Shown: positions 1-64,000 of the stretch, piece by piece
How positions within the stretch are numbered: the first letter of the stretch is position 1
How the letters are laid out: every line of letters begins with the position of its first letter
Origin: Candidatus Brocadia pituitae
GTDB lineage: Bacteria; Planctomycetota; Brocadiia; Brocadiales; Brocadiaceae
NCBI GenBank assembly: GCA_017347445.1
Contig: AP021856.1
Span: forward strand, 1,310,613-1,374,612
Direction: 5' to 3'
Length of the DNA stretch: 64,000 nucleotides
Translations under genes and position numbers: made by a program
Notes under the pieces: generated by a model
What the model saw: only the letters and a program-made list of their open reading frames with translations
Told to the model about the DNA's origin: nothing
Database searches by the model: none

Positions 1-47
1 AAGTGAAAGAATATCTTTTTACAAATCATACCTTCTGCCAATACTTC

Positions 48-76
48 TTGACCTCCGTTTATTCATCCTCTAATAT
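48..76 (+). promoter_or_regulatory. Sigma-70-type promoter for the CBS-GGDEF gene
   Basis: TTGACC at 48-53 and TAATAT at 71-76 are separated by exactly 17 bases, matching the housekeeping promoter pattern in five of six positions at each box. The start codon lies 65 bases downstream of the -10 box. Assignment is by sequence match only. Confidence 0.55.
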
Positions 77-141
77 ACCAAACTATATTATGTGCTGGAT
101 ACCAATAAAAATTGGTTTGGCAACGAAGGTATGGGTAACGT

Positions 142-1122
142 ATGAATGAGATGCTTATAGAAACCATAATGACAAGGGGGGCTCGTTCGGTTTCCCCTGA
201 TGTCCTCCTGGCAGACGTCCTTACAATGTTGCGTGACAACAACTACTCATGTGTTGTTATTGCCGAAGCAGATGAAACGGTTGGTATCATAACGGAAAGG
301 GACGTGGTCAGGATATTGGCCAACGTGGGCAAGGGTAAAGGCGTTTTATCAATGAAGGTGTCTGAAGCAATGACATCTCCCGTAGTCACCGTAAACGAAA
401 AAGACAGACTCTTTGACGCACTGGTAATTTCAAAGACCCGGGGGATAAGGCATCTTCCGGTGGTGGATGCTGCGGGGAGGCTAACGGGCATGGTGACACA
501 ATCCGACCTGGTGAAGGTCTATTTCCAGGTTTTCGAAAGGCAGCGGGAGATCATTGAAAAATCCATAAGCGAACGAACGGAAGCGTTAATGAGGGCAAAC
601 GAGAAACTGAAGGTCCTGTCGATGGAGGATCCGCTGTTGGGGATCGGGAACCGCAGGGCTATGGAGGTTGATCTTCAGCATACCCATGCCGCTGCGCTCC
701 GTTATAAATACCCGTATTCCGTAATTCTTATCGATCTCGATTATTTCAAGTCGTATAATGATCATTACGGACACCCTGCCGGTGATGAAGCGCTGAAAGG
801 GGTGACTCGGGTTTTGAAGGCCAATATCCGCGGGGCGGACAGATTGTACCGGTATGGCGGAGAGGAATTCCTTGTTCTCCTGCCGCAGATCGGCGCTGAC
901 GGTGCCAGAATTGTGGCAGTAAAGATGATTGAAAAGGTCAGGGGTGCGAATTTCCGGCATTGCAGGAGCTCTTATCAGGCCATTACCATCAGTGCAGGGG
1001 TCAGTAGTTTCAGTGAAGAGGGAGGGGGTAGGTCATCCTGGAAGGTCATCGTAAAAACGGCTGATATCAGGCTTTATAAGGCAAAGGAAGGCGGAAGAAA
1101 CCGTGCAGTATCGGAAGGCTAA
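142..1122 (+). CDS. CBS-domain diguanylate cyclase (GGDEF)
   Basis: This is a probable cytoplasmic enzyme making cyclic di-GMP from two GTP. Residues about 5-130 form a tandem CBS pair (two repeats ending ITERDVV and VTQSDLV), which in known proteins senses adenine nucleotides or other small ligands. A short helical linker (130-160) leads to a GGDEF domain with the active-site motif GGEEF at 239-243. An RxxD inhibitory I-site (R230 to D233) sits the canonical five residues upstream, so product inhibition is likely. No membrane segment is visible. It stands alone, with a good promoter upstream. The domain calls are firm; the ligand sensed by the CBS pair is unknown. A link to the flagellar block in this window is possible but not shown. 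Confidence 0.93.
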   Translation: MNEMLIETIMTRGARSVSPDVLLADVLTMLRDNNYSCVVIAEADETVGIITERDVVRILANVGKGKGVLSMKVSEAMTSPVVTVNEKDRLFDALVISKTRGIRHLPVVDAAGRLTGMVTQSDLVKVYFQVFERQREIIEKSISERTEALMRANEKLKVLSMEDPLLGIGNRRAMEVDLQHTHAAALRYKYPYSVILIDLDYFKSYNDHYGHPAGDEALKGVTRVLKANIRGADRLYRYGGEEFLVLLPQIGADGARIVAVKMIEKVRGANFRHCRSSYQAITISAGVSSFSEEGGGRSSWKVIVKTADIRLYKAKEGGRNRAVSEG

Positions 1123-1233
1123 GCGCCATGACCGGTCATTGATAATTTTATAAAATTGAACGATTCGGACTAGCAGACTGTTTTGTAATAATAATTTCAT
1201 CATAAAAAATTTTTAGAAAGAAAGCAGCCATTT

Positions 1234-2274
1234 ATGTCAACCAGATTTAAAGGTAATTTCTCAGCCACTGCCATTGGGAGTCTTCCTCATACCAACGCCG
1301 AGACGGCCTGTGAACTCATGTTCAGGTCACTTCCCGAAATGCCCTGCTGGCCTCAATTACCCAGAATCAGCGCTAAAGAAGAGATGTGCATTCAGTACAC
1401 CGAAGGGCTTCCCTGTCTTGTAATTCATGCGGACGGAAAAACCGTAAGCATCGATGCATCAGGTGATACATCCGGCGCCTTGTCAGGTTTTTATGAGGCC
1501 TATTTAAAAAATGATCCTGACCTGTTTCAGATAAACCCTGTGTGCTCAGCGGGATTTTACGCAATGATTGACCGACTCAATAAATCACCCCAAAGATCTT
1601 TGCGTGCACTCAAAGGGCAGGTCGTTGGCCCCATCACCCTGGCTGGCTCTTTAAAGCTTTCTACGGGTATTACCGCCCTGTACAGCGAGGAATTCTTTGA
1701 TGTAATCATTAAGTTGATGTCTATGAAGGCATATTGGCAGTTTAAAAAATTATCACGGTATGGCTTGCCGGTCATTATCTTCGCGGATGAACCGTACCTT
1801 ACCAGCTTTGGTTCGGCATTTATGAACATCAGCCGGGAAAGGGCGATCAGCGCACTGAACGAGGTCTATGAAACCGTTCAATCCCATGGTGGACTCACCG
1901 GCACCCATTGTTGCGGCAATACGGACTGGGCTATGCTTATGGATTCAAAGGTAGACATCATCAGCTTTGACGCCTATGAATTTATGGATAAATACTTGAT
2001 GTATTGGCGAGAAATACAGGCATTTCTAGACAGAGGCGGCTATCTGGCCTGGGGTATTGTCCCGACTTCTCCAAAGATAAACACCACCACACTCAACGAC
2101 TTACTAAAGAAATTGCAAGAAGGCATCCAATTTCTCGTTGATAAAGGATTTTCGGGAACAGTAATTAAAGAAAGGTCTATCATTACCCCCAGTTGCGGGA
2201 CGGGGACATTAACGATGGCAGAGGCAGAAAGAGTAATGACGCTGACACACGAAATTTCTTTAGCTATGCAATGA
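1234..2274 (+). CDS. MetE-like (cobalamin-independent methionine synthase C-terminal type) TIM-barrel protein
   Basis: This 346-residue protein belongs to the UROD/MetE TIM-barrel superfamily. Visible features are the N-terminal TAIGSLPH motif, a His-Cys pair in THCCGN (H225, C226/C227) and a late Cys in PSCGTGTL (C321). Together these resemble the zinc-binding H-x-C...C site of cobalamin-independent methionine synthase. Only the catalytic barrel is present, without the MetE N-terminal half, so full MetE activity with polyglutamyl-folate is unlikely. Short MetE-like proteins of this kind are thought to transfer methyl groups from corrinoid proteins or other thiols, but the donor cannot be inferred here. 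No neighbour hints at a pathway. Confidence 0.75.
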   Translation: MSTRFKGNFSATAIGSLPHTNAETACELMFRSLPEMPCWPQLPRISAKEEMCIQYTEGLPCLVIHADGKTVSIDASGDTSGALSGFYEAYLKNDPDLFQINPVCSAGFYAMIDRLNKSPQRSLRALKGQVVGPITLAGSLKLSTGITALYSEEFFDVIIKLMSMKAYWQFKKLSRYGLPVIIFADEPYLTSFGSAFMNISRERAISALNEVYETVQSHGGLTGTHCCGNTDWAMLMDSKVDIISFDAYEFMDKYLMYWREIQAFLDRGGYLAWGIVPTSPKINTTTLNDLLKKLQEGIQFLVDKGFSGTVIKERSIITPSCGTGTLTMAEAERVMTLTHEISLAMQ

Positions 2275-2347
2275 GATATTCATACACCCCAAAAGGTCGC
2301 TTGTATCTCGTAACTCCGCTCCTTCGGTAGCCCTCGGGACAGACTCC

Positions 2348-3147
2348 TCACCTCACGGTGTGCTCAATTGCATGCAAGAGATGGTATGCAAGTACTGAGA
2401 TAAATAGGTGTGCATCTACCCGGTGTTCCTTCTGATGATAGATCGGCCGCAAACCGAGATTGCTCTTGAGATCCCTGAACGCCCGCTCTATCTCCTTCTT
2501 GCTCATTTCGCACCCCTTCAACACCTCGATCATTCCCAGGCGCTTCCAGTGCTCCTCTGCCACCAGTACCGGACCCAGCATCCGCGGCTCTTCCACCTTC
2601 AGTTCGCCGACATCCGTCCTTATGACACCTCTGGACTTCCTTCTTCCCGTGCTGCCTTGAGCTTCTCCTTTCGCCTGAGTCGCGCTACAATCGATTCCGT
2701 CACCGCTTGCAGCCCTTCCGACTCATCCGGGAACATGCTCCTCTGTCCCGAGCCTCCGCCTGAGCATTTCTGTCAGCAGCGCTCACTGCCAGGATGAACC
2801 ATTCTTCCCACGATGAGCATCTTGGAATACGTAAGTTGCTCCCTGGTAAAATCAAGCCCATGTAATATCTTGTCATGCCCGTATTCATTCATTTGGCTTA
2901 TGGCCACATGTTCGGCCTCTACGGTCTTCGCATCATTTGTTATCAGGGAATCAAGATCCACTCGCTCATATTGAGCGGCTTCCTCAGCGGCAAGACATTC
3001 TTGTGCCCTGCCCAATCGCTCCTGTCTTATCTGTCTGGCATAATGTCTTGCTTTTGCCTCTATTTCAGGGTCCTCAGGAAATAATCTCTTTTGATTGGCT
3101 AAAAATCCTTCTCTTTTATGACGCTTTTGTTGAAGTTGGGTTAACAC
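2348..3147 (-). pseudogene. Degenerate IS1634/IS4-type DDE transposase
   Basis: Two minus-strand pieces of one transposase remain. The N-terminal piece is 3147-2773 (VDLDSLITNDAKTVEAEH, then ILHGLDFTREQL...MLIVGRMVHPGSER). The C-terminal piece is 2596-2348 (KSNLGLRPIYHQKEHRVDAH, then LAYHLLHAIEH, the typical end of IS1634 transposases). The segment between them, which should carry the catalytic DDE residues and about 250 residues of the barrel, is missing, and the frames no longer join. The extreme N-terminus is also absent. The element cannot encode an active transposase. Its 5' end touches the Pho box of the downstream porin. No terminal inverted repeats were identified. Confidence 0.8.
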
Positions 3148-3194
3148 AAAATTAACACTACCTTAATACTTTCTTAACATGCAAAGGTTATTAT
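3141..3194 (+). promoter_or_regulatory. Pho box: four TTAACA-type repeats with 11-bp period, plus -10 element
   Basis: TTAACA (3141-3146), TTAACA (3152-3157), TTAATA (3163-3168) and TTAACA (3174-3179) recur at exactly 11-base intervals on one face of the helix. A -10-like TATTAT follows at 3189-3194. Four TT(A/C/T)ACA-like hexamers with 4-6 base spacers are the binding pattern described for the Bacillus PhoP regulator, usually at about -20 to -60, which is where they fall here. The next genes are a phosphate-type porin and pstSCAB-phoU, so phosphate-starvation control is strongly suggested. The regulator itself is not in the window. Confidence 0.8.
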
Positions 3195-3254
3195 CGTTTC
3201 GTGTCTTGGATGTTTATTTCAAGGACTATTTTGGTCAAAATGGGGGGATATAAA

Positions 3255-4649
3255 ATGAGGAGTAGATGGCGAATCTATCTTTTATTTGCGACGGTGATGT
3301 TGTGTGGTGCGTATTCAGGCAATGTGCTGCAAAGTGTGTTTGCCCAGAAGATGGTACCGCCTAATGAAGTGTCTCTATGTGAAACGGAAGAGCTGAAATG
3401 GCAATTGAAACAGATGGAGAAACTCATGCAGAGGCAGCAGGAACAGATACAGGCACTGAGAAATCGGATAGAGGCGCTCAGCACTGAACCTGCCCCGATC
3501 ACCCAAGCAGAGATCCAACATGAAATTAAAGACTATATTGCCACAGATGAGGCACGAAAGAAAATGGCGCTCGGCATGCCTGCAATGACAACCATTTATA
3601 CCCCTGATGAGGACAAATTTTCTATCGGTTTCAAATCGGCAGACGATGACTATTCGCTGGGTATAGGATTTAGATTACAATTCAGGGGTGCCTATAAAGA
3701 TAGGGATGAGGATGTCGGGAGGAATGATACCATGAATATGGATATCCGCCGGGCGCGGCTTTGCTTTGGGGGAAACATATACAGTAAAATGACGCACTAT
3801 TATGTAGAAATAGATGGGGATAGCTTCGACTTGGGTGTCAGGGATTTTTACGTATATTGGACTCCACTGCCAGAATTAAATGCAAAGATTGGCTATTTTA
3901 AAGTGCCATTTAACCAGCAAAGGATGACAACATCTGTGAAGCTCCTCTTTCAGGACAGGGCAATTGCCAGTGAAGAATTTGATCAGGACCGTGATTATGG
4001 GTTTGATATTTATGGCAAACCCTTTGACGGATACCTTGAATACCATGCAGCAATGTTTCAGGGGGCAGGTGAAGATGACGAGGATAGGGGCACGGAAGAC
4101 AATCCGGATAATGAACTTATGTACGTGTTTAACGTGAGATATAACCCCTTTGGGAAATATGATAATGTTGATGAAACCGATGTAAAGTATACGGAAAAAT
4201 TCAAGGCATCAGTTGCAGCTTCCGTTGTGGTTAACCCAAAGGAAAGGGATGGAAAGTTTGAGGATACCGATGGTCTCCAGGGAGTTGTTGAACTCAGTAT
4301 GAAATACCGTGGCTTCTCATGGCACAACGAGTATTTTATGAGGAGTGAGGAGCCTGAGCATGGTGGTGAATCATTCGAATCCAGCGGATTTTTTAGCCAG
4401 GCGGGATATTTTATAATACCCAAAAGACTTGAGGTTGCAGCCCGTTATTCTTACCTTGATCGGGACAAAGACGTATCTGATGACATCGGAAGGGAATACT
4501 CAGGCGGTATAAATTATTATTTCCGTCCCGGGGTTCATCGCTCCAAACTACAGGCAGATTTTGGACACTATGAGAACTCGGACGAACGGGGGAGAGAACA
4601 GACCGGAAGTGAAAACCAGGTTAGGCTGCAGTATCAGATAGTTTTTTAA
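3255..4649 (+). CDS. Phosphate-selective porin (OprO/OprP family)
   Basis: This outer-membrane beta-barrel channel is likely for phosphate or polyphosphate. The chosen ATG at 3255 follows a GGGGGG Shine-Dalgarno run (3242-3247) and gives a 464-residue protein beginning with a signal peptide (MRSRWRIYLLFATVML to about FAQ). A further in-frame ATG at 3201 would add 18 unlikely residues. After the signal comes a coiled coil (about residues 45-75, LKWQLKQMEKLMQRQQEQ), as in trimeric porins of this family. Long alternating aromatic/acidic strands then run to a C-terminal Phe (QIVF), typical for barrel assembly. It is the first gene of the Pho-box-controlled block and precedes pstS by 109 bases. 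Confidence 0.85.
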   Translation: MRSRWRIYLLFATVMLCGAYSGNVLQSVFAQKMVPPNEVSLCETEELKWQLKQMEKLMQRQQEQIQALRNRIEALSTEPAPITQAEIQHEIKDYIATDEARKKMALGMPAMTTIYTPDEDKFSIGFKSADDDYSLGIGFRLQFRGAYKDRDEDVGRNDTMNMDIRRARLCFGGNIYSKMTHYYVEIDGDSFDLGVRDFYVYWTPLPELNAKIGYFKVPFNQQRMTTSVKLLFQDRAIASEEFDQDRDYGFDIYGKPFDGYLEYHAAMFQGAGEDDEDRGTEDNPDNELMYVFNVRYNPFGKYDNVDETDVKYTEKFKASVAASVVVNPKERDGKFEDTDGLQGVVELSMKYRGFSWHNEYFMRSEEPEHGGESFESSGFFSQAGYFIIPKRLEVAARYSYLDRDKDVSDDIGREYSGGINYYFRPGVHRSKLQADFGHYENSDERGREQTGSENQVRLQYQIVF

Positions 4650-4758
4650 GGCAAATGATTTGTCCTATACCGTCATTTGAAAAAATGAATCGACTTCTGA
4701 AATAAATTTGATTATGATAGAGGCCAAAAATATCTGTTTTTAAGGAGAAAGATGTATA

Positions 4759-5736
4759 ATGAAGACGAAAATGTTATGGCTTTTGCTTCCGGTTTTTCAC
4801 ATGACTCTGACTGGCGCGTCTATAGCAGGTGAAATGATTCATGTTGACCGGCATATTACGTCCTATGTCAAAGTGGGGGGGGTATCCGGAAACCTGAACA
4901 GTATTGGCTCTGACACCATGAATAACCTTATGACCTATTGGGCTGAGGGGTTTAATAGGGTATATCCGAATGTCAGGGTTCAGATAGAAGGCAAGGGTTC
5001 TACGACGGCACCGCCTGCTTTAATTTCCGGAACGGCACAGATTGGTCCCATGAGCAGGGCAATGAAACCGACGGAGACTGATGCCTTTGATAAGAAGTAC
5101 GGCTATAAGCCTATGGAGATAAAAACAGCCCTGGATGCCCTTGCCGTGTATGTAAATAAGGACAATCCAATAAAGGGTTTGAGTCTGCCGCAGGTGGACG
5201 CCATCTTTTCCAAAACCCGTAAGGGTGGATACAAACAGGACATCAGAATCTTTGGGCAACTCGGCTTAACAGGTGAGTGGGCAAAAAGACCCATAAGCCT
5301 TTATGGTCGTAATTCAGCTTCCGGTACCTATGGGTTTTTCAAGGAACGTGCGCTCTTTAAGGGCGACTACCGGAACGAGGTAAAAGAGCAGCCGGGCTCA
5401 GCATCGGTGGTGCAAGGCGTGACTGAAGACCGGTATGCAATCGGATATAGCGGAATCGGCTATAAAACCTCCGGGGTGCATGCCGTGCCTCTCTCCTTTA
5501 AGGAAGGAGAGCCGTACCAGGAGGCAGAAATGGAGAATGTAATGAGTGGTTCCTATCCGCTGGCGCGTTTTCTTTACGTGTATATTCATAAAAAGCCGGG
5601 TCAGCCGCTTGACCCTCTGATAAGAGAGTTCGTGAAATTTATTCTGTGCAGGGAAGGGCAGGAAGTGGTTATAAAAGACGGATATATACCGTTGCCCGCT
5701 TCGGTTGTCGAAGCAGAACTGAAGAAGATCGAATAA
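4759..5736 (+). CDS. pstS: Phosphate ABC transporter substrate-binding protein PstS
   Basis: This periplasmic phosphate-binding protein of the high-affinity Pst transporter has an N-terminal signal peptide (about 1-23, ending SIAGE). The phosphate-binding loops IGSDTMNNL, EGKGST, IGPMSR and GRNSASGTYGFF are in the family order. Length 325 fits the family. The start follows AAGGAG ten bases upstream. It has no lipobox Cys, so it is probably soluble in the periplasm. The stop is followed after three bases by the pstC start, showing tight operon structure. Confidence 0.93.
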   Translation: MKTKMLWLLLPVFHMTLTGASIAGEMIHVDRHITSYVKVGGVSGNLNSIGSDTMNNLMTYWAEGFNRVYPNVRVQIEGKGSTTAPPALISGTAQIGPMSRAMKPTETDAFDKKYGYKPMEIKTALDALAVYVNKDNPIKGLSLPQVDAIFSKTRKGGYKQDIRIFGQLGLTGEWAKRPISLYGRNSASGTYGFFKERALFKGDYRNEVKEQPGSASVVQGVTEDRYAIGYSGIGYKTSGVHAVPLSFKEGEPYQEAEMENVMSGSYPLARFLYVYIHKKPGQPLDPLIREFVKFILCREGQEVVIKDGYIPLPASVVEAELKKIE

Positions 5737-5739
5737 TGC

Positions 5740-8184
5740 ATGAAGAGTAAAAAAAGAAGAAAGCTTGCCGATAAGACCGCTTACTGGGTGATTACGCTCG
5801 GTGGTGCGGCTACGGTTGTTGTAGTCTTTGCCCTCTTTTTCTTTATCTTTCTGGAGGTTTATCCTCTTTTGCAGGGTGCAACGGTAACTAAAGAAACTAC
5901 CAGTGCCTTACCGGGTAAGGCGGTTCTTCTTGGAGTGGACAATCATCAGGAAGTTGCTTATGCCGTGTATAACGATGGCACCATAGCATTCCTTTCCTTA
6001 CCGGATGGAGGGATCGTAAAAAAACACCAACTAACCGGTCTTCATCGTTCTTCCGCAACACATCAGGATACAACAAATATTCCTTCCTATTCCCCAGATT
6101 TGCAGGGGGGAGAAGAAACAAATTCCCTCAAAACCAAGATGCAGGGTAATTACCTGACATCAGTCAGTAAGGATCGCCACCGACTTATTTTAGGAACAAA
6201 TGACGGGCAGATTTTAACGGTATCTATCAATTTTTCCGAATCATTTGATAACGGGAAAAGGACCGTTTCCCCTGAGATAACGGAAGAGGGATTGATACTT
6301 GCCAGCCCAGAGAGCTGCGGAATTATTTCTGCTGTATCCAGGAGGAACGAAGGTACAACGGTTACCGTAGTTCATGCAGCGAATGGCAGATTAATACTCA
6401 TAGCCTCTGAGGTTGAACAGGCGCTCTTTGGTGCAGGAGATAAAAATGAGATCAAAAAGGATATTACCGCGCTTGTAATACCGTATAGCCGTGACCAATC
6501 ATTGTTAACTTACTTCAGGGATAAGAGGACTTCTCCCCTTTCCTTCTTATCCGAGGGGAAAGGAGGAAAATCCTGGCCTGACACGTCGACGGTATCACAT
6601 CCACCGATATATGCAACAGAAACTGAACAGACGGACAAGATCGAAATAACCGCTTTGGCGCTTGATCTTTTTATGGAAAACCTTTACATAGGGACATCTT
6701 CCGGAGAAATTTTTCACATTAACGTAAGCGATAGGAATAATCCCTGTCTTACAGAAAAGATAAGGGTGTCTGACAAGGCGATTACTGCATTAGGTTTTCT
6801 CCTGGGAGATGTTTCACTTGTTATTGGAGATGCCGGCGGTGGAGTGAACGTATGGATGCAGGTAAGGAATGAGGGATCTCCTTCAGTCTGGTTGTTGAGA
6901 AAAGTGCATACCCTTGCCTCTCACGGTGCTCCAATCGTGGAAATTGATACTTCGCAGAGAGATAAGGGTTTTGTGACAGCGGCAGCGGATGGAACCATTC
7001 ACCTCAACCATGCGACCTCTGAGCAGACACTGTTAAAATTTGCGACGGGCGCCCAGGCGTTCACCCTGTGCTTGTCGCCAAAAGCCGACGGTATTCTGGT
7101 TGCCGACGCAAAGGGACGTCTCCGGCAATGGCACCTTGCAAACCCGCACCCGGAAGCAACCTTAAAAACCCTGTTCGGCAGGGTATGGTATGAGGGTTAT
7201 GAAAAACCGGAGTTTGTCTGGCAGTCTACCGGCGGAACGGATGATTTTGAACCGAAGTTGAGCCTGATACCGCTTATCTTTGGCACGATTAAAGGCACTA
7301 TCTATGCCCTGATCATTGCCGTGCCTATTGGCATCTTTGCGGCGCTGTATACCTCTCAGTTTCTCCACAATTCCCTGAAAATAATAAAACCGGTTATTGA
7401 AATCATGGCGGCGCTTCCCAGCGTAATCCTTGGTTTTCTTGCCGGACTCTGGCTTGCGCCATGTATGGAGAGAATATTCCCGGCGATTATTGTTATGCCA
7501 TTTTTTATTACTCTTTCTATTATTTTAGCTCTTTTTTGCTGGAAGATCCTGCCGGTATTCGGAAAGGGCTGGTGCCGTCACGGAATAGAAGCGCTCTTCT
7601 TAATACCGTTCATTATTGGCGCTGTATATCTATCGATTCGGCTTGGCGGCATATACGAGTCTCTCTTTCTTGACGGTGATTACCGGGAATGGTTTTCCAA
7701 TATCCTTGGATTACCATATGACCAGAGAAATGCCCTGGTGGTGGGTGTTGCTATGGGATTTGCCGTGATTCCTCTCATCTTTACGATATCGGAAGATGCC
7801 ATGAGTAATGTTCCCAACAGCCTCAGATCGGCCTCGCTTGCCCTGGGCGCCACTCCATGGCAGACTGCGGTCAGGGTGGTACTGCCCACGGCAAGTCCGG
7901 GAATCTTTTCGGCAGTCATGATCGGGTTTGGCAGGGCTGTTGGTGAAACCATGATTGTACTCATGGCGACGGGTAACACCCCTATTATGGACTGGAATTT
8001 ATTCAACGGATTCCGGGCACTTTCTGCAAATATAGCAGTTGAAATACCAGAGGCACCGCAGGGGGGGACGCTCTATCGGGTGCTTTTTCTCGCCGCATTA
8101 CTCCTTTTTGTTACCACCTTTGTCGTCAATACCGTTGCGGAAACGGTCAGACAGAGAATGAAGCTCAGGTATAGCAAACTATGA
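5740..8184 (+). CDS. pstC: Phosphate ABC transporter permease PstC with large periplasmic propeller-like insert
   Basis: At 814 residues this is far longer than the classic 320-residue PstC. One N-terminal membrane helix (about 17-42) is followed by some 450 extracytoplasmic residues. These carry recurring beta-propeller-like blades (for example VSKDRHRLILGTNDGQIL, LYIGTSSGEIFHI, GFVTAAADGTIHLN, GILVADAKGRLRQW). The normal ABC permease domain (about 510-800) follows, including the coupling segment with ASLALGATPWQTAVRVVLP. Enlarged PstC proteins of this layout are known in Proteobacteria. The insert may contact PstS or a signalling partner, which is inference. The stop overlaps the pstA start by four bases (ATGA). 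Confidence 0.92.
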   Translation: MKSKKRRKLADKTAYWVITLGGAATVVVVFALFFFIFLEVYPLLQGATVTKETTSALPGKAVLLGVDNHQEVAYAVYNDGTIAFLSLPDGGIVKKHQLTGLHRSSATHQDTTNIPSYSPDLQGGEETNSLKTKMQGNYLTSVSKDRHRLILGTNDGQILTVSINFSESFDNGKRTVSPEITEEGLILASPESCGIISAVSRRNEGTTVTVVHAANGRLILIASEVEQALFGAGDKNEIKKDITALVIPYSRDQSLLTYFRDKRTSPLSFLSEGKGGKSWPDTSTVSHPPIYATETEQTDKIEITALALDLFMENLYIGTSSGEIFHINVSDRNNPCLTEKIRVSDKAITALGFLLGDVSLVIGDAGGGVNVWMQVRNEGSPSVWLLRKVHTLASHGAPIVEIDTSQRDKGFVTAAADGTIHLNHATSEQTLLKFATGAQAFTLCLSPKADGILVADAKGRLRQWHLANPHPEATLKTLFGRVWYEGYEKPEFVWQSTGGTDDFEPKLSLIPLIFGTIKGTIYALIIAVPIGIFAALYTSQFLHNSLKIIKPVIEIMAALPSVILGFLAGLWLAPCMERIFPAIIVMPFFITLSIILALFCWKILPVFGKGWCRHGIEALFLIPFIIGAVYLSIRLGGIYESLFLDGDYREWFSNILGLPYDQRNALVVGVAMGFAVIPLIFTISEDAMSNVPNSLRSASLALGATPWQTAVRVVLPTASPGIFSAVMIGFGRAVGETMIVLMATGNTPIMDWNLFNGFRALSANIAVEIPEAPQGGTLYRVLFLAALLLFVTTFVVNTVAETVRQRMKLRYSKL

Positions 8185-9779
8185 AAAATCTTCTGGGATC
8201 AGGTAATCCTTATATATGGCTGACGGCTGGAATGCTGACGATCTGTCTCCTGATGATATCTGGTTTAACTGTGCTGATTATGGTTAACGGATTTGGAATC
8301 TTTTGGCCACGCAAGATTGTTCAGTTTACCCTTCTGGACGGTGAGGTGATTTTAGGAGAAATTGCAAAAAGGGAGTCTGTTCCCCATCAAAAAGACGCTT
8401 ACCGGACAAAAGTCAAAGTTGGCAACAGGGACGTCTATGGAATGGACTTCCGGTGGATAGACAACGCAGATATTGTATCGCAGACTTACCCGGTGCATGC
8501 ACTGGTTTTTGAAAGACGTGAATGGGGCAATCTGTATGGCTTTTTACATGGTTTACGGCAGAATGGCGGTGTTAAACCTCTGAAACCAGAAAGTATGGCA
8601 TCTTTGCTCGGAGAGAGCCATGCCCTTTACAAAAAGATACGGTATATAGCGAAAAAGGAAATTGGTAATATAAATTACCGGATAGAAAAAACCCGTCTTG
8701 AATTAAAGCGTCTGGCGCTACTGCAACCCTCTGAAAAAATACAGAAAAGAGTCGCTGAGGTAAAGGCCAGGATGGAACATCTGGAAATACTATACCGGGA
8801 AAAAGAAGACACGCTTGCCGGGTTTTACAAGAAGGCGATGGAAAAAGAGGTCGTTGTGCTTCTTGCGGACGGCAGGGAAAAGATAGTGCCCGTTTTTCAG
8901 ATCATCCGAATCTCAATGCCAAATGAGATGGGAGTTTTTGCTAAAGTCGGTTTTTATATCGCAAAATTCTGGGAATTTATCTGGGGTGAACCGCGGGAGG
9001 CGAATACGGAGGGTGGTGTGTTTCCCGCTATTTTTGGGACGGTTATGATGGTGCTGATCATGAGCATTGCCGTTGTCCCGCTGGGGGTATTGACGGCGGT
9101 ATACCTCAAAGAATATGCCGGCGACAATTTTATTTCCAGGCTGGTGAGAATATCGGTGAGCAATCTGGCGGGTGTGCCGTCCATTGTCTTTGGTGTCTTC
9201 GGTCTAGGTTTTTTTATCTATCTTTTTGGCGGGGGTATTGATAAACTTTTCTTTTCTGAGACGCTGCCAACCCCTACGTATGGAACCGGTGGTATCTTAT
9301 GGGCATCGCTTACTCTGTCACTCCTGACCGTGCCGGTGGTTGTGGTGGCAACGGAGGAGGGGCTCTCTGCTGTGCCCAGGGCTATGCGTGAAGGCTCTTA
9401 TGCCCTTGGCGCTACGAAGATCGAAACGCTGTGGAAAGTGGTGCTACCGCAGGCGACCCCCGGCATACTTACCGGCACTATTCTGGCTATGGCAAGGGCT
9501 GCCGGAGAGGTTGCACCCCTGATGATTACCGGAGTCGTGAAACTGGCGCCCTCATTGCCAATTGACGGTTACTTTCCCTATATCCATCTGGAAAGAAAAT
9601 TTATGCACCTGGGATTTCATATTTATGATGTCGGTTTTCAATCACCCAATGTGGAAGCCGCCATCCCTATGGTTTATACCACCACCCTCGTCTTGCTCTT
9701 TACGGTGCTTATATTAAACCTTACGGCCATCGTAGTGAGAAATAAGTTGAAAAAATGGTACAACAGAGGGGCGCTGTAG
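8181..9779 (+). CDS. pstA: Phosphate ABC transporter permease PstA with extended periplasmic domain
   Basis: Second permease of the Pst system, 532 residues. One helix near the N-terminus (about 12-36) is followed by about 230 periplasmic residues, including a coiled coil at roughly 150-215 (YRIEKTRLELKRL and KEDTLAGFYKKAMEKEV). The canonical permease domain then carries the coupling motif EGSYALGATKIETLWKVVLP. The enlargement parallels that of PstC, suggesting that the two periplasmic extensions form one assembly. Translation is coupled to pstC through a four-base overlap. Confidence 0.92.
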   Translation: MKNLLGSGNPYIWLTAGMLTICLLMISGLTVLIMVNGFGIFWPRKIVQFTLLDGEVILGEIAKRESVPHQKDAYRTKVKVGNRDVYGMDFRWIDNADIVSQTYPVHALVFERREWGNLYGFLHGLRQNGGVKPLKPESMASLLGESHALYKKIRYIAKKEIGNINYRIEKTRLELKRLALLQPSEKIQKRVAEVKARMEHLEILYREKEDTLAGFYKKAMEKEVVVLLADGREKIVPVFQIIRISMPNEMGVFAKVGFYIAKFWEFIWGEPREANTEGGVFPAIFGTVMMVLIMSIAVVPLGVLTAVYLKEYAGDNFISRLVRISVSNLAGVPSIVFGVFGLGFFIYLFGGGIDKLFFSETLPTPTYGTGGILWASLTLSLLTVPVVVVATEEGLSAVPRAMREGSYALGATKIETLWKVVLPQATPGILTGTILAMARAAGEVAPLMITGVVKLAPSLPIDGYFPYIHLERKFMHLGFHIYDVGFQSPNVEAAIPMVYTTTLVLLFTVLILNLTAIVVRNKLKKWYNRGAL

Positions 9780-9878
9780 AAAAAGAATGTTTTACCGCGG
9801 CCACCATGCGGCGGTGTACGGTTGCAGGCACATGAAAATGAATCTGTCGCAGTTGGTGAATATTTGTTGTAAATTCTT

Positions 9879-10658
9879 ATGAAAAAAAAGAGCATCACAG
9901 TCCCGGATCCGATAGTTAATATTATAGACCTTGCCCTTTATTATGGTAAGACAAAGGCGTTAAAAGAGATAAACCTGGATATTTCGAAAAAGAAGATAAC
10001 CTCTTTTATCGGCCCATCCGGGTGCGGGAAGTCCACCTTGATCCGGTGTTTGAACCGAATGAACGATCTCATAGACAGCGTGGCCATAGAAGGGTGCATT
10101 AAGATCGATGGTCAGGACATCTATGCCCCTGCGGTTGATGTCACAGAACTCAGGAAGAAGGTTGGTATGGTCTTCCAGAAACCAAATCCCTTCCCAAAAA
10201 CCATTTATGAGAATGTGGTTTACGGCCCCCGCGTTCAGGGGATTAATAAAAAGAGCATCCTGGACGAGCTTTGCGAAAATGCCCTGAAAAAGGCAGCGCT
10301 TTGGGACGAAGTAAAGGACCGCCTCCGGGTAAATGCCCTTGATCTTTCCGGGGGGCAGCAACAGCGGATTTGTATTGCCAGGGCAATTGCCACGGAACCG
10401 GAGATTATACTCCTTGATGAACCATGTTCCGCCCTCGATCCCATTGCCACAGCTAAGATAGAGGACATGCTGGTCGAACTGAAAAAAGATTACACCGTCA
10501 TTATCGTAACACATAATATGCAGCAGGCGGCCAGGATATCTGACTATACGGGGTTCTTTATGCTTGGTGAACTTATTGAGTTTAATGTTACCACCGATAT
10601 ATTCACCAATCCGCAGGAAAAAGAGACAGAAGATTATATTACGGGAAGGTTCGGATAA
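9879..10658 (+). CDS. pstB: Phosphate ABC transporter ATPase PstB
   Basis: This cytoplasmic ATPase drives phosphate import with PstC and PstA. Walker [10 protein letters not shown] is at 45-53, the signature LSGGQQQR at 156-163, and Walker B ending LLDEP at 178-182, followed by the PstB-typical CSALDP. The family motif [13 protein letters not shown] is present. Length 259 is normal. There is a 99-base gap after pstA and the same orientation, so it is very likely cotranscribed. Confidence 0.97.
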
Positions 10659-10731
10659 AGAACCATTCAAAAAACAAAAGTAAAAACGAATGCATACGCA
10701 TCAAAAGTGTGAATCGTAAACGGGAGAAATC

Positions 10732-11397
10732 ATGACACGTGAGGCCTATCACAAGGCATTAAAAAATCTTGAGAGCGAAGTGCTGCAGATGGGAAACATG
10801 GTGGCACATGCCGTAAGGAAATCTGTGGAGGCATTGCAAAAAAGGGATATCAACGTATCCAATGAAATCGTAAAGAATGACCTCCTTATCAATAAAAAAC
10901 GGTTTGATATTGAAGAAAAGTGTATCTCTCTTATTGCTACCCAGCAACCGATGGCGGGTGATTTGAGGGAGCTGACTTCGATCTTGAGCATTGTAACAGA
11001 TCTTGAACGCATGGGTGACCACGCAGAGGGAATTGCAAAGATAAACATTTTGCTCGGTGATGAGCCCCTGGTGAAGCCCCTGATCGACATCCCCAGGATG
11101 GCCGATATAGGGCTATCTATGCTCGATACCTGCCTCAAGGCTTTTATCAAGCGGGATATAGAAATGGCAAGGCGTATTTGTAATGATGATGATCAGGTAG
11201 ATGCCCTGCATGACCAGATTTACCGGGAGCTGCTGGTGCTGATGATGGAGAACCCGAAGATAATTCATATGGCTACCTATCTCACCTGGGTATCTCACAA
11301 CCTGGAACGCATTGCAGACAGGGTAACAAACATTGCAGAGAGGATCGTATTTATGGTCACCGGAAAGATGGAAGAGATAAATGTATCAAAGTACTAA
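10732..11397 (+). CDS. phoU: Phosphate signalling regulator PhoU
   Basis: This all-helical cytoplasmic protein of 221 residues contains two PhoU repeats, each with the metal-cluster motif family (DLRELTSILSIVTDLERMGDHAEGIAK, and TWVSHNLERIADRVTNIAERI near the C-terminus). PhoU represses the Pho regulon when phosphate is ample, acting with the Pst transporter and a sensor kinase. It closes the operon. No phoR or phoB is present in the window. The start follows GGGAGAAATC. Confidence 0.95.
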   Translation: MTREAYHKALKNLESEVLQMGNMVAHAVRKSVEALQKRDINVSNEIVKNDLLINKKRFDIEEKCISLIATQQPMAGDLRELTSILSIVTDLERMGDHAEGIAKINILLGDEPLVKPLIDIPRMADIGLSMLDTCLKAFIKRDIEMARRICNDDDQVDALHDQIYRELLVLMMENPKIIHMATYLTWVSHNLERIADRVTNIAERIVFMVTGKMEEINVSKY

Positions 11398-11811
11398 CTC
11401 TGTTATGATTCCCTTTCCGTTTCATGAGAGGATATCGGTGCTGGCAGATTCCAAGAGATTGATAATAAGACATCCTCAACCGCAAGATCAAGAACCCCTC
11501 CGTTTCATCTCCCCGAGCGATTGAACTCATAAATGCAGCGGTATTGCCGCATCTTGTGGAGTGGGTAGTTATGGGCTATTTTGTTATTGTTTTTACTATA
11601 GATATGTCTTTTTTCACGTATTTTCCTCCTGATATATTATACAGCAAATCCTAAAAAGTAGCGGTAATGTAACAGAAATGAGAGGTCTAATCAAGGGTAT
11701 AACAGATGCATCGCAGTGAGAAAATTTGAACAAATTCCAGGACAATTCCAGAAGACACCTTTTCCTTTATTTTAAATTGCAAAAATAAAAAAACAAAGGT
11801 ATTATTACTCC
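11398..11811. other. 414-bp intergenic region after phoU
   Basis: It contains direct repeat copy A near its left end and an AT-rich stretch (about 11580-11811) that must hold the promoter of the following operon. I found no convincing open frame and no clear terminator hairpin for the pst-phoU block. Confidence 0.5.
11425..11498 (+). repeat. Direct repeat copy A (about 70 bp)
   Basis: The core TATCGGTGCTGGCA, followed by a CATCnnCnGCAAGAT block and a C-rich end, recurs in the same orientation at 12793-12853. The two copies bracket the Panacea operon. No coding sense was found in it. Confidence 0.6.
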
Positions 11812-12393
11812 ATGAAGAAATTTAACAAAAACACTCAAATTATTAAGTTTATTATTGAACGCCTTACAGGCAAATTAGGCCGCACGCACTTAATAAAACT
11901 TATTTATCTTGCCGATTACCATTCAAGAAGATTATTTGGTAAACCTGTTTCAACTTTTAACTACTGTTATGATAAACAAGGCCCCTTTGATAAAGAGTTA
12001 TATTCGTGTATTGAGTGCCTCAAAAACTATATCAGAGAAGATGAAATAAATTTTCCATATTACAAAGGGTATTTATTCCAAAACCTACCCAAGAAAATGG
12101 AATATGCTCAACTTACTCATTATGATACCTTCATCCTTGATTATGTCATACATACCTACGGCAAAAGTAATCTTCAATCGCTCCTGGAAGACGTTGTCTA
12201 TAAAACAGAACCGATGCTTGAAGCAGTCAAGAAAAGGGCTTTTAAAAGTAAATTACCAATGGACATAATAGATAACCTTGATAGAAAACATTACGATGGC
12301 TTGAGCCCTGAAAACATGGTAGACAGTGAAAAGGCTATCTTCGAAGGTAAGACACAATCCTTAGAAGAGGTACTAAGTGCCTTACAAGGTTGA
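11812..12393 (+). CDS. Panacea/SocA-like (DUF4065) antitoxin-domain protein
   Basis: This 193-residue cytoplasmic protein resembles the Panacea (DUF4065, SocA-type) domain: an N-terminal winged helix-like segment (GKLGRTHLIKLIYLADYHSR), a central YDKQGPFDKELYSCIECLK block, and a helical C-terminus with TYGKSNLQSLLEDVVYKTEPM. Known Panacea proteins act as antitoxins or chaperone-like neutralisers next to varied toxins. The last codons overlap a small downstream gene that starts at 12377, so translation is probably coupled. The toxin partner would then be one of the two small proteins that follow. Low GC compared with the pst block suggests acquisition. Confidence 0.75.
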   Translation: MKKFNKNTQIIKFIIERLTGKLGRTHLIKLIYLADYHSRRLFGKPVSTFNYCYDKQGPFDKELYSCIECLKNYIREDEINFPYYKGYLFQNLPKKMEYAQLTHYDTFILDYVIHTYGKSNLQSLLEDVVYKTEPMLEAVKKRAFKSKLPMDIIDNLDRKHYDGLSPENMVDSEKAIFEGKTQSLEEVLSALQG

Positions 12394-12535
12394 AATAGCC
12401 AATACAAAATCAAATACTGAATTTCTCCAAAAACTTCCAAAAGAAATCATTCCTGAATTTGTAAAATGCCTTAATATTGTTACGAAAATTAACATCGTAA
12501 GCTTGGCAGAAATTATCGGATTGGAGGTTAACTAA
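12377..12535 (+). CDS. 52-residue protein overlapping the Panacea gene
   Basis: The GTG start at 12377 is preceded by AGAAGAGG with a six-base spacer, inside the 3' end of the Panacea gene, and the two frames overlap by 17 bases. The product begins VPYKVEIANTKSNTEFLQKL and ends EIIGLEVN. Its N-terminus has a loose resemblance to RelE-type toxins (KVEI...FLQKLPKEI), but it is far shorter than any complete RelE and I do not recognise a family. The stop is followed two bases later by the next start, so all three genes form one operon. It could be a tiny toxin, a toxin remnant or a translation-coupling peptide. Confidence 0.55.
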   Translation: MPYKVEIANTKSNTEFLQKLPKEIIPEFVKCLNIVTKINIVSLAEIIGLEVN

Positions 12536-12537
12536 AC

Positions 12538-12735
12538 ATGGGAACTACATTTGCCGAAATAAAAACCATGAGGTGGAAAGCTCTGGTAAAGGAGCTTGGT
12601 TACACTGGTGCTACCAAGTTTATCCTTCTTTATGAAAAGGGAGAGGGAGACTATACAAAAGAACGCAAGGAATTGTTTAAAGATGTTACCATTGAAGATA
12701 TTATTCGTGAAATAAAAGAAAGGAAAAAACAGTAA
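12538..12735 (+). CDS. 65-residue small protein of the GDYTxxR type
   Basis: A GGAGG ribosome site at 12523-12527 precedes the ATG. The product has a helical N-terminus (TFAEIKTMRWKALVKELG) and a GEGDYTKERKELF segment, then a Lys/Glu-rich tail. Similar short proteins with a GDYTxxR core recur in cyanobacteria and other bacteria beside toxin-antitoxin genes, from memory and without a firm function. It is the last gene of the Panacea operon. Confidence 0.65.
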   Translation: MGTTFAEIKTMRWKALVKELGYTGATKFILLYEKGEGDYTKERKELFKDVTIEDIIREIKERKKQ

Positions 12736-12792
12736 TTCTTTGAAGGTATTTTTAAAATGACCATTAATTACCGATTCGAAATAACCATCTAG

Positions 12793-12853
12793 TGAGAGGC
12801 TATCGGTGCTGGCAAAGTGATAAAAACACCATCAACAGCAAGATTAAAGCCCC
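12793..12853 (+). repeat. Direct repeat copy B
   Basis: This is the second copy of the element at 11425-11498, same orientation, with the core TATCGGTGCTGGCA and the CATCAACAGCAAGATTAAAG-type right half. It lies just after the Panacea operon, 1.37 kb from copy A. Confidence 0.6.
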
Positions 12854-12919
12854 GACCGAAGCCCCCCCAAAAAGTGTGACTGGCAAATCGTAAGTTGTAA
12901 TCGCTATTTCGGCAATTAC

Positions 12920-13360
12920 TCATCCTATTCCTGCTCTTTGTCCCATTACTGCGAGAGACTGCCCTTGGATTGATCGTGTGTCAGTATCATTAGTGCATAC
13001 GAGTTGTCCGCTTTCTTTATCAAGTTTGAATCTGCTGTAAATCTGGTTGTCCACTCCAAATATTTCTAACCACCCGCGTGATAGTCTCCATCGCGACTCG
13101 TTGTCGTTTCTTCCCTCTCCTATTCGTCTATTTTCGAGGAATGTCATAACCTTCCGTTTGGGTCCATATGGGTTGAAGGTGAAGATAAATGTTCTCCCAA
13201 TAACAAACGATCTCAGGCGTCGGTTCTGCCAGTGTCAGCGAAACGGGGTGAAAAGCCAGACGATAGCTACGAGCATTGAGGCCAAGATGACTCCTGCAAT
13301 GATCTGCCCGATGATTGACCCAACGAATGTCTCTGGATCGGTCAATTTTTTTGGATTCAT
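12920..13360 (-). pseudogene. Membrane-anchored small protein gene interrupted by one in-frame TGA
   Basis: From the ATG at 13360 the frame encodes MNPKKLTDPETF followed by one strong membrane helix (about residues 14-38, IIGQIIAGVILASMLVAIVW). A TGA follows after 41 codons. The same frame then stays open for another 105 codons of protein-like sequence (GRNDNESRWRLSRGWLEIFG, then SGQLVCTNDTDTRS) to a TGA ending at 12920. It could be one gene with a nonsense mutation, or a 41-residue membrane peptide followed by a separate gene starting at ATG 13147. No family was recognised. Confidence 0.4.
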
Positions 13361-13545
13361 TTTGATGCTTACCTATTCTTTGCCGAACTCTCGACTAAGG
13401 GGCGTGGAGACCTTTTGCCTCGCCACTCTTGAGCGTTTTGTTAAGCATTCTCTCGTTTTTGTGTAATGATTGCATCCCTACTTGCTGTTTAGAGCAACTT
13501 GATTGTTTATCTTTTCTCGAAGCGGGATGCCTCACTCTGCATTAG

Positions 13546-13728
13546 CTAATCGAAATTTGACCACCCCATCTTATACCCATAGGAGGTTTTTTTGGGAAAC
13601 CATACTAAAGAGCCATTTGAAACAGCAAGTTTTCCCAATACTATTCCATCTTGTTTAACTTGAAACTCAACATCTGCCTTCCCGAGCGGACGTTGTGGAA
13701 TGTTAAAAATAACATCGTGTTTCGCCAT
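13546..13728 (-). CDS. Conserved 60-residue hypothetical protein
   Basis: An AGGAG site lies just before the ATG (minus strand, complement of 13731-13739). The product begins MAKHDVIFNIPQRPLGKADV and contains KVSNGSLVWFPK-like beta-strand sequence. I recall small proteins with this MAKHDVIF...LGxADVEF...VSNGxxxWFPK pattern in many bacteria, often a few residues longer, but no established function. It may be slightly truncated at its C-terminus. Confidence 0.65.
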   Translation of the reverse strand: MAKHDVIFNIPQRPLGKADVEFQVKQDGIVLGKLAVSNGSLVWFPKKTSYGYKMGWSNFD

Positions 13729-13802
13729 TTTTATCTCCTTTCTTTATTTAACATGAAGTTCATTAGTATCCCGCAGTTTGGACGATCCGGCAGAACGACT
13801 CG

Positions 13803-14430
13803 TTATGCCAAATCATTAGCGTATCCCTTCCATCTTTCGTTATCTATCAACGTTGTTTGAAAAACACTTATATCCCCGCAATTATCAATTAGTTTAATCA
13901 TCTGACGTACCGACTTAAAGATGTCTTTTGGTAGCCATGGATTGAACATTATCCTCTTTATCATTTGTAAATCAATGGGTATGTATTTCACGTCCATCGT
14001 CTTACTCTTACTGACGTAAATGATCCTGAATTCCTTTTCATCACGATACGGGTATCTTTTCACAAACGGGAGATCATTGACCCTTTTCAGGTTGTCATCC
14101 AAGTCATTCATCTTAATGTATCTCACAGAATAGCACTTAATGCCTTTTTCCCTCTTTATGGCCTTGACCAGTAGACTCTTTTCAATTTCAACACAAACAC
14201 CCCCCAAATCGCCAGAGAATGCTTTCCAGTGATGAAACGTTTCAGAAGCCTCCGTAAAGCATAATGCCAATACTGTCTTCAAAGCTTTTTTTTTCTTTAA
14301 ATATTCGGATATAACTGGCATCATTCCTATCCTCCCAATAATCGGGATTCAGCATAGCAATCCTTTTGTTCACGAGCGTATCAATTAAGATCGGCAATTT
14401 AGTGTATCTTCGCAAAATTTTGGCTTTCAT
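13803..14430 (-). pseudogene. DUF2971-type protein split by a frameshift at an A9 tract
   Basis: The N-terminal part (MKAKILRRYTKLPILIDTLV, LNPDYWEDRNDASY) is read from 14430. The rest, with TVLALCFTEASETFHHWKAF, GGVCVEIEKSLL and YPYRDEKEFRIIYVS, is read in another frame to 13803. The shift falls at a run of nine A (T9 on the plus strand, 14286-14294). The combined product of about 205 residues has the DUF2971 pattern (LxxxxxxxWxxYSxxxxGxCIxF-like). A homopolymer shift may be a true mutation, slippage-based phase variation or a sequencing error. DUF2971 genes are common in accessory islands, and the function is unknown. Confidence 0.6.
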
Positions 14431-14466
14431 GCATAACAAGTAACTGAACAGTTTTCAGTATAACAT

Positions 14467-14730
14467 TCAAAAGTTGTCAATTATATCATGGGTGCCTATA
14501 TAATAAAGCTTATACACATTTCCCTCTTGTTTAAATACACACCGATACCCTTTGTCTACGTAAAACTCCCGGAAGTCAGACCCTTCTAGCCGGTGTATTT
14601 GCAATGAATTGTGCCTGGGGTTCTCTTTCAGATAGGTTAATTGCTTTTTAAACTTCTTTTTGATCTCTTTTGGCAGGTTGTCGTATTGGAGGAAAAATTC
14701 TGGTTCAACGGCAATAAGATATTTGCTCAA
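14467..14730 (-). CDS. RelE/ParE-superfamily toxin
   Basis: The 87-residue product has the compact RelE-type fold pattern: VEPEFFLQYDNLPKEIKKKF helix region, then LQIHRLEGSDFREFYVDKGYRCVFK and a final strand YKLYYIGTHDII. Such toxins cleave mRNA at the ribosome or inhibit gyrase; which applies cannot be read here. Its start overlaps the upstream antitoxin stop by four bases, the classical antitoxin-toxin arrangement. Confidence 0.8.
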   Translation of the reverse strand: MSKYLIAVEPEFFLQYDNLPKEIKKKFKKQLTYLKENPRHNSLQIHRLEGSDFREFYVDKGYRCVFKQEGNVYKLYYIGTHDIIDNF

Positions 14731-14996
14731 TCTTTGAGTTCCTTAACAAATGTACCTATCTCATATGTTTTAAAATTGCCTTCCTTGAAGTTTTTATCTG
14801 CCTTTTTCACCTTCTTTTGCACATCAGAAGTCCAAAACCATGTCTGTGAACGTGGGATATTCACAGCGGGCTCTAATATAATCTTTCCTTTTTCTACCCG
14901 AAAAGCCAACTGATCTCCTGCCTTTATATGCAATGTTTCCCTGACCTCTTTCGGTATGGCAACTTGTCCTTTTTGAGATATTGTTAGTGTCTTCAT
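14727..14996 (-). CDS. AbrB/MazE-type antitoxin
   Basis: Residues 1-45 form a SpoVT-AbrB swapped-hairpin DNA-binding domain (TISQKGQVAIPKEVRETLHI, AGDQLAFRVEKGKIIL). The C-terminal half (WFWTSDVQKKVKKADKNFKE and beyond) is probably the toxin-neutralising tail. It overlaps the RelE-like toxin gene by four bases and likely represses the pair's promoter. A MazE/AbrB antitoxin with a RelE-type toxin is a known mixed pairing. Confidence 0.82.
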   Translation of the reverse strand: MKTLTISQKGQVAIPKEVRETLHIKAGDQLAFRVEKGKIILEPAVNIPRSQTWFWTSDVQKKVKKADKNFKEGNFKTYEIGTFVKELKD

Positions 14997-15123
14997 GGTA
15001 TTAAATTCCCATAACCCATCTTATAAAAACTTTGATCCTATAGTAAAATTGTAAAACTATTGTGCAAATACTATCATCTCCTCTCATGTATTTCAACACA
15101 TTTGTATTCTATACTACCCGTTT

Positions 15124-17442
15124 TTATAACATCATATAGGGGTCAACATCAACCATCGTTTGCACGCCTTTTGACGGTTTCAGCATATCTGCGATGCCCT
15201 GAAGGGCGTTGTGAATACTTGAATTGTTTTGCGCCTTTAATAAAATATGCCACCGGAACAGATTGTTGATTCTCGTTACGGGGGCCGGTGATGGTCCGAG
15301 TATTTCCAGATGATTGCCCGGTGTCCTTGCAATCTCTTTTAGCTTACCGGCAACAAGCGCGGATTTTTCTTTGGTCTTGTCCTCGTGCGGACTGCGGAGG
15401 ATGATCCGTGCCAGGTTTCCAAAAGGGGGGTAATGTAATTGTTTTCTATATTCCAGTTCTTTACCTGCAAAGCCTTCATAATCGTGAGCTGCTGCGTATG
15501 TGATGCTGTAGTGTCTGGGGTTGTAGGACTGCACCACCACCCGCCCGCCCTTTGTTCCTCTGCCGGTGCGTCCTGCAACCTGTGAGATGAGTTGAAATGT
15601 CCGCTCACCGGCACGGAAATCGGGCAGGTTCAATATCGTGTCTGCCGAGATTACCCCCACAAGGGTGACGTTGGGAAAATCCAGTCCCTTTGCAATCATT
15701 TGGGTGCCGAGTAATATCTGAAACTCACCTTGTTCAAATGCAGTCAGCGCCTTTTCATGGGAGTCGCGCACCCGCATGGTATCGCTGTCCATCCGAATGA
15801 TTTGATAATTGGGGAACTTGTTCCTGATCTCATCCTCAATCTTTTCTGTCCCGAAACCGCGATAGTTAATATTGCTGGCCAGGCAATCCGGGCATGATTC
15901 CGGCGGACGGGTCTCTGCGTGGCAATAATGGCATAAGATCGTATTGAGTTTTTTATGAAAGGTCATGGGGATATCGCATCGCTGACATTTTAATACAAAC
16001 CCGCACCGTTTACAGTTAATATACGGCGCAAAACCTCTGCGGTTCAAGAACAAGATCACCTGTTCCTTCCGGGCAAGGGACTGATTCATGTAATATTGCA
16101 ACCGCTGGGAAATGATGTTAAATCCCCTGCGTTTACGGACCTCTTCCCCCATATCAACGATATCGACAGGGGGGAGTTGTCGCTCACCAATCCTCCTGGA
16201 AAGGACGATCTTTTCATAGTTTCCTTTCCTGGCCTGATCGTAACTCTCCAGTGAGGGCGTGGCCGTGCCCATAATCACCATGGCATTCTCACGGGTTGCC
16301 CTGAGAATGGCAATATCTCGGGCGTTGTAGCGCGGATTATTTTCCTGTTTATAGGTATTCTCGTGTTCCTCATCGATAATAATTAGTCCAACGTTTTTCA
16401 GAGGGGCAAAGATGGAGGATCGGGCGCCGATGACGATATCCACCCTGCCGTCTTTAATATCGTTCCATTGTGATTGGTGGACAGTGCCCAGGAGGCTGCT
16501 GTGTAATACGGCAACCTTGTGGAACCGCGCCTTTATTCTTTGAATGGTCTGTGGGGTAAGGGATATCTCAGGGACAAGGTAAATAGCCTTGCGACCCTGT
16601 TCGAGCACCTTTGTTATAGATTGCAGGTATATCTCCGTCTTTCCGCTGCCCGTAATGCCGTGAAGCAAGAGAACACCCGGTTTTGGCCCTTCAAGTCTTT
16701 TGCAAATGGTGTCAAATGCCTTTTGCTGCTCCTGGGTAAGGGTGAGATGTTGCTGCAATTGATCGGTGTTACGAGGCGTGTTTGCAGCATCCTGGAGTTT
16801 GTTTTCAAGCGTAAGGAAACCTTTTTTCTCCAGTTGGCGAAGGCCGGGCATCTTGCAGCCACTGATGCGGATCACTTCTTTGGCACTTATTTCGTCAGGA
16901 TGCTCTAAAAGGATTTCCAGCGCCTTTGCCTGTTTTGGTGCGCGTGTTTTCATTTGCACCAGGGTTTCCTGATTGATGGCCAGGGCATGCGGATTACCTC
17001 TCACAAAGGTGTTCCATTTTTCCTTTATTCTGCTCCGAACCACAGGCGGAACAACCGCAGAGATTGCTTCTCCCCATCCGCAGCAGTAATGGGACGATAG
17101 CCAGCGGGTAATCTTCAGCATGATGTCATCAATCAGCGGCTCTTTATCGATGATACTTATGAGGTCTTTTGTTTTGTCAGTACATGGTGTATCAGTAAAT
17201 CCAACGCAAAAACCTGTTGTAATTTTGTTGCCAAAGGGTATTCTTACCCGCATACCTGCCTCAAGATTTTCTTGTAAGTGGGGGGGGACACGGTAATGAA
17301 ACACCTTCTGTAAAGGAATATTGACGACCACTTCTGCGTATAATTTTTGAGGTGGTTGATTTGCCGGACTCGTGTGCGTTTCCGGTCGGATATCAATTGG
17401 ATATGTGGAGGGGGGATTCTGATTGGGAAGACTGGCAGGCAT
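15124..17442 (-). CDS. priA: Primosomal protein N' (replication restart helicase PriA)
   Basis: This 772-residue helicase reloads replication forks. It has the N-terminal 3' DNA-binding domain (YAEVVVNIPLQKVFHYRVP), Walker A in HGITGSGKTEIY (261-272), DEEH box at 357-360, and a Cys-rich zinc region at about 465-515 (CKRCGFVLKCQRC, CHYCHAETRPPESCPDC). The helicase motifs GTQMIAKGLDFPNVTLVG and QVAGRTGRG follow. A 33-residue N-terminal leader rich in Pro may be a start-site artefact, and a later start is possible. It is a single gene, convergent with nothing immediately downstream. Confidence 0.95.
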   Translation of the reverse strand: MPASLPNQNPPSTYPIDIRPETHTSPANQPPQKLYAEVVVNIPLQKVFHYRVPPHLQENLEAGMRVRIPFGNKITTGFCVGFTDTPCTDKTKDLISIIDKEPLIDDIMLKITRWLSSHYCCGWGEAISAVVPPVVRSRIKEKWNTFVRGNPHALAINQETLVQMKTRAPKQAKALEILLEHPDEISAKEVIRISGCKMPGLRQLEKKGFLTLENKLQDAANTPRNTDQLQQHLTLTQEQQKAFDTICKRLEGPKPGVLLLHGITGSGKTEIYLQSITKVLEQGRKAIYLVPEISLTPQTIQRIKARFHKVAVLHSSLLGTVHQSQWNDIKDGRVDIVIGARSSIFAPLKNVGLIIIDEEHENTYKQENNPRYNARDIAILRATRENAMVIMGTATPSLESYDQARKGNYEKIVLSRRIGERQLPPVDIVDMGEEVRKRRGFNIISQRLQYYMNQSLARKEQVILFLNRRGFAPYINCKRCGFVLKCQRCDIPMTFHKKLNTILCHYCHAETRPPESCPDCLASNINYRGFGTEKIEDEIRNKFPNYQIIRMDSDTMRVRDSHEKALTAFEQGEFQILLGTQMIAKGLDFPNVTLVGVISADTILNLPDFRAGERTFQLISQVAGRTGRGTKGGRVVVQSYNPRHYSITYAAAHDYEGFAGKELEYRKQLHYPPFGNLARIILRSPHEDKTKEKSALVAGKLKEIARTPGNHLEILGPSPAPVTRINNLFRWHILLKAQNNSSIHNALQGIADMLKPSKGVQTMVDVDPYMML

Positions 17443-17865
17443 AGGTTCCTATTTTAATGTACAGGAAATTTAATCTGGTAGCGCAACCGTCCCGGTTGCT
17501 TGAAAAGCAGCTACGGATACAAATTTTTAGAATATTTTATGGTAAGATACTAGCAAAAGAAACCGTATCATGTCAAGGCAGATGAGACACAGCACCAGAG
17601 GTTACTCTGTGTTTGTTACAGATGCCAAGACGTAAGCGTTTACTAAGGATTATTGCGTAAAGGTAAGTTAGTTCATTCTTGCAGATTAAATCAGCTATTT
17701 CGAATCACATCATAGGTTTAAAAAACACTCGTTGTAAAATCGAAATTAATTTTGTGTCTGATTATATGAGATTATATTTGAAGGGTTTTTGGTACCAAAG
17801 ATAGGATTATTTTATGAATAACGCATGTATGAATGCGATGGTTGCGAGATTTGTATATATTCCCA
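17443..17865. other. 423-bp region between priA and the integron cassette
   Basis: I found no coding frame, tRNA or clear repeat here. It is AT-rich towards the right. If the integron once held more cassettes, this is where they would have been. No second attC was recognised. Confidence 0.5.
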
Positions 17866-17937
17866 GCATAACGCCGGAATTCAGCCGCCGACAGCCCGCG
17901 TAGCGGGATGGCGGTCGGCTGGAATGACTTGTTAGCC
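17866..17937 (-). other. attC recombination site of the TIR cassette
   Basis: Read on the minus strand, GGCTAAC (17937-17931) and GTTATGC (17872-17866) are the outer core boxes. The inner arms CAGCCGAC and GTCGGCGGCTG pair with one extrahelical base around a GC-rich loop. This is the classical 59-base-element layout, and the gene's TAA stop lies inside the first box, as usual for integron cassettes. Spurious frames through it read like KSFQPTAIPLRGLSAAEFRR, a familiar mistranslation of attC repeats. Confidence 0.88.
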
Positions 17938-18685
17938 ATAAATCGCTGGATCAAATCCTGGTGCATCAAGGTCATATCCATACTCTTTGCATAAGGCCTT
18001 TAGCTGCTTCTTTTTGTCGTTTGAGATCGGTATCACATCCGGGTTCCCATAGTAAAGTGCTTTGACAACAGCCAGTGCTATCTCTTTACGAGTATATGGT
18101 CGATTGTGCACATACAATGGGAAGTAAGTGTCTGGAAACTCTGCCGCCTCGAATAGGTTGAACGCTGGGCCATCTTCATTGTTTATAAGTAATTCGCCGC
18201 AACCTCGCAGGAACCGCCATTGCGGATTCTCGTAACTCGGGCTCACGCCACGCGCAGGACAATCTTGGTAAACGACATCGGCTATCTTGTTAGCAACAGA
18301 ACCGGCGCCCTCCGTACTCTTAAGTGCGATGATTCCCGTCAACCCAGGGTTCCATTGGTCTATTTGCGCCTTGTCAATAGTATGCCAAATAGGAAACAGC
18401 GTCTTATCTGTTTCGATGTGTTGCCGATGCAGCACGCCCAGTTCGTAGCTTGTCCATTGCTTGGCAATGTAAGCCGGCGAAAGGATCAACAGCCCGTACT
18501 CAGATGCTATTAACCCAGCATTGATTGAGTCAAGCAATTTGTCGCCAACGTTCATAGACAGCGGGGCAAACCATACCGAGAGTCCAAGAAACCTCAGGGC
18601 GCTAGCAAGCTCAGACGCAAAGGACTCATCTTCTACTGCGTACGAAATAAATAGGTGATACGGCTTGGTCATCGTTAATGGCTAA
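17872..18685 (-). mobile_element. Integron gene cassette (814 bp)
   Basis: The cassette runs from the G/TTAGCC junction (complement of 18680-18686) to the G of GTTATGC in attC (17872). It holds the TIR gene and its attC only. Its gene points away from the intI remnant, the normal geometry of an integron. Confidence 0.8.
17932..18672 (-). CDS. TIR-domain protein carried on an integron gene cassette
   Basis: Residues 1-135 form a TIR domain: HLFISYAVEDE, then LGLSVWFAPLSM, and QWTSYELGVL with E77 at the position of the NADase catalytic glutamate. The remaining 110 residues (WRFLRGCGELLINNEDGPAF, RPYTRKEIALAVVKALYYG) are an unrecognised C-terminal domain. Bacterial TIR proteins commonly degrade NAD+ or make signalling nucleotides in anti-phage defence, and that role is inferred here. 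The gene begins 14 bases after the cassette boundary and its stop is inside attC, so the cassette contains almost nothing else. Codon use and GC differ from the neighbouring accessory genes. Confidence 0.85.
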   Translation of the reverse strand: MTKPYHLFISYAVEDESFASELASALRFLGLSVWFAPLSMNVGDKLLDSINAGLIASEYGLLILSPAYIAKQWTSYELGVLHRQHIETDKTLFPIWHTIDKAQIDQWNPGLTGIIALKSTEGAGSVANKIADVVYQDCPARGVSPSYENPQWRFLRGCGELLINNEDGPAFNLFEAAEFPDTYFPLYVHNRPYTRKEIALAVVKALYYGNPDVIPISNDKKKQLKALCKEYGYDLDAPGFDPAIYG

Positions 18686-18872
18686 CATGAATTAGGCGTA
18701 CTAATAGCTGTCTTATTTTGCGGCTATTAGTACATATAATACGTTTACTAGAGACTTATTATACGGCTATTTTGGCGTATAATAAGGTTCACAAAAATTT
18801 TGCCGGTAATATACCTTAAATTACCAGAATAGTGCAATACTTTTATCTTTTCCATGATGAAAAGGAACTCCT
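18686..18872. promoter_or_regulatory. attI-like region with two perfect hairpins
   Basis: The space between the cassette junction and intI should contain attI and the divergent promoters. It shows two perfect 10-bp inverted repeats: TACTAATAGC/GCTATTAGTA (18699-18708 and 18723-18732) and CTTATTATAC/GTATAATAAG (18755-18764 and 18777-18786). Both loops contain a GCGGCTATT or ACGGCTATT-like sequence. An AAGGAA ribosome site precedes intI at 18862-18867. Confidence 0.5.
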
Positions 18873-19019
18873 ATGCCAGAACCAAAATTGCTGGATCAGG
18901 TTCGGGATGCAATCAGGGTAAAGTATTATAGCATGAGGACCGAAGAGGCGTATGTTTATTGGATTAAACGATTTATCCTTTTTCACGAAAAACGGCATCC
19001 ATTACACATAGTTCCTTAA
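18873..19019 (+). pseudogene. intI: Truncated integron integrase intI
   Basis: 48 codons remain: MPEPKLLDQVRDAIRVKYYS, RTEEAYVYWIKRFILFHEKR, then HPLHIVP and a stop. This matches the N-terminal SAM-like DNA-binding part of integron integrases (KLLDQVRDxIRxKHYSxRTExxYVxWIKRFIxFHxKRHP), from memory of the family. The whole tyrosine-recombinase catalytic domain is missing, cut at or just after the HP motif. The AIR-synthase-like gene follows at once, so the 3' part was deleted. The remnant cannot recombine cassettes. Confidence 0.85.
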
Positions 19020-19038
19020 CATTCATAACCCCATTTCT

Positions 19039-20046
19039 TTACAAAACTTTCGTGATCTCATCTACCTTAAAGGTAGGTATGCTCACCAGTTTTCCTTTTG
19101 TTAAGAGCCTCAATCCCTTGCCTTTCTTCGTAAGCTTGCCTATCTGGGTGCATGCGATACCATGCTTTGCAAGGATGGCAACGATTTTATTGGTATCCGC
19201 GGGGTGAAGTGCAATCAGCAATGACCCCGACGCAATGAGGCCAAGCGGGTGGATGCCGAACAACGTGCATATCTCGTTAGTTTCTTTATAGCATGGGATC
19301 TTTTCTGCGTAAATAACGGCTCCCGTTCCTGAAGCCTTCGTAAGCTCCAGAATGCCGGTAGACAGTCCACCTTCCGTTGGGTCATGCATGGCATGAATGC
19401 TGGCTACGGTATTCGCCAATAAGGCATCTGCAACGACACTTAATCCGGGCTTGTCGATGAATGCCTGTGCTCTTTTGAGAAACCGGTCACCAAATTTTTT
19501 CTGGATGAATGCGGACTTTTCACGCGCAATAATGGCCGTTCCTTCAATAGCAATCCCCTTGGTGAGTAAAAGGTCGTCTCCTGGTTTTGCATTTGAGTTT
19601 ATCACAAGCTTGTCCCTTTCAACTTCACCCAGCATGTGGCCAATAACAATGGGACGATCGATCTCATAAGAAATTTCGGTGTGTCCGCCGCACAGGGTGA
19701 TATTGAGTTTTTGGGTAGATTTCATAATGTCTTGAAATATACGGGTGACCAGCTTTCTGTCTGTCTTCCCTTCAGGCAGCAGCAGTGTTGCCATGAACCA
19801 CTTGGGAGTTGCCCCCATGGTGGCAATGTCATTGGCGTTTACGTTGACGGCATACCAGCCGATACGGTGGGTGGTAAAGGTAATGGGGTCGGTCTTGGCG
19901 ACAAGGAATTTTTCCCCAAAATCGATGACGGCTGCATCCTCACCAATCCTGGGACCCACAATGATTCTCGGGTCAGTGATCGGGTTTGAGTTGAGGAGTT
20001 TTTCCAGCAGGTGGATATCAAGTTTTCCTACAGGAAAATATTTCAT
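19039..20046 (-). CDS. AIR synthase-related (HypE-like) ATP-binding protein
   Basis: The 335-residue product has the PurM/HypE/SelD two-domain fold. N-terminal GEDAAVIDFGEKFLVAKTDP and VNVNANDIATMGATPKWF form the ATP/Mg site. The C-terminal domain starts around PGDDLLLTKGIAIEGTAIIA and includes MHDPTEGGLSTGILEL. SelD's catalytic Cys/Sec loop and HypE's C-terminal Cys are absent, so neither selenide dikinase nor carbamoyl-phosphate dehydratase can be claimed. It lies downstream of a PIG-L deacetylase on the same strand with a 73-bp gap and may be cotranscribed. Confidence 0.82.
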   Translation of the reverse strand: MKYFPVGKLDIHLLEKLLNSNPITDPRIIVGPRIGEDAAVIDFGEKFLVAKTDPITFTTHRIGWYAVNVNANDIATMGATPKWFMATLLLPEGKTDRKLVTRIFQDIMKSTQKLNITLCGGHTEISYEIDRPIVIGHMLGEVERDKLVINSNAKPGDDLLLTKGIAIEGTAIIAREKSAFIQKKFGDRFLKRAQAFIDKPGLSVVADALLANTVASIHAMHDPTEGGLSTGILELTKASGTGAVIYAEKIPCYKETNEICTLFGIHPLGLIASGSLLIALHPADTNKIVAILAKHGIACTQIGKLTKKGKGLRLLTKGKLVSIPTFKVDEITKVL

Positions 20047-20065
20047 AACTATTTATCAAGTATTT

Positions 20066-20102
20066 TTACAACCCCCTTGATTCCCCTTTTGTAAGGGGGA
20101 CT
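20066..20102. repeat. C-rich/G-rich palindromic repeat
   Basis: An AACCCCCTTGATTCCCC...GGGGGA type palindrome lies between the two genes of this operon. A related copy is at 36990-37072, and another C/G-rich palindrome is at 20915-20952. Confidence 0.5.
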
Positions 20103-20119
20103 TGGTTGTGGCTTTGTTG

Positions 20120-20806
20120 CTAAACGATATCGCGTATATCCTTTAAGCCAACCTGTTCCCGGCTCATGAAGGGTTCTCCGTAATCAACGCGGATCAGATT
20201 GCCGTAATATTGACTCCTTGCGGTAATTGAATTGCTGATATGTTTCCATCGGTCGTCATCATAGGCAAACTGGGATTGATAGACCCGCGCAATCTGGAGT
20301 TTCTTTTCAAATTCCTTACTGATATCCAGGATAAATGAGGGGGTGACATGTAGTCGGAAATGGGAACAGAGGTAATAATAGATGTGGGTTGGATACCACG
20401 GCTCTCCGGGGATATCTGATTTGGTCAGTTTTGCATAGAATCGGGCTGCTTCGCCGATCTGGGTGGTTTGGACATGGTCAGGGTGTGCATCAACCCAGTA
20501 AGGAAGGAAAAGCACGTGCGGTCGTATCTTCCGGATCACGGCAGCGACCTTTTTACGGGCATCGATACTGTCCATGAGATAACGATTGGGCAAATCAAGC
20601 ACCGTCCTGCTCTTTACACCGAGCATGGCCGTTGACTGTTCCCATTCTTTCTGTCTGATTTCAGGACTGCCATGCGGGGTGGGTTCGCCGTTCGTCAGGT
20701 CGAGGATGTGGACATCATAACCGAGGGTAACGAGTTTCAGGATGCTGCCTCCCATACCGCCTTCTGCATCATCCGGGTGAGGAGCTATTACAAGAATCGT
20801 TGTCAT
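20120..20806 (-). CDS. PIG-L family deacetylase (BshB1-like)
   Basis: This 228-residue zinc-dependent N-deacetylase of the LmbE/PIG-L family has the metal motif PHPDDAE near the N-terminus and HPDH in YWVDAHPDHVQT. The segment LDLTNGEPTPHGSPEIRQKE resembles BshB1, which deacetylates GlcNAc-malate in bacillithiol synthesis. That substrate is a reasonable guess, but no other bacillithiol gene is nearby. Removal of N-acetyl groups from another amino sugar is the alternative. Confidence 0.82.
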   Translation of the reverse strand: MTTILVIAPHPDDAEGGMGGSILKLVTLGYDVHILDLTNGEPTPHGSPEIRQKEWEQSTAMLGVKSRTVLDLPNRYLMDSIDARKKVAAVIRKIRPHVLFLPYWVDAHPDHVQTTQIGEAARFYAKLTKSDIPGEPWYPTHIYYYLCSHFRLHVTPSFILDISKEFEKKLQIARVYQSQFAYDDDRWKHISNSITARSQYYGNLIRVDYGEPFMSREQVGLKDIRDIV

Positions 20807-21419
20807 ATGAAGCGCCTTCAGATAAACAATTTGACGTTAAAATTAAGAAAATAAACGTAACAATTAAGCTTGTTGAAAAAGGTAGCGCCGATCCCTTGTG
20901 GTCGGCTTGTGCGGGGGATATCCACCCCCTAACCCCCGCCAGCGGGGGGCACTACCCGCACTACGCATTCTGTTTCGTGTGGATTACTTATAAATGTACG
21001 GATTTTTCAAAAAGCTAGATTGTTACGAAAATTCATAGAAAGTGGAAGGTGGTATTGTACTGAATGACCAGAAAAATGCAAGCGAAAGAGTAACACGTCA
21101 GCAGCATGTGACAAATTTGTAACAATTTAGCTTTTTGAAAATATATTGCAGTTTATGTTGGGTGGCACGGACAAACTCCGTTTGTCCGTGTGATAACCTA
21201 GACCAATTTGTACGCAATCACGGACAAGCAAAGCTTGTCCGTGCCACCCATGATGCTCGAAAATATGTGCATCAATTTTCAAAAATCTAAAGTGGTACAC
21301 AAATTTACTAGCGATGTACAGCCGAAGCCAAATCCCTCGTCCTCCCCCTCGATCCTCCTCCGAAGGAAGAGATGGAGTGTACAGGGGGTGAATAAACTTG
21401 CGAAACCGGGATAATATTT
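20807..21419. other. 613-bp repeat-rich intergenic region
   Basis: No gene was found. It holds a C/G-rich palindrome (20915-20952), two inverted copies of a TCAAAAAGCTAnATTGTTAC motif (21003-21037 and 21116-21142), and a 90-bp MITE-like palindrome (21160-21249). Confidence 0.55.
21160..21249. repeat. MITE-like palindromic element, copy 1
   Basis: Terminal inverted repeats GGGTGGCACGGACAA / TTGTCCGTGCCACCC bound the element. Inside each end is a further hairpin (CGGACAAACTCCGTTTGTCCG-like and CGGACAAGCAAAGCTTGTCC). A second copy with the same ends but a longer middle is at 23714-23878. Confidence 0.75.
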
Positions 21420-22017
21420 CTATGAAAAGTAAGTATTTTGGAAAAACTCTCCATATGGGTGTCTGTAAATATTATATTTTTTATTCGCTGCTCTTGCCTG
21501 CCTTGCTATTTCCTCATCTAATGTGTTCCAGGTTTGCTCATAGTAATTTTTTTCGGACAACATGTCCGTAAATTTTATTCCCAAGGCAGGTTTTGCAAGG
21601 GAGATATGTCTTACCATATCCTGTGCGTGATGGAGTTTGAAATTCAGATACTCAAATTCAATCCTTTCTGCCTTTGCAAAAGGGGAGAATACGTTCCTGA
21701 TATCCGTTACCCATGGTATAACAGGTGAATAATACGGGATGACAGATATCCCAGCATCAAGCAGTCTATGGATTGCATCATTTCGGGAATCAAGGGGCGG
21801 GCTTTTCGGCTCAATGAGCTGTTTGAAGGTATTGCTCATAGGGTTCACCGTAAAATAGATTCTTTTGCAAAATTCCTGGTTGCTGCCTGTTCGACCTCAC
21901 ATAACAATAGGTGCAGGCAAACTCACAGCCTACATAGGGATTGATTACGTACTCCCCCAAATCTATCGAGGTGGGATTCAGGATACGGTTTATCGTAACT
22001 TTGTTAATTTCCAACAT
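21420..22017 (-). pseudogene. Photolyase-like (SplB/Rv2578c-type) radical SAM gene with internal deletion
   Basis: The N-terminal part (LNPTSIDLGEYVINPYVGCE, then FACTYCYVR with the Cx3Cx2C cluster motif) is followed after about 20 codons by an early stop. The C-terminal part (SNTFKQLIEPKSPPLDSRND, ISVIPYYSPVIPWVTDI, then IARQARAANKKYNIYRHP) continues in another frame. The piece between them, about 80-100 residues of the barrel in intact relatives, is missing. It is not functional as a radical SAM enzyme. Confidence 0.75.
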
Positions 22018-22044
22018 TTTTGTAACAGTTCAGTTTACCGCAGA

Positions 22045-22145
22045 GAGGCTGAGAGATTGGGGTGTTGAGAGGTTGAGAAGTTGGGATGCAAGGTTTCTCA
22101 GCTTCCCATCTTCCCAGTTTCTCAACTTCTTGCCTTTCCTCTGCG
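22045..22145. repeat. Imperfect inverted repeat (GAGAAGTTG / CAACTTC)
   Basis: GAGGTTGAGAAGTTGGGA and TTCCCAGTTTCTCAACTTC form a long imperfect stem flanked by CAGAGAGG...CCTCTG. It sits between the pseudogene and the downstream end of the B12-radical SAM gene, and may be a small palindromic repeat or a transcript-end structure. Confidence 0.4.
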
Positions 22146-22158
22146 TCTTTGATGTGCA

Positions 22159-23466
22159 CTATTTCTCAATCAAATTCCCAATAAATGCATTGGTATGCTT
22201 AATTTTATGCCGTTTCATTTCGTGAACAATGATTTCCATTCTCTTGCGGGCTGTTGGATTTGCCCTATAATCTGCCGTTTCATCAGCAGATGTCCCGTCA
22301 TAATATGTGAAGGGATTCATTTGGGCAATCTGAGGTATAATATCCTTGTGCCGGATAATGAAGTCAAGGGTATTTTGAAAATCCTGTTCGGTCTCTTCGG
22401 GATAACCAACAATGATGCTTATACCGAAGAAAAGACCTGCGGTATGAAGGTTATTGAAGAAGCTAAGGGCATCTGCAGCGGTAAAACCTTTGTTCATATG
22501 CTTAAGGGTGGTATCTGATCCGGATTCCAATCCAACAAATAGGCTAAAACAGCCACTCTGTTTCATCTTTTCAAGGAGCTTTATAGTCATATCATTTCTG
22601 GTGGCTATCTGTGCCTCCCAGGGAATTGATCCAAAATGCTCAATGATGTTGTCGCAAAATGCCTCCAGTTTCTTCAGGTCGGCATTTATGAGGGAATCGT
22701 AAAATACAAAATACTGTGTCTTATTGGCTGTTTTGTGATGCCGGATTTCATCGATAAGACTGTTGATGGGTCTTGTTCTGAAGTTTTTGTAAAGGAGCCT
22801 TTCCGAACAGAAGTTACACCTTCGGATACATCCCCTTGAAAACTGAAGTGGTATGGTATTTTTCCTGGGATAGACATTTAGGTCAATGCCTCTATAAAAG
22901 GGAAACGTCAGGCCTGCTAAATCATGGAGTTGCTCAAACGTTGCGACCTTTTTACGGTTATTGTTACCCATAAGATAGTGATACAGAGGGATTTCTCCTT
23001 CACCCACAATCAGGTAATCAGCCGCCTGAAGAAGGGTGTTATGAAATCTGCCATCCGTTTTAAAGAATTGACGGGTTATTTCCGGCCCGCCAAAAATAAT
23101 CTTCATCGTATTCTTCTTTGATTTCAGGAGTTCCGCCATGCGCAAGGTAGTTTCAAAGTTACTTTTAAAACAGGAGAATCCTATGATCCCATAGTTCAGC
23201 ATCTTTTCTCTTGTATCGTGAAATTCACGAGAATTATGCTCTTCGATTCGTGAGAGGATATTTTCTTCTAAAAGCGTATTACAACTCACCAGCCACTGCC
23301 TTTGTAGTTGGTGATCTGATAAGGTATAAAAGACATGGTTGAAGTCAAGGATATCCGCATGAATCCCCTTTTGTGCCAAAAATGCCTGAAGGTATCCAAG
23401 TCCGATAGGCGGCATATTGGGCCATGCCGGTGGTAAAACAGTGAGAAGGATGTTTTGTCTGGACAT
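22159..23466 (-). CDS. Cobalamin-binding-domain radical SAM protein
   Basis: 435 residues. The N-terminal B12-binding-like domain (NILLTVLPPAWPNMPPIGLG, GIIGFSCFKSNFETTLRMAE, IIFGGPEITRQF, YLIVGEGE) is followed by a radical SAM barrel with the cluster motif SRGCIRRCNFCSE and SLINADLKKLEAFC. The substrate cannot be read. Members of this class methylate unactivated carbons or remodel lipids, cofactors and antibiotics. It is a single gene with no obvious partner apart from the radical SAM pseudogene downstream. Confidence 0.85.
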   Translation of the reverse strand: MSRQNILLTVLPPAWPNMPPIGLGYLQAFLAQKGIHADILDFNHVFYTLSDHQLQRQWLVSCNTLLEENILSRIEEHNSREFHDTREKMLNYGIIGFSCFKSNFETTLRMAELLKSKKNTMKIIFGGPEITRQFFKTDGRFHNTLLQAADYLIVGEGEIPLYHYLMGNNNRKKVATFEQLHDLAGLTFPFYRGIDLNVYPRKNTIPLQFSRGCIRRCNFCSERLLYKNFRTRPINSLIDEIRHHKTANKTQYFVFYDSLINADLKKLEAFCDNIIEHFGSIPWEAQIATRNDMTIKLLEKMKQSGCFSLFVGLESGSDTTLKHMNKGFTAADALSFFNNLHTAGLFFGISIIVGYPEETEQDFQNTLDFIIRHKDIIPQIAQMNPFTYYDGTSADETADYRANPTARKRMEIIVHEMKRHKIKHTNAFIGNLIEK

Positions 23467-23713
23467 AATAAATTAACAGAGAGTGAGAGAGATAAGAAAC
23501 TATATCAGGCGAAAATGTAATCCGGCAATATTAAAAGTTGTATTTCTTCAGCGGTTGTTATAGTATTATTTGCATGACAAAAGGCCGAATTCAAACGAAG
23601 ATACAGGTGCAGGCAAGGAATAAGGAATCGGTAAATTATCCTCACCAAGAGTGGCTATGCGGTGCGCGTGTTATACTCAAGATGTTCATAAGGTGAATTT
23701 TACATTAATAACA

Positions 23714-23878
23714 GGGTGGCACGGACAAACTCCGTTTGTCCGTGTTGGACTTGCACGGCAGTGTTTACGAAGTATTCATTTTAACCTGTGGATAGACAAT
23801 ACAAGGCAGACCGCGCAAGCACAAGGAAGGAATCAGTGAGGCAAAAACACGGACACGCATAGCTTGTCCGTGCCACCC
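23714..23878. repeat. MITE-like palindromic element, copy 2
   Basis: It has the same terminal repeats GGGTGGCACGGACAA / TTGTCCGTGCCACCC and left hairpin as the copy at 21160-21249, with about 75 bp more in the middle. The right hairpin has diverged (CGGACACGCATAGCTTGTCC). Confidence 0.72.
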
Positions 23879-24165
23879 CGTTAGATTAGGGCGACACAGT
23901 ATCAAGTTTGTAAATCACAAATTGTGAGCCTCTTGAGTACAAGTCATGCGGTTTTTCAGTAGCTTAGCCCGACTTTCGCAATTCGCACCGCTAAGCATAA
24001 AAATATGAAACAGAAAGAACTCCTGAATACATTCAAGGGCTATTTTGAAGAATCAATAACCGAATCGATCAAGCATGCGTAAATTAGCCCTACTTACGGA
24101 TACAACCCCGCGATCCAACTTTCCTAACCGGTATTTCCCACTGATTGATTACGGAGATAACCTTA

Positions 24166-24351
24166 TCAACCATTTTCCATTAGTGATATGGAGAGAGATA
24201 ACATATCCCATCCAAACTCATTGTTAAATTTAGCCATTCCAATTCCCGTATCCACTATTGTTTCATTCACTAACAGATCTTTATTGCATATTGAGCAGCG
24301 ATACCTGTACTTTTTAAAATGTAGCGGCGAGACGAAATTTATCAGTTTCAT
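24166..24351 (-). CDS. Possible 61-residue CxxC protein
   Basis: The frame reads MKLINFVSPLHFKKYRYRCS, ICNKDLLVNETIVDTG and so on, with one CxxC pair (RCSICNKDL). That could be half of a small zinc site or a remnant of a longer zinc-ribbon protein. The ribosome site is weak. I do not recognise it. Confidence 0.3.
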   Translation of the reverse strand: MKLINFVSPLHFKKYRYRCSICNKDLLVNETIVDTGIGMAKFNNEFGWDMLSLSISLMENG

Positions 24352-24455
24352 TACCGGGCATAATTTAAAAAAATAGTTGAATTATGGGATTATTTTACTA
24401 TATTTAAAAAAATAAGTGTATTTGCACTTCTTGTAATAATTACTATTGCATATTT

Positions 24456-24851
24456 ATGGTTAAACAATTATTAAAATTAATTCTTTCATTAATCTTGATA
24501 GGTAGCATTTTCTGCTCTTTCGGATTGGGAGAGGCTATCAGCTTTAATGTTCAGTCAGATCATCAGCAAGACGAGGTCTCGATTGATTTACATCAGGATA
24601 GCTTTTCCTGTGTCATTGTTGACGATCACAGTAATCCTTTGGTCCCCCATTTCACATCTTTTCCTGCAGAGGAATGTGAGCCGGAAGAAGAATGTGCTAC
24701 AAAGAAACAAGGGACTCTTCATGGATACTATTTAAACAGAGCGCAATTAACAGATCCTGTAAATACACCATCGTTACGTTCCGTCCCCTTATCGAATTAC
24801 TGCCTTTACCATCCTTCCCTTTACCTTCTTTTTGAAGTATTCATCCTTTAA
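24456..24851 (+). CDS. Hypothetical secreted protein ahead of the RND operon
   Basis: 131 residues with an N-terminal hydrophobic segment (LLKLILSLILIGSIFCSFGL), probably a signal peptide or anchor. An acidic Cys pair follows (EECEPEEECATKKQ) together with several His. It is 200 bases upstream of the efflux adaptor and shares its AT-rich, ribosome-site-poor upstream region. Small proteins preceding efflux operons can be metal sensors or periplasmic binders, but nothing in the sequence proves this. Confidence 0.55.
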   Translation: MVKQLLKLILSLILIGSIFCSFGLGEAISFNVQSDHQQDEVSIDLHQDSFSCVIVDDHSNPLVPHFTSFPAEECEPEEECATKKQGTLHGYYLNRAQLTDPVNTPSLRSVPLSNYCLYHPSLYLLFEVFIL

Positions 24852-25051
24852 TCTTTTCTGAATAAGTAGCCTTTGCTGCCTGCTTGTCTAATTAATTTCC
24901 ATTATTGTTTAAAGCGTTTTATGAGTGTATGGACGCGTCGGTAAGCTAAACAGGCTTTCAGGTTGAGGCATTGTCTGCAATTTTTGTTTACCAACTCAGC
25001 AGGAAATATTTCCGCTTTAATTTTCTAATTGTTTAATAATAAAAATTTAAA

Positions 25052-26152
25052 ATGTCAAAAATATTAATAAAAAGAATGCTCATGCTCGTAGGCCTGATTA
25101 CTTTGTTATGCCATGCAGGTTGTGAAACAGAACACGGAGAACATAAAAAAGAGGAAGTCAAATTTCAGGTTACCAGCCCGGTGAAAAAAGACACGGTTAT
25201 CACCAGGGATTACGTATGCCAGATCCATGCCATACAACATATTGAACTAAGGGCATTCGAAAGAGGTTACTTAAAAAAGATTTTTGTGGATGAAGGGCAG
25301 TTGGTTAAGAAAGGACAGCTTATGTTCCAGATCTTGCCCATTATATATCATGCCGAATTGAAGAAGGCACAGGCAGAGGCAAAGGCGGCAGAAATCGAAT
25401 ATTTAAATACAAAGTCACTTGCGGACGACAATGTAGTATCTCCTAATGAGTTGGCATTGGCTAAGGCCAGATTCGAGAAAGCAAAGGCTGAACAGAAATT
25501 GGCTCGGGCACACTTGATGTTTACGAAGATCAGATCGCCCTTTGATGGTTTGATGGGTCGCTTCCAGGTAAGGCTTGGGAGCCTTTTGGAAGAAGGCGAA
25601 CTGCTTACCACCTTGTCGGATAACAGTAAAATATGGGCGTATTTCAATGTGCCGGAAGCAGAATATTTAGATTACAAAACAAGGACAAAAAACGACAAAC
25701 CGATACAAGTAAAGTTACAAATGGCAAATCATGAGATTTTTGAATACCCCGGAGTAGTTACCACCATTGAAGCAGATTTTAATAGCGAAACAGGCAACAT
25801 TGCTTTCAGGGCAACATTCCCCAACCCGAAAGAACTTTTAAGGCATGGAGAAACAGGCAATATCCTCATGTCCAAACCGATCAAAAATGCACTGCTGATC
25901 CCGCAGAAAGCCACCTTTGAGATATTGGACAAGAAATATGTTTTTGTAATAGATGAAAATAATGTCGTAAGATCAAGACAAATTATCGTAGGAGAGGAAA
26001 TGCCACACTTATATGTGGTAAAAGAGGGTTTGACTGAAAACGACAAGATACTTTTAGAAGGCTTGCGCAAAGTAAGAGATAAGGATGAAATCATCTATGA
26101 ATTTTTGGATCCCAATTCGGTAATGTCACATCTGGAATTGTATTCAGAATGA
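25052..26152 (+). CDS. RND efflux periplasmic adaptor (AcrA/MexA family)
   Basis: 366 residues with an N-terminal signal and a Cys at 24 (HAGCETEHGE) that may be lipidated, although the lipobox is atypical. Order of domains: beta-barrel start (DYVCQIHAIQHIELRAFERG), lipoyl half (LKKIFVDEGQLVKKGQLMFQ), helical hairpin (about 105-155, rich in Ala/Lys), second lipoyl half (FDGLMGRFQVRLGSLLEEGE), then membrane-proximal strands. It bridges the inner-membrane pump and the outer-membrane factor encoded next. There is no Shine-Dalgarno motif before the ATG, only A/T. Confidence 0.9.
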   Translation: MSKILIKRMLMLVGLITLLCHAGCETEHGEHKKEEVKFQVTSPVKKDTVITRDYVCQIHAIQHIELRAFERGYLKKIFVDEGQLVKKGQLMFQILPIIYHAELKKAQAEAKAAEIEYLNTKSLADDNVVSPNELALAKARFEKAKAEQKLARAHLMFTKIRSPFDGLMGRFQVRLGSLLEEGELLTTLSDNSKIWAYFNVPEAEYLDYKTRTKNDKPIQVKLQMANHEIFEYPGVVTTIEADFNSETGNIAFRATFPNPKELLRHGETGNILMSKPIKNALLIPQKATFEILDKKYVFVIDENNVVRSRQIIVGEEMPHLYVVKEGLTENDKILLEGLRKVRDKDEIIYEFLDPNSVMSHLELYSE

Positions 26153-26190
26153 TGTAAGTATTAAAAAAGAAAGGTAAAAAAACAAGAAAC

Positions 26191-29100
26191 ATGTTTGGTA
26201 AAATTCTTCATAGGCCAATCTTCTCAATTGTCATATCGCTCATCATCGTTTTTATGGGTGGATTGGCCATAACACGGCTACCCGTATCGCAGTTTCCTGA
26301 AATTGCCCCCACAACAGTAAATATTTTTATCGCTTATCCGGGATCCAGTTCCGATGTGTTGATTAAGTCAACCATTATTCCATTGGAAACGGCTATCAAT
26401 GGTGTTCAGGATATGAGATACATAGTATCTGACGCTACCAGCGCCGGAGAGGCGACCATCCGGATAATATTTGAACCCGGTACAGATCCAAATCAGGCGG
26501 TTATAAGAGTAAAAACCAGGGTGGATCAGGTAATGCCCCTTCTTCCCTTACTGGTTCAACGTGAAGGAGTTATCATTACACCGATACAGCCCAGCATGTT
26601 GATGTATGTGAACCTATACAGTGAAGACAAGAATACCGATGAAAAGTTTCTTTATAACTACGCCTATACCAAAATGATACCGGAAATACAGCGAATTAAA
26701 GGTATTGCTATGGCACAAATACTGGGGAGCCGGAAATATGCCATGCGCATCTGGTTGAAACCCGATCGAATGCGGGCATATAACATTTCGGCAGAAGAAG
26801 TGATGGAGGCGCTGGCGGAGCAAAGCATTATAGGGAGGCCGGGGAGATTAGGGCAAAGTTCAGGAATACAGGCGCAATCGTTGGAGTACGTGCTGACATA
26901 CCCAGGATGGTATAATAAACCGGAACAATATAAGGACATTATCATTCATGCCAATGAAAAAGGCGAAATACTTTACCTGAAAGATATCGCCAATGTAGAG
27001 CTGGGAAGCGAATTTTTTGACATCTATTCCAACCTTGACGGTCATCCTGCGGCATCTATTGTATTAAAACAAACAGTCGGCAGTAATGCCAGGGATGTAA
27101 TTAAGCAGGTAAAGACTGAACTGGAAAGGCTAAAAACGGAGTTCCCACCGGGAATGGATTATAAGATCAGTTATGATGTATCACAATTTTTGGATGCCTC
27201 GATTGAACAGGTGATGCATACCTTACGAGACGCATTTATCCTGGTAGCTTTAGTTGTATTTATCTTTCTTGGGGATTGGCGCTCCACATTGATTCCAACC
27301 CTGGCCGTTCCAGTATCCCTGATTGGCTCATTCTTTGTTATGCAACTTTTCGGACTTTCTATTAACCTGGTCACCTTATTTGCCCTTGTGCTGGCCATTG
27401 GTATTGTCGTGGACAATGCTATTGTGGTGGTAGAAGCCGTGCATGCCAAAATGGAAGAAGAAGCAAACCTGTCGCCATACGATGCAACCAAACAAGTGTT
27501 GGGTGAGATCAGTGGCGCCATTATAGCCATTACCCTGGTGATGACAGCGGTATTTATCCCTGTTGCATTCATGTCAGGTCCGGTAGGTGTATTCTACCGG
27601 CAGTTCTCCATTACGATGGCCACTTCCATTGTTATTTCAGGTATTGTTGCACTTACGCTTACACCGGTGCTGTGTGCCATCATATTGAAGAATACGCACG
27701 GCAAGCCGAGAAGAAAATCACCAATCAAGTGGTTGCTTGGCTATTTTAACAGGTGGTTTGAAAAGCTGACAGGAAGATATGTAGGATTGCTAAAGCTAAT
27801 AGTGAACAGAAGGTTGGTTACTTTTGGGATATTGCTGGTTTTTAGTTTAGGGATATATCAGGGAAATAAAATTGTTCCGGCAGGATTTGTACCCGGGGAA
27901 GATCAGGGGACAATTTATGCCGTTATACAAACCCCTCCGGGATCCACGCTGGAATTAACCAATCAGGTAGCCCAGGAACTGCAAAATATTTGTGAAGAAA
28001 TTGATGGTGTTGAATCGGTTGTTTCGTTGGCCGGTTATGAGATCATGACAGAAGGACGAGGCTCTAATGCGGGGACTTGCCTGATCAACCTGAAGGACTG
28101 GTCGAAGCGTGCACAATCGGTGCATGAAATTGTAGAGGAATTGGAAGAAAAAACACGTGATATGGGGGCTATCATCGAGTTTTTTGAACCACCCCCTGTG
28201 CCTGGGTTTGGTTCCTCTGGCGGTTTTTCCCTGCGCTTGCTTGATAAAACCGATTCTACAGATTACCACGAATTTGAAAAAATAAATAATGAATTCATGG
28301 ATTCCTTGCGCAAACGAAAAGAGCTGTCGGGCTTATTTACCTTTTATGCAGCCAATTATCCTCAATATGAGTTGGTGATAGACAACAAAATTGCTATGCA
28401 AAAAGGAGTGTCTATCGGAAAAGCAATGGAAAACCTCAATATTTTGATAGGAAGTACTTATGAGCAAGGTTTTATTCGGTTTGGCCGTTTTTTCAAAGTT
28501 TATGTACAGGCAGTTCCGGAAAGCCGAAGGTTCCCGTCGGATATTAAGAACCTGTATGTAAAAAATGAAAATAATGAGATGGTGCCTTATTCAGCATTCA
28601 TGAAGATCAAAAAAACACAGGGGCCCAACGAAATTACCCGTTACAACTTATACAATTCGGCGGCCATCAGGGGATTTCCTGCAGCGGGATACACTACTGG
28701 CGATGCCATACGAGCAATACGGGAGGTAGCTAAGGAAACTTTGCCTACGGGGTATGACACCGCCTGGGAAGGTCTTTCATTTGATGAAGCCGCGCGGGGA
28801 AATGAAGCGGTTTATATCTTTATTGTCGTGCTCATTTTTATCTATTTGTTGCTTGCTGCACAGTATGAAAGCTTCATCTTGCCTTTTGCAGTAATCCTTT
28901 CCCTCCCGATCGGAGTATTTGGTTCGTTTTCACTGCTCAAGCTCATGGGGTTGGCCAATGACGTTTATGCCCAGGTGGGAATGATCATGTTGATCGGCTT
29001 GCTGGCTAAGAATGCTGTGCTGATCGTGGAATTTGCCGTTCAGAACCATCGGCAGGGTGTGGACTTAGTCAATGCGGCCATAGAGGGTGCCAGGGTGCGT

Positions 29101-29361
29101 TTCCGTCCGATTCTAATGACCTCATTTGCCTTTTGTGCGGGATTAATACCCCTGGTCAGCGCCACCGGGCCTGGTGCCATTGGTAATCGTACCATAGGCT
29201 CATCATCTCTTGGGGGTATGCTTATTGGAACCGTCTTCGGGGTGATCGTTATTCCCGGATTGTATTACATATTCGGCAAACTCACAGAGGGCCGTCAAGT
29301 CATAAGAGAGGAATATGACGAACCCCTGTCAGAAGAATATGTACATAGAAAAGAAAGTTAA
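26191..29361 (+). CDS. RND multidrug efflux pump, HAE-1 (AcrB/MexB) type
   Basis: This 1056-residue inner-membrane proton-driven pump has twelve predicted helices in two repeats with large periplasmic loops. In helix 4 the proton-relay motif reads GIVVDNAIVVVEAVHAKMEE, with the second Asp of AcrB replaced by Asn, as in Bacteroidota members. Other hallmarks are LPVSQFPEIAPTTVNI, MSGPVGVFYRQFSITMA and GLLAKNAVLIVEFAV. Likely substrates are amphiphilic drugs, detergents or lipids. It lies 38 bases after the adaptor gene. Confidence 0.93.
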   Translation: MFGKILHRPIFSIVISLIIVFMGGLAITRLPVSQFPEIAPTTVNIFIAYPGSSSDVLIKSTIIPLETAINGVQDMRYIVSDATSAGEATIRIIFEPGTDPNQAVIRVKTRVDQVMPLLPLLVQREGVIITPIQPSMLMYVNLYSEDKNTDEKFLYNYAYTKMIPEIQRIKGIAMAQILGSRKYAMRIWLKPDRMRAYNISAEEVMEALAEQSIIGRPGRLGQSSGIQAQSLEYVLTYPGWYNKPEQYKDIIIHANEKGEILYLKDIANVELGSEFFDIYSNLDGHPAASIVLKQTVGSNARDVIKQVKTELERLKTEFPPGMDYKISYDVSQFLDASIEQVMHTLRDAFILVALVVFIFLGDWRSTLIPTLAVPVSLIGSFFVMQLFGLSINLVTLFALVLAIGIVVDNAIVVVEAVHAKMEEEANLSPYDATKQVLGEISGAIIAITLVMTAVFIPVAFMSGPVGVFYRQFSITMATSIVISGIVALTLTPVLCAIILKNTHGKPRRKSPIKWLLGYFNRWFEKLTGRYVGLLKLIVNRRLVTFGILLVFSLGIYQGNKIVPAGFVPGEDQGTIYAVIQTPPGSTLELTNQVAQELQNICEEIDGVESVVSLAGYEIMTEGRGSNAGTCLINLKDWSKRAQSVHEIVEELEEKTRDMGAIIEFFEPPPVPGFGSSGGFSLRLLDKTDSTDYHEFEKINNEFMDSLRKRKELSGLFTFYAANYPQYELVIDNKIAMQKGVSIGKAMENLNILIGSTYEQGFIRFGRFFKVYVQAVPESRRFPSDIKNLYVKNENNEMVPYSAFMKIKKTQGPNEITRYNLYNSAAIRGFPAAGYTTGDAIRAIREVAKETLPTGYDTAWEGLSFDEAARGNEAVYIFIVVLIFIYLLLAAQYESFILPFAVILSLPIGVFGSFSLLKLMGLANDVYAQVGMIMLIGLLAKNAVLIVEFAVQNHRQGVDLVNAAIEGARVRFRPILMTSFAFCAGLIPLVSATGPGAIGNRTIGSSSLGGMLIGTVFGVIVIPGLYYIFGKLTEGRQVIREEYDEPLSEEYVHRKES

Positions 29362-29453
29362 AACATGATCTCAAAAAACCTGCGGAAAGATAACGATCTA
29401 ATTAAAAAATTGTAAAGGGGTGAAAAAAGGAGTAATCGAAGAAATTAAATACA

Positions 29454-30884
29454 ATGAAAAGAAATAACATATTAAACTATCTAAGAATATTCTGCATTTT
29501 ACTGGTATTCGAAGGCTGTGCGCCTGCGTTAGTACAGAAAACAGCAAATAACAGCGTTCCAAAAAGTTATAATAATGCACAGGATGCAACCAATACAGCA
29601 CAGGTTAGTTGGATGAAATTTTTAACCGATACTAATCTTGTGGCCCTGGTTGATACTGCATTGCAAAACAATCAGGAACTGAATATCACTTTGCAGGAAA
29701 TTATAATTGCCGAAAATGAAGTACAAGCCAGAAAAGGTGAATATCTGCCTTTTGTAAATCTTAAGGTAGGAGCCGGGGCTGAAAAGGTGGGTGAGTATAC
29801 CAGGGATGGGGCTGTTGAAAAAAACCTTGATATTAGACCGGGCAAGGAATTCCCTGAACCACTGCCGGATTATCTTATATCCGCCAATGTCTCATGGGAG
29901 GTGGATATATGGAAAAAGCTGCGAAATGCTAAAAAGGCAGCAGCATTGCGGTATCTGTCCACAATTGAAGGGAAAAATTTCATGGTAACCAAGCTGATTG
30001 CCGAAATAGCCATTTCTTATTACGAACTGATGGCGCTCGACAACCTGCTGGCAACGGTAAAACAGTACGTTGAAATCCAAAAAAACGCCCTGAGAATCGT
30101 AAAACTACAGAAACAAGCGGCGAAAGCAACCGAACTGGCAGTGCGTAAGTTTGAGGCAGAGGTGCTCAAAAATCAAGGTTATCTGTACAATATTGAACAA
30201 AAGATTGTGGAAACGGAGAACAAGACCAACTTCCTGGTGGGTAGATTCCCTCAGCCTATTCAGCGAAACTCACAGGGTTATAATGATTTGGTGCCCAACA
30301 CAATGCATACCGGCCTTCCATCGCAATTATTGACCAACCGTCCTGACATTAAACAAGCCGAACTGGAACTGGCAGCAGCAAGGCTGGATGTGAAGGTGGC
30401 GAGAGCCAGGTTCTACCCTTCTTTGGATATTGTTGCAGGTGTAGGCTACGAGGCATTTGATCCGAGTTTCTTGATAAGAACGCCGGAATCCATGCTTTAT
30501 AACCTGGCCGGGGAATTGTCGGTACCCCTGATCAACAGAAGGGCAATAAAGTCGGCTTACTACAATGCAAACGCAAAGCAGATACAAGCTGTTTACAATT
30601 ACGAACGTACCGTTCTGAACGCTTACATTGAGGTTGTCAATAAACTGTCAAAGGTTGGTAACCTGGGAAAAACTTATGACCGGAAGGAAAAGCAGGTGCA
30701 GGCGCTTACCCAGTCGATTACGATTGCAAACAAACTGTTCAAATCAGCCAGGGCCGATTATCTGGAAGTGTTAATGACCCAACGTGATGCGTTGGAAGCG
30801 AAAATGGAATTGATTGAAACAAAAGCACAACAAATGTACGCAATGGTTAATATTTACCAGGCGTTGGGTGGGGGGTGGAAATAA
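29454..30884 (+). CDS. RND outer-membrane factor (TolC/NodT family lipoprotein)
   Basis: 476 residues. The signal ends at Cys22 in VFEGCAP, consistent with a lipoprotein. Two outer-membrane-efflux repeats are visible (SWMKFLTDTNLVALVDTALQ; LLTNRPDIKQAELELAAARL; ADYLEVLMTQRDALEAK). It would form the trimeric channel-tunnel completing the pump. The start is preceded by an A-rich stretch and GGAG 18 bases away, too far to be typical. Confidence 0.9.
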   Translation: MKRNNILNYLRIFCILLVFEGCAPALVQKTANNSVPKSYNNAQDATNTAQVSWMKFLTDTNLVALVDTALQNNQELNITLQEIIIAENEVQARKGEYLPFVNLKVGAGAEKVGEYTRDGAVEKNLDIRPGKEFPEPLPDYLISANVSWEVDIWKKLRNAKKAAALRYLSTIEGKNFMVTKLIAEIAISYYELMALDNLLATVKQYVEIQKNALRIVKLQKQAAKATELAVRKFEAEVLKNQGYLYNIEQKIVETENKTNFLVGRFPQPIQRNSQGYNDLVPNTMHTGLPSQLLTNRPDIKQAELELAAARLDVKVARARFYPSLDIVAGVGYEAFDPSFLIRTPESMLYNLAGELSVPLINRRAIKSAYYNANAKQIQAVYNYERTVLNAYIEVVNKLSKVGNLGKTYDRKEKQVQALTQSITIANKLFKSARADYLEVLMTQRDALEAKMELIETKAQQMYAMVNIYQALGGGWK

Positions 30885-30960
30885 GTTGTCAGTGTTTTAA
30901 AGGATTTATAGTCCTTTCCCTTTCGTACTTTTATTTCAGTGAAATGGCCGAACGAAACAT

Positions 30961-31010
30961 AAGAGAAGTCAGTACCGCCATGTACTGGCGATTCCTGACT
31001 TCTCTTTTAT
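30961..31010. terminator. Rho-independent terminator between the RND operon and cysC
   Basis: AAGAGAAGTCAG (30961-30972) pairs perfectly with CTGACTTCTCTT (30995-31006). A short inner CGCCA/TGGCG stem lies in the loop, and TTTT follows. The flanking genes converge, so it may serve both strands. A second perfect 9-bp hairpin (TGGTTGATT/AATCAACCA) is at 31033-31060. Confidence 0.7.
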
Positions 31011-31067
31011 CACCGTGAGTGCAGTCAATGCATGGTTGATTTTCCATCGGTAATCAACCACTATTCC

Positions 31068-31679
31068 TCAAAACTTTACATATCCCTTCGCTTCAAGATA
31101 ATTTAATACCGCTCGTGTTGATTCATCGACGGTCATTTTTGATGTGTCTACCGTGAGCTCAGGATGCAGGGGCTCTTCATACGGCGCTGATATGCCGGTA
31201 AATTCCTTGACCTCGCCGGCACGCGCTTTTTTGTAAAGCCCTTTCGTATCCCGCTGTTCACAGACTTCAATGGGACATTTTATATAGATTTCAATAAATT
31301 CTCCGTCTTTGAGTAGTTTCCTTACGTTGTCTCTGTCCTGTCTGTAGGGTGATATAAATGCCGTGATGGCGATCATATTTGCATCGGTGAACAGTTTTGC
31401 TACCTCACCAATACGGCGAATATTCTCGGTACGGTCTTCCGGTGAAAAACCAAGGTTTTTATTCAGTCCATGACGGATGTTATCACCGTCGAGTATGTAT
31501 GCAAGGTGTTTGTTCTCCAGAAGGGCATGCTCAAGCTCGACGGCAATAGTCGATTTTCCTGAGCCTGACAGACCTGTCAGCCAGATCGTTACCCCTTTTT
31601 GTTTCATAAGATTAACTCTGTCGTCTTTTGTGATCTTTCCATGATGCCATTTAATATTGGTAGCTTTTTGTACGGTCAT
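31068..31679 (-). CDS. cysC: Adenylylsulfate kinase CysC
   Basis: The enzyme phosphorylates adenosine 5'-phosphosulfate to PAPS with ATP. The ATG at 31679 follows AAGGAGACGAG; a start 30 bases further upstream adds only MYFLKAKGDE. The P-loop GLSGSGKST, the DGDNIRHGLNKNLGFS motif, ITAFISPYRQDRD and GLYKKARAGEVKEFTGISAP are all standard. About 203 residues, normal length. No ATP sulfurylase or reductase is next to it, so it may provide PAPS for sulfation or assimilation. The SPASM radical SAM gene lies upstream in the same orientation with a gap of about 45 bases. Confidence 0.95.
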   Translation of the reverse strand: MTVQKATNIKWHHGKITKDDRVNLMKQKGVTIWLTGLSGSGKSTIAVELEHALLENKHLAYILDGDNIRHGLNKNLGFSPEDRTENIRRIGEVAKLFTDANMIAITAFISPYRQDRDNVRKLLKDGEFIEIYIKCPIEVCEQRDTKGLYKKARAGEVKEFTGISAPYEEPLHPELTVDTSKMTVDESTRAVLNYLEAKGYVKF

Positions 31680-31724
31680 CTCGTCTCCTTTTGCTTTTAA
31701 AAAGTACAAAGTGGTAAATATTTC

Positions 31725-32711
31725 CTAAGGTATCTGTTTCAGCTTTAATGCATCACAATTACCGCAGACATCATTCTGATGTTCGCGGAAATAGTGCATG
31801 TTTTCACCATGCCAGATCTCATCTATGCCTTGCTTCAAGAGATTCCCCACCTCATAACGGGGGAGGTCGCAACAGGGGGTAGCCTTGCCATCAATGTTAA
31901 TGTACAAATAATCATAAGGTTTCGGACAGTATTTATCAAACCGGTACATGACAGGGCGTAGTCGTTTATAGAAAAGCCGAAGTAACCGATTGTCAAATGC
32001 AGTATAGTTGGTATCGACTTGCAGTCCATACTTTCCGGCAATTTCACCGGCATCTTTATAAATTTCCAATTCCTCTTTCAAATTCGGCCTCTTAAAACTG
32101 TTATTCCCAAGTGGATTGTTGAGTCGCACTAAATATACACGGTCTGCACCTACTTCTCCTGCAAATTGTATAGTATCAAGACATTGAGGTTTGTCATGCA
32201 TGGTTATCTGAATGGTGATAATGGGCTTTCGCTTCTTTCCCCGGCTGCGCAAGAGAGATTTTATATTATTTTGGACAACGGTATTTGAAGGATGGCCATC
32301 AGTAACTTCATGGCCCTCTTCAATACTGTCTAAGGAAATTGTTAGTTTGTCTAATGTTTCAAGAAACTTTTCAATAAATGGAGCCAGCAATAAGCCATTC
32401 GTTGTTACACCGACATAGTGCCCCTTATGTTTGGTATAGAGAATCATATCCATGAGTTCCGGATGCAGGAGAGGTTCACCCCATCCGGTAAGGGTGATAT
32501 TATAGCCAGAATCCATCCTGTCGATAATCTTTTTAAAAAGATCCAGGGAGATGTCTTTTTCAGGCAGATTGAAAGACTCGCGCGGACACATACCACAGGT
32601 ATAATTACAGCGGTTTGTGATTTCAATCTGGATACGCTCAGGTCTCCGGGGGATGGTATAAAAGGTTCTTCCGACCATACCTTTTATAAGGGGTAGGGGG
32701 TTGGTAAGCAT
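31725..32711 (-). CDS. Radical SAM/SPASM protein
   Basis: 328 residues. The radical SAM cluster motif ITNRCNYTCGMCPRE is at about 32-46, followed by NITLTGWGEPLLHPEL. The C-terminal SPASM region has auxiliary-cluster cysteines (CPKPYDYLYINIDGKATPCC, then CGNCDALK). Proteins of this group act on peptides, enzymes or sugars; the substrate is not evident. It lies in a cysC-radical SAM-purF run on the minus strand. Confidence 0.85.
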   Translation of the reverse strand: MLTNPLPLIKGMVGRTFYTIPRRPERIQIEITNRCNYTCGMCPRESFNLPEKDISLDLFKKIIDRMDSGYNITLTGWGEPLLHPELMDMILYTKHKGHYVGVTTNGLLLAPFIEKFLETLDKLTISLDSIEEGHEVTDGHPSNTVVQNNIKSLLRSRGKKRKPIITIQITMHDKPQCLDTIQFAGEVGADRVYLVRLNNPLGNNSFKRPNLKEELEIYKDAGEIAGKYGLQVDTNYTAFDNRLLRLFYKRLRPVMYRFDKYCPKPYDYLYINIDGKATPCCDLPRYEVGNLLKQGIDEIWHGENMHYFREHQNDVCGNCDALKLKQIP

Positions 32712-32746
32712 CTATTCGTTCAGGACAAGTATCAAATTACCGTATC

Positions 32747-34165
32747 TCAAATATTTTCGCCCACGCTTGCGGTTTTTTTCTCAACGAGTTTCTTTGTTTC
32801 TTCATCAACAGGGGTTGGATACTCACTGGTAAAACAGGCATTACAGAAGTGTTGTCGTGGTTGTGTTGTACAGCTCATCATGCCGTTTATACTAAGATAA
32901 CTAAGGCTTTCGACATGTAAAAATTGCCGGATTTCCTCCACGGTGTGATGGGCAGCAATAAGTTCGCCTTTTTGCTGGAAATCGATTCCATAATAGCAGG
33001 GATAACGGTGGGGAGGGCAGCTTATTCTGACATGGATCTCCTTTGCGCCGGCTTTTCGTAATAAACTAAACCGCGACTTCGATGTCGTTCCTCTTACAAT
33101 CGAATCATCGATCACAATCACCCGTTTTCCTTCCACGGTCTCTTTGAGTGCATTAAGCTTCAGCTCAACAATACGATGCCGCCGGTCCTGCTCGGGCAAA
33201 ATAAACGTCCTGCCCACATAATGGTTGCGAATAAATCCCCTGTCAAACGGTATCCCTGATGCATGAGAATACCCAATTGCAGCAGAGTTTCCTCCTTCCG
33301 GGACGGAAATGACTACATCGGCATCCACAGGCGATTCCTCGGCAAGTTTTGCCCCCAATTTTTTGCGAAACAGATGTACACTTTCGCCATAAATTTTACT
33401 ATCAGGTCTTGAGAAGTAAACCAGTTCAAATACACAAAAGGCAGGTTTAATTTGCTTTGGAGAGCAATAGTACTCACTCAGGATTCCGTCCTTGCTTATG
33501 TAAACCGCCTCACCAGGATTAACATCACGAAGGTACTCTGCACCCACCTGGTCCATAGCACAGGTTTCAGAAGCCAGTACATAACCCGTGTTCAATTTTC
33601 CAAGCGCTAAAGGTCTAAAACCATGAGGATCTCGTACTCCGACCATTTTGTCTGGGGTCAAAAACAGTAGGGAAAATGAGCCTCGTAGTTGTTGCAGCAG
33701 AAGAGACAAATTATTTTGCATCATATACAGAGGTTTTGCCATGAGATGAACAATTACTTCCGTATCAGAGGTGGTATGGAAAATTGAACCGTTGGCCTCA
33801 AATTCTTCGCGCAGTCTTTTTGCGTTCGTCAACTGCCCATTATGTGCAACGGCGACCTTTCCCTTGTAATAATCCACTAACAAGGGTTGTGCATTCCCAA
33901 GATTGCTGGAGCCAATGGTAGAATATCGGACGTGTCCAATGGCAATCGGATTTTTTAAGGATTTCAGCGTCTGTGGTTTTATGACATCATTTACCAGTCC
34001 CATTCCTTTATGGCAAATGATGTCTTTACCATCTGTTGAAGCGATTCCTGCGCTTTCCTCGCCGCGATGTTGTAAAGAATATAAACCATAGTAAACTCTC
34101 TCTGCGGCATCCTCACATCCATACACCCCAAATAATCCACAGTATTCCTTTGCGTCGGACATCTT
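32747..34165 (-). CDS. purF: Amidophosphoribosyltransferase PurF
   Basis: First committed step of purine synthesis: PRPP plus glutamine to phosphoribosylamine. The start at 34165 gives MSDAKEYCGLFGVYG, where Cys8 is the N-terminal nucleophile after propeptide removal. An earlier start at 34240 would run into a palindromic repeat and is unlikely. The glutaminase domain is 8-240. The PRPP-binding motif is VIVIDDSIVRGTTS. Cysteines in SCPPHRYPCYYG and FCNACF fit the iron-sulfur type of PurF. Length 472 is normal. Confidence 0.95.
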   Translation of the reverse strand, partial: KMSDAKEYCGLFGVYGCEDAAERVYYGLYSLQHRGEESAGIASTDGKDIICHKGMGLVNDVIKPQTLKSLKNPIAIGHVRYSTIGSSNLGNAQPLLVDYYKGKVAVAHNGQLTNAKRLREEFEANGSIFHTTSDTEVIVHLMAKPLYMMQNNLSLLLQQLRGSFSLLFLTPDKMVGVRDPHGFRPLALGKLNTGYVLASETCAMDQVGAEYLRDVNPGEAVYISKDGILSEYYCSPKQIKPAFCVFELVYFSRPDSKIYGESVHLFRKKLGAKLAEESPVDADVVISVPEGGNSAAIGYSHASGIPFDRGFIRNHYVGRTFILPEQDRRHRIVELKLNALKETVEGKRVIVIDDSIVRGTTSKSRFSLLRKAGAKEIHVRISCPPHRYPCYYGIDFQQKGELIAAHHTVEEIRQFLHVESLSYLSINGMMSCTTQPRQHFCNACFTSEYPTPVDEETKKLVEKKTASVGENI

Positions 34166-34694
34166 CCTAATGCCTATCTTTCTCTTGTTCAAAAAGGATT
34201 TGTAACAATGTGGTTTATTAAAAAAGTAGGGACGAAGCATTTGCCATAATTGTTATAAAGGCATTCATAATAAAACGGACACATGCTTCGCCCCTACCCT
34301 GCATAACAAATATCGCAAGTATTGAAAATTTTCAAGAAACTAGATTGTTACAAGGATTCACATAAGACTCGGGGGTGTTTTCCCCACACGTATCTGTAAA
34401 TTATGATTTCCTTCCGGAAAACGCAGGCAAGATACGCAAATTTATGGTATATTAATTACAGCTTTTTATACGAAAATTCATACCAGTTTGTTGGATAATC
34501 CGTGTTGGTAGGAATATACCGATAGCTGCAATTACCCTGATCATCCTCAATCTTTTAACAAGGAGATAGCAAAAGGTGAGGAATGCTCGTTGCTAAACAA
34601 AAAGTCTTTCAGGGAATTGATAATGCAACAAATTATAGCAAACCCTGAATGAGTGTCAACAGATTTATCTTGGGACAGATAGGGGGTAAACAAT
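34166..34694. other. Repeat-rich region between purF and thiE
   Basis: The region contains a 72-bp MITE-like palindrome (34226-34297) flanked by TTGTAACAAT-type copies in opposite orientations (about 34197-34216 and 34329-34364). The remaining 330 bases must hold the thiE promoter. I saw no TPP riboswitch pattern. Confidence 0.5.
34226..34297. repeat. MITE-like palindrome GTAGGGRCGAAGCAT
   Basis: GTAGGGACGAAGCAT (34226-34240) and ATGCTTCGCCCCTAC (34283-34297) form 15-bp terminal inverted repeats with one mismatch around a 42-bp AT-rich centre. Confidence 0.65.
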
Positions 34695-35333
34695 TTGGAA
34701 AACGGTTTTTTTAAAACTTTTTCAGAGGTAAAACTCTATGTTATCATTAGTTCAAATCTTATGAAAAAATCTTTGGAAGAGGTATTGCAAGATGTTATTG
34801 AGGGTGGTGCTGATGCCATACAATTACGGGAAAAAACGATGTCCGACCACGAGTTCCTTATCATTGCCCGTCAGGTGAGAAAAGTCACTGCACAATCGAA
34901 AACGGTTTTCATTGTAAACGATCGTGTGGAGATTGCCAGGAAGGCTGATGCAGACGGATTACATATAGGACAATCAGACATAGACATCACTACCGCGCGT
35001 AACATTCTTGGCCATAACAAGATAATCGGCGTTTCAACGCACACTATTTCCCAGGCCAGGAGGGCACAACAATCGGGTGCGGACTATATTGGTGCTGGTC
35101 CTGTTTTTTCCACTGCTACGAAGAGCTACGAACCTCCTGTCGGGTTGGATTATGTACAGCAGGTAAAAAAAGAAATCACCATCCCGTTTGTTGCTGTTGG
35201 TGGGATTAACATCGGCAATGTCCAGGAAGTATTACATGCAGGGGGGAGACGTATTGCCATCTGTTCTGCAATTATTTGTAGTGAGAATATCATAGGCGTT
35301 ACCCGTGTTTTTAAAGATTTACTTATGGCATAA
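34695..35333 (+). CDS. thiE: Thiamine-phosphate synthase ThiE
   Basis: It joins HMP-PP and the thiazole phosphate into thiamine phosphate. It starts at TTG with a GGGGG ribosome site eight bases upstream. Motifs: LYVIISS, GADAIQLREKTM, VFIVNDRVEIARKADADGLH, IGQSDI, DYIGAGPVFSTATK, PFVAVGGINIGNV. The length of 212 is normal. It is a single gene. The thiamine diphosphate it helps supply would be used by enzymes such as the E1 pair at 54.4-56.2 kb. Confidence 0.93.
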   Translation: MENGFFKTFSEVKLYVIISSNLMKKSLEEVLQDVIEGGADAIQLREKTMSDHEFLIIARQVRKVTAQSKTVFIVNDRVEIARKADADGLHIGQSDIDITTARNILGHNKIIGVSTHTISQARRAQQSGADYIGAGPVFSTATKSYEPPVGLDYVQQVKKEITIPFVAVGGINIGNVQEVLHAGGRRIAICSAIICSENIIGVTRVFKDLLMA

Positions 35334-35542
35334 GTAACGCTTGTATTTATTTTTTGCACGGTATTTTATTTGCTATATTAGCCAGTGTCCTGTGAATACA
35401 AATTATCTGAAACTAAACCTTGAATAGATTAAGTCATTTGTTGAGAAAGTATTAGCTTAGATTTCTCAACATAGTCATGAATGAACTTCAAAATAATGAT
35501 TGTACACAAAGTGGGAATATTAGACGTTCAGAGGGGAAGGGT

Positions 35543-36097
35543 ATGAGAAAAATTGTACCATTAATTTCTTTGTCCCTATTCATTTTATCAGCTTTAGGAT
35601 GTAAGTCCATTATGTTGGAAAATAATAAACCGGATACCAGAAATCCTTCTTCAGGGGAAGCCGTATCACACCCAAAGGGGAGTGGTTACTTATCCAGCGG
35701 ACCGACAGTACTTATTAATACGGGAGAAGAAGGCACAAAGACGTCTTTGCTTGAGCAATTCGATCAAATCAGAAAAGACCTGTCGTCATCGCTTGGAACA
35801 AATGCCTCTCTTGAAAAAGAACTGGAAAGTGAAAAGGCAATAAAGACATCGCTCGAATTAGAACTGGAAGAATTCAGGAAGCAGGTCGAAATCACTCAAC
35901 AACTGATAATGGAAAATGAAAAAGTAAGCAAAAAACTTGAAGAAAGCCAGGCGCCCTACGAAAAAAAGATCAGGGAGTTAACCTTTGAACTGGCAAAGGC
36001 ACAGATTGAAGCAACGAAGGCAAAGCAGGAACTCATTAGCCTGAAAATGGAACAGCTAGTGGAAAAAAATAAGCAAAAATCACATACTACGCAATAA
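35543..36097 (+). CDS. Coiled-coil lipoprotein of unknown function
   Basis: The ATG at 35543 follows GAGGGGAAGG and gives a lipoprotein signal (MRKIVPLISLSLFILSALGC, lipobox ALGC). A Pro/Ser-rich linker follows, then a long coiled coil (about 85-180: KELESEKAIKTSLELELEEF and onward). It is followed four bases later by a second lipoprotein gene, so the two form an operon. The location ahead of the flagellar block suggests, but does not prove, an envelope role connected with the flagellum. Confidence 0.7.
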   Translation: MRKIVPLISLSLFILSALGCKSIMLENNKPDTRNPSSGEAVSHPKGSGYLSSGPTVLINTGEEGTKTSLLEQFDQIRKDLSSSLGTNASLEKELESEKAIKTSLELELEEFRKQVEITQQLIMENEKVSKKLEESQAPYEKKIRELTFELAKAQIEATKAKQELISLKMEQLVEKNKQKSHTTQ

Positions 36098-36100
36098 TCA

Positions 36101-36745
36101 ATGAAAACGGCACAGGGTTTTTTCTTGAAATATCTATCAAATATTCTTATGGGATGTCTCTTTGTGGCTATTGGTTGTTCAAGTGGTCCGACACAGTATT
36201 CTTCAAGCATAAATTACAGCAAAACGGATGCATTTCAAGAAATATCAATTCATCGGGTATTGCTTCTGCCTTTTGAATATGATGTTGACCGGGATGCAAT
36301 TATAGACGAGGTGACGGAGGCATTTGCGGTAGAATTGAGGAAGATTGGGATTTTTGAAGTTGTGTTACCCGAGGAAAGCAGGGCAACAGGTTCTCTTAAT
36401 CACGGAATATGGAGCAGGGGAACGGTTGATTTAGACACAATATTGGCCTTAAGAAGACGGTATGAAGCAGACGCTATCATTTTTGGAAACATAACTCATT
36501 ATCGCCCATATGAACCTATGTTGCTTGGTGTCAAGGTAGGGATGATCTCCACGGATACCGGTCTCGTTATCTGGAGTGCAGATGGTGTATTTGATAGTAA
36601 TGAAAATGAGGTCGCAGAACTGGTAAAACAATACTTTGAAAGTACTCATCAAAAAAATGCCTTATATGGGTGGAGACTGATTCTGCTTTCCATGAGGCGT
36701 TACTCCCAGTTTGTAGCAAATCAAATTACAAAAACCCTCCGGTAA
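36101..36745 (+). CDS. CsgG/FlgO-like outer-membrane lipoprotein
   Basis: The lipoprotein signal ends AIGC at about residue 26. The mature part has the alternating pattern of the CsgG/TolB-N-terminal-like fold (IHRVLLLPFEYDVDRDAIID, FAVELRKIGIFEVVLPEE, ALRRRYEADAIIFGNITHYR, TGLVIWSADGVFD). Proteins of this fold help secrete or anchor envelope structures; FlgO of some bacteria is one example. It could be a flagellar accessory factor, but alternatives are open. Confidence 0.6.
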   Translation: MKTAQGFFLKYLSNILMGCLFVAIGCSSGPTQYSSSINYSKTDAFQEISIHRVLLLPFEYDVDRDAIIDEVTEAFAVELRKIGIFEVVLPEESRATGSLNHGIWSRGTVDLDTILALRRRYEADAIIFGNITHYRPYEPMLLGVKVGMISTDTGLVIWSADGVFDSNENEVAELVKQYFESTHQKNALYGWRLILLSMRRYSQFVANQITKTLR

Positions 36746-36792
36746 TAATCGTACAACCATAGTTTTAAAGAGTTAAAAAGTTCATCACAATG

Positions 36793-36849
36793 GCCTTACT
36801 GTCGAAGATGCGTCTCCTGCACATCTTTACCGTAAGGCTTTTTATTTTA
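36793..36849 (+). terminator. Rho-independent terminator after the lipoprotein pair
   Basis: GCCTTAC (36793-36799) pairs with GTAAGGC (36832-36838), with an inner AGATG/CATCT stem, followed by TTTTTATTTTA. Confidence 0.75.
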
Positions 36850-36989
36850 TGATGTTAAATCATCATTTTATTCATTTATAGTTCATGTTCTCAATAAATT
36901 TTTGCCTACCATTTCCTTTGTACGTTAATTCAATCGTATAGGAATTTTCATTTTATTTGAGCGGTTTTTGGGGAGGTAGAAGCAAAAAA

Positions 36990-37072
36990 TCCCCATTAGA
37001 AAAGGGGGCGCGGGGGTTGTAAAGTTTCCAGAAAAAAACAGCCCCCTGAATTCCCCTTTATTAAGGGGGATT
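36990..37072. repeat. C/G-rich palindromic repeat
   Basis: TCCCCATTAGAAAAGGGGG and CCCCCTGAATTCCCC...TTAAGGGGGA flank a short spacer. It is related to the copy at 20066-20102. It has replaced or inserted into the 3' part of the ISAzo13 transposase. Confidence 0.55.
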
Positions 37073-37500
37073 TAAACGGAATAACTTGTAAACTTATTTC
37101 ATTTGAATTAAGTATCTGTCTATTAATAATCTGAACACCACGCCGATGCCATTCATTTCCACCATTGGCAAAATCCCCCACCTTTTCCTTCTTTTTCGTA
37201 TTCACCGGAATCACGGGTTGCCCTCGCAATTGGTAATCTTTAACGCGCGCAATGATATACTCGAACTGGGCGTTACGGCCGGGATGGGAAGCTCCTTCCT
37301 TAGTCTTTCGATTCGCTTGCAGGCTGTAGTTCAAATCGGCTAATAGATCGGAAACTTTCTGTCGCCCAATCGGATGTCCCTGAATGCTCAAAGTAGGCGC
37401 CAATTGTCGGGTGCTCTTGATGGTCCATCGCAACGGCGATTCGGGGCCACCATGCTGGAATTATATCGCCATCCAGCATTATGTTCAAGTTATTTATGGG
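36996..37500 (-). pseudogene. ISAzo13-type (Rhodopirellula DDE) transposase fragment
   Basis: The minus-strand frame reads PESPLRWTIKSTRQLAPTLS, YSLQANRKTKEGASHPGRNA, then VIPVNTKKKEKVGDFANGGN, a diagnostic central segment of ISAzo13 transposases. Both ends are missing. At the 3' side the frame runs into a CCCCCT...AGGGGG palindrome (36990-37072). It is inactive. Confidence 0.8.
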
Positions 37501-37692
37501 CAACTCCTAAGTACGGAAAACATTTCACCGTTGAGAGAAAAAAATATCCTGGATTGATACCAGGATTTTATAGTCGAGATAATATTGAAAAGATTAATAT
37601 TTTTTTGTGCATGTTAATAAGTATTTGTTTTATAAAGGATTAGGTCATTTTCACGGATGGTTATTTATCTTGTTTTTTTGTCTTGCCAGGCA

Positions 37693-37708
37693 TGGCATAG
37701 GTATTGCG
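37693..37708 (+). promoter_or_regulatory. Sigma-54 promoter ahead of fliK
   Basis: TGGCATAGGTATTGCG has GG and GC exactly 12 bases apart (37694 and 37706), with TGGCA and TTGC intact, matching the -24/-12 consensus. It is 56 bases upstream of the fliK start. Sigma-54 control of hook genes is common in flagellated bacteria. Confidence 0.65.
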
Positions 37709-37763
37709 AAATTGCAAAAGCAAGAATGAGCATAACCGGCATCTTATCAAAGAGGAAACAAAC

Positions 37764-39467
37764 ATGTCAGATATGGCTTTAGAACAATGTGGTGGATATG
37801 ACTTACTTGAGGATCGGAGTGTTAAAGACCGGCCTTTAACAAACCATGCCGGTTATCAGATAACTAATAGATCTCCATTTCAATCTGACGCCGACGATGA
37901 AATGATGGGCGAGAAGGAAGCTATTCCATTCCTAAGCCTATTACAGCAACAGGGCATTGACCCAAAAATACAAGAAATGCAGGTATTAAGAAAATCAAAA
38001 AGGTCTCCTTCGGCCTCAGCCACAGAAGAATTATTTCAAGATAACAGAGAAGGGGAAAATCCATTGGAAATGCAGAATACCGGTATTTGTGGAAAATCGC
38101 AAGGTATGGCTAAATCCGATGGCTTCTCCACGTTAACACAGAAAAGTGTAATGGGTATTGAGCGGGATTTTTCAGGGAATCAAATCATAAACCCCATCGA
38201 CCCATCAACTCTTTCCCCTGCTACATTGGGAGAATACTCAAAAAGTGACTTCAAAACTCTCAACCACAGTTCGTTGTCCCATATTGACGGCAATAATTCT
38301 TCCGCATTTTCTCTTCTATCAGGGGAAGTAAAGGAAACTGATTCACAAAGGCATGATAAATTCAGTTATTTACAAAATTCTGGTTATCTATTTACCACAG
38401 AAACAACCTTCAGGGATAGCCTGGCAGCTGAAACCGTAAGCAAACGGCTGAATATTAGCGAGGCAAAGTTATTGACGAATCTCAAAAACAGACAAATGAC
38501 GGGTCAATTGGTTTCCGGCACGATACCGGCGTCCGGATTCGCAGCTTCACCTATAAGTGAAATCAATATCAAGGAGCTTCCTGCGGCTTTTAAATCTCAG
38601 TCCCATCAGGTTGCACCAGAAAACGTAAATACCTCTGTTGTACCGGAAATGAATGCCCTAACGAATTCTGGAGAAAAATACCTACAGAATGATTTATCAA
38701 AAATTAATGGTAATGCTGCTTCTCAGGAAAATGTTCCTGTTGCTCAGCAAACAAATAAAGAAGGTGATTTTATGATGGGACAAGATAACGCAGGCTATAC
38801 CCAGGATGGTGCACAATTACACAAGACACCGAAGGGTCTTTTTTCTTCTGGAGACACTCAAAAAACTACCATTGGTACCCAAGCATATGCAAACGACATT
38901 CAAAAAAATACCGAGCTTTTTTGGGGAAACAATGGAAGACAATTGTCTTCCCTGGAGAACTCTATAAATAAGGAAATTCAAACCTATCACGGCAGCTCAG
39001 CCGCAGGAACAGAACATCTCCACAGCAGTATTATGGAACAACTCATGCATAAAATCAGCCTGGTGAACCATGGGGATAGATCAGAAATCAAACTACACCT
39101 TACTCCGCCGGAATTAGGCAGTATAAAAATCCACTTTGTCGAAAAGAATGATGAAATCGAGGCAAAAATATTTGTAGAGGATGCAGAAGTCAAGGCCGCC
39201 ATTGAAAACAGTGTGCATCGCTTAAAGGAAACGGTGGCTGTCAGCGGTTTAGAAATTCAAAAATTGGAAGTATTCATACAGCAAAATAAAACCTATGAAG
39301 AAAAATCTTCGGAAAATCCGGAAGCAAATAATCAGCAGTATTATAAGGGAAAAAGTCATGGGGGACGCGATGAGGGTCATTCCGAACAACAAAACAATGT
39401 AAGCAACAACGTGAAAAAAGAATTTAACGGAAAAACAACAAACGTAATGGTTGACTATATTATATAA
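37764..39467 (+). CDS. fliK: Flagellar hook-length control protein FliK
   Basis: It measures hook length and switches export specificity. The ATG at 37764 follows AGAGGAAAC; an upstream start at 37704 would overlap the sigma-54 promoter region and is unlikely. A long, low-complexity, Ser/Asn/Gln-rich N-terminal ruler of about 420 residues precedes the conserved C-terminal Flg_hook domain ([20 protein letters not shown], then [12 protein letters not shown]). A charged tail follows. Length 567 residues. The FlgD gene follows after 13 bases. Confidence 0.88.
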
Positions 39468-39480
39468 GGAGGGGCAAAAA

Positions 39481-39942
39481 ATGGCTACATCAAGTACTTC
39501 GAGTATAAGTTCAGAAATTAGTATGGATAATTTTCTCACGCTCTTTGTGACGCAGTTGCAAAACCAGAATCCGTTAGACCCAACTGATAATTCGGAATTT
39601 ATGTCGCAATTAGCACAGTTTAGCGCATTGGAACAGGAGCAACAGCAGACAGGGTACCTTTCAAGTATGACCAATATCGAAACAGCCTCTTTGCAATTAG
39701 ATCAACTCACGATGGCAAGCACCTTTATTGGCAAGACTATAACGTATAGCAGCGATAACAACAAGGATGAAACCCTTACGGGTGTTGTAGAAGGAGTGAA
39801 ACTTGAAAAAGACGGAACGGTTTCTTTTATTATTCAAGGGGAATCTGTTTCCATCTCAAATCTCATAGAAGTCAGCGAGACATCAACGGAAAGCACTTTA
39901 GCATCATCAACTATTCAATCAATGTCATTAGCCAAAAAATAA
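39481..39942 (+). CDS. flgD: Flagellar hook capping protein FlgD
   Basis: Scaffold cap for hook assembly. The start at 39481 has AAGGAGG before it. The conserved N-terminal half is clear: [20 protein letters not shown], then [14 protein letters not shown]. Only 153 residues, so it has the export/cap region and a short C-terminal beta region but lacks the larger Tudor/Fn3 domains of enteric FlgD. Confidence 0.92.
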
Positions 39943-39982
39943 TAAAATGTTAAGGAATATCAATCTTTTTGACTCATGTAGA

Positions 39983-40039
39983 GCGACCAGCCCGGTCGCC
40001 TTACCATGAGGGGAGATTAAAGTCGCTGCCAAAGGCAGC
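39983..40039 (+). other. Two hairpins between flgD and flgE
   Basis: GCGACC/GGTCGC (39983-39988, 39994-39999) and GCTGCC/GGCAGC (40025-40030, 40034-40039) lie in the 119-bp gap. Without T runs they are more likely transcript-processing or stability structures than terminators. Confidence 0.4.
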
Positions 40040-40061
40040 CTAATTAAAAGGAGGATAAGCT

Positions 40062-41630
40062 ATGGGTCTCAGCAGTGCATTATATTCAGGCGTATCAGGT
40101 ATTCGTGCCCATCAAAGTATGCTGGATATTATTGGTAATAATCTGGCAAACATTAATACGTATGGGTACAAATCATCCAGATTGCTATTTTCTGACATGT
40201 TAAGCCAAACGATTGCAATTGGGCCTAACGGTAACCCCATGCAAGTGGGAAAAGGGGTAAAGTATGCCAGTATTTCATCTGACTTTACGACAGGAAGTAT
40301 GAATCCTACCGGCAGGGTCCTTGATCTTGGTATTGACGGTGAGGGATTTTTTGTCGTCAGCGGCGGCAGTAAAAACTTTTTTACCAGGGTAGGCGCGTTT
40401 GCACTTGACAACAACAATGCTCTGATTGATTCAGGTACAGGTTATAAGGTTATGGACACAAATGGTGATGAAATTGTTATCCCAAAAGATTCAACCGTTT
40501 CCGGTCAGGAGTCATCAGAAGTTACGGTTAAAGGGAATCTGAATAATGCGTCATTAAGCGAAAAGGCCGAGGTGTTGATCATGGGTACGAGTCTTCAGGA
40601 AAGCTCCACAGCAGCTACAACATCAACTGAGTTAAATGACCTTGATTCAAATTCTACGGATTACGCTGACGGAGAGACGATCAATATTGCGGGCACCAAA
40701 TCAGATGGGAGCTCCCTGACTGCAACCTTTACGTATGGTGCAGGCAATGACGGCACAACGGTTGGTGACCTTATAAGCGTTATTAATACAGCGTTTTCCG
40801 GCGACGCAACCGCCAGTTTAGATGCTTCAGGAAAGATCGTCCTCAAGGCTGATACCGCAGGAAGTGACAAATTAACCCTTACGCTTACTGATGATGGCAG
40901 GACAACGTGGACAGATCACAGTTTTATGGGCTCTACCTATACTGCAACGGCAAACATTTATGATTCGCAGGGTACGGCGCATCTGGTTAACCTGAGATTT
41001 ACAAAACAAATGGATAACCTATGGGATCTTACAGCTTCTATGAATAACAACGATGGCACATTTGCCAGCGGTGATAATACGATAACAGGTATTACCTTCA
41101 ATAATGATGGTACGTTTAGTACCAGTGGTGATGCAACACTTCAATTTGATTTTAATGGTATTAGCACTACACAGTCGGTAGTCTTTGATCTTGGTACGAC
41201 AGGAAAAAACGATGGTATAACTCAAAACCGCGGGACTTCAGGCATTACAACAGGCTCTGATGGTTACGCCTATGGCAAATATAATGATGTGTCTATAGAT
41301 TCAGATGGAGTTATAAAGGTATTGTATACCAATGGAATCACACAAACCCTCACAACTCTGCAGATTGCTCTATTTAACAACAATAATGGTTTAAATAAGG
41401 TTGGTGACAACTTATATGAACAATCAACCACTTCAGGTGAGGCAATCTATGTTAATGCCAATTCAGGTCAAGCCGGTAAAGTCAGGAGTGGTGTTTTGGA
41501 GGGTTCAAATGTAGATATGGCCGTTGAATTAACATCGTTAATTACGGCACAGAGAGGTTTCCAGCTCAATACAAAGGTCATCACCACTGCGGATGAAATC
41601 CTGGCAGAAGTTGTCAATCTCAAGAGATAG
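40062..41630 (+). CDS. flgE: Flagellar hook protein FlgE
   Basis: Main structural subunit of the hook, 522 residues. The N-terminal rod/hook motif SALYSGVSGIRAHQSMLDII and NNLANINTYGYKSSR, and the C-terminal SNVDMAVELTSLITAQRGFQ with a helical end, are standard. The large middle (about 150-400), rich in Thr, Asn and Asp, forms the surface domains. An AAGGAGG ribosome site precedes the ATG. Confidence 0.93.
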   Translation: MGLSSALYSGVSGIRAHQSMLDIIGNNLANINTYGYKSSRLLFSDMLSQTIAIGPNGNPMQVGKGVKYASISSDFTTGSMNPTGRVLDLGIDGEGFFVVSGGSKNFFTRVGAFALDNNNALIDSGTGYKVMDTNGDEIVIPKDSTVSGQESSEVTVKGNLNNASLSEKAEVLIMGTSLQESSTAATTSTELNDLDSNSTDYADGETINIAGTKSDGSSLTATFTYGAGNDGTTVGDLISVINTAFSGDATASLDASGKIVLKADTAGSDKLTLTLTDDGRTTWTDHSFMGSTYTATANIYDSQGTAHLVNLRFTKQMDNLWDLTASMNNNDGTFASGDNTITGITFNNDGTFSTSGDATLQFDFNGISTTQSVVFDLGTTGKNDGITQNRGTSGITTGSDGYAYGKYNDVSIDSDGVIKVLYTNGITQTLTTLQIALFNNNNGLNKVGDNLYEQSTTSGEAIYVNANSGQAGKVRSGVLEGSNVDMAVELTSLITAQRGFQLNTKVITTADEILAEVVNLKR

Positions 41631-41991
41631 CAAGGGCAGCATAGTAACGGTTCACCGTGGCTGAAATCCGCGCCATTATAAAGAAGCGCCCGGAGAGCAG
41701 TTGCTGTGAACTGTTACGCAGTATTGTATTTCAACATCGTGCGAATTTTTAAACAGCATCTTTCCCACCAGGAAAATTTATTCAACTACCTATGAAAAAT
41801 TTAATCAATTTATTCGAAAGACGGGTGAATGCTATTTTTGAAATTCGCTTCATGAGTGACATAACATATTAACAATAAATGGCTTACAAGAAACAACGCT
41901 ACGATAAGTATTTGGTCAGATATTTGGTATCGGTATTGCGCTAGAAATATTCGAGGAGATTAAGCTTTTCATTTATACTTGGAGGATTTAT
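41631..41991. other. 361-bp gap between flgE and flgF with a long inverted repeat
   Basis: GTAACGGTTCAC (41644-41655) pairs, with one G-T mismatch, with GTGAACTGTTAC (41706-41717) across a 50-base loop. No gene was found. The remainder is AT-rich and may contain a promoter for the flgF group. Confidence 0.5.
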
Positions 41992-42729
41992 ATGATAGTA
42001 GGACTTTATACGGGGGCATCGAGTATGATGAGCCAGGGTGATTATCAGGCAGTTATAGCACGAAATCTTGCAAACATAAATACTGCAGGGTACAAGAAAA
42101 ATGTTGCTGTCTTTCAATCGTATATTTCTCAAGCTCAACCACAGGATAAAGATGCGACTACAGCTCCGTATGGTACCGGGAGTAGTTTGGGTACGATTGC
42201 TACTGATTTTTCGCAAGGTACCCTCGAATACACAGGCAATGATCTTGATATTTCCATAAAAGGAGAAGGGTTTTTTGTCGTAAAAGCTGATACAGGAATT
42301 TGTTATACAAGAAAAGGACAGTTTATGTTGTCTCGTGACATGAAGATCGTTACTCCTGAAGGATGGCCGCTCATGGGCCAAGGGAGTGAGATTCAAATCC
42401 CGCAAAATACGAAAAGTATCACGGTAAAAGAAAATGGCGGTATTTCTGCTGATGGCAAAGAAATTGGCAGGATAAAGATTGCGGCTGTTCCTGACTTAAC
42501 TGCGCTTGAACCTATCGGTGGTTGTGCTTACAAATTATCAGATGCGGTACAGCAACCGAAAGATTCCACTGATTTTAAGATAGCGCAACGCTATCTGGAA
42601 AGATCAAACGTAAACGCTATAGATGAAATGGTCAATATGATTTCCAATATGAGAGGCTACCAATTTGGCCATAAAGTAACAGACTCGATTGATGAAACCC
42701 TGAAAAAACTTGTTAAACTGGCGACATAA
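41992..42729 (+). CDS. flgF: Flagellar proximal rod protein FlgF
   Basis: Rod component of 245 residues. It starts MIVGLYTGASSMMSQGDYQA, then ARNLANINTAGYKKN, and contains the family motif LDISIKGEGFFVVKADTGIC. The C-terminus carries SNVNAIDEMVNMISNMRGYQ. It precedes flgG by 11 bases. A GGAGG site is before the start. Confidence 0.9.
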   Translation: MIVGLYTGASSMMSQGDYQAVIARNLANINTAGYKKNVAVFQSYISQAQPQDKDATTAPYGTGSSLGTIATDFSQGTLEYTGNDLDISIKGEGFFVVKADTGICYTRKGQFMLSRDMKIVTPEGWPLMGQGSEIQIPQNTKSITVKENGGISADGKEIGRIKIAAVPDLTALEPIGGCAYKLSDAVQQPKDSTDFKIAQRYLERSNVNAIDEMVNMISNMRGYQFGHKVTDSIDETLKKLVKLAT

Positions 42730-42740
42730 AGGAGAAACGA

Positions 42741-43520
42741 ATGATAAGGGCTTTATATACTGCCGCTACAGGCATGAAGGCGCAGCAGTTGTTTTTAGAT
42801 AATGTTTCTAACAATTTGGCTAATATAAATACCACGGGATTTAAGAGAAGTCAGGTGAATTTTCAGGACCTCCTGTACGACAAAAAGTTTATTGCAGGTT
42901 CCGAATCTGCACAGGGTTTTGAGATCCCCTCAGGTATCCAGCTTGGTGGTGGCGTAAGACCCATCTCCACCTCAAAGGTGTTTTCTCAGGGAAATCAGCA
43001 AAATACTAACAGGCCGCTGGATATTTCCATCGAAGGTAACGGTTTTTTTCAAATCAGTCGGCCTGACGGCACGATAGCATATACACGAGACGGTGCATTT
43101 GAACTGAATAGTAAGGGCGAGATTGTAACGGCTGAGGGATTGCCATTGACACCAAGTATCACGATTCAGGATGCCAAAGAAATATCCATTGGAACGGATG
43201 GAACGGTATTTATAAAGGGCTCGGATGGCAGTCTTCAGAATGTGGGGCAAATTATGCTGGCAAACTTTTCTAATTCAGCAGGTTTAGAGAGTCTTGGCAG
43301 AAACATGTATGCAGAGACTATTGCCTCTGGTTCCCCGATTGTTTCGGTACCCGGACAACAAGGAACGGGAGAGATCCATCAGTATGCACTTGAAAACTCC
43401 AATGTTGAAACAGTTACAGAACTTGTTAATCTTATCACTGCGCAGCGCGCTTATGAAATCAATTCCCGGGCAATCAAGGCCAGCGATGAGATGCTGTCAA
43501 CCATCAATAACATGTCATAA
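42741..43520 (+). CDS. flgG: Flagellar distal rod protein FlgG
   Basis: 259 residues, the highly conserved distal rod protein. Motifs: MIRALYTAATGMKAQQLFLD, VSNNLANINTTGFKRSQVNF, LDISIEGNGFFQI, and the C-terminal ENSNVETVTELVNLITAQRA. AAGGAG precedes the start. Confidence 0.95.
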   Translation: MIRALYTAATGMKAQQLFLDNVSNNLANINTTGFKRSQVNFQDLLYDKKFIAGSESAQGFEIPSGIQLGGGVRPISTSKVFSQGNQQNTNRPLDISIEGNGFFQISRPDGTIAYTRDGAFELNSKGEIVTAEGLPLTPSITIQDAKEISIGTDGTVFIKGSDGSLQNVGQIMLANFSNSAGLESLGRNMYAETIASGSPIVSVPGQQGTGEIHQYALENSNVETVTELVNLITAQRAYEINSRAIKASDEMLSTINNMS

Positions 43521-43620
43521 GAGAATATGAAATTATGCACCGCATGCACTTCTTGCCAAACAGGTATAGCTTTGGGAAAACAGTTTGCTGAACGGTATTG
43601 AGTAGCAAAGGAGTAGTATT

Positions 43621-44598
43621 ATGAAACTAAAGTATTTTTTCTTATTGCCTACAACAATTCTTTTTCTTATATATGCCACGATTGCCGAAGAAATCAAGAT
43701 TGACCTTAAAGAAAAAGTAACTTTACCCGATAAACAGATAGTCCTGGGCGATATTGCAACTATTTTCTGCAATAACCCGGTTCTTTTAGAAAAGGTTGGT
43801 AATGTGTCGTTAGGCAATACTCCCTGCCCTGGTAATGTCAGGAGGATTGAAAGGGATCTCCTTGCACTACGTTTTATGGAGGAAGGCATTGATGTAAATA
43901 ATAATAAGATACTCTATGGTGATGCGGCTTTTTCATTAGTTTCTGTTGAATCGACAACGATAAACGGGGATGAAATCTTAAGCGTAGCACGCGATTACCT
44001 TTTGTCGAATCTGTCCCGATCTGAGGATGAGATTGTCATTGAATCTGACAGATCGATACCGGATAAATTATTACCTGCCAATGACGGAAATATTCGCCTG
44101 GAAGTAACGCAAGTTGAGACAAATAAAGACAGGGGGAATATTCAACTCGTCGTACGTATATTGATTAATGACAAATTGTACCTGAAGGTACCGGTATTTT
44201 TTTATGTGCGCGTATATGAGACGGTTGTTATTTCCCGCACAAAAATAGACAGGAATGACACATTGACCCTGGATAATCTGACGATGAGCAGGATGGAGAC
44301 CACGAAAATATCCAGAACAACGTTTGTTAAACCAGAAGACATTATTGGGAAACGGGCATTACGTTTAATTTTACCAAATACTCCCATTACTCCGGAAGTC
44401 GTGTACAACGCACCCGCAATCAGGAAAGGCGACCTTATCAGGGTGTTTATTCACTCAGGCAATCTTCATGTAGTAACAAAAGGGGTGGCAAAGGAGGATG
44501 GTTGTGTCGGAAAAATTATCCGGGTAAAAAATATTGACTCGAATAAAGAATTGTACGGCACAGTAGAGGATTCAACTGCGGTAAAGATCATTTTCTAA
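43621..44598 (+). CDS. flgA: Flagellar P-ring assembly chaperone FlgA
   Basis: This periplasmic chaperone for FlgI has 325 residues with a signal peptide (about 1-22). The C-terminal SAF/ChapFlgA domain is visible as TVVISRTKIDRNDTLTLDNL, FVKPEDIIGKRALRLILPNT, then VRIFHSGNLHV-like strands. A GAGTAG ribosome site is weak. It lies upstream of flgH and flgI, as expected for P-ring assembly. Confidence 0.85.
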   Translation: MKLKYFFLLPTTILFLIYATIAEEIKIDLKEKVTLPDKQIVLGDIATIFCNNPVLLEKVGNVSLGNTPCPGNVRRIERDLLALRFMEEGIDVNNNKILYGDAAFSLVSVESTTINGDEILSVARDYLLSNLSRSEDEIVIESDRSIPDKLLPANDGNIRLEVTQVETNKDRGNIQLVVRILINDKLYLKVPVFFYVRVYETVVISRTKIDRNDTLTLDNLTMSRMETTKISRTTFVKPEDIIGKRALRLILPNTPITPEVVYNAPAIRKGDLIRVFIHSGNLHVVTKGVAKEDGCVGKIIRVKNIDSNKELYGTVEDSTAVKIIF

Positions 44599-44620
44599 CG
44601 GAGGTCTAGAGAATATACCT

Positions 44621-45322
44621 ATGAGTCAGAATTGTTCTAAACTGTTTAACTCCGCTTTGAGTGAGGAATTAAAAATACCCACACAAAAGAAAAAAATCTT
44701 TCACCGCTATTTTCTGCTGTTTTTTCTGACAAGTATGCTGTTTTTGATGATGGATAGCAAAGTTCATGCAGACTCAATCTGGAAAAAACGGGTTACCGTA
44801 AACACAAACTTGTTTAATGATAATCGTGCCAGAGGAATAGGCGACATTGTGACCGTGCAAATAAATGAATCTACAGAAATTACCGGTAAGGAAGATTCGA
44901 GTGCTGACAGCAAGCAAAGCCATAATGTTACAATAGATACTTCAGAATTTTTGACAAAACCACTGGGTGATACAAGTGGTTATTTGCCAAATTTTAAAAC
45001 AGATACAGGTCATAGTTTCAGTGGAAAAGGGGCATATGAAAGCAACCGCAATCTTAACCTGGAACTTACTGCTGTTGTGACGGAAATGTTGGCGAATGGG
45101 AATTTGATTATTGAAGGGAACCGGGACGTCAACATTAATGGCGAAAAATACAATATCAAGGTGTCTGGTATTGTAAGACCAGTCGATATCAGTGTTGATA
45201 ATATCATACAATCATCATCAATTGCCAACGCGAGCATTATCCTTGAAGGAAAAGGGTTTTTGACACGGGCAGGGAAGCGGGGTTGGTGGAATAGAATCTA
45301 TGAAGCTGTATGGCCTTTTTAG
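44621..45322 (+). CDS. flgH: Flagellar L-ring protein FlgH
   Basis: Outer-membrane L-ring subunit of 233 residues. The core SIWKKRVTVNTNLFNDNRAR, IGDIVTVQINESTEITGKED, and LNLELTAVVTEMLANGNLII are diagnostic. A hydrophobic segment (FHRYFLLFFLTSMLFLMM) ends at VHADS, a signal peptidase I-like site. The usual lipobox Cys of FlgH is missing, so this FlgH seems not to be lipidated. Confidence 0.9.
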   Translation: MSQNCSKLFNSALSEELKIPTQKKKIFHRYFLLFFLTSMLFLMMDSKVHADSIWKKRVTVNTNLFNDNRARGIGDIVTVQINESTEITGKEDSSADSKQSHNVTIDTSEFLTKPLGDTSGYLPNFKTDTGHSFSGKGAYESNRNLNLELTAVVTEMLANGNLIIEGNRDVNINGEKYNIKVSGIVRPVDISVDNIIQSSSIANASIILEGKGFLTRAGKRGWWNRIYEAVWPF

Positions 45323-45414
45323 GTGCAGTTTAATTTTTATGGATGCTCTCTTTGTTGAAGGCAGGATCATTTATTTTGTTTAGTATTTAAAAATTCTTAT
45401 CTATTCAAAAAAGT

Positions 45415-46560
45415 ATGAAAAGTAAGGGCCGTATCGTGAGCATTGTTTCTGTGTACGCACGAACTATTGTATTGATTGTTCTTTTATCATTGCTGCATCC
45501 TTACTACAATGCAACAATTGCAGCTATACGTGTCAAAGACATTGCTTATGTCAAGGGAGTTCGCGATAACCAGCTTTACGGATACGGACTTGTTGTTGGG
45601 CTTCAGGGAAGCGGAGATAGCCAGATATTCAGGGTTACAAGACAACTGGCTGTAAATATTTTCCAAAAACTAGGGGTATTAATATCAGAAACAGATTTCC
45701 TGTCAAAAAACATTGCGGCGGTGATGATTACGGTCAATATACCGGCGTTTGCCCGGCCAGGAGATAAGCTCGACGTTGTTGTATCTTCTATTGGTGATGC
45801 CAAAAGCCTTGAAGGCGGCGTCTTGCTTCAGACAGCGCTACAAGGTGCTGACAATGAGGTTTACGCAGTGGCACAGGGACCGCTATCCATTGGTGGATAT
45901 AATATTGAAGGCCAGGCGCAGAGCGTTCGTAAGAATATATCTACTACCGCATATATTTCAAATGGCGCCATTGTTGAAAAGGAGATTCAGTTTTCTCTTA
46001 TGCAAGGCAAATCATTAAGCGTTGTCCTGCGTGACCCTGATTTTACTACAGCACACCGCCTGGTCGAGGTAATTCATACCCTTTATCCCGGCGCAGCGCG
46101 GGCGATAGATGCCGCGGTTGTCACGATAGTGCCTCCCAGGGAATTTCAGTCAGAGGATGCCATTGTACGATTTGTGGCAAATATAGAAGAATTATACGTT
46201 AAACCCGACAGTATTGCCAGGGTCATTATTAATGAACGCACAGGTACCATAGTTGCCGGTGAAAATGTCCGGATTTCTACGGTAGCCGTGGCACACGGAA
46301 ATCTAAGTATTACCATTTCGGAAAAACCAGAGGTGTCACAACCCGGCGCCTTATCATCAGGTACAACGGCAATAGTGCCAAGAACGGATATCCAAGTTGA
46401 AGAAGAGGAGAAGAAATTAAATGTAATTCAGGAAGGAGTTACCATCGCTGACGTTGCACGGGCACTGAATATTTTAGGAGTCACCCCAAGAGATCTGATC
46501 TCAATTTTTCAGGCAATTAAAAGGGCCGGAGCGCTTCATGCTGAACTGGTTATTATGTAA
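45415..46560 (+). CDS. flgI: Flagellar P-ring protein FlgI
   Basis: Periplasmic P-ring subunit of 381 residues. Signal peptide, then VKDIAYVKGVRDNQLYGYGL, VVGLQGSGDSQIFR, NIAAVMITVNIPAFARPGDK, and the C-terminal GVTIADVARALNILGVTPRD, LISIFQAIKRAGALHAELVI. Normal length. It indicates a Gram-negative type flagellum crossing a peptidoglycan layer. Confidence 0.95.
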   Translation: MKSKGRIVSIVSVYARTIVLIVLLSLLHPYYNATIAAIRVKDIAYVKGVRDNQLYGYGLVVGLQGSGDSQIFRVTRQLAVNIFQKLGVLISETDFLSKNIAAVMITVNIPAFARPGDKLDVVVSSIGDAKSLEGGVLLQTALQGADNEVYAVAQGPLSIGGYNIEGQAQSVRKNISTTAYISNGAIVEKEIQFSLMQGKSLSVVLRDPDFTTAHRLVEVIHTLYPGAARAIDAAVVTIVPPREFQSEDAIVRFVANIEELYVKPDSIARVIINERTGTIVAGENVRISTVAVAHGNLSITISEKPEVSQPGALSSGTTAIVPRTDIQVEEEEKKLNVIQEGVTIADVARALNILGVTPRDLISIFQAIKRAGALHAELVIM

Positions 46561-46832
46561 GCCGGAGACTACACAGTTAAGGTATCAACATTCTTTATCA
46601 TGAAAGGCAAAAGAAAGTAGTCATTGTGAGGGTAATAGCCAGAAGTAATCTCTGCTATGGCAGTCATTCCGGGCAGAGCGGAGAATCTCATGGGTTTTCT
46701 TTGCTTGGGCACGCAACTTCGTCATTGCGGAGTTTACACTGAGCAAAGTGCGGGTGCTCGCAATGACATTTACCTGTATGCCTAATCAAGACATTTGCCA
46801 TAACTTTTCTGTTGATTCTCATGGAGTATTTT
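46561..46832. other. 272-bp gap with GTCATTGCG palindrome
   Basis: GTCATTGCG (46721-46729) and CGCAATGAC (46759-46767) form an inverted repeat, next to a related GTCATTCCGGGC stretch. It looks like remains of a palindromic repeat. No gene was found. Confidence 0.5.
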
Positions 46833-47294
46833 ATGGAACCTCATTCATCAGTGAATTATTTGCTTCTTTCACAACCTTCTTGTGTTGAGGCGATCAAAGC
46901 TCTCAATCAGCAAAATAATATTAAGAAAGATGATCTTGCGTTGAAAAAGGTGTCACAGGATTTTGAGTCGATCCTTGTGAATTTTGTTATCAGCACCATG
47001 TGGAAAACAATACAAAAATCTGATCTCAACAGTGAGAATGATGGAGGCATGGAGGCATATACTGAAATGATGCACGCCTGTCTTTCGCAGGATATTGCTG
47101 CTAAAGGTGGTTTTGGGGTAGCGCCGATTATTTATGAACAACTGATACGTAACAGGAAAATAGCAGAGCAAACACCTGCGCCCGCCATTTCCAGTTATGA
47201 TGACTGCCCTGTAGTGAAATCATCAGAAAAAGAAGCGGATAAATCGCTTAATCGTATGCATGAAAACGGGACAAAGGGAGTTATGCAACCATGA
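46833..47294 (+). CDS. flgJ: Rod-binding protein FlgJ (no muramidase domain)
   Basis: The ATG at 46833 follows GGAG by six bases; an upstream ATG at 46812 is less likely. 153 residues. The rod-binding (FlgJ N-terminal) domain is visible as VSQDFESILVNFVISTMWKT and YTEMMHACLSQDIAAKGGFG, VAPIIYEQL. The C-terminal peptidoglycan hydrolase of enteric FlgJ is absent, as in many other phyla. The stop overlaps the next gene by four bases. Confidence 0.85.
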   Translation: MEPHSSVNYLLLSQPSCVEAIKALNQQNNIKKDDLALKKVSQDFESILVNFVISTMWKTIQKSDLNSENDGGMEAYTEMMHACLSQDIAAKGGFGVAPIIYEQLIRNRKIAEQTPAPAISSYDDCPVVKSSEKEADKSLNRMHENGTKGVMQP

Positions 47295-47791
47295 ATTTAT
47301 GGTTAGACGAGTTCATAGAAACATTCGATCGATTGTGTGTCATCTATGGCGGTCTCTTTGAAACTGCAAAAGCAAAACAACGATGCCTGGTATCCGGCCA
47401 TATTGAAGAGCTTGAAATGCTTATTTATCAGGAAAAGAACCAGGTAGAGATTGCACAACTCCTTGAAGAAAAAAGACAGAATATCATAAGAAAATATTGT
47501 CAGGCACACACGATACAAGAGGATAATATTATCTTAACATCTTTGATAAACGAAATGGACGATTTTCACAGACGAAAAATGCTCAGCTTGTTAGATAATA
47601 TGACGCTTTTATTTAAACAATTGCAGGAAATAAACCAGACGAATGCGACACTTATTCACTACTCACTTGAGATTACGGAGGATATCATGAAACTATTTTG
47701 TCCTTCTGCGTTTCAATATCCTGCTTACCAGCATACGGGAAAAAAACAAGATAACACGTTTCCCATGATTTTGATAGATACAGAGATTTAG
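47291..47791 (+). CDS. flgN: FlgN-type flagellar export chaperone
   Basis: This 166-residue helical protein begins in an ATGA overlap with flgJ. The pattern of long amphipathic helices (FDRLCVIYGGLFETAKAKQR, LVSGHIEELEMLIYQEKNQV, RKMLSLLDNMTLLFKQLQEI) and its position directly before flgK fit FlgN, the chaperone for FlgK and FlgL. Sequence conservation of FlgN is low, so the call leans on context. Confidence 0.75.
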   Translation: MNLWLDEFIETFDRLCVIYGGLFETAKAKQRCLVSGHIEELEMLIYQEKNQVEIAQLLEEKRQNIIRKYCQAHTIQEDNIILTSLINEMDDFHRRKMLSLLDNMTLLFKQLQEINQTNATLIHYSLEITEDIMKLFCPSAFQYPAYQHTGKKQDNTFPMILIDTEI

Positions 47792-47804
47792 AGGGGGGTT
47801 CAAT

Positions 47805-49766
47805 ATGTCTTCCGATTTACAGATTGGTTTGAGCGGCCTATTAGCAGCCCAGCGTGCCATGTTAGTTACTGCCCATAATATCTCTAACGCGAATACAAAA
47901 GGTTATACCCGGCAGTCAACCATTATGGCAGCCAGGCCTCCCTTCGTTACGAGTGCTGGTACGATTGGACAAGGGGTGGATATTGTCAGGATAACCAGGC
48001 ATAAGGATGACTACATCAATAGCCGGTTGAGAGATATTTCATCATCCCTTGGCAGTGCATCGGTAACGAGCCAATATCTCAGGGAATTGGAAACGGTATT
48101 TAATGAAACTTCAGAGGCAAGCCTCAATAATGCATTGGCATCGTTTTTTAAAGGTATCAATGATCTTAGTATGAATACTGAAAACGTGAGTTCTCGTGCA
48201 GCGCTGTTAGAAAAGGCAAATACCTTGACAGATACCTTCCATAGAATCGCTGATGAAATGAACCAGATGAAGATATTTATTCAGCAAAGTATAGAAAGCA
48301 AAATATCCGAAGTCAATAAACTGTCTGAAAGTATTGCACAAATCAATAAGGAGATATCGGTAATTCATGTGCGGGATATAGAAGCAAACGATTTGTTAGA
48401 TAAGCGCGAGGCGTTACTCGAAGATCTCAGCAAGTTGGTGAATATCTCCGTGACGTCTCAAAATAACGGTATGGTGAGCGTCTCTTCGCCAGGGGGCACC
48501 CTGGTATCCGGCGATAGTGCTACCAGTTTTGATTCAGAAATTGATGATTTCGGGGAGATAGAAGTTATAAATTCCGGGAATAAAAACGTGAAGTATGCCT
48601 TTCATACTGGCGAAATAAAAGGACTACAGGACTTTTATAATGTTACCTTGGTTCGTTATCGAGAGAAACTCGATACCATGGCATTTGGTCTTGTTCAAGA
48701 AGTTAATAAAATTCATAGTGAAGGCGTAGGATTGTCAGGCGGATTTACCAGTCTGATGTCCACAAATGCCGTAACAAGCACAACCGCAAATTTACAAGAT
48801 GCCGGTCTGGAAATGGCACCATCGAGTGGCGATATTTACCTTACGGTAATAAATAAGAGTACCGGTGAGGTTACAAAAAATGTTATCTCCGTTGACGTTT
48901 CCACGGATTCGCTCACGGATCTGCAAACTGCCATAGACGGCGTTGCAAACATATCGGCATCTGTTGCAGATAATAAACTGAGAATTCTCGCTGATTCTGG
49001 CTACCAGTTCAATTTTTCTTATGCCTTGGATCCTAATCCTGGAACTATGGGGACATCTACGGCTTCCGTGTCCGGTATTTACTCCGGTCAGGCAAATGAT
49101 GTATATACGTTTACCGCATTAGGCGCTGGAACGATAGGAAGCACTGCGGGCCTGCAGGTCGAAGTTAAAGACAGCAGCGGGACAGTGATCGCAACGCTTG
49201 ACGTCGGCGACAATTATATACCAGGAAATACCATGAACGTTGGCAACGGAATTTCTCTTAGTCTTTCCAGCGGCGCAGTCACAGCCGGTGATACCTTTTC
49301 CTTAGATGTGATAAACGATTCTGACACAACTGATTTACTGGCTGCCATGGGAATAAATACATTTTTTAAAGGAACAGACGCATCAGATATTCTGGTAAGT
49401 GAAGAGATTGCCGGGGATGTTTCGCGGATTGCTGCTTCTACCGGTGAGGTAGGAAATACCACAAACGCATTACGGCTCGCTGCATTGCAACACGACACCA
49501 ACGCTGTTGAGAAGACGACTTTTTCAGACTATCTGCATCAGATTGCATCATCCTTAGGAGAAGAAGCCGGTAATGCTTACCGATCAGAGGAAAGTTTTAC
49601 AGATTTAGAGACAAGCTTAAGAAACCGCAGAGATGAAATATCAGGGGTCTCCACGGATGAAGAATTAGTAAACCTGGTAAGATTTCAACAGGCGTACCAG
49701 GCTTCCGCAAAATACATATCCATCGTTGATGGGCTTGTAGAGAGTTTACTGACTTCCATTGGCTAA
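47805..49766 (+). CDS. flgK: Flagellar hook-associated protein FlgK
   Basis: First hook-filament junction protein, 653 residues. N-terminus QIGLSGLLAAQRAMLVTAHN, ISNANTKGYTRQSTIMAARP is diagnostic. The C-terminal helix SGVSTDEELVNLVRFQQAYQ, ASAKYISIVDGL is also typical. The middle carries Ser/Thr-rich surface domains. GAGGGGGG precedes the start. Confidence 0.95.
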   Translation: MSSDLQIGLSGLLAAQRAMLVTAHNISNANTKGYTRQSTIMAARPPFVTSAGTIGQGVDIVRITRHKDDYINSRLRDISSSLGSASVTSQYLRELETVFNETSEASLNNALASFFKGINDLSMNTENVSSRAALLEKANTLTDTFHRIADEMNQMKIFIQQSIESKISEVNKLSESIAQINKEISVIHVRDIEANDLLDKREALLEDLSKLVNISVTSQNNGMVSVSSPGGTLVSGDSATSFDSEIDDFGEIEVINSGNKNVKYAFHTGEIKGLQDFYNVTLVRYREKLDTMAFGLVQEVNKIHSEGVGLSGGFTSLMSTNAVTSTTANLQDAGLEMAPSSGDIYLTVINKSTGEVTKNVISVDVSTDSLTDLQTAIDGVANISASVADNKLRILADSGYQFNFSYALDPNPGTMGTSTASVSGIYSGQANDVYTFTALGAGTIGSTAGLQVEVKDSSGTVIATLDVGDNYIPGNTMNVGNGISLSLSSGAVTAGDTFSLDVINDSDTTDLLAAMGINTFFKGTDASDILVSEEIAGDVSRIAASTGEVGNTTNALRLAALQHDTNAVEKTTFSDYLHQIASSLGEEAGNAYRSEESFTDLETSLRNRRDEISGVSTDEELVNLVRFQQAYQASAKYISIVDGLVESLLTSIG

Positions 49767-49913
49767 TTGGTTGTTTACGATTATTGCATAATCAGCAATC
49801 CTCCGTTTGAAATCGATATCAGGTAATTAGGTACCTGAGGGAAGAACGGCTGGCAGATACCCATTGATGTGTGTACTCATGCATAACGGATAATTTACAA
49901 GGAGAACAAAGCT

Positions 49914-50825
49914 ATGTCGTTTCGAATAACCCAGGGAAATATGAGCCGTACGACCCTCTCGAACATCAATCTCAACTTAAAAAAAATGCAGGAAATACAG
50001 GAAAAACTGTCTACCGGGAAACAGATAAACCGGCCCTCAGACAACCCGTCAGGCATGAGAAAAGTGCTTGGATTAAAGGCAGAAGAGCTCAAATTTCAAC
50101 AATTTTCAGATAACACGGAAATTGCTAAAGAGCGAATGAATTACACATTTAATTCCCTCGAGAACATACAGGATGTTCTTTCTAAGATAAAAGAATTAGG
50201 CATACAAGCCAGTAATGATACGATAGGTCAATCCGAACGTGAAATTATAGCAGGTGAGCTGAATGAATTGTTGGAATCAGTTTTGCAATTTACCAATGCC
50301 GAAAATGATGGCCGATATATTTTTGCAGGCACGAAAACTACTACCAGCCCATTTTCCGCCACGCGGGATAGCGCCGGGAGAATGTCATCAGTCACCTATG
50401 AAGGTAATAATGAGGAAATTGACTATCAGATAGGTCCAAATACCTATATAGCAATAAACACACCCGGTGAGACGATTTTTCAGGGCAATGGTTTGTTTTC
50501 AACGTTGATCTCAATGAGAGATGCACTTGAATCAAACGCCTTTGATTCTTCTGCTTTTTTAGATTCAAGGAAAAACCTGGATGTTGCAATGGATGCATTA
50601 GCGACAGAAATAACGAGGTATGGAGCAAAAACTAACAGGTTAGAGTTAACTTCACAGAGTCTTGAAAATTTACAAATAACCCTGAAAGAACTCATATCTT
50701 ATACTGAAGACGCTGATGTTGCAACCTTGATTATGAATTTAAAGGAACAGGAAAACATCCTGCAATCTTCCCTAGAAACAGGGGCAAGAATTATCCAGCC
50801 CACCCTCCTTGATTTTCTCAGATAA
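49914..50825 (+). CDS. flgL: Flagellar hook-associated protein FlgL
   Basis: Second junction protein, 303 residues, homologous to flagellin at its ends: FRITQGNMSRTTLSNINLNL, LSTGKQINRPSDNPSGMRKV, and the C-terminal ADVATLIMNLKEQENILQSS. AAGGAG ribosome site. It is not flagellin itself, since it carries the FlgL-typical LKAEELKFQQFSDNTEIAKE region and follows flgK. Confidence 0.93.
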   Translation: MSFRITQGNMSRTTLSNINLNLKKMQEIQEKLSTGKQINRPSDNPSGMRKVLGLKAEELKFQQFSDNTEIAKERMNYTFNSLENIQDVLSKIKELGIQASNDTIGQSEREIIAGELNELLESVLQFTNAENDGRYIFAGTKTTTSPFSATRDSAGRMSSVTYEGNNEEIDYQIGPNTYIAINTPGETIFQGNGLFSTLISMRDALESNAFDSSAFLDSRKNLDVAMDALATEITRYGAKTNRLELTSQSLENLQITLKELISYTEDADVATLIMNLKEQENILQSSLETGARIIQPTLLDFLR

Positions 50826-51029
50826 GAAGCTGTTTAAAAAATAATCATATCCCTCAATAAAATGTACCAGGCTTAAACACCCAAGATACATGACTGGAAC
50901 AATTTTTCCCACTTCTTTTTAATAATACTCTTTTCACGATGACAATTTAGACAAAAGAGTGCTCGTAACTACTAGGAACTTAACATCATAGGATTTTGTT
51001 TTTCCCTGAGAAAGATTGGCCTTTGTCGG

Positions 51030-51045
51030 TGGTATATTGTTTGCT
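51030..51045 (+). promoter_or_regulatory. Sigma-54-like promoter ahead of fliW
   Basis: TGGTATATTGTTTGCT has GG and GC exactly 12 bases apart (51031 and 51043), and keeps TGG-A and TTGCT. The C of TGGCA is replaced by T. It lies 54 bases before the fliW start in a 273-bp gap that has no other clear feature. Confidence 0.5.
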
Positions 51046-51098
51046 CTTTATTCCTGCGAAAATCACCTTAATATGCTTTTTAAAGATAGGAGCAGAAG

Positions 51099-51566
51099 AT
51101 GATAAAAATAAAAGAAAAACATCAAGAAAACGACAGCATTGTCAATTTGTCTACGGAAAAATTTGGTAATTTGCATATCAAAAAAGAAAATATTATTGTC
51201 TTTGATGATGGCATATTAGGTTTTGAAGACTTGAAGCAATTTGTCATAGTTGATATTGAAGAATGCCTTCCTTTTGAATGGTTAGTTTCAGTCAAAGATC
51301 CTGGTATTGCTTTTCCTATTCTTAATCCCATGCCTTTTTTTACAGATTACAATCCAATAAAATCCATAGACAATCCTGCATCACTTATCAGCGGTGAAAA
51401 AAAGGATATTGAAATATTTTGTACCGTTACCTTAGGCGAGAGTCCCTCCGACGTTACCATAAATCTTAAAGGCCCAATATTTATAAACATGAAAACTAAA
51501 AAAGGGAAACAATTTGTATTGACAGAAGACTATTACAGATTGCATCATCCACTTCTTAAGGCGTAA
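51099..51566 (+). CDS. fliW: Flagellar assembly factor FliW
   Basis: 155 residues. FliW binds flagellin and sequesters CsrA, freeing flagellin mRNA. Conserved segments: [60 protein letters not shown], and the C-terminal [26 protein letters not shown] ribosome site. The csrA gene follows 28 bases downstream, the classic pair. Confidence 0.95.
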
Positions 51567-51594
51567 GATATCAACTTACGGAAAGGAAAATATC

Positions 51595-51912
51595 GTGTTA
51601 ATACTAACACGGAAGTTAGGTGAAAGCGTTATTATTGGTGATGAAGTAAAGATTACCATTGTAGACTGTCAGGGTAAACAGGTTAAACTGGGAATTGTTG
51701 CACCAAAGAACGTGAAAGTTCACAGGGAGGAGATCTTTGAAAAGATTCAGGAAGAAAATATGAAGGCTGCGAAGGTATCGAAAAATGCAATAATAGAAGC
51801 TGCTCAAAGTTTAAAAAAGAAGGAGAAAAAAACTAAAGAGAATGAGAAAGAGACAGGTGTTTCCTGCGAAAATTTAATAACGAAGGAAGATTATCATGAT
51901 AAACAGAAATAA
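51595..51912 (+). CDS. csrA: Carbon storage/flagellin translation regulator CsrA with long tail
   Basis: The GTG start follows AAGGAAAA. The core [55 protein letters not shown] is a standard CsrA RNA-binding dimer. About 45 extra residues follow, very rich in Lys and Glu ([13 protein letters not shown]), making 105 instead of the usual 60-75. The 3' end overlaps the next gene by 17 bases. FliW next to it is the expected protein antagonist. Confidence 0.93.
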
Positions 51913-53020
51913 TAATATCTTTATAAAACCAGCCACAAGCGACCAGAATACTCTAAAGAATCAGGATGCCTTTGAAACCAACGTTTCGCTTGCAAATAGT
52001 GCTATAGAAAAAGGTAACTGGAACGAGGCGCATTCCTATTTAAAATCTGCTGTTGAGATAAATCCTGATTATGCACAGGGGTACAATCACTTGGGTATCT
52101 TTTATACCAGAAACAAAAAATATACAGAAGCAATCGAGAGTTTTAAAAGGGCGTTACGGATCGATTTTTCATTGATTGAAGCCCATTATAATATTGCGTA
52201 TCTGCACATAGAGCGTGGAGAATATACCACAGCGCTTCCCTATCTGAAAGAAGTTGTCACAATGAATCCAAATGATTCTGAAGCCTATTATCTCATGGGC
52301 ATATGCTGTATCCAGAGCAAAATGGAAAAGGAAGCTGAGATTTTTTTTTCAGAGTCTCATCGGTTGAAACCGGAACATATACCAGCGGCCATAAATCTTT
52401 GTAAGATCCTGATCAATAAAGACGACTGTACAAAGGCGAAAAATATCCTTCTCTATGCCTACATGGTCGATTCGTCTCATCCCGAGGTAAATCTTCTCCT
52501 TGGAATTATCTATAAAATGCAAAAGAAATATACGAGGGCAATGCATTATCTGAGGGAAACATTGCTCAAAGATAAAAATAATGCTGAGGCTTACAACCTG
52601 CTTGGTGAATGTTGTGTGGAATCAGGCATGGATAAGCAGGCAGAATCTTTCTTTTCCATGGCAGTTAAACTCGACAGCATGTACAAAGAGGCATTTTACA
52701 ATCTTGCGAATCTTTATTACCGGCAAGAAAAATACGAAAACGCCATTTTTGCTCTGGAGGAATATATCAAAACCAAGGAGGCTGCCGATACGATCAACGC
52801 CCTCTGGTCTGAAGATGCCCAGAAAGTTGATGATGATGTCGTATCGATTTACAATTTACTGGGGCATTGTTATAAAGCGAAGAAGAATCAAAATAAGGCC
52901 CGTGCACTCTGGGAAAAATCATTGGCCATACAGCCGCAACAACAAGAGATAAAGGACGAACTGTCAAGACTACCCCAAACGCCACACGTACAAAAAAGGA
53001 TCAGCCTTCTGATCGATTAG
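51896..53020 (+). CDS. TPR-repeat protein
   Basis: 374 residues with about eight tetratricopeptide repeats ([60 protein letters not shown] and so on). No signal peptide. It overlaps csrA and probably shares its transcript. TPR proteins are scaffolds; a role in flagellar regulation or glycosylation is possible by position only. Confidence 0.85.
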
Positions 53021-53323
53021 TGACCCTTATCATTGGTTCTTTTTTATCTGATATTTATCAGATGGATGAATACTCTTGTGTCGCCCTGGTTGACATAAAA
53101 GAAACCTATCAATCGACTTATTTTCCTTTTGCTGGTATATCAGTATTTTCGTTTTAACTCAGCCTGCTGAAAAATGTTTTCTCCTTTCACAAACAATAAT
53201 TTTCATTATTTATGATTACACTTTTCCCGCCAGTTTTACAAGTATTTAGTATTGTGATGGTTCTGAAATGTTGTCAATTGACAAACCAATTATTTTACGG
53301 AAAAAACAAGGAGAATCAGTCTG
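53021..53323. other. 303-bp gap before the sugar cluster
   Basis: It contains a short perfect hairpin ATCTGATA/TATCAGAT near 53067-53084, preceded rather than followed by a T run. The remainder is AT-rich. No gene was found. Confidence 0.45.
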
Positions 53324-54262
53324 ATGGGACATAAAATATTGGTTACGGGCGGTGCAGGGTACATAGGGTCAATTCTGGTCCCAGAATTATTAAAATTGGG
53401 GCATAAAGTAACCGTATTGGATAACTTTATGTTTGGACAAAATTCATTGCTTGAATGCTGTGCGTATGAACATTTTGATGTTTTCAGAGGTGATGCAAGG
53501 GATGAAAGTATTCTAAAACCTCTTTTGCAAAAACACGATTATATTATACCGTTGGCTGCTTTAGTAGGTGCTCCGCTTTGCAGCAGGGACAAGATTGGAA
53601 CGGTAACAACGATAAGAGATGGGGCGCTTTCCATAGCTAAACTTGCATCCAGGGAACAAAGAATAATTATACCCACAACGAATAGTGGTTATGGTATAGG
53701 GCAAAAAGGGGTGTATTGCACTGAGGAAACACCCTTGAAACCAATTTCTTTGTATGGCAAGGTGAAGGCAGAGGCGGAAAAGATTGTGCTTGACCGGGGA
53801 AACTCTATTAGTTTTCGGTTGGCCACCGTATTTGGAATGTCTCCAAGGATGCGAATTGATTTACTGGTGAATGATTTTACCTATAGGGCCGTTAAAGATC
53901 GCTTTGTTGTGATATTTGAAGGTCATTTTAAACGAAATTATATCCATATTCGTGATGTGGCAGGGGCGTTTATTCACGCGATAAACAACTTTGAGACTAT
54001 GAAAAATGTACCCTATAATGTAGGTCTGTCAAGTGCAAATCTTTCAAAGCTTGAATTGTGTGCGAAAATAAAAGAATGTATTCCTGACTTCGTTTATTTA
54101 GAGTCACCAGTAGGTGAAGACCCTGATAAAAGAGATTATATCGTTTCCAATAAAAAGATTGAAAAAACCGGCTTCCAACCTCAGTATTCGCTTGAAGCCG
54201 GAATAAAAGAACTTATTAAAGGATATAAGATAATTACCAATAGCAGATATAGCAATGTATAG
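53324..54262 (+). CDS. NAD-dependent sugar-nucleotide epimerase/dehydratase (extended SDR)
   Basis: 312 residues with the Rossmann motif GGAGYIG (9-15), the TTNSGYG segment (S121) and the catalytic Y144xxxK148 pair (SLYGKVKAE). It is an intact member of the UDP/GDP-sugar epimerase-dehydratase family. The exact substrate is not clear. AGGAG lies before the ATG. It opens the probable glycan cluster. Confidence 0.88.
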   Translation: MGHKILVTGGAGYIGSILVPELLKLGHKVTVLDNFMFGQNSLLECCAYEHFDVFRGDARDESILKPLLQKHDYIIPLAALVGAPLCSRDKIGTVTTIRDGALSIAKLASREQRIIIPTTNSGYGIGQKGVYCTEETPLKPISLYGKVKAEAEKIVLDRGNSISFRLATVFGMSPRMRIDLLVNDFTYRAVKDRFVVIFEGHFKRNYIHIRDVAGAFIHAINNFETMKNVPYNVGLSSANLSKLELCAKIKECIPDFVYLESPVGEDPDKRDYIVSNKKIEKTGFQPQYSLEAGIKELIKGYKIITNSRYSNV

Positions 54263-54386
54263 GTGCTTTTATTCCTTACCTGGCTTGACATGGTAAAACA
54301 TCGCTTGAAAACCAAACATGAATTGATGGAAGGATGATTAAATATTACAGGTGCACCTCAAAGAATAAAAATTTGTGGAGAGGTGG

Positions 54387-55292
54387 ATGAGGTCGTCAAC
54401 GTTTGGTATAGTACCAGACCTTTCAAATATTATTAACCAGGATATCTCGCTAGAGATATTCCGTCGTATGTGTCGTGTCAGATATTTTGAAAAGGGATTA
54501 ATTGAAGCCGTTAAAAACGGAACGATTACATACCCAATATATCTTTCATCAGGTCAGGAATCAATTGCAGCAGCAATGTCATTGGTAATTCCCGAATTTA
54601 TGATTTTTGCGCAGCACAGATGTCATGCAACTTATTTATCCTTTGGAGGAGATACAGAAAGGCTGAAAGATGAATTATTTGGATTACCGGGTGGAACGAG
54701 TGGCGGAAGGGCAGGTTCAAATTGTATTCAATGTCATGAACATAATATTACCATGTATGGACATCACGGCTTAATCGGAGAAAATGTGCCGATTGCCGTT
54801 GGTGCTGCACTTGGAAGTGGAAAACCTGCGGTATCTTTTTTTGGTGACGGAGCCACGGAAGAAGATTATGTATTTGCTGCGATGGGATTTGCTGTGTCGC
54901 ATAAACTGCCCGTATTATTTGTCTGCGAAGATAATAATTTATCGATCCTAACAACGGTTGATGTGAGACGATCATGGAGCATGACCAATGTGGCACAAGC
55001 GCTTGGAATGCCGGCAGTCGACATTGCCGATGATCCATGGACAATATATAGAAAGGCACAGGAGTTTAAAAATACTCTTCCGGCTTTTATGAATATTTAT
55101 ACATGCAGGGAAAACTGGCACATGGGAACAGGCACTGACGGGAAACCTGAATGGGACAGATTTAACTTGGTAAAAGAAGAATGTAATAAAAGAGGACTTG
55201 CAAATAAAATCTGCCAGATAGAAAAAGAGACTCAAGACCAGATGAAGGAATTATGGGACAAAAAACCGTTGCAGATACTATCAAAGAGGTAA
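54387..55292 (+). CDS. Thiamine-dependent 2-oxoacid dehydrogenase-type E1 alpha subunit
   Basis: The ATG at 54387 with GGAG six bases before is preferred over a GTG 12 bases upstream. About 301 residues. Thiamine diphosphate motif GDGATEEDYVFAAMGFAVSH to CEDNN is intact. RCHATYLSFGGD and YGHHGLIGENVPIAVGAAL are typical E1 alpha segments. It overlaps the beta gene by 40 bases. No lipoyl E2 or E3 gene is nearby, so it may decarboxylate a 2-keto acid or transfer a ketol unit in sugar synthesis rather than act in a dehydrogenase complex. Confidence 0.88.
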   Translation: MRSSTFGIVPDLSNIINQDISLEIFRRMCRVRYFEKGLIEAVKNGTITYPIYLSSGQESIAAAMSLVIPEFMIFAQHRCHATYLSFGGDTERLKDELFGLPGGTSGGRAGSNCIQCHEHNITMYGHHGLIGENVPIAVGAALGSGKPAVSFFGDGATEEDYVFAAMGFAVSHKLPVLFVCEDNNLSILTTVDVRRSWSMTNVAQALGMPAVDIADDPWTIYRKAQEFKNTLPAFMNIYTCRENWHMGTGTDGKPEWDRFNLVKEECNKRGLANKICQIEKETQDQMKELWDKKPLQILSKR

Positions 55293-56152
55293 CAAGAAAT
55301 CATTTAACCAATAATCATGGCTTGCTTCTAGGAGAATCGATTACTGCCGTTGGCTGGGTGAATAATACCGTTCCAGATTGTCCGGGAATAGTCGAGCTTC
55401 CCATGACAGACGTGGCAGGCGCTGGTATCGCTGTAGGCGCTGCATTGGTCGGAAGAAGACCTATATTTGTTATCAGGTTTCAGGACTTTCTTATCCTGAA
55501 CGGAAGTCCGCTCATTTTTTATGCTGCAAAGACAAAGGAATTGCATGGCAAAGGTGCCCCTGTCTTCGTAAGAGCAATTGGTGCCGATGGATTAGGTCCT
55601 GTTCATTCCGGCATTTTACACAGTATTTTTATGCATTTTCCAGGTTTCCGGGTATGTTCACCCATGACTCCAGGAGAGTATGAAGAAATATGGGAGAATT
55701 TCTTGGCAAATGATGATCCCATGATCGTGAGCGAACATCGTGTAAGCTACGGAAACACTCAGGAATTGAACGACCGTATCGTGGACAATGCGGATATAAC
55801 ACTTTATGCGATATCATCGGTACGATTTGAGCTACATAAGGCAGCAGAAATGCTCGAAGAAGAAGGAATCAAATGCAACCTTGTTCACCTTTTATGGTTG
55901 AAACCATTTGTTGTTACTGAGCGTCTGACAGAACCGCTTCTTCAGAGCAAAAAAGGTGTTGTGATAGATCCTGGTTATGAAATAGCGGGTGCATCACAGT
56001 CTCTTGCATATGAATTAAATCAGGCTACTGGCTACAAGGTTATGGCACTGGGATTGTATGACAGGTCAAAGTGTTTGTGCCCTCCCTTGCAGAATAAAAC
56101 GCCAGATGCTGCAAGGATTTTTGATACAGTGAAGATATTGCTGGACGAATAA
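55253..56152 (+). CDS. Thiamine-dependent E1 beta subunit (transketolase-type)
   Basis: 299 residues. The pyrimidine-binding and transketolase C-terminal domains are visible: GLLLGESITAVGWVNNTVPD, CPGIVELPMTDVAGAGIAVG, VFVRAIGADGLGPVHSGILH and GVVIDPGYEIAGASQSLAYE. E1-beta orthologues of acetoin/pyruvate dehydrogenase have a conserved Glu and His near the N-terminal half; GES and HS are at comparable places. It pairs with the alpha subunit by 40-base gene overlap. Confidence 0.88.
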   Translation: MGQKTVADTIKEVTRNHLTNNHGLLLGESITAVGWVNNTVPDCPGIVELPMTDVAGAGIAVGAALVGRRPIFVIRFQDFLILNGSPLIFYAAKTKELHGKGAPVFVRAIGADGLGPVHSGILHSIFMHFPGFRVCSPMTPGEYEEIWENFLANDDPMIVSEHRVSYGNTQELNDRIVDNADITLYAISSVRFELHKAAEMLEEEGIKCNLVHLLWLKPFVVTERLTEPLLQSKKGVVIDPGYEIAGASQSLAYELNQATGYKVMALGLYDRSKCLCPPLQNKTPDAARIFDTVKILLDE

Positions 56153-56265
56153 TTGCAATAAACGAGTGAAATAAAATAATTATTTATGCCTTCATCAAAA
56201 ACGATGGCTGAAATACCTTTAATTTTAAAATATTCAAGGTAAGTAATTACAAAACAGGGCTGAAA

Positions 56266-58059
56266 ATGTACAGTGTTGCTCTTCCCATAAAACAACATGA
56301 CCTCCTGGAAATACAGGATGCTACAAGAGAAGTAATTTCAGATAAAATTACCACTGTGGCTCATGTCTGTAATCGCATCTTATTGGTGACTCCACCCCAG
56401 GTTCCGGAAGAATATTTTGATGTTGAGATGGCACGGCAAAAAAGGTATCCGGCATTCCCACCGTACGGACTTAGTATCATAAATAAAAGGTTACATGAAA
56501 ATGGCTACGTATCGGAGATTATTGACCTGAACTACGAGGTTTTGGCTTCTTTGCATTCAACAAGGAGGTCTTTTCACTATTCCGTGTGGCAAAGTAAATT
56601 ACAAAAGCGGATAGAGGAATTCAAACCTGATCTAATTGGAATTACGTGTATGTTTTCAATGACTGCCCCTCAAATGTATAAGGTCGCAGAGTTTATTAAA
56701 AAGAGTTATAAAAACTTGCCTATTATCGCTGGGGGAGTGCATGTGACAACAGCTGCAAGAACCGTGTTAGCAGAGTGCCGCTCGATTGATTTTATCTCTC
56801 TCTATGAAGGCGACACCAGTTTCGTTGCAATTATTGACTTTATTAACAAGAAAACGACTGTAGATGCTTTAAGGCATATTGCAACACAGCAGAAAAGCAG
56901 GTACTTTTCTCTCGATAATCAATTGCGGGAATATGATATTGATGCTGTTCCTGACTATGGTTCATTGCCCATAGGAGAATATCATACTCTAGGGAAAATA
57001 GGTGCGTACCATTGGCTATTAGACGACAAGGTGTGCGCATCTGCAATTTTATCAAACAGGGGATGTCGGGGAAGCTGCACGTATTGTAGTGTAAACGCTT
57101 TCTGCGGTAGAGGGGTCAGGTCACGTAAGGTACAAGTAATTGTCGATGAAATGGAATGTCTAAAAGAAAAATATAATATAACCCATTTTATGTGGTTGGA
57201 TGATGACCTCCTTTATAACAGAAGACGTGCACTTGAATTATTTCATGCAATTGTGAAAAGAAATATGAATATTTCCTGGGATGCGTCGAATGGAGTTATT
57301 GCAGCATCAATAACTCCGGAAATTGTTGACGTTGCCTATAAATCAGGATGTATAGGTTTGCATTTAGGTATCGAGTCGGGGAACCAGAAAATATTGGCAT
57401 CGATTCGCAAGCCCAGTGACTTGGATGACTATAGGACTGCTGCTGCAATTCTGAAACAATATCCAGGCATATTTACGAAGGGTTTTCTGATGGTTGGTTT
57501 CACCGATGAAACGATTGGGCAGGTTTTGGACACCGTCAATCTTGCACTGGAATTACAGCTTGACTGGTATCCCATACAGATTCTTACCGTGTTTCCGTCA
57601 ACAGAAATACAAAAATCATTGAGTGATAATGCCGGCAGGCGAATGGGGTTTAAGGACAAATTTTTTATCGGAGCTACTGGCGGTCAGAGGTTGCGGGAAA
57701 AAAACGAAAAGGTAGAAGCAAAGGAATTTAAAAACCTTTTAGCGGCAGATCCCCATATAGTTCCCTCGGATGAACAGCTGAAAGATATATGGTTTCTCGT
57801 TGATTACAAGGTAAATTATGAAAGGATCCTCACAGAGGAGCGGATAATTAAGCTGAACATGATAAAAAAAATGCTAAGAGATATTTGCAATCGTGTTCCA
57901 GAGAACCCCCTCTCGACGTTATTTTTTGGGATTTTAGAAGAAAAATTAGGGAAGCACAGGGCATCACAAGAACTAAAAGTGCAGGCAAAAACATATCTGG
58001 ATAATTCAACATATTGGCAAAAGAGGTTCGAGGTCTTAAATTTGTATAGATATTTATAA
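56266..58059 (+). CDS. Cobalamin-binding radical SAM protein
   Basis: 597 residues. The N-terminal B12-binding-like domain (NRILLVTPPQVPEEYFDVEM, YGLSIINKRLHENGYVSEII, IIAGGVHVTTAARTVLAECR) is followed by a radical SAM core with SNRGCRGSCTYCS and IGLHLGIESGNQKILASIRK. An additional C-terminal helical part of about 120 residues is present. It may methylate or rearrange the sugar or lipid made by the cluster. The substrate is unknown. Confidence 0.85.
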   Translation: MYSVALPIKQHDLLEIQDATREVISDKITTVAHVCNRILLVTPPQVPEEYFDVEMARQKRYPAFPPYGLSIINKRLHENGYVSEIIDLNYEVLASLHSTRRSFHYSVWQSKLQKRIEEFKPDLIGITCMFSMTAPQMYKVAEFIKKSYKNLPIIAGGVHVTTAARTVLAECRSIDFISLYEGDTSFVAIIDFINKKTTVDALRHIATQQKSRYFSLDNQLREYDIDAVPDYGSLPIGEYHTLGKIGAYHWLLDDKVCASAILSNRGCRGSCTYCSVNAFCGRGVRSRKVQVIVDEMECLKEKYNITHFMWLDDDLLYNRRRALELFHAIVKRNMNISWDASNGVIAASITPEIVDVAYKSGCIGLHLGIESGNQKILASIRKPSDLDDYRTAAAILKQYPGIFTKGFLMVGFTDETIGQVLDTVNLALELQLDWYPIQILTVFPSTEIQKSLSDNAGRRMGFKDKFFIGATGGQRLREKNEKVEAKEFKNLLAADPHIVPSDEQLKDIWFLVDYKVNYERILTEERIIKLNMIKKMLRDICNRVPENPLSTLFFGILEEKLGKHRASQELKVQAKTYLDNSTYWQKRFEVLNLYRYL

Positions 58060-58100
58060 TCAGTCATGCATGATGAGATAAGGTTGAGGGAGATTCATTC

Positions 58101-58610
58101 ATGAGAAGATCGGTAATCATTACAGGTCCCAACTTTCAGGACGAGGAGTTTATTTACCCGTTTTATCGACTGCAAGAATCGGGCTTTCACGTAGACGTTG
58201 CAGTAAAAGGTAAGGAAAGTGTAAAAGGCAAATACGGTGTGCCTGCAAAACCAAACGTGGACGTAACAGAGTTGAAGGAATCGGATTATGACTTGGTGGT
58301 TTTGCCAGGAGGGCATGAAGCCCCTGACAGAGTCAGACAAATAAAAGAAGTTCTGGACTTTGTCCGGGCAATGCATCATAAAAATAAAATTGTTTCTGCA
58401 ATCTGTCACGGTCCCTGGATTATGATTTCAGCTAAGATTGTAAAAGGGAAAAATGTTTCAGGATATATAGGGATAAAAGATGATATTGAAAATGCAGGAG
58501 CCGTGTATGTTGATGCCCCCGTTGTCGTAGATGGAAATATTATAACATCGCCGCACTATAAATATAATGGTGATTGGATGAGAGAGACGCTCAGGAAATT
58601 TAACCTCTGA
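58101..58610 (+). CDS. DJ-1/PfpI family protein
   Basis: 169 residues with the nucleophile elbow SAICHGPW (C102) and acidic E16, typical of DJ-1/PfpI. The family includes deglycases/glyoxalases and proteases. In this setting it may handle reactive carbonyl or sugar intermediates, which is only inference. The ATG follows GAGGGAG some distance upstream. Confidence 0.85.
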   Translation: MRRSVIITGPNFQDEEFIYPFYRLQESGFHVDVAVKGKESVKGKYGVPAKPNVDVTELKESDYDLVVLPGGHEAPDRVRQIKEVLDFVRAMHHKNKIVSAICHGPWIMISAKIVKGKNVSGYIGIKDDIENAGAVYVDAPVVVDGNIITSPHYKYNGDWMRETLRKFNL

Positions 58611-58630
58611 AGAGCGGTGCAAAGAGCAGG

Positions 58631-60361
58631 ATGAATACGAACGATAAAATATTTGTAGCAGGCCATAATGGTCTGATTGGCTCGGCCATTGTCCGTCGTT
58701 TGATACAAGATGGTTATACCAGGATATTGACCAAAAATCGGTCGGAATTGGATTTAACCAATCAGGCTGCTGTAAAATCGTTTTTTGAAAGGGAAATGCC
58801 CGACTATATATTTTTTGCCGCAGCAAAAGTAGGTGGAATATTTGCGAATACCACGTACCGTGCGGAATTTATCTATGAGAATATCATGATTCAGACAAAC
58901 GTCATTCACTGCGCATTCTTAAGCGAGGTGAAAAAGATGGTCTTTTTGGCATGCGGAGATGTTTATCCGGTAAATTGTCCTCAGCCGGCAAAAGAAGAGT
59001 GTTTATTAACCGGCATGCTGGAAGCGACCTGTGAACCATTTGCGCTTGCAAAAATTGCCGGAATTAAAATGTGCGAATCGTACAACAGGCAATATGGAAC
59101 GGATTTCATTGTTCTTATTCCTCCCAATATTTACGGGCCGAAACAGCATTATGATACTCTGAATGCGCAGGTATTACCTTCGCTCATCAGTAAGTTTCAT
59201 ACTGCAAAGGTTCAAAATTCCGAAGAAGTTACCATCTGGGGTACCGGTCTTCCGGCGCGTGATTTTCTTTTTGTTGACGATGTTGCGGACGCTTGTATGT
59301 TTTTAACAAAAGAATATTCAGGTACTGATGTATTCAATATCGGCACAGGGAACTGCGGTACTATTTTATCATTAGCCGAAATAGTGAAGGAAACGGTAAG
59401 ATATGAAGGTAAGATTACCTTCGATATTAGAAAACCGGATGGTGTTCTACAAAAATTACTGGACGTATCGAGAATCAAAGAACTCGGCTGGCAGCACCGT
59501 ACATCGTTAAAAGACGGTGTCGAAATTACGTATAAGGCATTTCTGGATGAAATTGACAAAAAGGCAATACGAACTTCACTGATATGCCAGACAAATGTTT
59601 GCGAAAAGGATACTGTAGCTCTTAAGACTATAAGCACTAACAACGGGAACGCATATGTGAACGAGCAGCCAAATACCTACAAAGACAGGGTAGTGGTGAA
59701 ACCGTGGGGATATGAGTTTTTAGTTTTTGAAAATAAGGTTGTTGCCGTGTGGTTGCTTTACATAAAAAAAGGATACTCAACTTCCATGCACTGCCATCCG
59801 CAAAAGAAGACGTCGTTAATTCTTCTATCCGGGAATGCTATGAGCAATACCTTTTTGCAAAGGCGGTATCTCAGAGGAGGCGACGCCATCATTATTGAAA
59901 AGGGGGTATTTCACTCCACAAAAACCCTTTCTGACGATGGAGTATTTTTGCTGGAAACAGAAACTCCGCCCAACAAGGTTGATCTCATTAGACTAGAGGA
60001 CCGATATGGACGAGAAACAATCGGATATGAGGGTGTAACAGAAATGGAAACCAAAAACTTAAATGAATTCGATTATTTCCATTATGAAGAGTCTTCGCCA
60101 GATACAACATATCATCATCAGAATAGCAGATTTAGCGTGACCTTTGAAGTGTTTCCTAATAGTGATGAGTTTCAGAGGACTTTCAAGGTTAATGGAGGAG
60201 AACTTTATACATCCTGCGAAGGTGGTCTGCTTGATGCCAATAATACTGCGCTTTTATCTGAAGGTAATACCCAGAAGGCGGAAATTCTTAAAAATGCAAG
60301 AGGTCTACATATTTCAGAAAAGACCATACTCCTGAAAACATTATCTAATGATATAAAATGA
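58631..60361 (+). CDS. GDP-fucose-synthase-like domain fused to a cupin, catalytic residues replaced
   Basis: 576 residues. Residues 1-310 align closely to GDP-L-fucose synthase (Fcl/WcaG): VAGHNGLIGSAIVRRL, FAAAKVGGIFANTTYRAEFI, KIAGIKMCESYNRQYG and KPDGVLQKLLDVSRIKELGW. By memory of the E. coli enzyme, Ser107 corresponds to C108, Cys109 to D110, Tyr136 to F137 and His179 to Q180; only Lys140 (K141) is kept. Residues about 350-470 are a cupin with HCH (387-389) and H428 as likely metal ligands. The tail of about 100 residues is unrecognised. It may bind rather than reduce a nucleotide sugar, or do different chemistry. The stop overlaps the next ATG. Confidence 0.85.
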   Translation: MNTNDKIFVAGHNGLIGSAIVRRLIQDGYTRILTKNRSELDLTNQAAVKSFFEREMPDYIFFAAAKVGGIFANTTYRAEFIYENIMIQTNVIHCAFLSEVKKMVFLACGDVYPVNCPQPAKEECLLTGMLEATCEPFALAKIAGIKMCESYNRQYGTDFIVLIPPNIYGPKQHYDTLNAQVLPSLISKFHTAKVQNSEEVTIWGTGLPARDFLFVDDVADACMFLTKEYSGTDVFNIGTGNCGTILSLAEIVKETVRYEGKITFDIRKPDGVLQKLLDVSRIKELGWQHRTSLKDGVEITYKAFLDEIDKKAIRTSLICQTNVCEKDTVALKTISTNNGNAYVNEQPNTYKDRVVVKPWGYEFLVFENKVVAVWLLYIKKGYSTSMHCHPQKKTSLILLSGNAMSNTFLQRRYLRGGDAIIIEKGVFHSTKTLSDDGVFLLETETPPNKVDLIRLEDRYGRETIGYEGVTEMETKNLNEFDYFHYEESSPDTTYHHQNSRFSVTFEVFPNSDEFQRTFKVNGGELYTSCEGGLLDANNTALLSEGNTQKAEILKNARGLHISEKTILLKTLSNDIK

Positions 60362-61381
60362 CCCGAAGAGAAAGCAAACAGAAGATACAGGAAATACCCT
60401 TCAAGTGCATCGCCGTCCGTATGTCAGAACGTGACAATGTTGCTATCGCAAAAAATGATATTAAGAAGAATACGGCAATTCTGAAACGCTTGTCCATGAA
60501 GCAAGTACGGAGGCCAATTGCCCTCAAAATTCCAAAAGGAATCATAATAAACAACATGTAAGGACTTTTCGGGGATACAAAAGAAGTGATAGGCTGGTAG
60601 GAACGCGGAATTATTATCTGGTAATGCCAACCTCACTCTGTGCAGGTGATATTGTGTCTAAGATTGCGTATGCCCTGGATAAAAATGAAACAATAAAGAA
60701 AAAGTACGAGAACATAGATGGAATTGTAGCGGCAGTTCACACAGAGGGATGCGGTTGTAATGACGGTGAGATCATAGAGAGATTAATGAGAACATTGAAA
60801 AATACTATCACCCACCCGAATGTTGGCGGTGCACTGGTAGTTAACCTGGGCTGTGAAAAAACAAATTACAAAGTTGTGTCTGAATATTTTCATGGGTTAT
60901 CTTCATGTAAAAAACCAATTGATTACGTATCAATCCAAAAGGTGGGAGGTACGCGTAATGCTTTTGAAACCGGCAAAGATGTCATTCTTGCCAGACTGAA
61001 CGAAGTCAATCCGGCAGCACAAAAATTGTTGATTTTGTCGATTATTCTGAGCGTATTAGAAAACAAGGATTGTCAATAATGAATGGACCGGGAAATGATC
61101 TTAAATCGATGACAGGCATTGCCGCATCCGGAGCAAATATAATTCTTTTTTCAACCGGCATGGGGACAACAGAAGGTAATGCAATAACTCCTGTAATAAA
61201 GCTGTCATCAAGAACCGAGATCTTTCATAGAATGCACGAAGATGTTGATTTTAATGCCGGTGTCCTTCTGGACAAAAATATTTCACTAGACCAATTAAGT
61301 GAACAACTTCTTAACCTTGTCATTGAAGTCGCTTCCGGCAAAAAATCCCGTGCAGAAATATGGGAAAAACGTTCCTTCTAA
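60358..61381 (+). pseudogene. Fragmented UxaA (altronate/galactarate dehydratase-family) gene
   Basis: Three pieces of one family protein remain. An SAF-like N-terminal part is at 60358-60561 (VRMSERDNVAIAKNDIKKNT). A catalytic N-terminal part is readable from 60561 (RGYKRSDRLVGTRNYYLVMP) but has no start codon before ATG 60624. A C-terminal part lies in another frame (SERIRKQGLSIMNGPGNDLK, SGANIILFSTGMGTTEGNAI). The usual centre with the CGGSDxxSG and GGLTT segments, about 170 residues, is missing. Two frame changes and these deletions point to a decayed gene, though a split compact form cannot be excluded. Confidence 0.65.
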
Positions 61382-61430
61382 ATCTGGAACGCCGGGAAAT
61401 TGTCTTTGTAGTTCTTTTTATTATGCACTC

Positions 61431-62075
61431 ATGAAAATTGCAGAGAAAAAGTATAAAGCAATATTCTTCGATTTTGATGGTGTCATTGGTGAAACCATGG
61501 ATGACAATTATGAGGCATGGAAACATGCCTTTTCAAAATACCGTATACGAGTCGATAAAAACAAGTATTTTCTGCTTGAAGGGATGAATACAAAGGGTGT
61601 TGCTGAGTATTTTTCTGCGGAAAATGCCTTTGATTCACAAACGATTACGGAGATCGTTGATCGGAAGGAAACATATTATCTCGAAAATCATAGATTTCGT
61701 TTTTACGACGGCGTCAAGACACTCATTCCGGAATTCAAGAGAAGAGGGTATCTAGCAGGTTTGGTATCGGGTGCAGGTTATACCAGACTTTTAAAAATAG
61801 CAGGTGACAAGTTTTTGAGACAAATGGATGTGATAATTACCGGTGACAGGGTGAATCATTGCAAACCACACCCGGAGCCTTATTTGAGTGCCGCAAAGTC
61901 ATTATCAGTGATCCCGCCGGAATGTATCGTGATTGAAAACGCCCCGGTAGGAATAGCGTCAGCAAAAAGTGCTGGCATGTACTGCATTGCAATTTGTTCC
62001 ACCTTGCAAAAAAGGTATTTACAAGAAGCCGACATGATAATTGATGCGTTTATAGACCTCGAAAAATTGTTGTAA
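61431..62075 (+). CDS. HAD-superfamily phosphatase/phosphomutase (beta-PGM-like)
   Basis: The start at 61431 (MKIAEKKYKAIFFDFDGVIG) is chosen; the open frame begins earlier but reads through the uxaA remnant. 214 residues. Nucleophile D14 and D16 in FDFDGVIGET, SGAG for motif II, KPHPEPYLSAA with the motif III Lys, and IENAPVGIASAKSAGM for motif IV. The cap region is short. The substrate is likely a sugar phosphate. No strong ribosome site is visible. Confidence 0.82.
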   Translation: MKIAEKKYKAIFFDFDGVIGETMDDNYEAWKHAFSKYRIRVDKNKYFLLEGMNTKGVAEYFSAENAFDSQTITEIVDRKETYYLENHRFRFYDGVKTLIPEFKRRGYLAGLVSGAGYTRLLKIAGDKFLRQMDVIITGDRVNHCKPHPEPYLSAAKSLSVIPPECIVIENAPVGIASAKSAGMYCIAICSTLQKRYLQEADMIIDAFIDLEKLL

Positions 62076-62087
62076 TTTCAGAGAGGT

Positions 62088-63569
62088 GTGGCAGCGATGC
62101 GAAGAAAAACCGATGTGGTGTTAATAAATCCCGGAGATAAAAAACAGGTTTATCAGGAACTGGGCAAAGAACTCACGGCGATTGAGCCGCCTTATTGGAT
62201 AACCGTCATTGCCTCTTATCTCAGAAACAAAGGTTTTGATGTGAACATTATTGATGCAAACGCTGAAAATTTATTGCCCGACGAGACTGCCTCAAAAGTC
62301 AATGAAATAGACCCTTTGCTCGCAGCGGTTATTGTGTATGGTTCACAGCCTTCGGCTTCAACGCAAAACATGACCATTGCAGGGAAGATTTGTACTGCGA
62401 TCAAAACAAAAACATCTGCAAAGGTTGCTATTGGGGGGCTTCATCCGTCTGCCTTACCTGGTAGAACCATCGAAGATGAAGATGTAGATTTTGTTATCAT
62501 GGGGGAGGGACATCTTACCCTAAAGGGTCTACTCGATACCCTGAGACATGGCAAAAACGATTATTCCCTTGTACCTGGGCTTTGGTATTACGATCGTGAA
62601 AAAACAAAAAGTAACCAAAGGGCTCCGCTGATTCAAAATATGGATGAAGGTTTACCCGCAGCAGCATGGGACTTATTACCGATGAGGAAATACAGGGCTC
62701 ACAACTGGCACTGTTTTGATAACATAGAGCAGAGAATGCCTTATGGTGCAATATATACGAGCCTTGGTTGTCCATACTCCTGTATTTTTTGTTGTATCAA
62801 TGCCCCTTTTGGAAAATCTGGTATACGTTACCGAAGTCCGGAGTTAGTGGTTGAGGAGATTGGATTATTAACAGACAAATACGGAATTAAAAACATCAAA
62901 ATTGCTGATGAGTTATTTATTTTAAATGAGAAGCACTACATGACAATTGTCGATCTGGTTATACAAAAGGGATTCGATATAAACCTGTGGGCATATGCCA
63001 GGATTGATACCATCAAGTATGAAAACCTGAATAAAATGAAAAAGGCCGGTATCAATTGGCTTGGCCTGGGAATCGAATCTGCAAGCAATGCGGTGCGGGA
63101 CGGCGTGAATAAGCAGCTAAAGCGAAGGGACATCATTGACGTTGTCCGTCAGATTCAATCGGCAGGCATCAGGGTAGGAGCAAATTACCTGTTTGGATTG
63201 CCTGACGATACGCATGATACCATGCAAGAGACCCTTGATATGGCGCTGAAGTTAAATACGGAATGGGCAAACTTTTATTGCGCTATGGCGTATCCGGGCT
63301 CGAAACTATATGTGATTGCATTGCAAAATGATTGGAAACTTCCTGAATCGTGGGACGGCTTTTCACAACATTCTTTCGGAATGTTACCGTTGTCAACACG
63401 ATATGCAAGTGCAAGAGAAGTGCTAAAATTCAGAGACGATGCCTTCCATGTATACTTTGAGAACACGGATTACTTGAATATGATCGGGACAAAGTTTGGA
63501 AGTAAAATTAAATCCCACATTCATGAAATGACAAAGATAAGGCTCAAAAGAAGGTTGCTCGAAAATTAA
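62088..63569 (+). CDS. Cobalamin-binding radical SAM protein (second in cluster)
   Basis: 493 residues. The B12-binding-like N-terminus (TDVVLINPGDKKQVYQELGK, IASYLRNKGFDVNIIDANAE, KVAIGGLHPSALPGRTIEDE, FVIMGEGHLTLKGLL) precedes a radical SAM core with TSLGCPYSCIFCCINAP and the glycine-rich WLGLGIESASNAVRDGVNKQ. It lies 12 bases after the HAD gene. The real start may be the ATG at 62097 following AGAGGTG. A role in methylating or remodelling the cluster's product is plausible. Confidence 0.86.
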   Translation: MAAMRRKTDVVLINPGDKKQVYQELGKELTAIEPPYWITVIASYLRNKGFDVNIIDANAENLLPDETASKVNEIDPLLAAVIVYGSQPSASTQNMTIAGKICTAIKTKTSAKVAIGGLHPSALPGRTIEDEDVDFVIMGEGHLTLKGLLDTLRHGKNDYSLVPGLWYYDREKTKSNQRAPLIQNMDEGLPAAAWDLLPMRKYRAHNWHCFDNIEQRMPYGAIYTSLGCPYSCIFCCINAPFGKSGIRYRSPELVVEEIGLLTDKYGIKNIKIADELFILNEKHYMTIVDLVIQKGFDINLWAYARIDTIKYENLNKMKKAGINWLGLGIESASNAVRDGVNKQLKRRDIIDVVRQIQSAGIRVGANYLFGLPDDTHDTMQETLDMALKLNTEWANFYCAMAYPGSKLYVIALQNDWKLPESWDGFSQHSFGMLPLSTRYASAREVLKFRDDAFHVYFENTDYLNMIGTKFGSKIKSHIHEMTKIRLKRRLLEN

Positions 63570-63636
63570 AGCAGTCGTAGTATGAATATTTTCATGAAAG
63601 ACCAAAATGTAGTTACCAGACACAGGAAATCATTAT

Positions 63637-64000
63637 ATGATCATTAGCAGAACGCCATTCAGAATTTCTTTTTTTGGTGGTGGTACCGACTATCCCGTTT
63701 GGTATAAGGAATGCGATGGCGCCGTATTGGCGACAACGATCGACAAATACTGTTATATCACCTGCAGACATCTGCCTCCCTTTTTTGAACACAAGCACCG
63801 TGTGGTTTATTCCAAAATAGAGGCAGTAAAAGATATTGCTGAAATTCAGCATCCTGCTATACGGGCAACGTTACAATTTATGAATATTTGTGATGGATTA
63901 GAAATTCATCATGATGGGGATTTGCCTGCACGGACGGGACTTGGGTCGAGCTCTTCTTTTACGGTTGGTTTGTTGCACTGCCTCTATGCCATCAAAGGGA
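63637..64000 (+). CDS. hddA: D-glycero-D-manno-heptose 7-phosphate kinase-like GHMP kinase (partial)
   Basis: 121 codons from the ATG at 63637 to the window end. IISRTPFRISFFGGGTDYPV at the N-terminus and the GHMP phosphate loop DLPARTGLGSSSSFTVGLL (GLGSSSS, 101-107) match HddA-type kinases, which phosphorylate sedoheptulose-derived heptose 7-phosphate in the GDP-heptose route. AGGAAATC lies before the start. The C-terminal two thirds are outside the window. Confidence 0.82.
   Translation, partial: MIISRTPFRISFFGGGTDYPVWYKECDGAVLATTIDKYCYITCRHLPPFFEHKHRVVYSKIEAVKDIAEIQHPAIRATLQFMNICDGLEIHHDGDLPARTGLGSSSSFTVGLLHCLYAIKG

What the first reader, a model, noticed from the sequence alone, without database searches (positions are those of the whole stretch)
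3141..3194. Bacillus-style Pho box in a Gram-negative pst locus
Seen: four TTAACA-like hexamers at exact 11-bp intervals, ending ten bases before a TATTAT -10 box, ahead of porin-pstSCAB-phoU. Known: B. subtilis PhoP binds four such TT(A/C/T)ACA repeats, whereas Proteobacterial PhoB uses CTGTCAT repeats. Inference: the regulator of this organism reads a repeat of the Gram-positive type, and the porin-pst-phoU block is one phosphate regulon unit.
Basis: partly seen in the sequence, partly recalled or inferred. Interest (0 to 1): 0.68.

Follow-up and report, generated by a model that had tools for sequence, protein, structure and literature searches.

The report
Phosphate-starvation switch of anammox bacteria
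The four short repeats are very probably the docking site of the phosphate-starvation regulator PhoB in front of an anammox bacterium's phosphate-uptake genes, written in a TTAACA spelling that is not special to Gram-positive bacteria and that tracks one amino acid of the regulator.

Summary
In detail: four 11-bp repeats, nine bases, then a TATTAT -10 box, ahead of porin-pstSCAB-phoU. The genome is a Brocadia-like anammox planctomycete. It holds the exact four-unit pattern once; the next best sites have two mismatches. The same box, with TANNNT nine bases after it, precedes porin-pst in 15 of 17 aligned Brocadiales promoters. In relatives it also precedes a second pstB-phoU pair, a phoB copy and signalling genes (37 matches in 17 genomes; reversed-pattern control 2). 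So it is a real Pho box, most likely read by the genome's single PhoB-like regulator.

'Gram-positive type' is not supported: cyanobacterial SphR uses CTTAACCT, and the layout equals E. coli pstS (same period, same nine-base gap). The spelling tracks the regulator: loci whose PhoB keeps the guanine-contacting Arg201 carry mostly G at repeat position 2 (36 of 48 units); those with Ser, Ala, His or Asn there carry T (68 of 70); Val-Gly and similar types mostly C (12 of 15). In this genome the strong-box regulon is this one operon; phoBR and the second phoU have no box. Binding and phosphate response are inferred, not measured.

The parts
3140..3179 (+). Pho box: four 11-bp direct repeats (NTTAAYA units at 3140, 3151, 3162, 3173)
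   Evidence: conserved in relatives
3189..3194 (+). -10 box TATTAT, nine bases after the last repeat; no -35 hexamer at 16-18 nt
   Evidence: TANNNT at this offset in 15 of 17 Brocadiales promoters
3255..4649 (+). outer-membrane porin of the phosphate-selective OprO/P family, first gene of the operon
   Evidence: PF07396, 58.6 bits
4759..5736 (+). pstS, phosphate-binding protein
   Evidence: TIGR02136 over cut-off
5740..8184 (+). pstC permease with a long N-terminal WD40/beta-propeller-like insertion
   Evidence: TIGR02138 over cut-off
8181..9779 (+). pstA permease with a long extra region
   Evidence: TIGR00974 over cut-off
9879..10658 (+). pstB ATPase
   Evidence: TIGR00972 over cut-off
10732..11397 (+). 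phoU
   Evidence: TIGR02135 over cut-off

Best explanation
The site is the binding site (Pho box) of the organism's PhoB-like response regulator, encoded about 2.28 Mb away (genome 3,592,572-3,593,252) next to its histidine kinase. When phosphate runs out, phosphorylated PhoB binds head to tail on the four 11-bp repeats, stands in for the missing -35 element and recruits sigma-70 RNA polymerase to the TATTAT -10. This switches on the porin, PstSCAB and PhoU as one operon. The repeat reads TTAACA rather than TGTCAT because PhoB of this lineage has Ala-Ser where E. coli PhoB has Arg200-Arg201; Arg201 hydrogen-bonds the guanine of TGTCA. Shown here: the box, its conservation and fixed spacing, its recurrence at phosphate genes in relatives, and the association of residue 201 with repeat position 2. 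Inferred: binding, phosphate response, co-transcription, and that residue 201 causes the spelling.
For: Unique exact site in the genome, absent from 200 Markov windows. Conserved ahead of porin-pst throughout Brocadiales with TANNNT exactly nine bases after it in 15 of 17, the same gap and register as E. coli pstS. Recurs in relatives ahead of pstB2-phoU2, phoU2 and a phoB copy; 37 matches against 2 for the reversed pattern. The genome has three OmpR-family regulators, one PhoB-like. The recognition helix keeps the Thr194 and Val197 equivalents but lacks Arg201, the residue that bonds guanine (PMC3973317). Repeat position 2 follows residue 201 across loci.
Against: No binding, expression or phosphate data. 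The window's own genome has only one such site, and phoBR itself has none. The PhoB-like protein scores below the TIGR02154 cut-off. The residue association has no phylogenetic correction and few independent clades; 12 of 48 units in the Arg201 class are not G.
Confidence: 0.88

Rival explanations
1. The box and its regulator are a Gram-positive (Bacillus PhoP-type) module acquired by this lineage.
For: The hexamer spelling fits TT(A/C/T)ACA. The kinase beside phoB passes the NCBIfam PnpS model (428 bits, cut-off 400) and falls just under the proteobacterial PhoR cut-off (325 against 334).
Against: The spelling is shared with cyanobacteria (PMC1906773). The regulator's best model is PhoB, though under its cut-off. 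The box is present in all main Brocadiales genera with a gradual change of regulator, not as an isolated import.
Confidence: 0.07
2. The repeats are bound by another OmpR-family regulator of the genome, such as the KdpE-like one, whose E. coli relative reads TTTA(T/C)A.
For: KdpE has His at the position of PhoB Arg201 and reads TTTA(T/C)A half-sites (PMC3264566); a KdpE-like regulator exists here.
Against: Box recurrence at pst, pstB2-phoU2 and a phoB copy in relatives points to phosphate control; position 2 of the box tracks PhoB across phyla.
Confidence: 0.03
3. The periodic hexamers are a chance product of AT-rich intergenic DNA.
For: The stretch is AT-rich (68% against 58% for the window).
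Against: 0 of 200 Markov windows contain it; it is unique in the genome and conserved with a fixed -10 gap in relatives.
Confidence: 0.01

Closest known systems
E. coli PhoB box of pstS
   Same: Four units at an 11-bp period, the last one nine bases before the -10 in the same register, no separate -35, ahead of pst
   Different: Units read TGTCAT; regulator has Arg200-Arg201; no porin gene at the head of the operon
Cyanobacterial SphR Pho box
   Same: 8-bp CTTAACCT repeats with 3-bp linkers, i.e. 11-bp period, TTAAC core, in a Gram-negative phylum (PMC1906773)
   Different: Described as at least three repeats; position after TTAAC is C rather than A; different phylum
B. subtilis PhoP box
   Different: Host phylum; B. 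subtilis PhoP was not compared here
KdpE half-sites
   Same: AT-rich TTTA(T/C)A repeats read by an OmpR-family regulator without Arg at the 201 position (PMC3264566)
   Different: Two half-sites, controls potassium transport

Membership tests
PhoB-class Pho box | Direct repeats at an 11-bp period (7 conserved, 4 less conserved bases) | tested here: met
   definition in PMC4415409
PhoB-class Pho box | Last repeat at a fixed short distance from a sigma-70 -10, replacing the -35 | tested here: met
   nine bases, 15 of 17 promoters, same as E. coli pstS
PhoB-class Pho box | Located ahead of phosphate genes, recurring within a regulon | tested here: met
   single site in this genome; recurrent in relatives at pst, pstB2-phoU2, phoU2, a phoB copy
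PhoB-class Pho box | Bound by a PhoB-family regulator and responsive to phosphate | not testable with these tools
   needs footprinting and expression data
E. coli-type (TGTCAT) Pho box | G at the second position of the repeat and Arg201 in the regulator | tested here: not met
   T in all four units; Ala-Ser in place of Arg-Arg; no good TGTCAT triple in the genome
PhoB (TIGR02154 equivalog) | Score over the curated cut-off | tested here: not met
   best-scoring model, 255.3 bits against a cut-off of 296.2
Gram-positive PhoP box | Repeat spelling TT(A/C/T)ACA, four copies | tested here: met
   three of four hexamers fit, the third is TTAATA; spelling is shared with cyanobacteria
Gram-positive PhoP box | Regulator belongs with Bacillota PhoP | not tested
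   no named Bacillota reference set at hand

The most novel reading that the evidence does not exclude
One amino acid of PhoB (the place of E. coli Arg201, perhaps with its neighbour 200) sets the spelling of the Pho box across phyla: Arg reads a G, small or polar side chains read a T, and the Val-Gly type reads a C at the second base of each repeat. Brocadiales, Nitrospira-like, Calditrichota and gammaproteobacterial boxes would then be dialects of one ancestral box.
Probability: 0.5. Interest if true: 0.6.

Novelty: new member of a known kind. Interest (0 to 1): 0.42.

Why it matters
The searches found no published Pho box for anammox bacteria or planctomycetes. A reliable box allows phosphate-regulon prediction in bacteria that are hard to grow in pure culture and that matter for nitrogen removal. 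The association between the recognition helix and the repeat gives a simple, testable rule for reading Pho boxes in uncultured phyla.

Tried and rejected
Rfam on the window: no match. Weaker repeat hits in this genome were checked where loci were inspected: none precedes a recognisable phosphate gene and several lie in coding sequence. The phoBR and mod-phoU2 regions have no box. A homologue of the box-bearing cNMP-domain protein exists in this genome, without a box. TGTCAT-type triples in this genome: only 3-mismatch matches, 14 against 5 in the reversed control, several of them copies of one repeated sequence. Literature searches for an anammox or planctomycete Pho box found none. L054, L060, L063 and L070 gave no significant box in the scanned stretch, and the best L058 stretch there is not a convincing box. 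A protein alignment call failed on strand and was redone in a script. One paper on PhoB-sigma contact was not held.

Full report
What is there. The window lies in a complete 4,075,302-bp genome. Its PstC relatives are Brocadia, Jettenia, Kuenenia, Loosdrechtia and Scalindua, so the organism is an anammox planctomycete, nearest to Brocadia-like genomes (inference from protein similarity). At 3140-3179 four repeats stand at an exact 11-bp period (GTTAACA, ATTAACA, CTTAATA, CTTAACA), followed by nine bases and TATTAT. Downstream are a porin, pstS, pstC, pstA, pstB and phoU in one direction. No -35 hexamer stands at the usual distance.

More than chance. The exact four-unit pattern is absent from 200 third-order Markov windows, occurs once in the genome, and the next independent sites carry two mismatches. 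In stretches upstream of pstC in relatives, a scan that ignores the second base of the repeat finds the same box above shuffles in nearly all Brocadiales loci that reach far enough upstream. Among 17 aligned promoters, the window's included, TANNNT begins exactly nine bases after the last repeat in 15, and no other offset exceeds three. L038 carries the box with one base missing between two repeats (sequence printed). L016 has no box directly ahead of the porin but one ahead of the preceding gene, which encodes an EAL-domain protein.

Recurrence. In 17 Brocadiales genomes the pattern with at most one mismatch is found 37 times, against 2 for the reversed pattern; a few of the 37 are overlapping frames of one site, and some without a near gene are probably chance. 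Besides porin-pst, the box precedes a pstB2-phoU2 pair, just behind the molybdate-type transporter ATPase gene, in four genomes, and phoU2 at the same place in one. It also precedes a phoB copy beside a gene that reads like an arsenate reductase (by eye), a cNMP-binding-domain protein, a small protein with a CPxCG-like motif that is followed by a CheW-domain protein, and an EAL-domain protein. In the window's own genome the box is found only once. phoBR has none, and phoU2 sits directly behind the molybdate-type ATPase gene with neither pstB2 nor box, which looks like a lineage-specific loss (inference).

The regulator. The genome has three OmpR-family regulators: a PhoB-like one beside a kinase that passes the PnpS model, one beside a CusS-like kinase (by eye) and a KdpE-like one (by eye). 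The PhoB-like protein is best matched by TIGR02154, but under its cut-off. In the PhoB-DNA structure Arg201 bonds guanine and Thr194 and Val197 touch thymines (PMC3973317, PMC3264566). This PhoB keeps the equivalents of Thr194, Val197, Arg203, Thr217 and Arg219 but has Ala-Ser in place of Arg200-Arg201.

Covariation. Boxes were chosen by positions 3 to 7 only, and position 2 was then read. Loci from genomes with Arg at 201: 36 G, 7 T, 5 A in 16 loci. Loci with Ser, Ala, His or Asn (Brocadiaceae, Scalindua, one genome labelled deltaproteobacterium, one other planctomycete): 68 T, 2 C, no G in 18 loci. The remaining types (Val-Gly, Val-Ser, Arg-Ala): 12 C, 3 T in 5 loci. For a second batch of genomes the box had been read before the regulator was looked up: L074, with C at all four positions, proved to be Val-Gly, and the Nitrospira and gammaproteobacterial loci with G proved to have Arg. 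KdpE, with His at this place, reads TTTA(T/C)A (PMC3264566), which agrees. Limits: the class borders were set by me, clades are few, genomes within them are related, the regulator taken is the best match to the Brocadia protein in each genome, and no phylogenetic correction was made.

Comparison. E. coli pstS, checked in a genome record, has the same register, four units and the same nine-base gap. Cyanobacterial SphR uses CTTAACCT at the same period (PMC1906773), and a review notes that the spelling differs between species (PMC4415409). So the spelling does not mark a Gram-positive origin. Two searches for an anammox or planctomycete Pho box found none; the library holds open-licence papers only.

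Verdict. This is a real, conserved Pho box of the anammox order, in a known class of site, with a spelling that the recognition helix can explain.

Noticed in passing
genome 2,993,858-2,999,112 (L180:5859-11113, minus strand), outside the window: A second OprO/P-like porin gene stands ahead of modA, a ModB-like permease, a ModC-like ATPase and a second phoU. In relatives a Pho box and a pstB2 gene lie between the ATPase gene and this phoU; here both are missing.
   Followed up: partly
window 5740-8184 and 8181-9779: PstC carries a long N-terminal WD40/beta-propeller-like insertion and PstA a long extra region; PstC relatives of the same length occur in Nitrospirota and gammaproteobacteria.
   Followed up: no
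L142:1498-2894 (genome G005): A second phoB copy with its own Pho box lies directly behind a gene that reads like an arsenate reductase and a transporter-like gene, suggesting a link between phosphate and arsenate control.
   Followed up: no
L022, L030, L037, L038, L049 and others, about 10-20 nt after the -10: Several Brocadiaceae pst promoters share an element like TTTGCATGATNTAAC near the expected transcript start; the window has at best a weak version (TTGGATGTTTATTTC).
   Followed up: no
L043 (record titled Klebsiella pneumoniae MAG): This locus resembles L044 (titled Deltaproteobacteria), with an identical PhoB recognition helix in the compared stretch; the Klebsiella label is probably wrong.
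   Followed up: no

Follow-up and report, generated by a model that had tools for sequence, protein, structure and literature searches.

A dispersed attI site with a truncated integrase gene and a single TIR cassette in an anammox bacterium, possibly served in trans

The window analysed here is a 64-kb stretch of DNA (positions 1310613-1374612) from a one-contig genome of 4.075 Mb (G000). Since the hydrazine synthase alpha domain (PF18582) occurs twice in it and in none of 14 control genomes, this genome can be assigned to an anammox bacterium; the two hydrazine synthase alpha genes, at G000:C1:857532 and G000:C1:3029406, have equal domain scores. For comparison we used 11 genomes of the same genus (G000-G010), 22 others from the family and 26 from other families of the order, several of the relatives being draft assemblies; the closest relative found was a sister species, G008. 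The locus of interest within the window (locus W) lies between a helicase gene, which we take to be PriA-like, and a gene that is presumably AIR-synthase/HypE-like, and comprises the following features.

15124-17442, minus strand: left-flank gene (helicase)
17866-17937, minus strand: attC of the TIR cassette, 72 bp, identified by sequence, by fold and by a covariance model lacking its own copy
17866-17872 and 17931-17937, minus strand: core boxes of this attC, R' (GTTATGC) and R'' (GGCTAAC), respectively
17872-18685, minus strand: gene cassette of 814 bp, with TTAGCC at one end and the crossover G of its own attC at the other
17932-18672, minus strand: TIR-domain protein of 246 aa, with the TIR domain at aa 3-135 and a C-terminal domain at aa ~136-246
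18686-18786, plus strand: attI core of ~101 bp, recurring across the genus, whose first base is the crossover C
18698-18733, plus strand: inverted repeat 1, a conserved 14-bp stem, GTACTAATAGCYGT-N8-RCGGCTATTAGTAC
18756-18785, plus strand: inverted repeat 2, TTATTATACG...CGTATAATAA, where the conserved attI core ends
18873-19019, plus strand: intI remnant, in which integron integrase codons 1-46 are followed by fused flank and a stop
19039-20046, minus strand: right-flank gene, joined on its 3' side to the intI remnant

Beyond the helicase gene, the window also contains two small ORFs in tandem (14467-14996), which we take to be AbrB-like and RelE-like and probably a toxin-antitoxin pair.

As proposed in a reading made from the sequence alone (hereafter the sequence-only reading), the 814-bp minus-strand cassette starts at a G/TTAGCC boundary (18685|18686), ends in a textbook attC, and has the stop codon of its gene (TAA) inside the first core box, R'' (GGCTAAC), which is the exact complement of G+TTAGCC. 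The segment that varies between G000 and G008 terminates at these same crossover points. The attC scores 50.6 bits (E 9e-11), far above background, with a covariance model built from 10 of 14 other attC seeds, omitting the window copy and an 83% sibling; the runner-up in the 64 kb reaches 18 bits (E 0.03). Its bottom strand, whose folding had been put forward as a check, folds at -20.8 kcal/mol (z -3.5 versus shuffles). A rule-based attC scan proved unspecific when used alone, because loose settings returned 12 rows, 11 of them elsewhere in the window and some long with strong folds; under strict settings the window had two sites, the TIR-cassette attC and a weak 53-bp site (-9.8 kcal/mol), and an intermediate setting matched 1, 0 and 1 times in three Markov-shuffled windows. 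Rfam gave nothing at E<=1 in 15000-21000, and the attC and attI models were therefore made in the present analysis. Of the elements that characterise an integron, the locus has an attC with R''/R' boxes and a folded bottom strand, together with an attI that adjoins intI (as a remnant) and a cassette inserted at G^TT; of a functional intI in cis, 46 codons are left. CALINs are defined by at least two attC sites, with the integrase absent nearby, and the window has one convincing attC. These features support the description of locus W as an integron platform (attI, attC and intI remnant) with one TIR cassette.

The TIR domain that the sequence-only reading had recognised in the cassette gene product is matched by Pfam TIR_2 (64 bits), as well as by PDC-S66, a candidate-defence family of PADLOC (E 8e-39, limited to aa 3-134). 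The predicted structure (mean pLDDT 86) resembles the TIR structures of AbTir and BtTir. TIR domains have a glutamate with a catalytic role, and the corresponding E77 is invariant in 12/12 aligned sequences, so that the protein combines the TIR fold and the conserved Glu of a TIR NAD hydrolase. This is the extent of its likeness to PDC-S66, Thoeris ThsB, AbTir and BtTir: the matches end near aa 135 and leave the C-terminal domain uncovered. These C-terminal ~110 residues, described before as unrecognised, did indeed find nothing convincing in Pfam (DUF7713 at E 0.14 in 1/10 relatives), a best E of 0.074 against PDB sequences and 0 matches at E<=0.001 against PDB folds; the structure prediction suggested for this region yielded a model (C-terminal pLDDT 84) and no match for its fold. 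On reading the neighbourhood, we noticed no ThsA-like ORF beside the TIR gene, its flanking ORFs being the PriA-like and AIR-synthase-like ones, and a scan for sigma-70 promoters across 18600-19040 found 0, versus 1.8 expected.

Relatives that span the C-terminal domain (39-72% identical) were found in Undibacterium, Azonexus, Rubrivivax, Hydrogenophaga, Leucothrix and mussel symbionts, as well as in a prophage-like contig and on Pantoea plasmids. The gene is not fixed at this locus in relatives: among the other 10 genus genomes, one TIR match at E<=1e-10 was found, in G007, and it is 35% identical over aa 1-122. Given this near-absence from the other ten genomes and the best match, at 72%, in Undibacterium, the TIR gene is probably of outside origin. 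A search for other cassettes carrying the C-terminal domain, as the sequence-only reading had suggested, was successful in part. A clear attC is present at 1 of 13 loci of relatives (L117, E 3e-9), where it lies 313 bp beyond the TIR relative with a small ORF in between; a weak match (E 0.026) lies upstream of the TIR relative at L119, and core-box-like sequences (GTTAGCC/GTTAGGC) stand immediately upstream of it at L112 and L121. The remaining nine loci had no match to the attC model and no core box that we noticed at gene starts. In the prophage-like contig (L018, 5001-7043) the 58% TIR relative is accompanied by ORFs that we take to be portal/terminase-like, another TIR-like ORF and an SRAP-like ORF.

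Family membership suggests that the product of the cassette is an NAD-cleaving anti-phage effector, in which the C-terminal domain may sense or regulate, and the cassette is plausibly one for defence. It is unlikely that the protein instead has a housekeeping function or acts as an interbacterial or host-directed effector, a role brought to mind by the closest solved folds, which include TIRs of animal-associated bacteria, one of them titled an immunosuppressor. Against this reading stand the host, an anammox bacterium, the strength of the PDC-S66 match, though confined to the TIR part, and the settings of its relatives, namely a prophage-like contig, plasmids and, at one of the 13 loci, the vicinity of an attC.

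On the other side of the attI, the frame at 18873-19019 matches Pfam Phage_int_SAM_4 (E 9e-13) and, with 43-45 bits over about 40 residues, NCBIfam TIGR02249 and PRK15417, scores that lie far under the full-length cut-offs, as expected of a fragment. The sequence-only reading had seen here a 48-codon remnant of an integron integrase; the identification as an integrase N-terminus stands, with codons 1-46 forming the integrase part and fused flank the rest.

Locus W does not stand alone: the attI core is present in at least nine copies in G000 and at 55 sites in the genus (counted by hand, with antisense duplicates dropped). A DNA search of G000 with the attI region located eight further places at 70-95% identity, leaving weaker and shorter matches uncounted. 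An attI model built from 19 copies then found sites in 28/59 genomes searched: 11/11 of the genus (our own included), 13/22 of the other family members and 4/26 from other families of the order, among them G046 with 10 sites. Within the genus, the numbers per genome are 9 (G000), 1 (G001), 8 (G002), 1 (G003), 5 (G004), 6 (G005), 3 (G006), 6 (G007), 7 (G008), 5 (G009) and 4 (G010). The homology starts no more than about 10 bp from the crossover point, and many of the remoter copies lose it near base 100; across 15 copies, mean pairwise identity is 90% in the core versus 75% in the leader that follows. A 66-bp partial attI, followed by two attC, was also seen within the cassette part of a different attI locus (L019 11681-11746; G000:C1 near 1748700), and is reminiscent of the delta-attI cassettes of mobile integrons, as excerpts of PMC12901181 present them.

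The inverted repeats of the core are largely preserved among copies. In inverted repeat 1, 97.9% of cells are paired, 4 cells are changed on both sides, 13 are G-T on the plus strand and 6 are unpaired, and 2/14 pairs are changed on both sides; in inverted repeat 2, 88.4% of cells are paired and no pair is changed on both sides. For the whole attI structure, none of 500 shuffles reached the covariation score or the percentage paired, and 71/500 had as many pairs with changes on both sides; because of this last figure, and because the attI copies are related, a structural role of the stem is only suggested. We also considered the palindrome as a transcription terminator and dropped the idea, no terminator-like site having been found in a scan. 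A recognised attC in the expected orientation was found within 4.5 kb of 30/59 attI sites, so that many of the pads may be dead, and the conservation of attI could in part reflect recent spread instead of use.

We sought to determine whether these sites have integrases of their own. None of 59 attI sites has a complete linked integrase (up to 1.7 kb searched; at six sites the contig ends within about 1 kb); 34 show no integrase similarity and 25 have fragments, the longest uninterrupted stretches being 220 (cut by a contig end), 185, 141, 138 and 126 aa, versus about 315 positions in the family model. In every copy seen, the remnant-type integrase is broken or cut by a contig end. Intact integrases are nevertheless encoded elsewhere in both G000 (G000:1436084; a 417-aa frame with two attC upstream, one strong and one weak) and G008 (G008:C36; a 461-aa frame with two attC upstream), and retain in alignment what we take to be the tyrosine-recombinase motifs. 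These proteins are distant in type from the locus-W remnant, and the surroundings of the complete integrases checked yielded no attI of the W type. G009 likewise has an intact integrase, in a 343-aa frame. More widely, L002, L086 and L087 (from G000, G004 and G008) have integrase frames of 417-461 aa with N-terminal extensions, unlike the remnant type of the dispersed attI sites; the draft genomes G001, G005, G006 and G007 showed no complete integron integrase.

The two genes that flank locus W adjoin in G000 and G008 alone among the 11 genus genomes; in the other nine they are 0.45 Mb apart (G004) or on different contigs (seven drafts), or the left one only was found (G007). The sequence-only reading had proposed looking in relatives for an intact intI at this place. 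In G008, the orthologous gene is truncated at the identical breakpoint, with one extra base within the remnant and with flanks that are 93% identical. Behind this same lesion, sequence comparison reveals different content in the two species: the 814 bp between attI and outer flank that hold the TIR gene in G000 are replaced in G008 by 1064 bp with two other genes, presumably encoding a GNAT-like acetyltransferase and a pyridoxamine-oxidase-like protein. One attC was recognised behind these two genes, a weak one (E 0.02 with model R1, 1.3e-4 with R3), and in both genomes the outer flank starts with TTATGC right behind the attC G.

At three further loci, a large intI deletion specific to the locus is likewise common to G000 and G008, and flanks on both sides of the four loci are 88-96% identical. 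The loci, with their positions in G000, are as follows (content measured from attI to flank, G000 versus G008; E values of the closing attC with model R1).

Locus W (the window locus): intI codons 1-46 kept; content 814 versus 1064 bp; attC E 3e-14 (G000) and 0.02 (G008)
Locus C (630 kb): intI codons 40-145 lost; content 1259 versus 588 bp; attC E 2e-11 and 1.5e-4
Locus A (1742 kb): intI codons 1-107 lost; content 8063 versus 0 bp; attC E 7.5e-8 (G000) and 0.003 (G007)
Locus D (1308 kb): intI codons about 33-241 lost; content about 5.7 versus 1.6 kb; attC E 0.009 and 2e-5

Support for these closing attC sites is mixed; several are seeds of model R1, and some are weakly recognised. At locus C, G000 has a 385-aa ORF and G008 one of 97 aa; locus D has two cassettes in G008, and part of its 5.7 kb in G000 is presumably accounted for by an IS66-like element. 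At W, C and D, G000 and G008 both have their junctions on crossover points. The same is true of A but for one base: in G008 the sequence behind attI reads TAGAC and lacks one T of G^TT, so that the empty site is imperfect as a crossover product. In G007, locus A has 3.1 kb of content and no recognisable intI. Content also differs at a fifth locus (E, at 1090 kb in G000) and in a G004/G010 pair, both lacking a clean G^TT/core-box junction. The same cassette content was found across species in one pair, G003:C2 (L068, a 7.7-kb contig) and G020 (L167, from another genus), which are 99.6-99.9% identical over two stretches at an attI locus; this near-identity possibly reflects misbinning or recent transfer, and the pair was omitted from the species comparison.

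BLAST among the loci found several shared segments, of which one was traced to its ends: a 553-bp cassette with G^TT ends, present at 85-91% identity in several species. It lies at an attI in G002, where the linked intI is broken, after an attC at locus D of G000, in G007 behind a core-box-like G, and in G009 within an attC array beside an intact integrase. In G000 it is also G^TT-joined to an integrase frame that lacks the first ~80 codons (beginning at model position 67; L026 4468-5187, G000:C1 about 1779467-1780186), as if recombination of an attC with a secondary site in intI had taken away the attI side and the 5' part of the gene. Secondary-site recombination of this kind might be one way in which these integrases are destroyed.

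Taken as a whole, these comparisons make it probable, in our view, that locus W is one landing pad of a dispersed integron, in which attI pads that have no integrase of their own are served in trans. The integrase of the locus would have been cut to 46 codons before the split of G000 and G008, with the ~101-bp attI staying usable; an unlinked integron integrase would act in trans on this attI and on the attC sites of cassettes, which would keep entering and leaving, as with the TIR gene in G000 and the putative acetyltransferase and pyridoxamine-oxidase genes in G008. Such service, whether past or present, would be the simplest account of the data.

The different contents could also have arisen by shuffling of alleles, in which cassettes diverged while intI was active, and an allele with the truncated intI then spread by homologous recombination, with a crossover in attI or its leader, so that activity in trans would be unneeded. 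The attI and leader do supply homology for such crossovers, and at locus A the attI cores of G000 and G008 differ at 11 of about 100 bases (counted by hand), against 95.3% overall identity in the 909 bp on the side of intI, a contrast that hints at conversion. Yet this account needs four independent events at four loci with four different deletions, the flanks look vertically inherited on both sides, and it sits poorly with the presence of the 553-bp cassette exactly at the crossover of the G002 attI with its broken linked intI; we judge it to be quite unlikely. That the loss of the integrase froze the cassette of a single inactivated integron, as the sequence-only reading had it, the species differing by ordinary deletion of cassettes from a long ancestral array, would be a known outcome (in the parts of PMC12444791 that treat Xanthomonas, strains sharing an intI lesion usually carry arrays that are identical), but it is very improbable here, as ordinary deletions rarely fall on crossover points, as the junctions do at W, C and D (and, minus one T, at A), as excision of cassettes at such points would itself require an integrase after the split, and as G008, with an identical breakpoint, has other genes between these crossover points.

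We therefore retain service in trans as the preferred reading of locus W. Its extension to the group is about evenly balanced: members of the genus and relatives in the order may run a distributed integron, in which dozens of solo ~101-bp attI pads with a conserved stem-loop are kept after integrase loss and are served by one or a few unlinked integrases. In the usual picture, an integron has one integrase, one attI and one array, and loss of the integrase ends exchange.

Parts of this picture have precedents. CALINs likewise have attC cassettes and no functional linked integrase, and mobilisation of such integrase-less arrays in trans is stated to be possible in the portions of PMC12444791 at hand; the locus described here differs in retaining a multi-copy ~101-bp attI and in that orthologous sites hold different cassettes behind the same lesion. 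The same portions describe the ilvD integrons of Xanthomonas, in which ancestral intI deletions are common to related strains and arrays remain, with intI at one place and arrays that are usually identical behind a given lesion; here, in contrast, attI sites are many, and arrays differ at four loci (PMC12444791). Genomes with several intI genes together with intI pseudogenes, planctomycetes being among the hosts, are reported in PMC2426708, a likeness in multiple and decayed intI; dispersed attI sites of one family and their turnover find no mention in the sections of that paper available to us. Sedentary chromosomal integrons have been presented as anti-phage biobanks (Darracq et al. 2025, as summarised in passages of PMC12409362), with cassettes that carry small defence genes. 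Judged by its sequence, the locus-W TIR gene would join this known class of integron-borne candidate defence genes; what sets it apart from the integrons of that summary is a candidate TIR protein with an unmatched C-terminal domain on an integrase-less pad with one cassette (PMC12409362). A search of the open-licence literature (subscription journals and preprints lying outside its scope) found no description of dispersed integrase-less attI sites, and no title on integrons of anammox bacteria was among the matches listed. CALINs and trans mobilisation being already known, what sets the present case apart is the retention of attI in many copies, together with different arrays behind the same lesion.

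Four orthologous integrase-less sites with differing cassettes make action in trans testable in nature, beyond plasmid assays. Moreover, since attI sites outside class 1 are poorly known, according to the portions of PMC9024848 at hand, the 55 sites of the genus represent a natural series for defining what an attI requires. For anammox bacteria, the data suggest how defence and accessory genes could reach many separate places in the chromosome. If the reading of a distributed integron is true, new cassettes, those for defence included, would enter at many places instead of one array.
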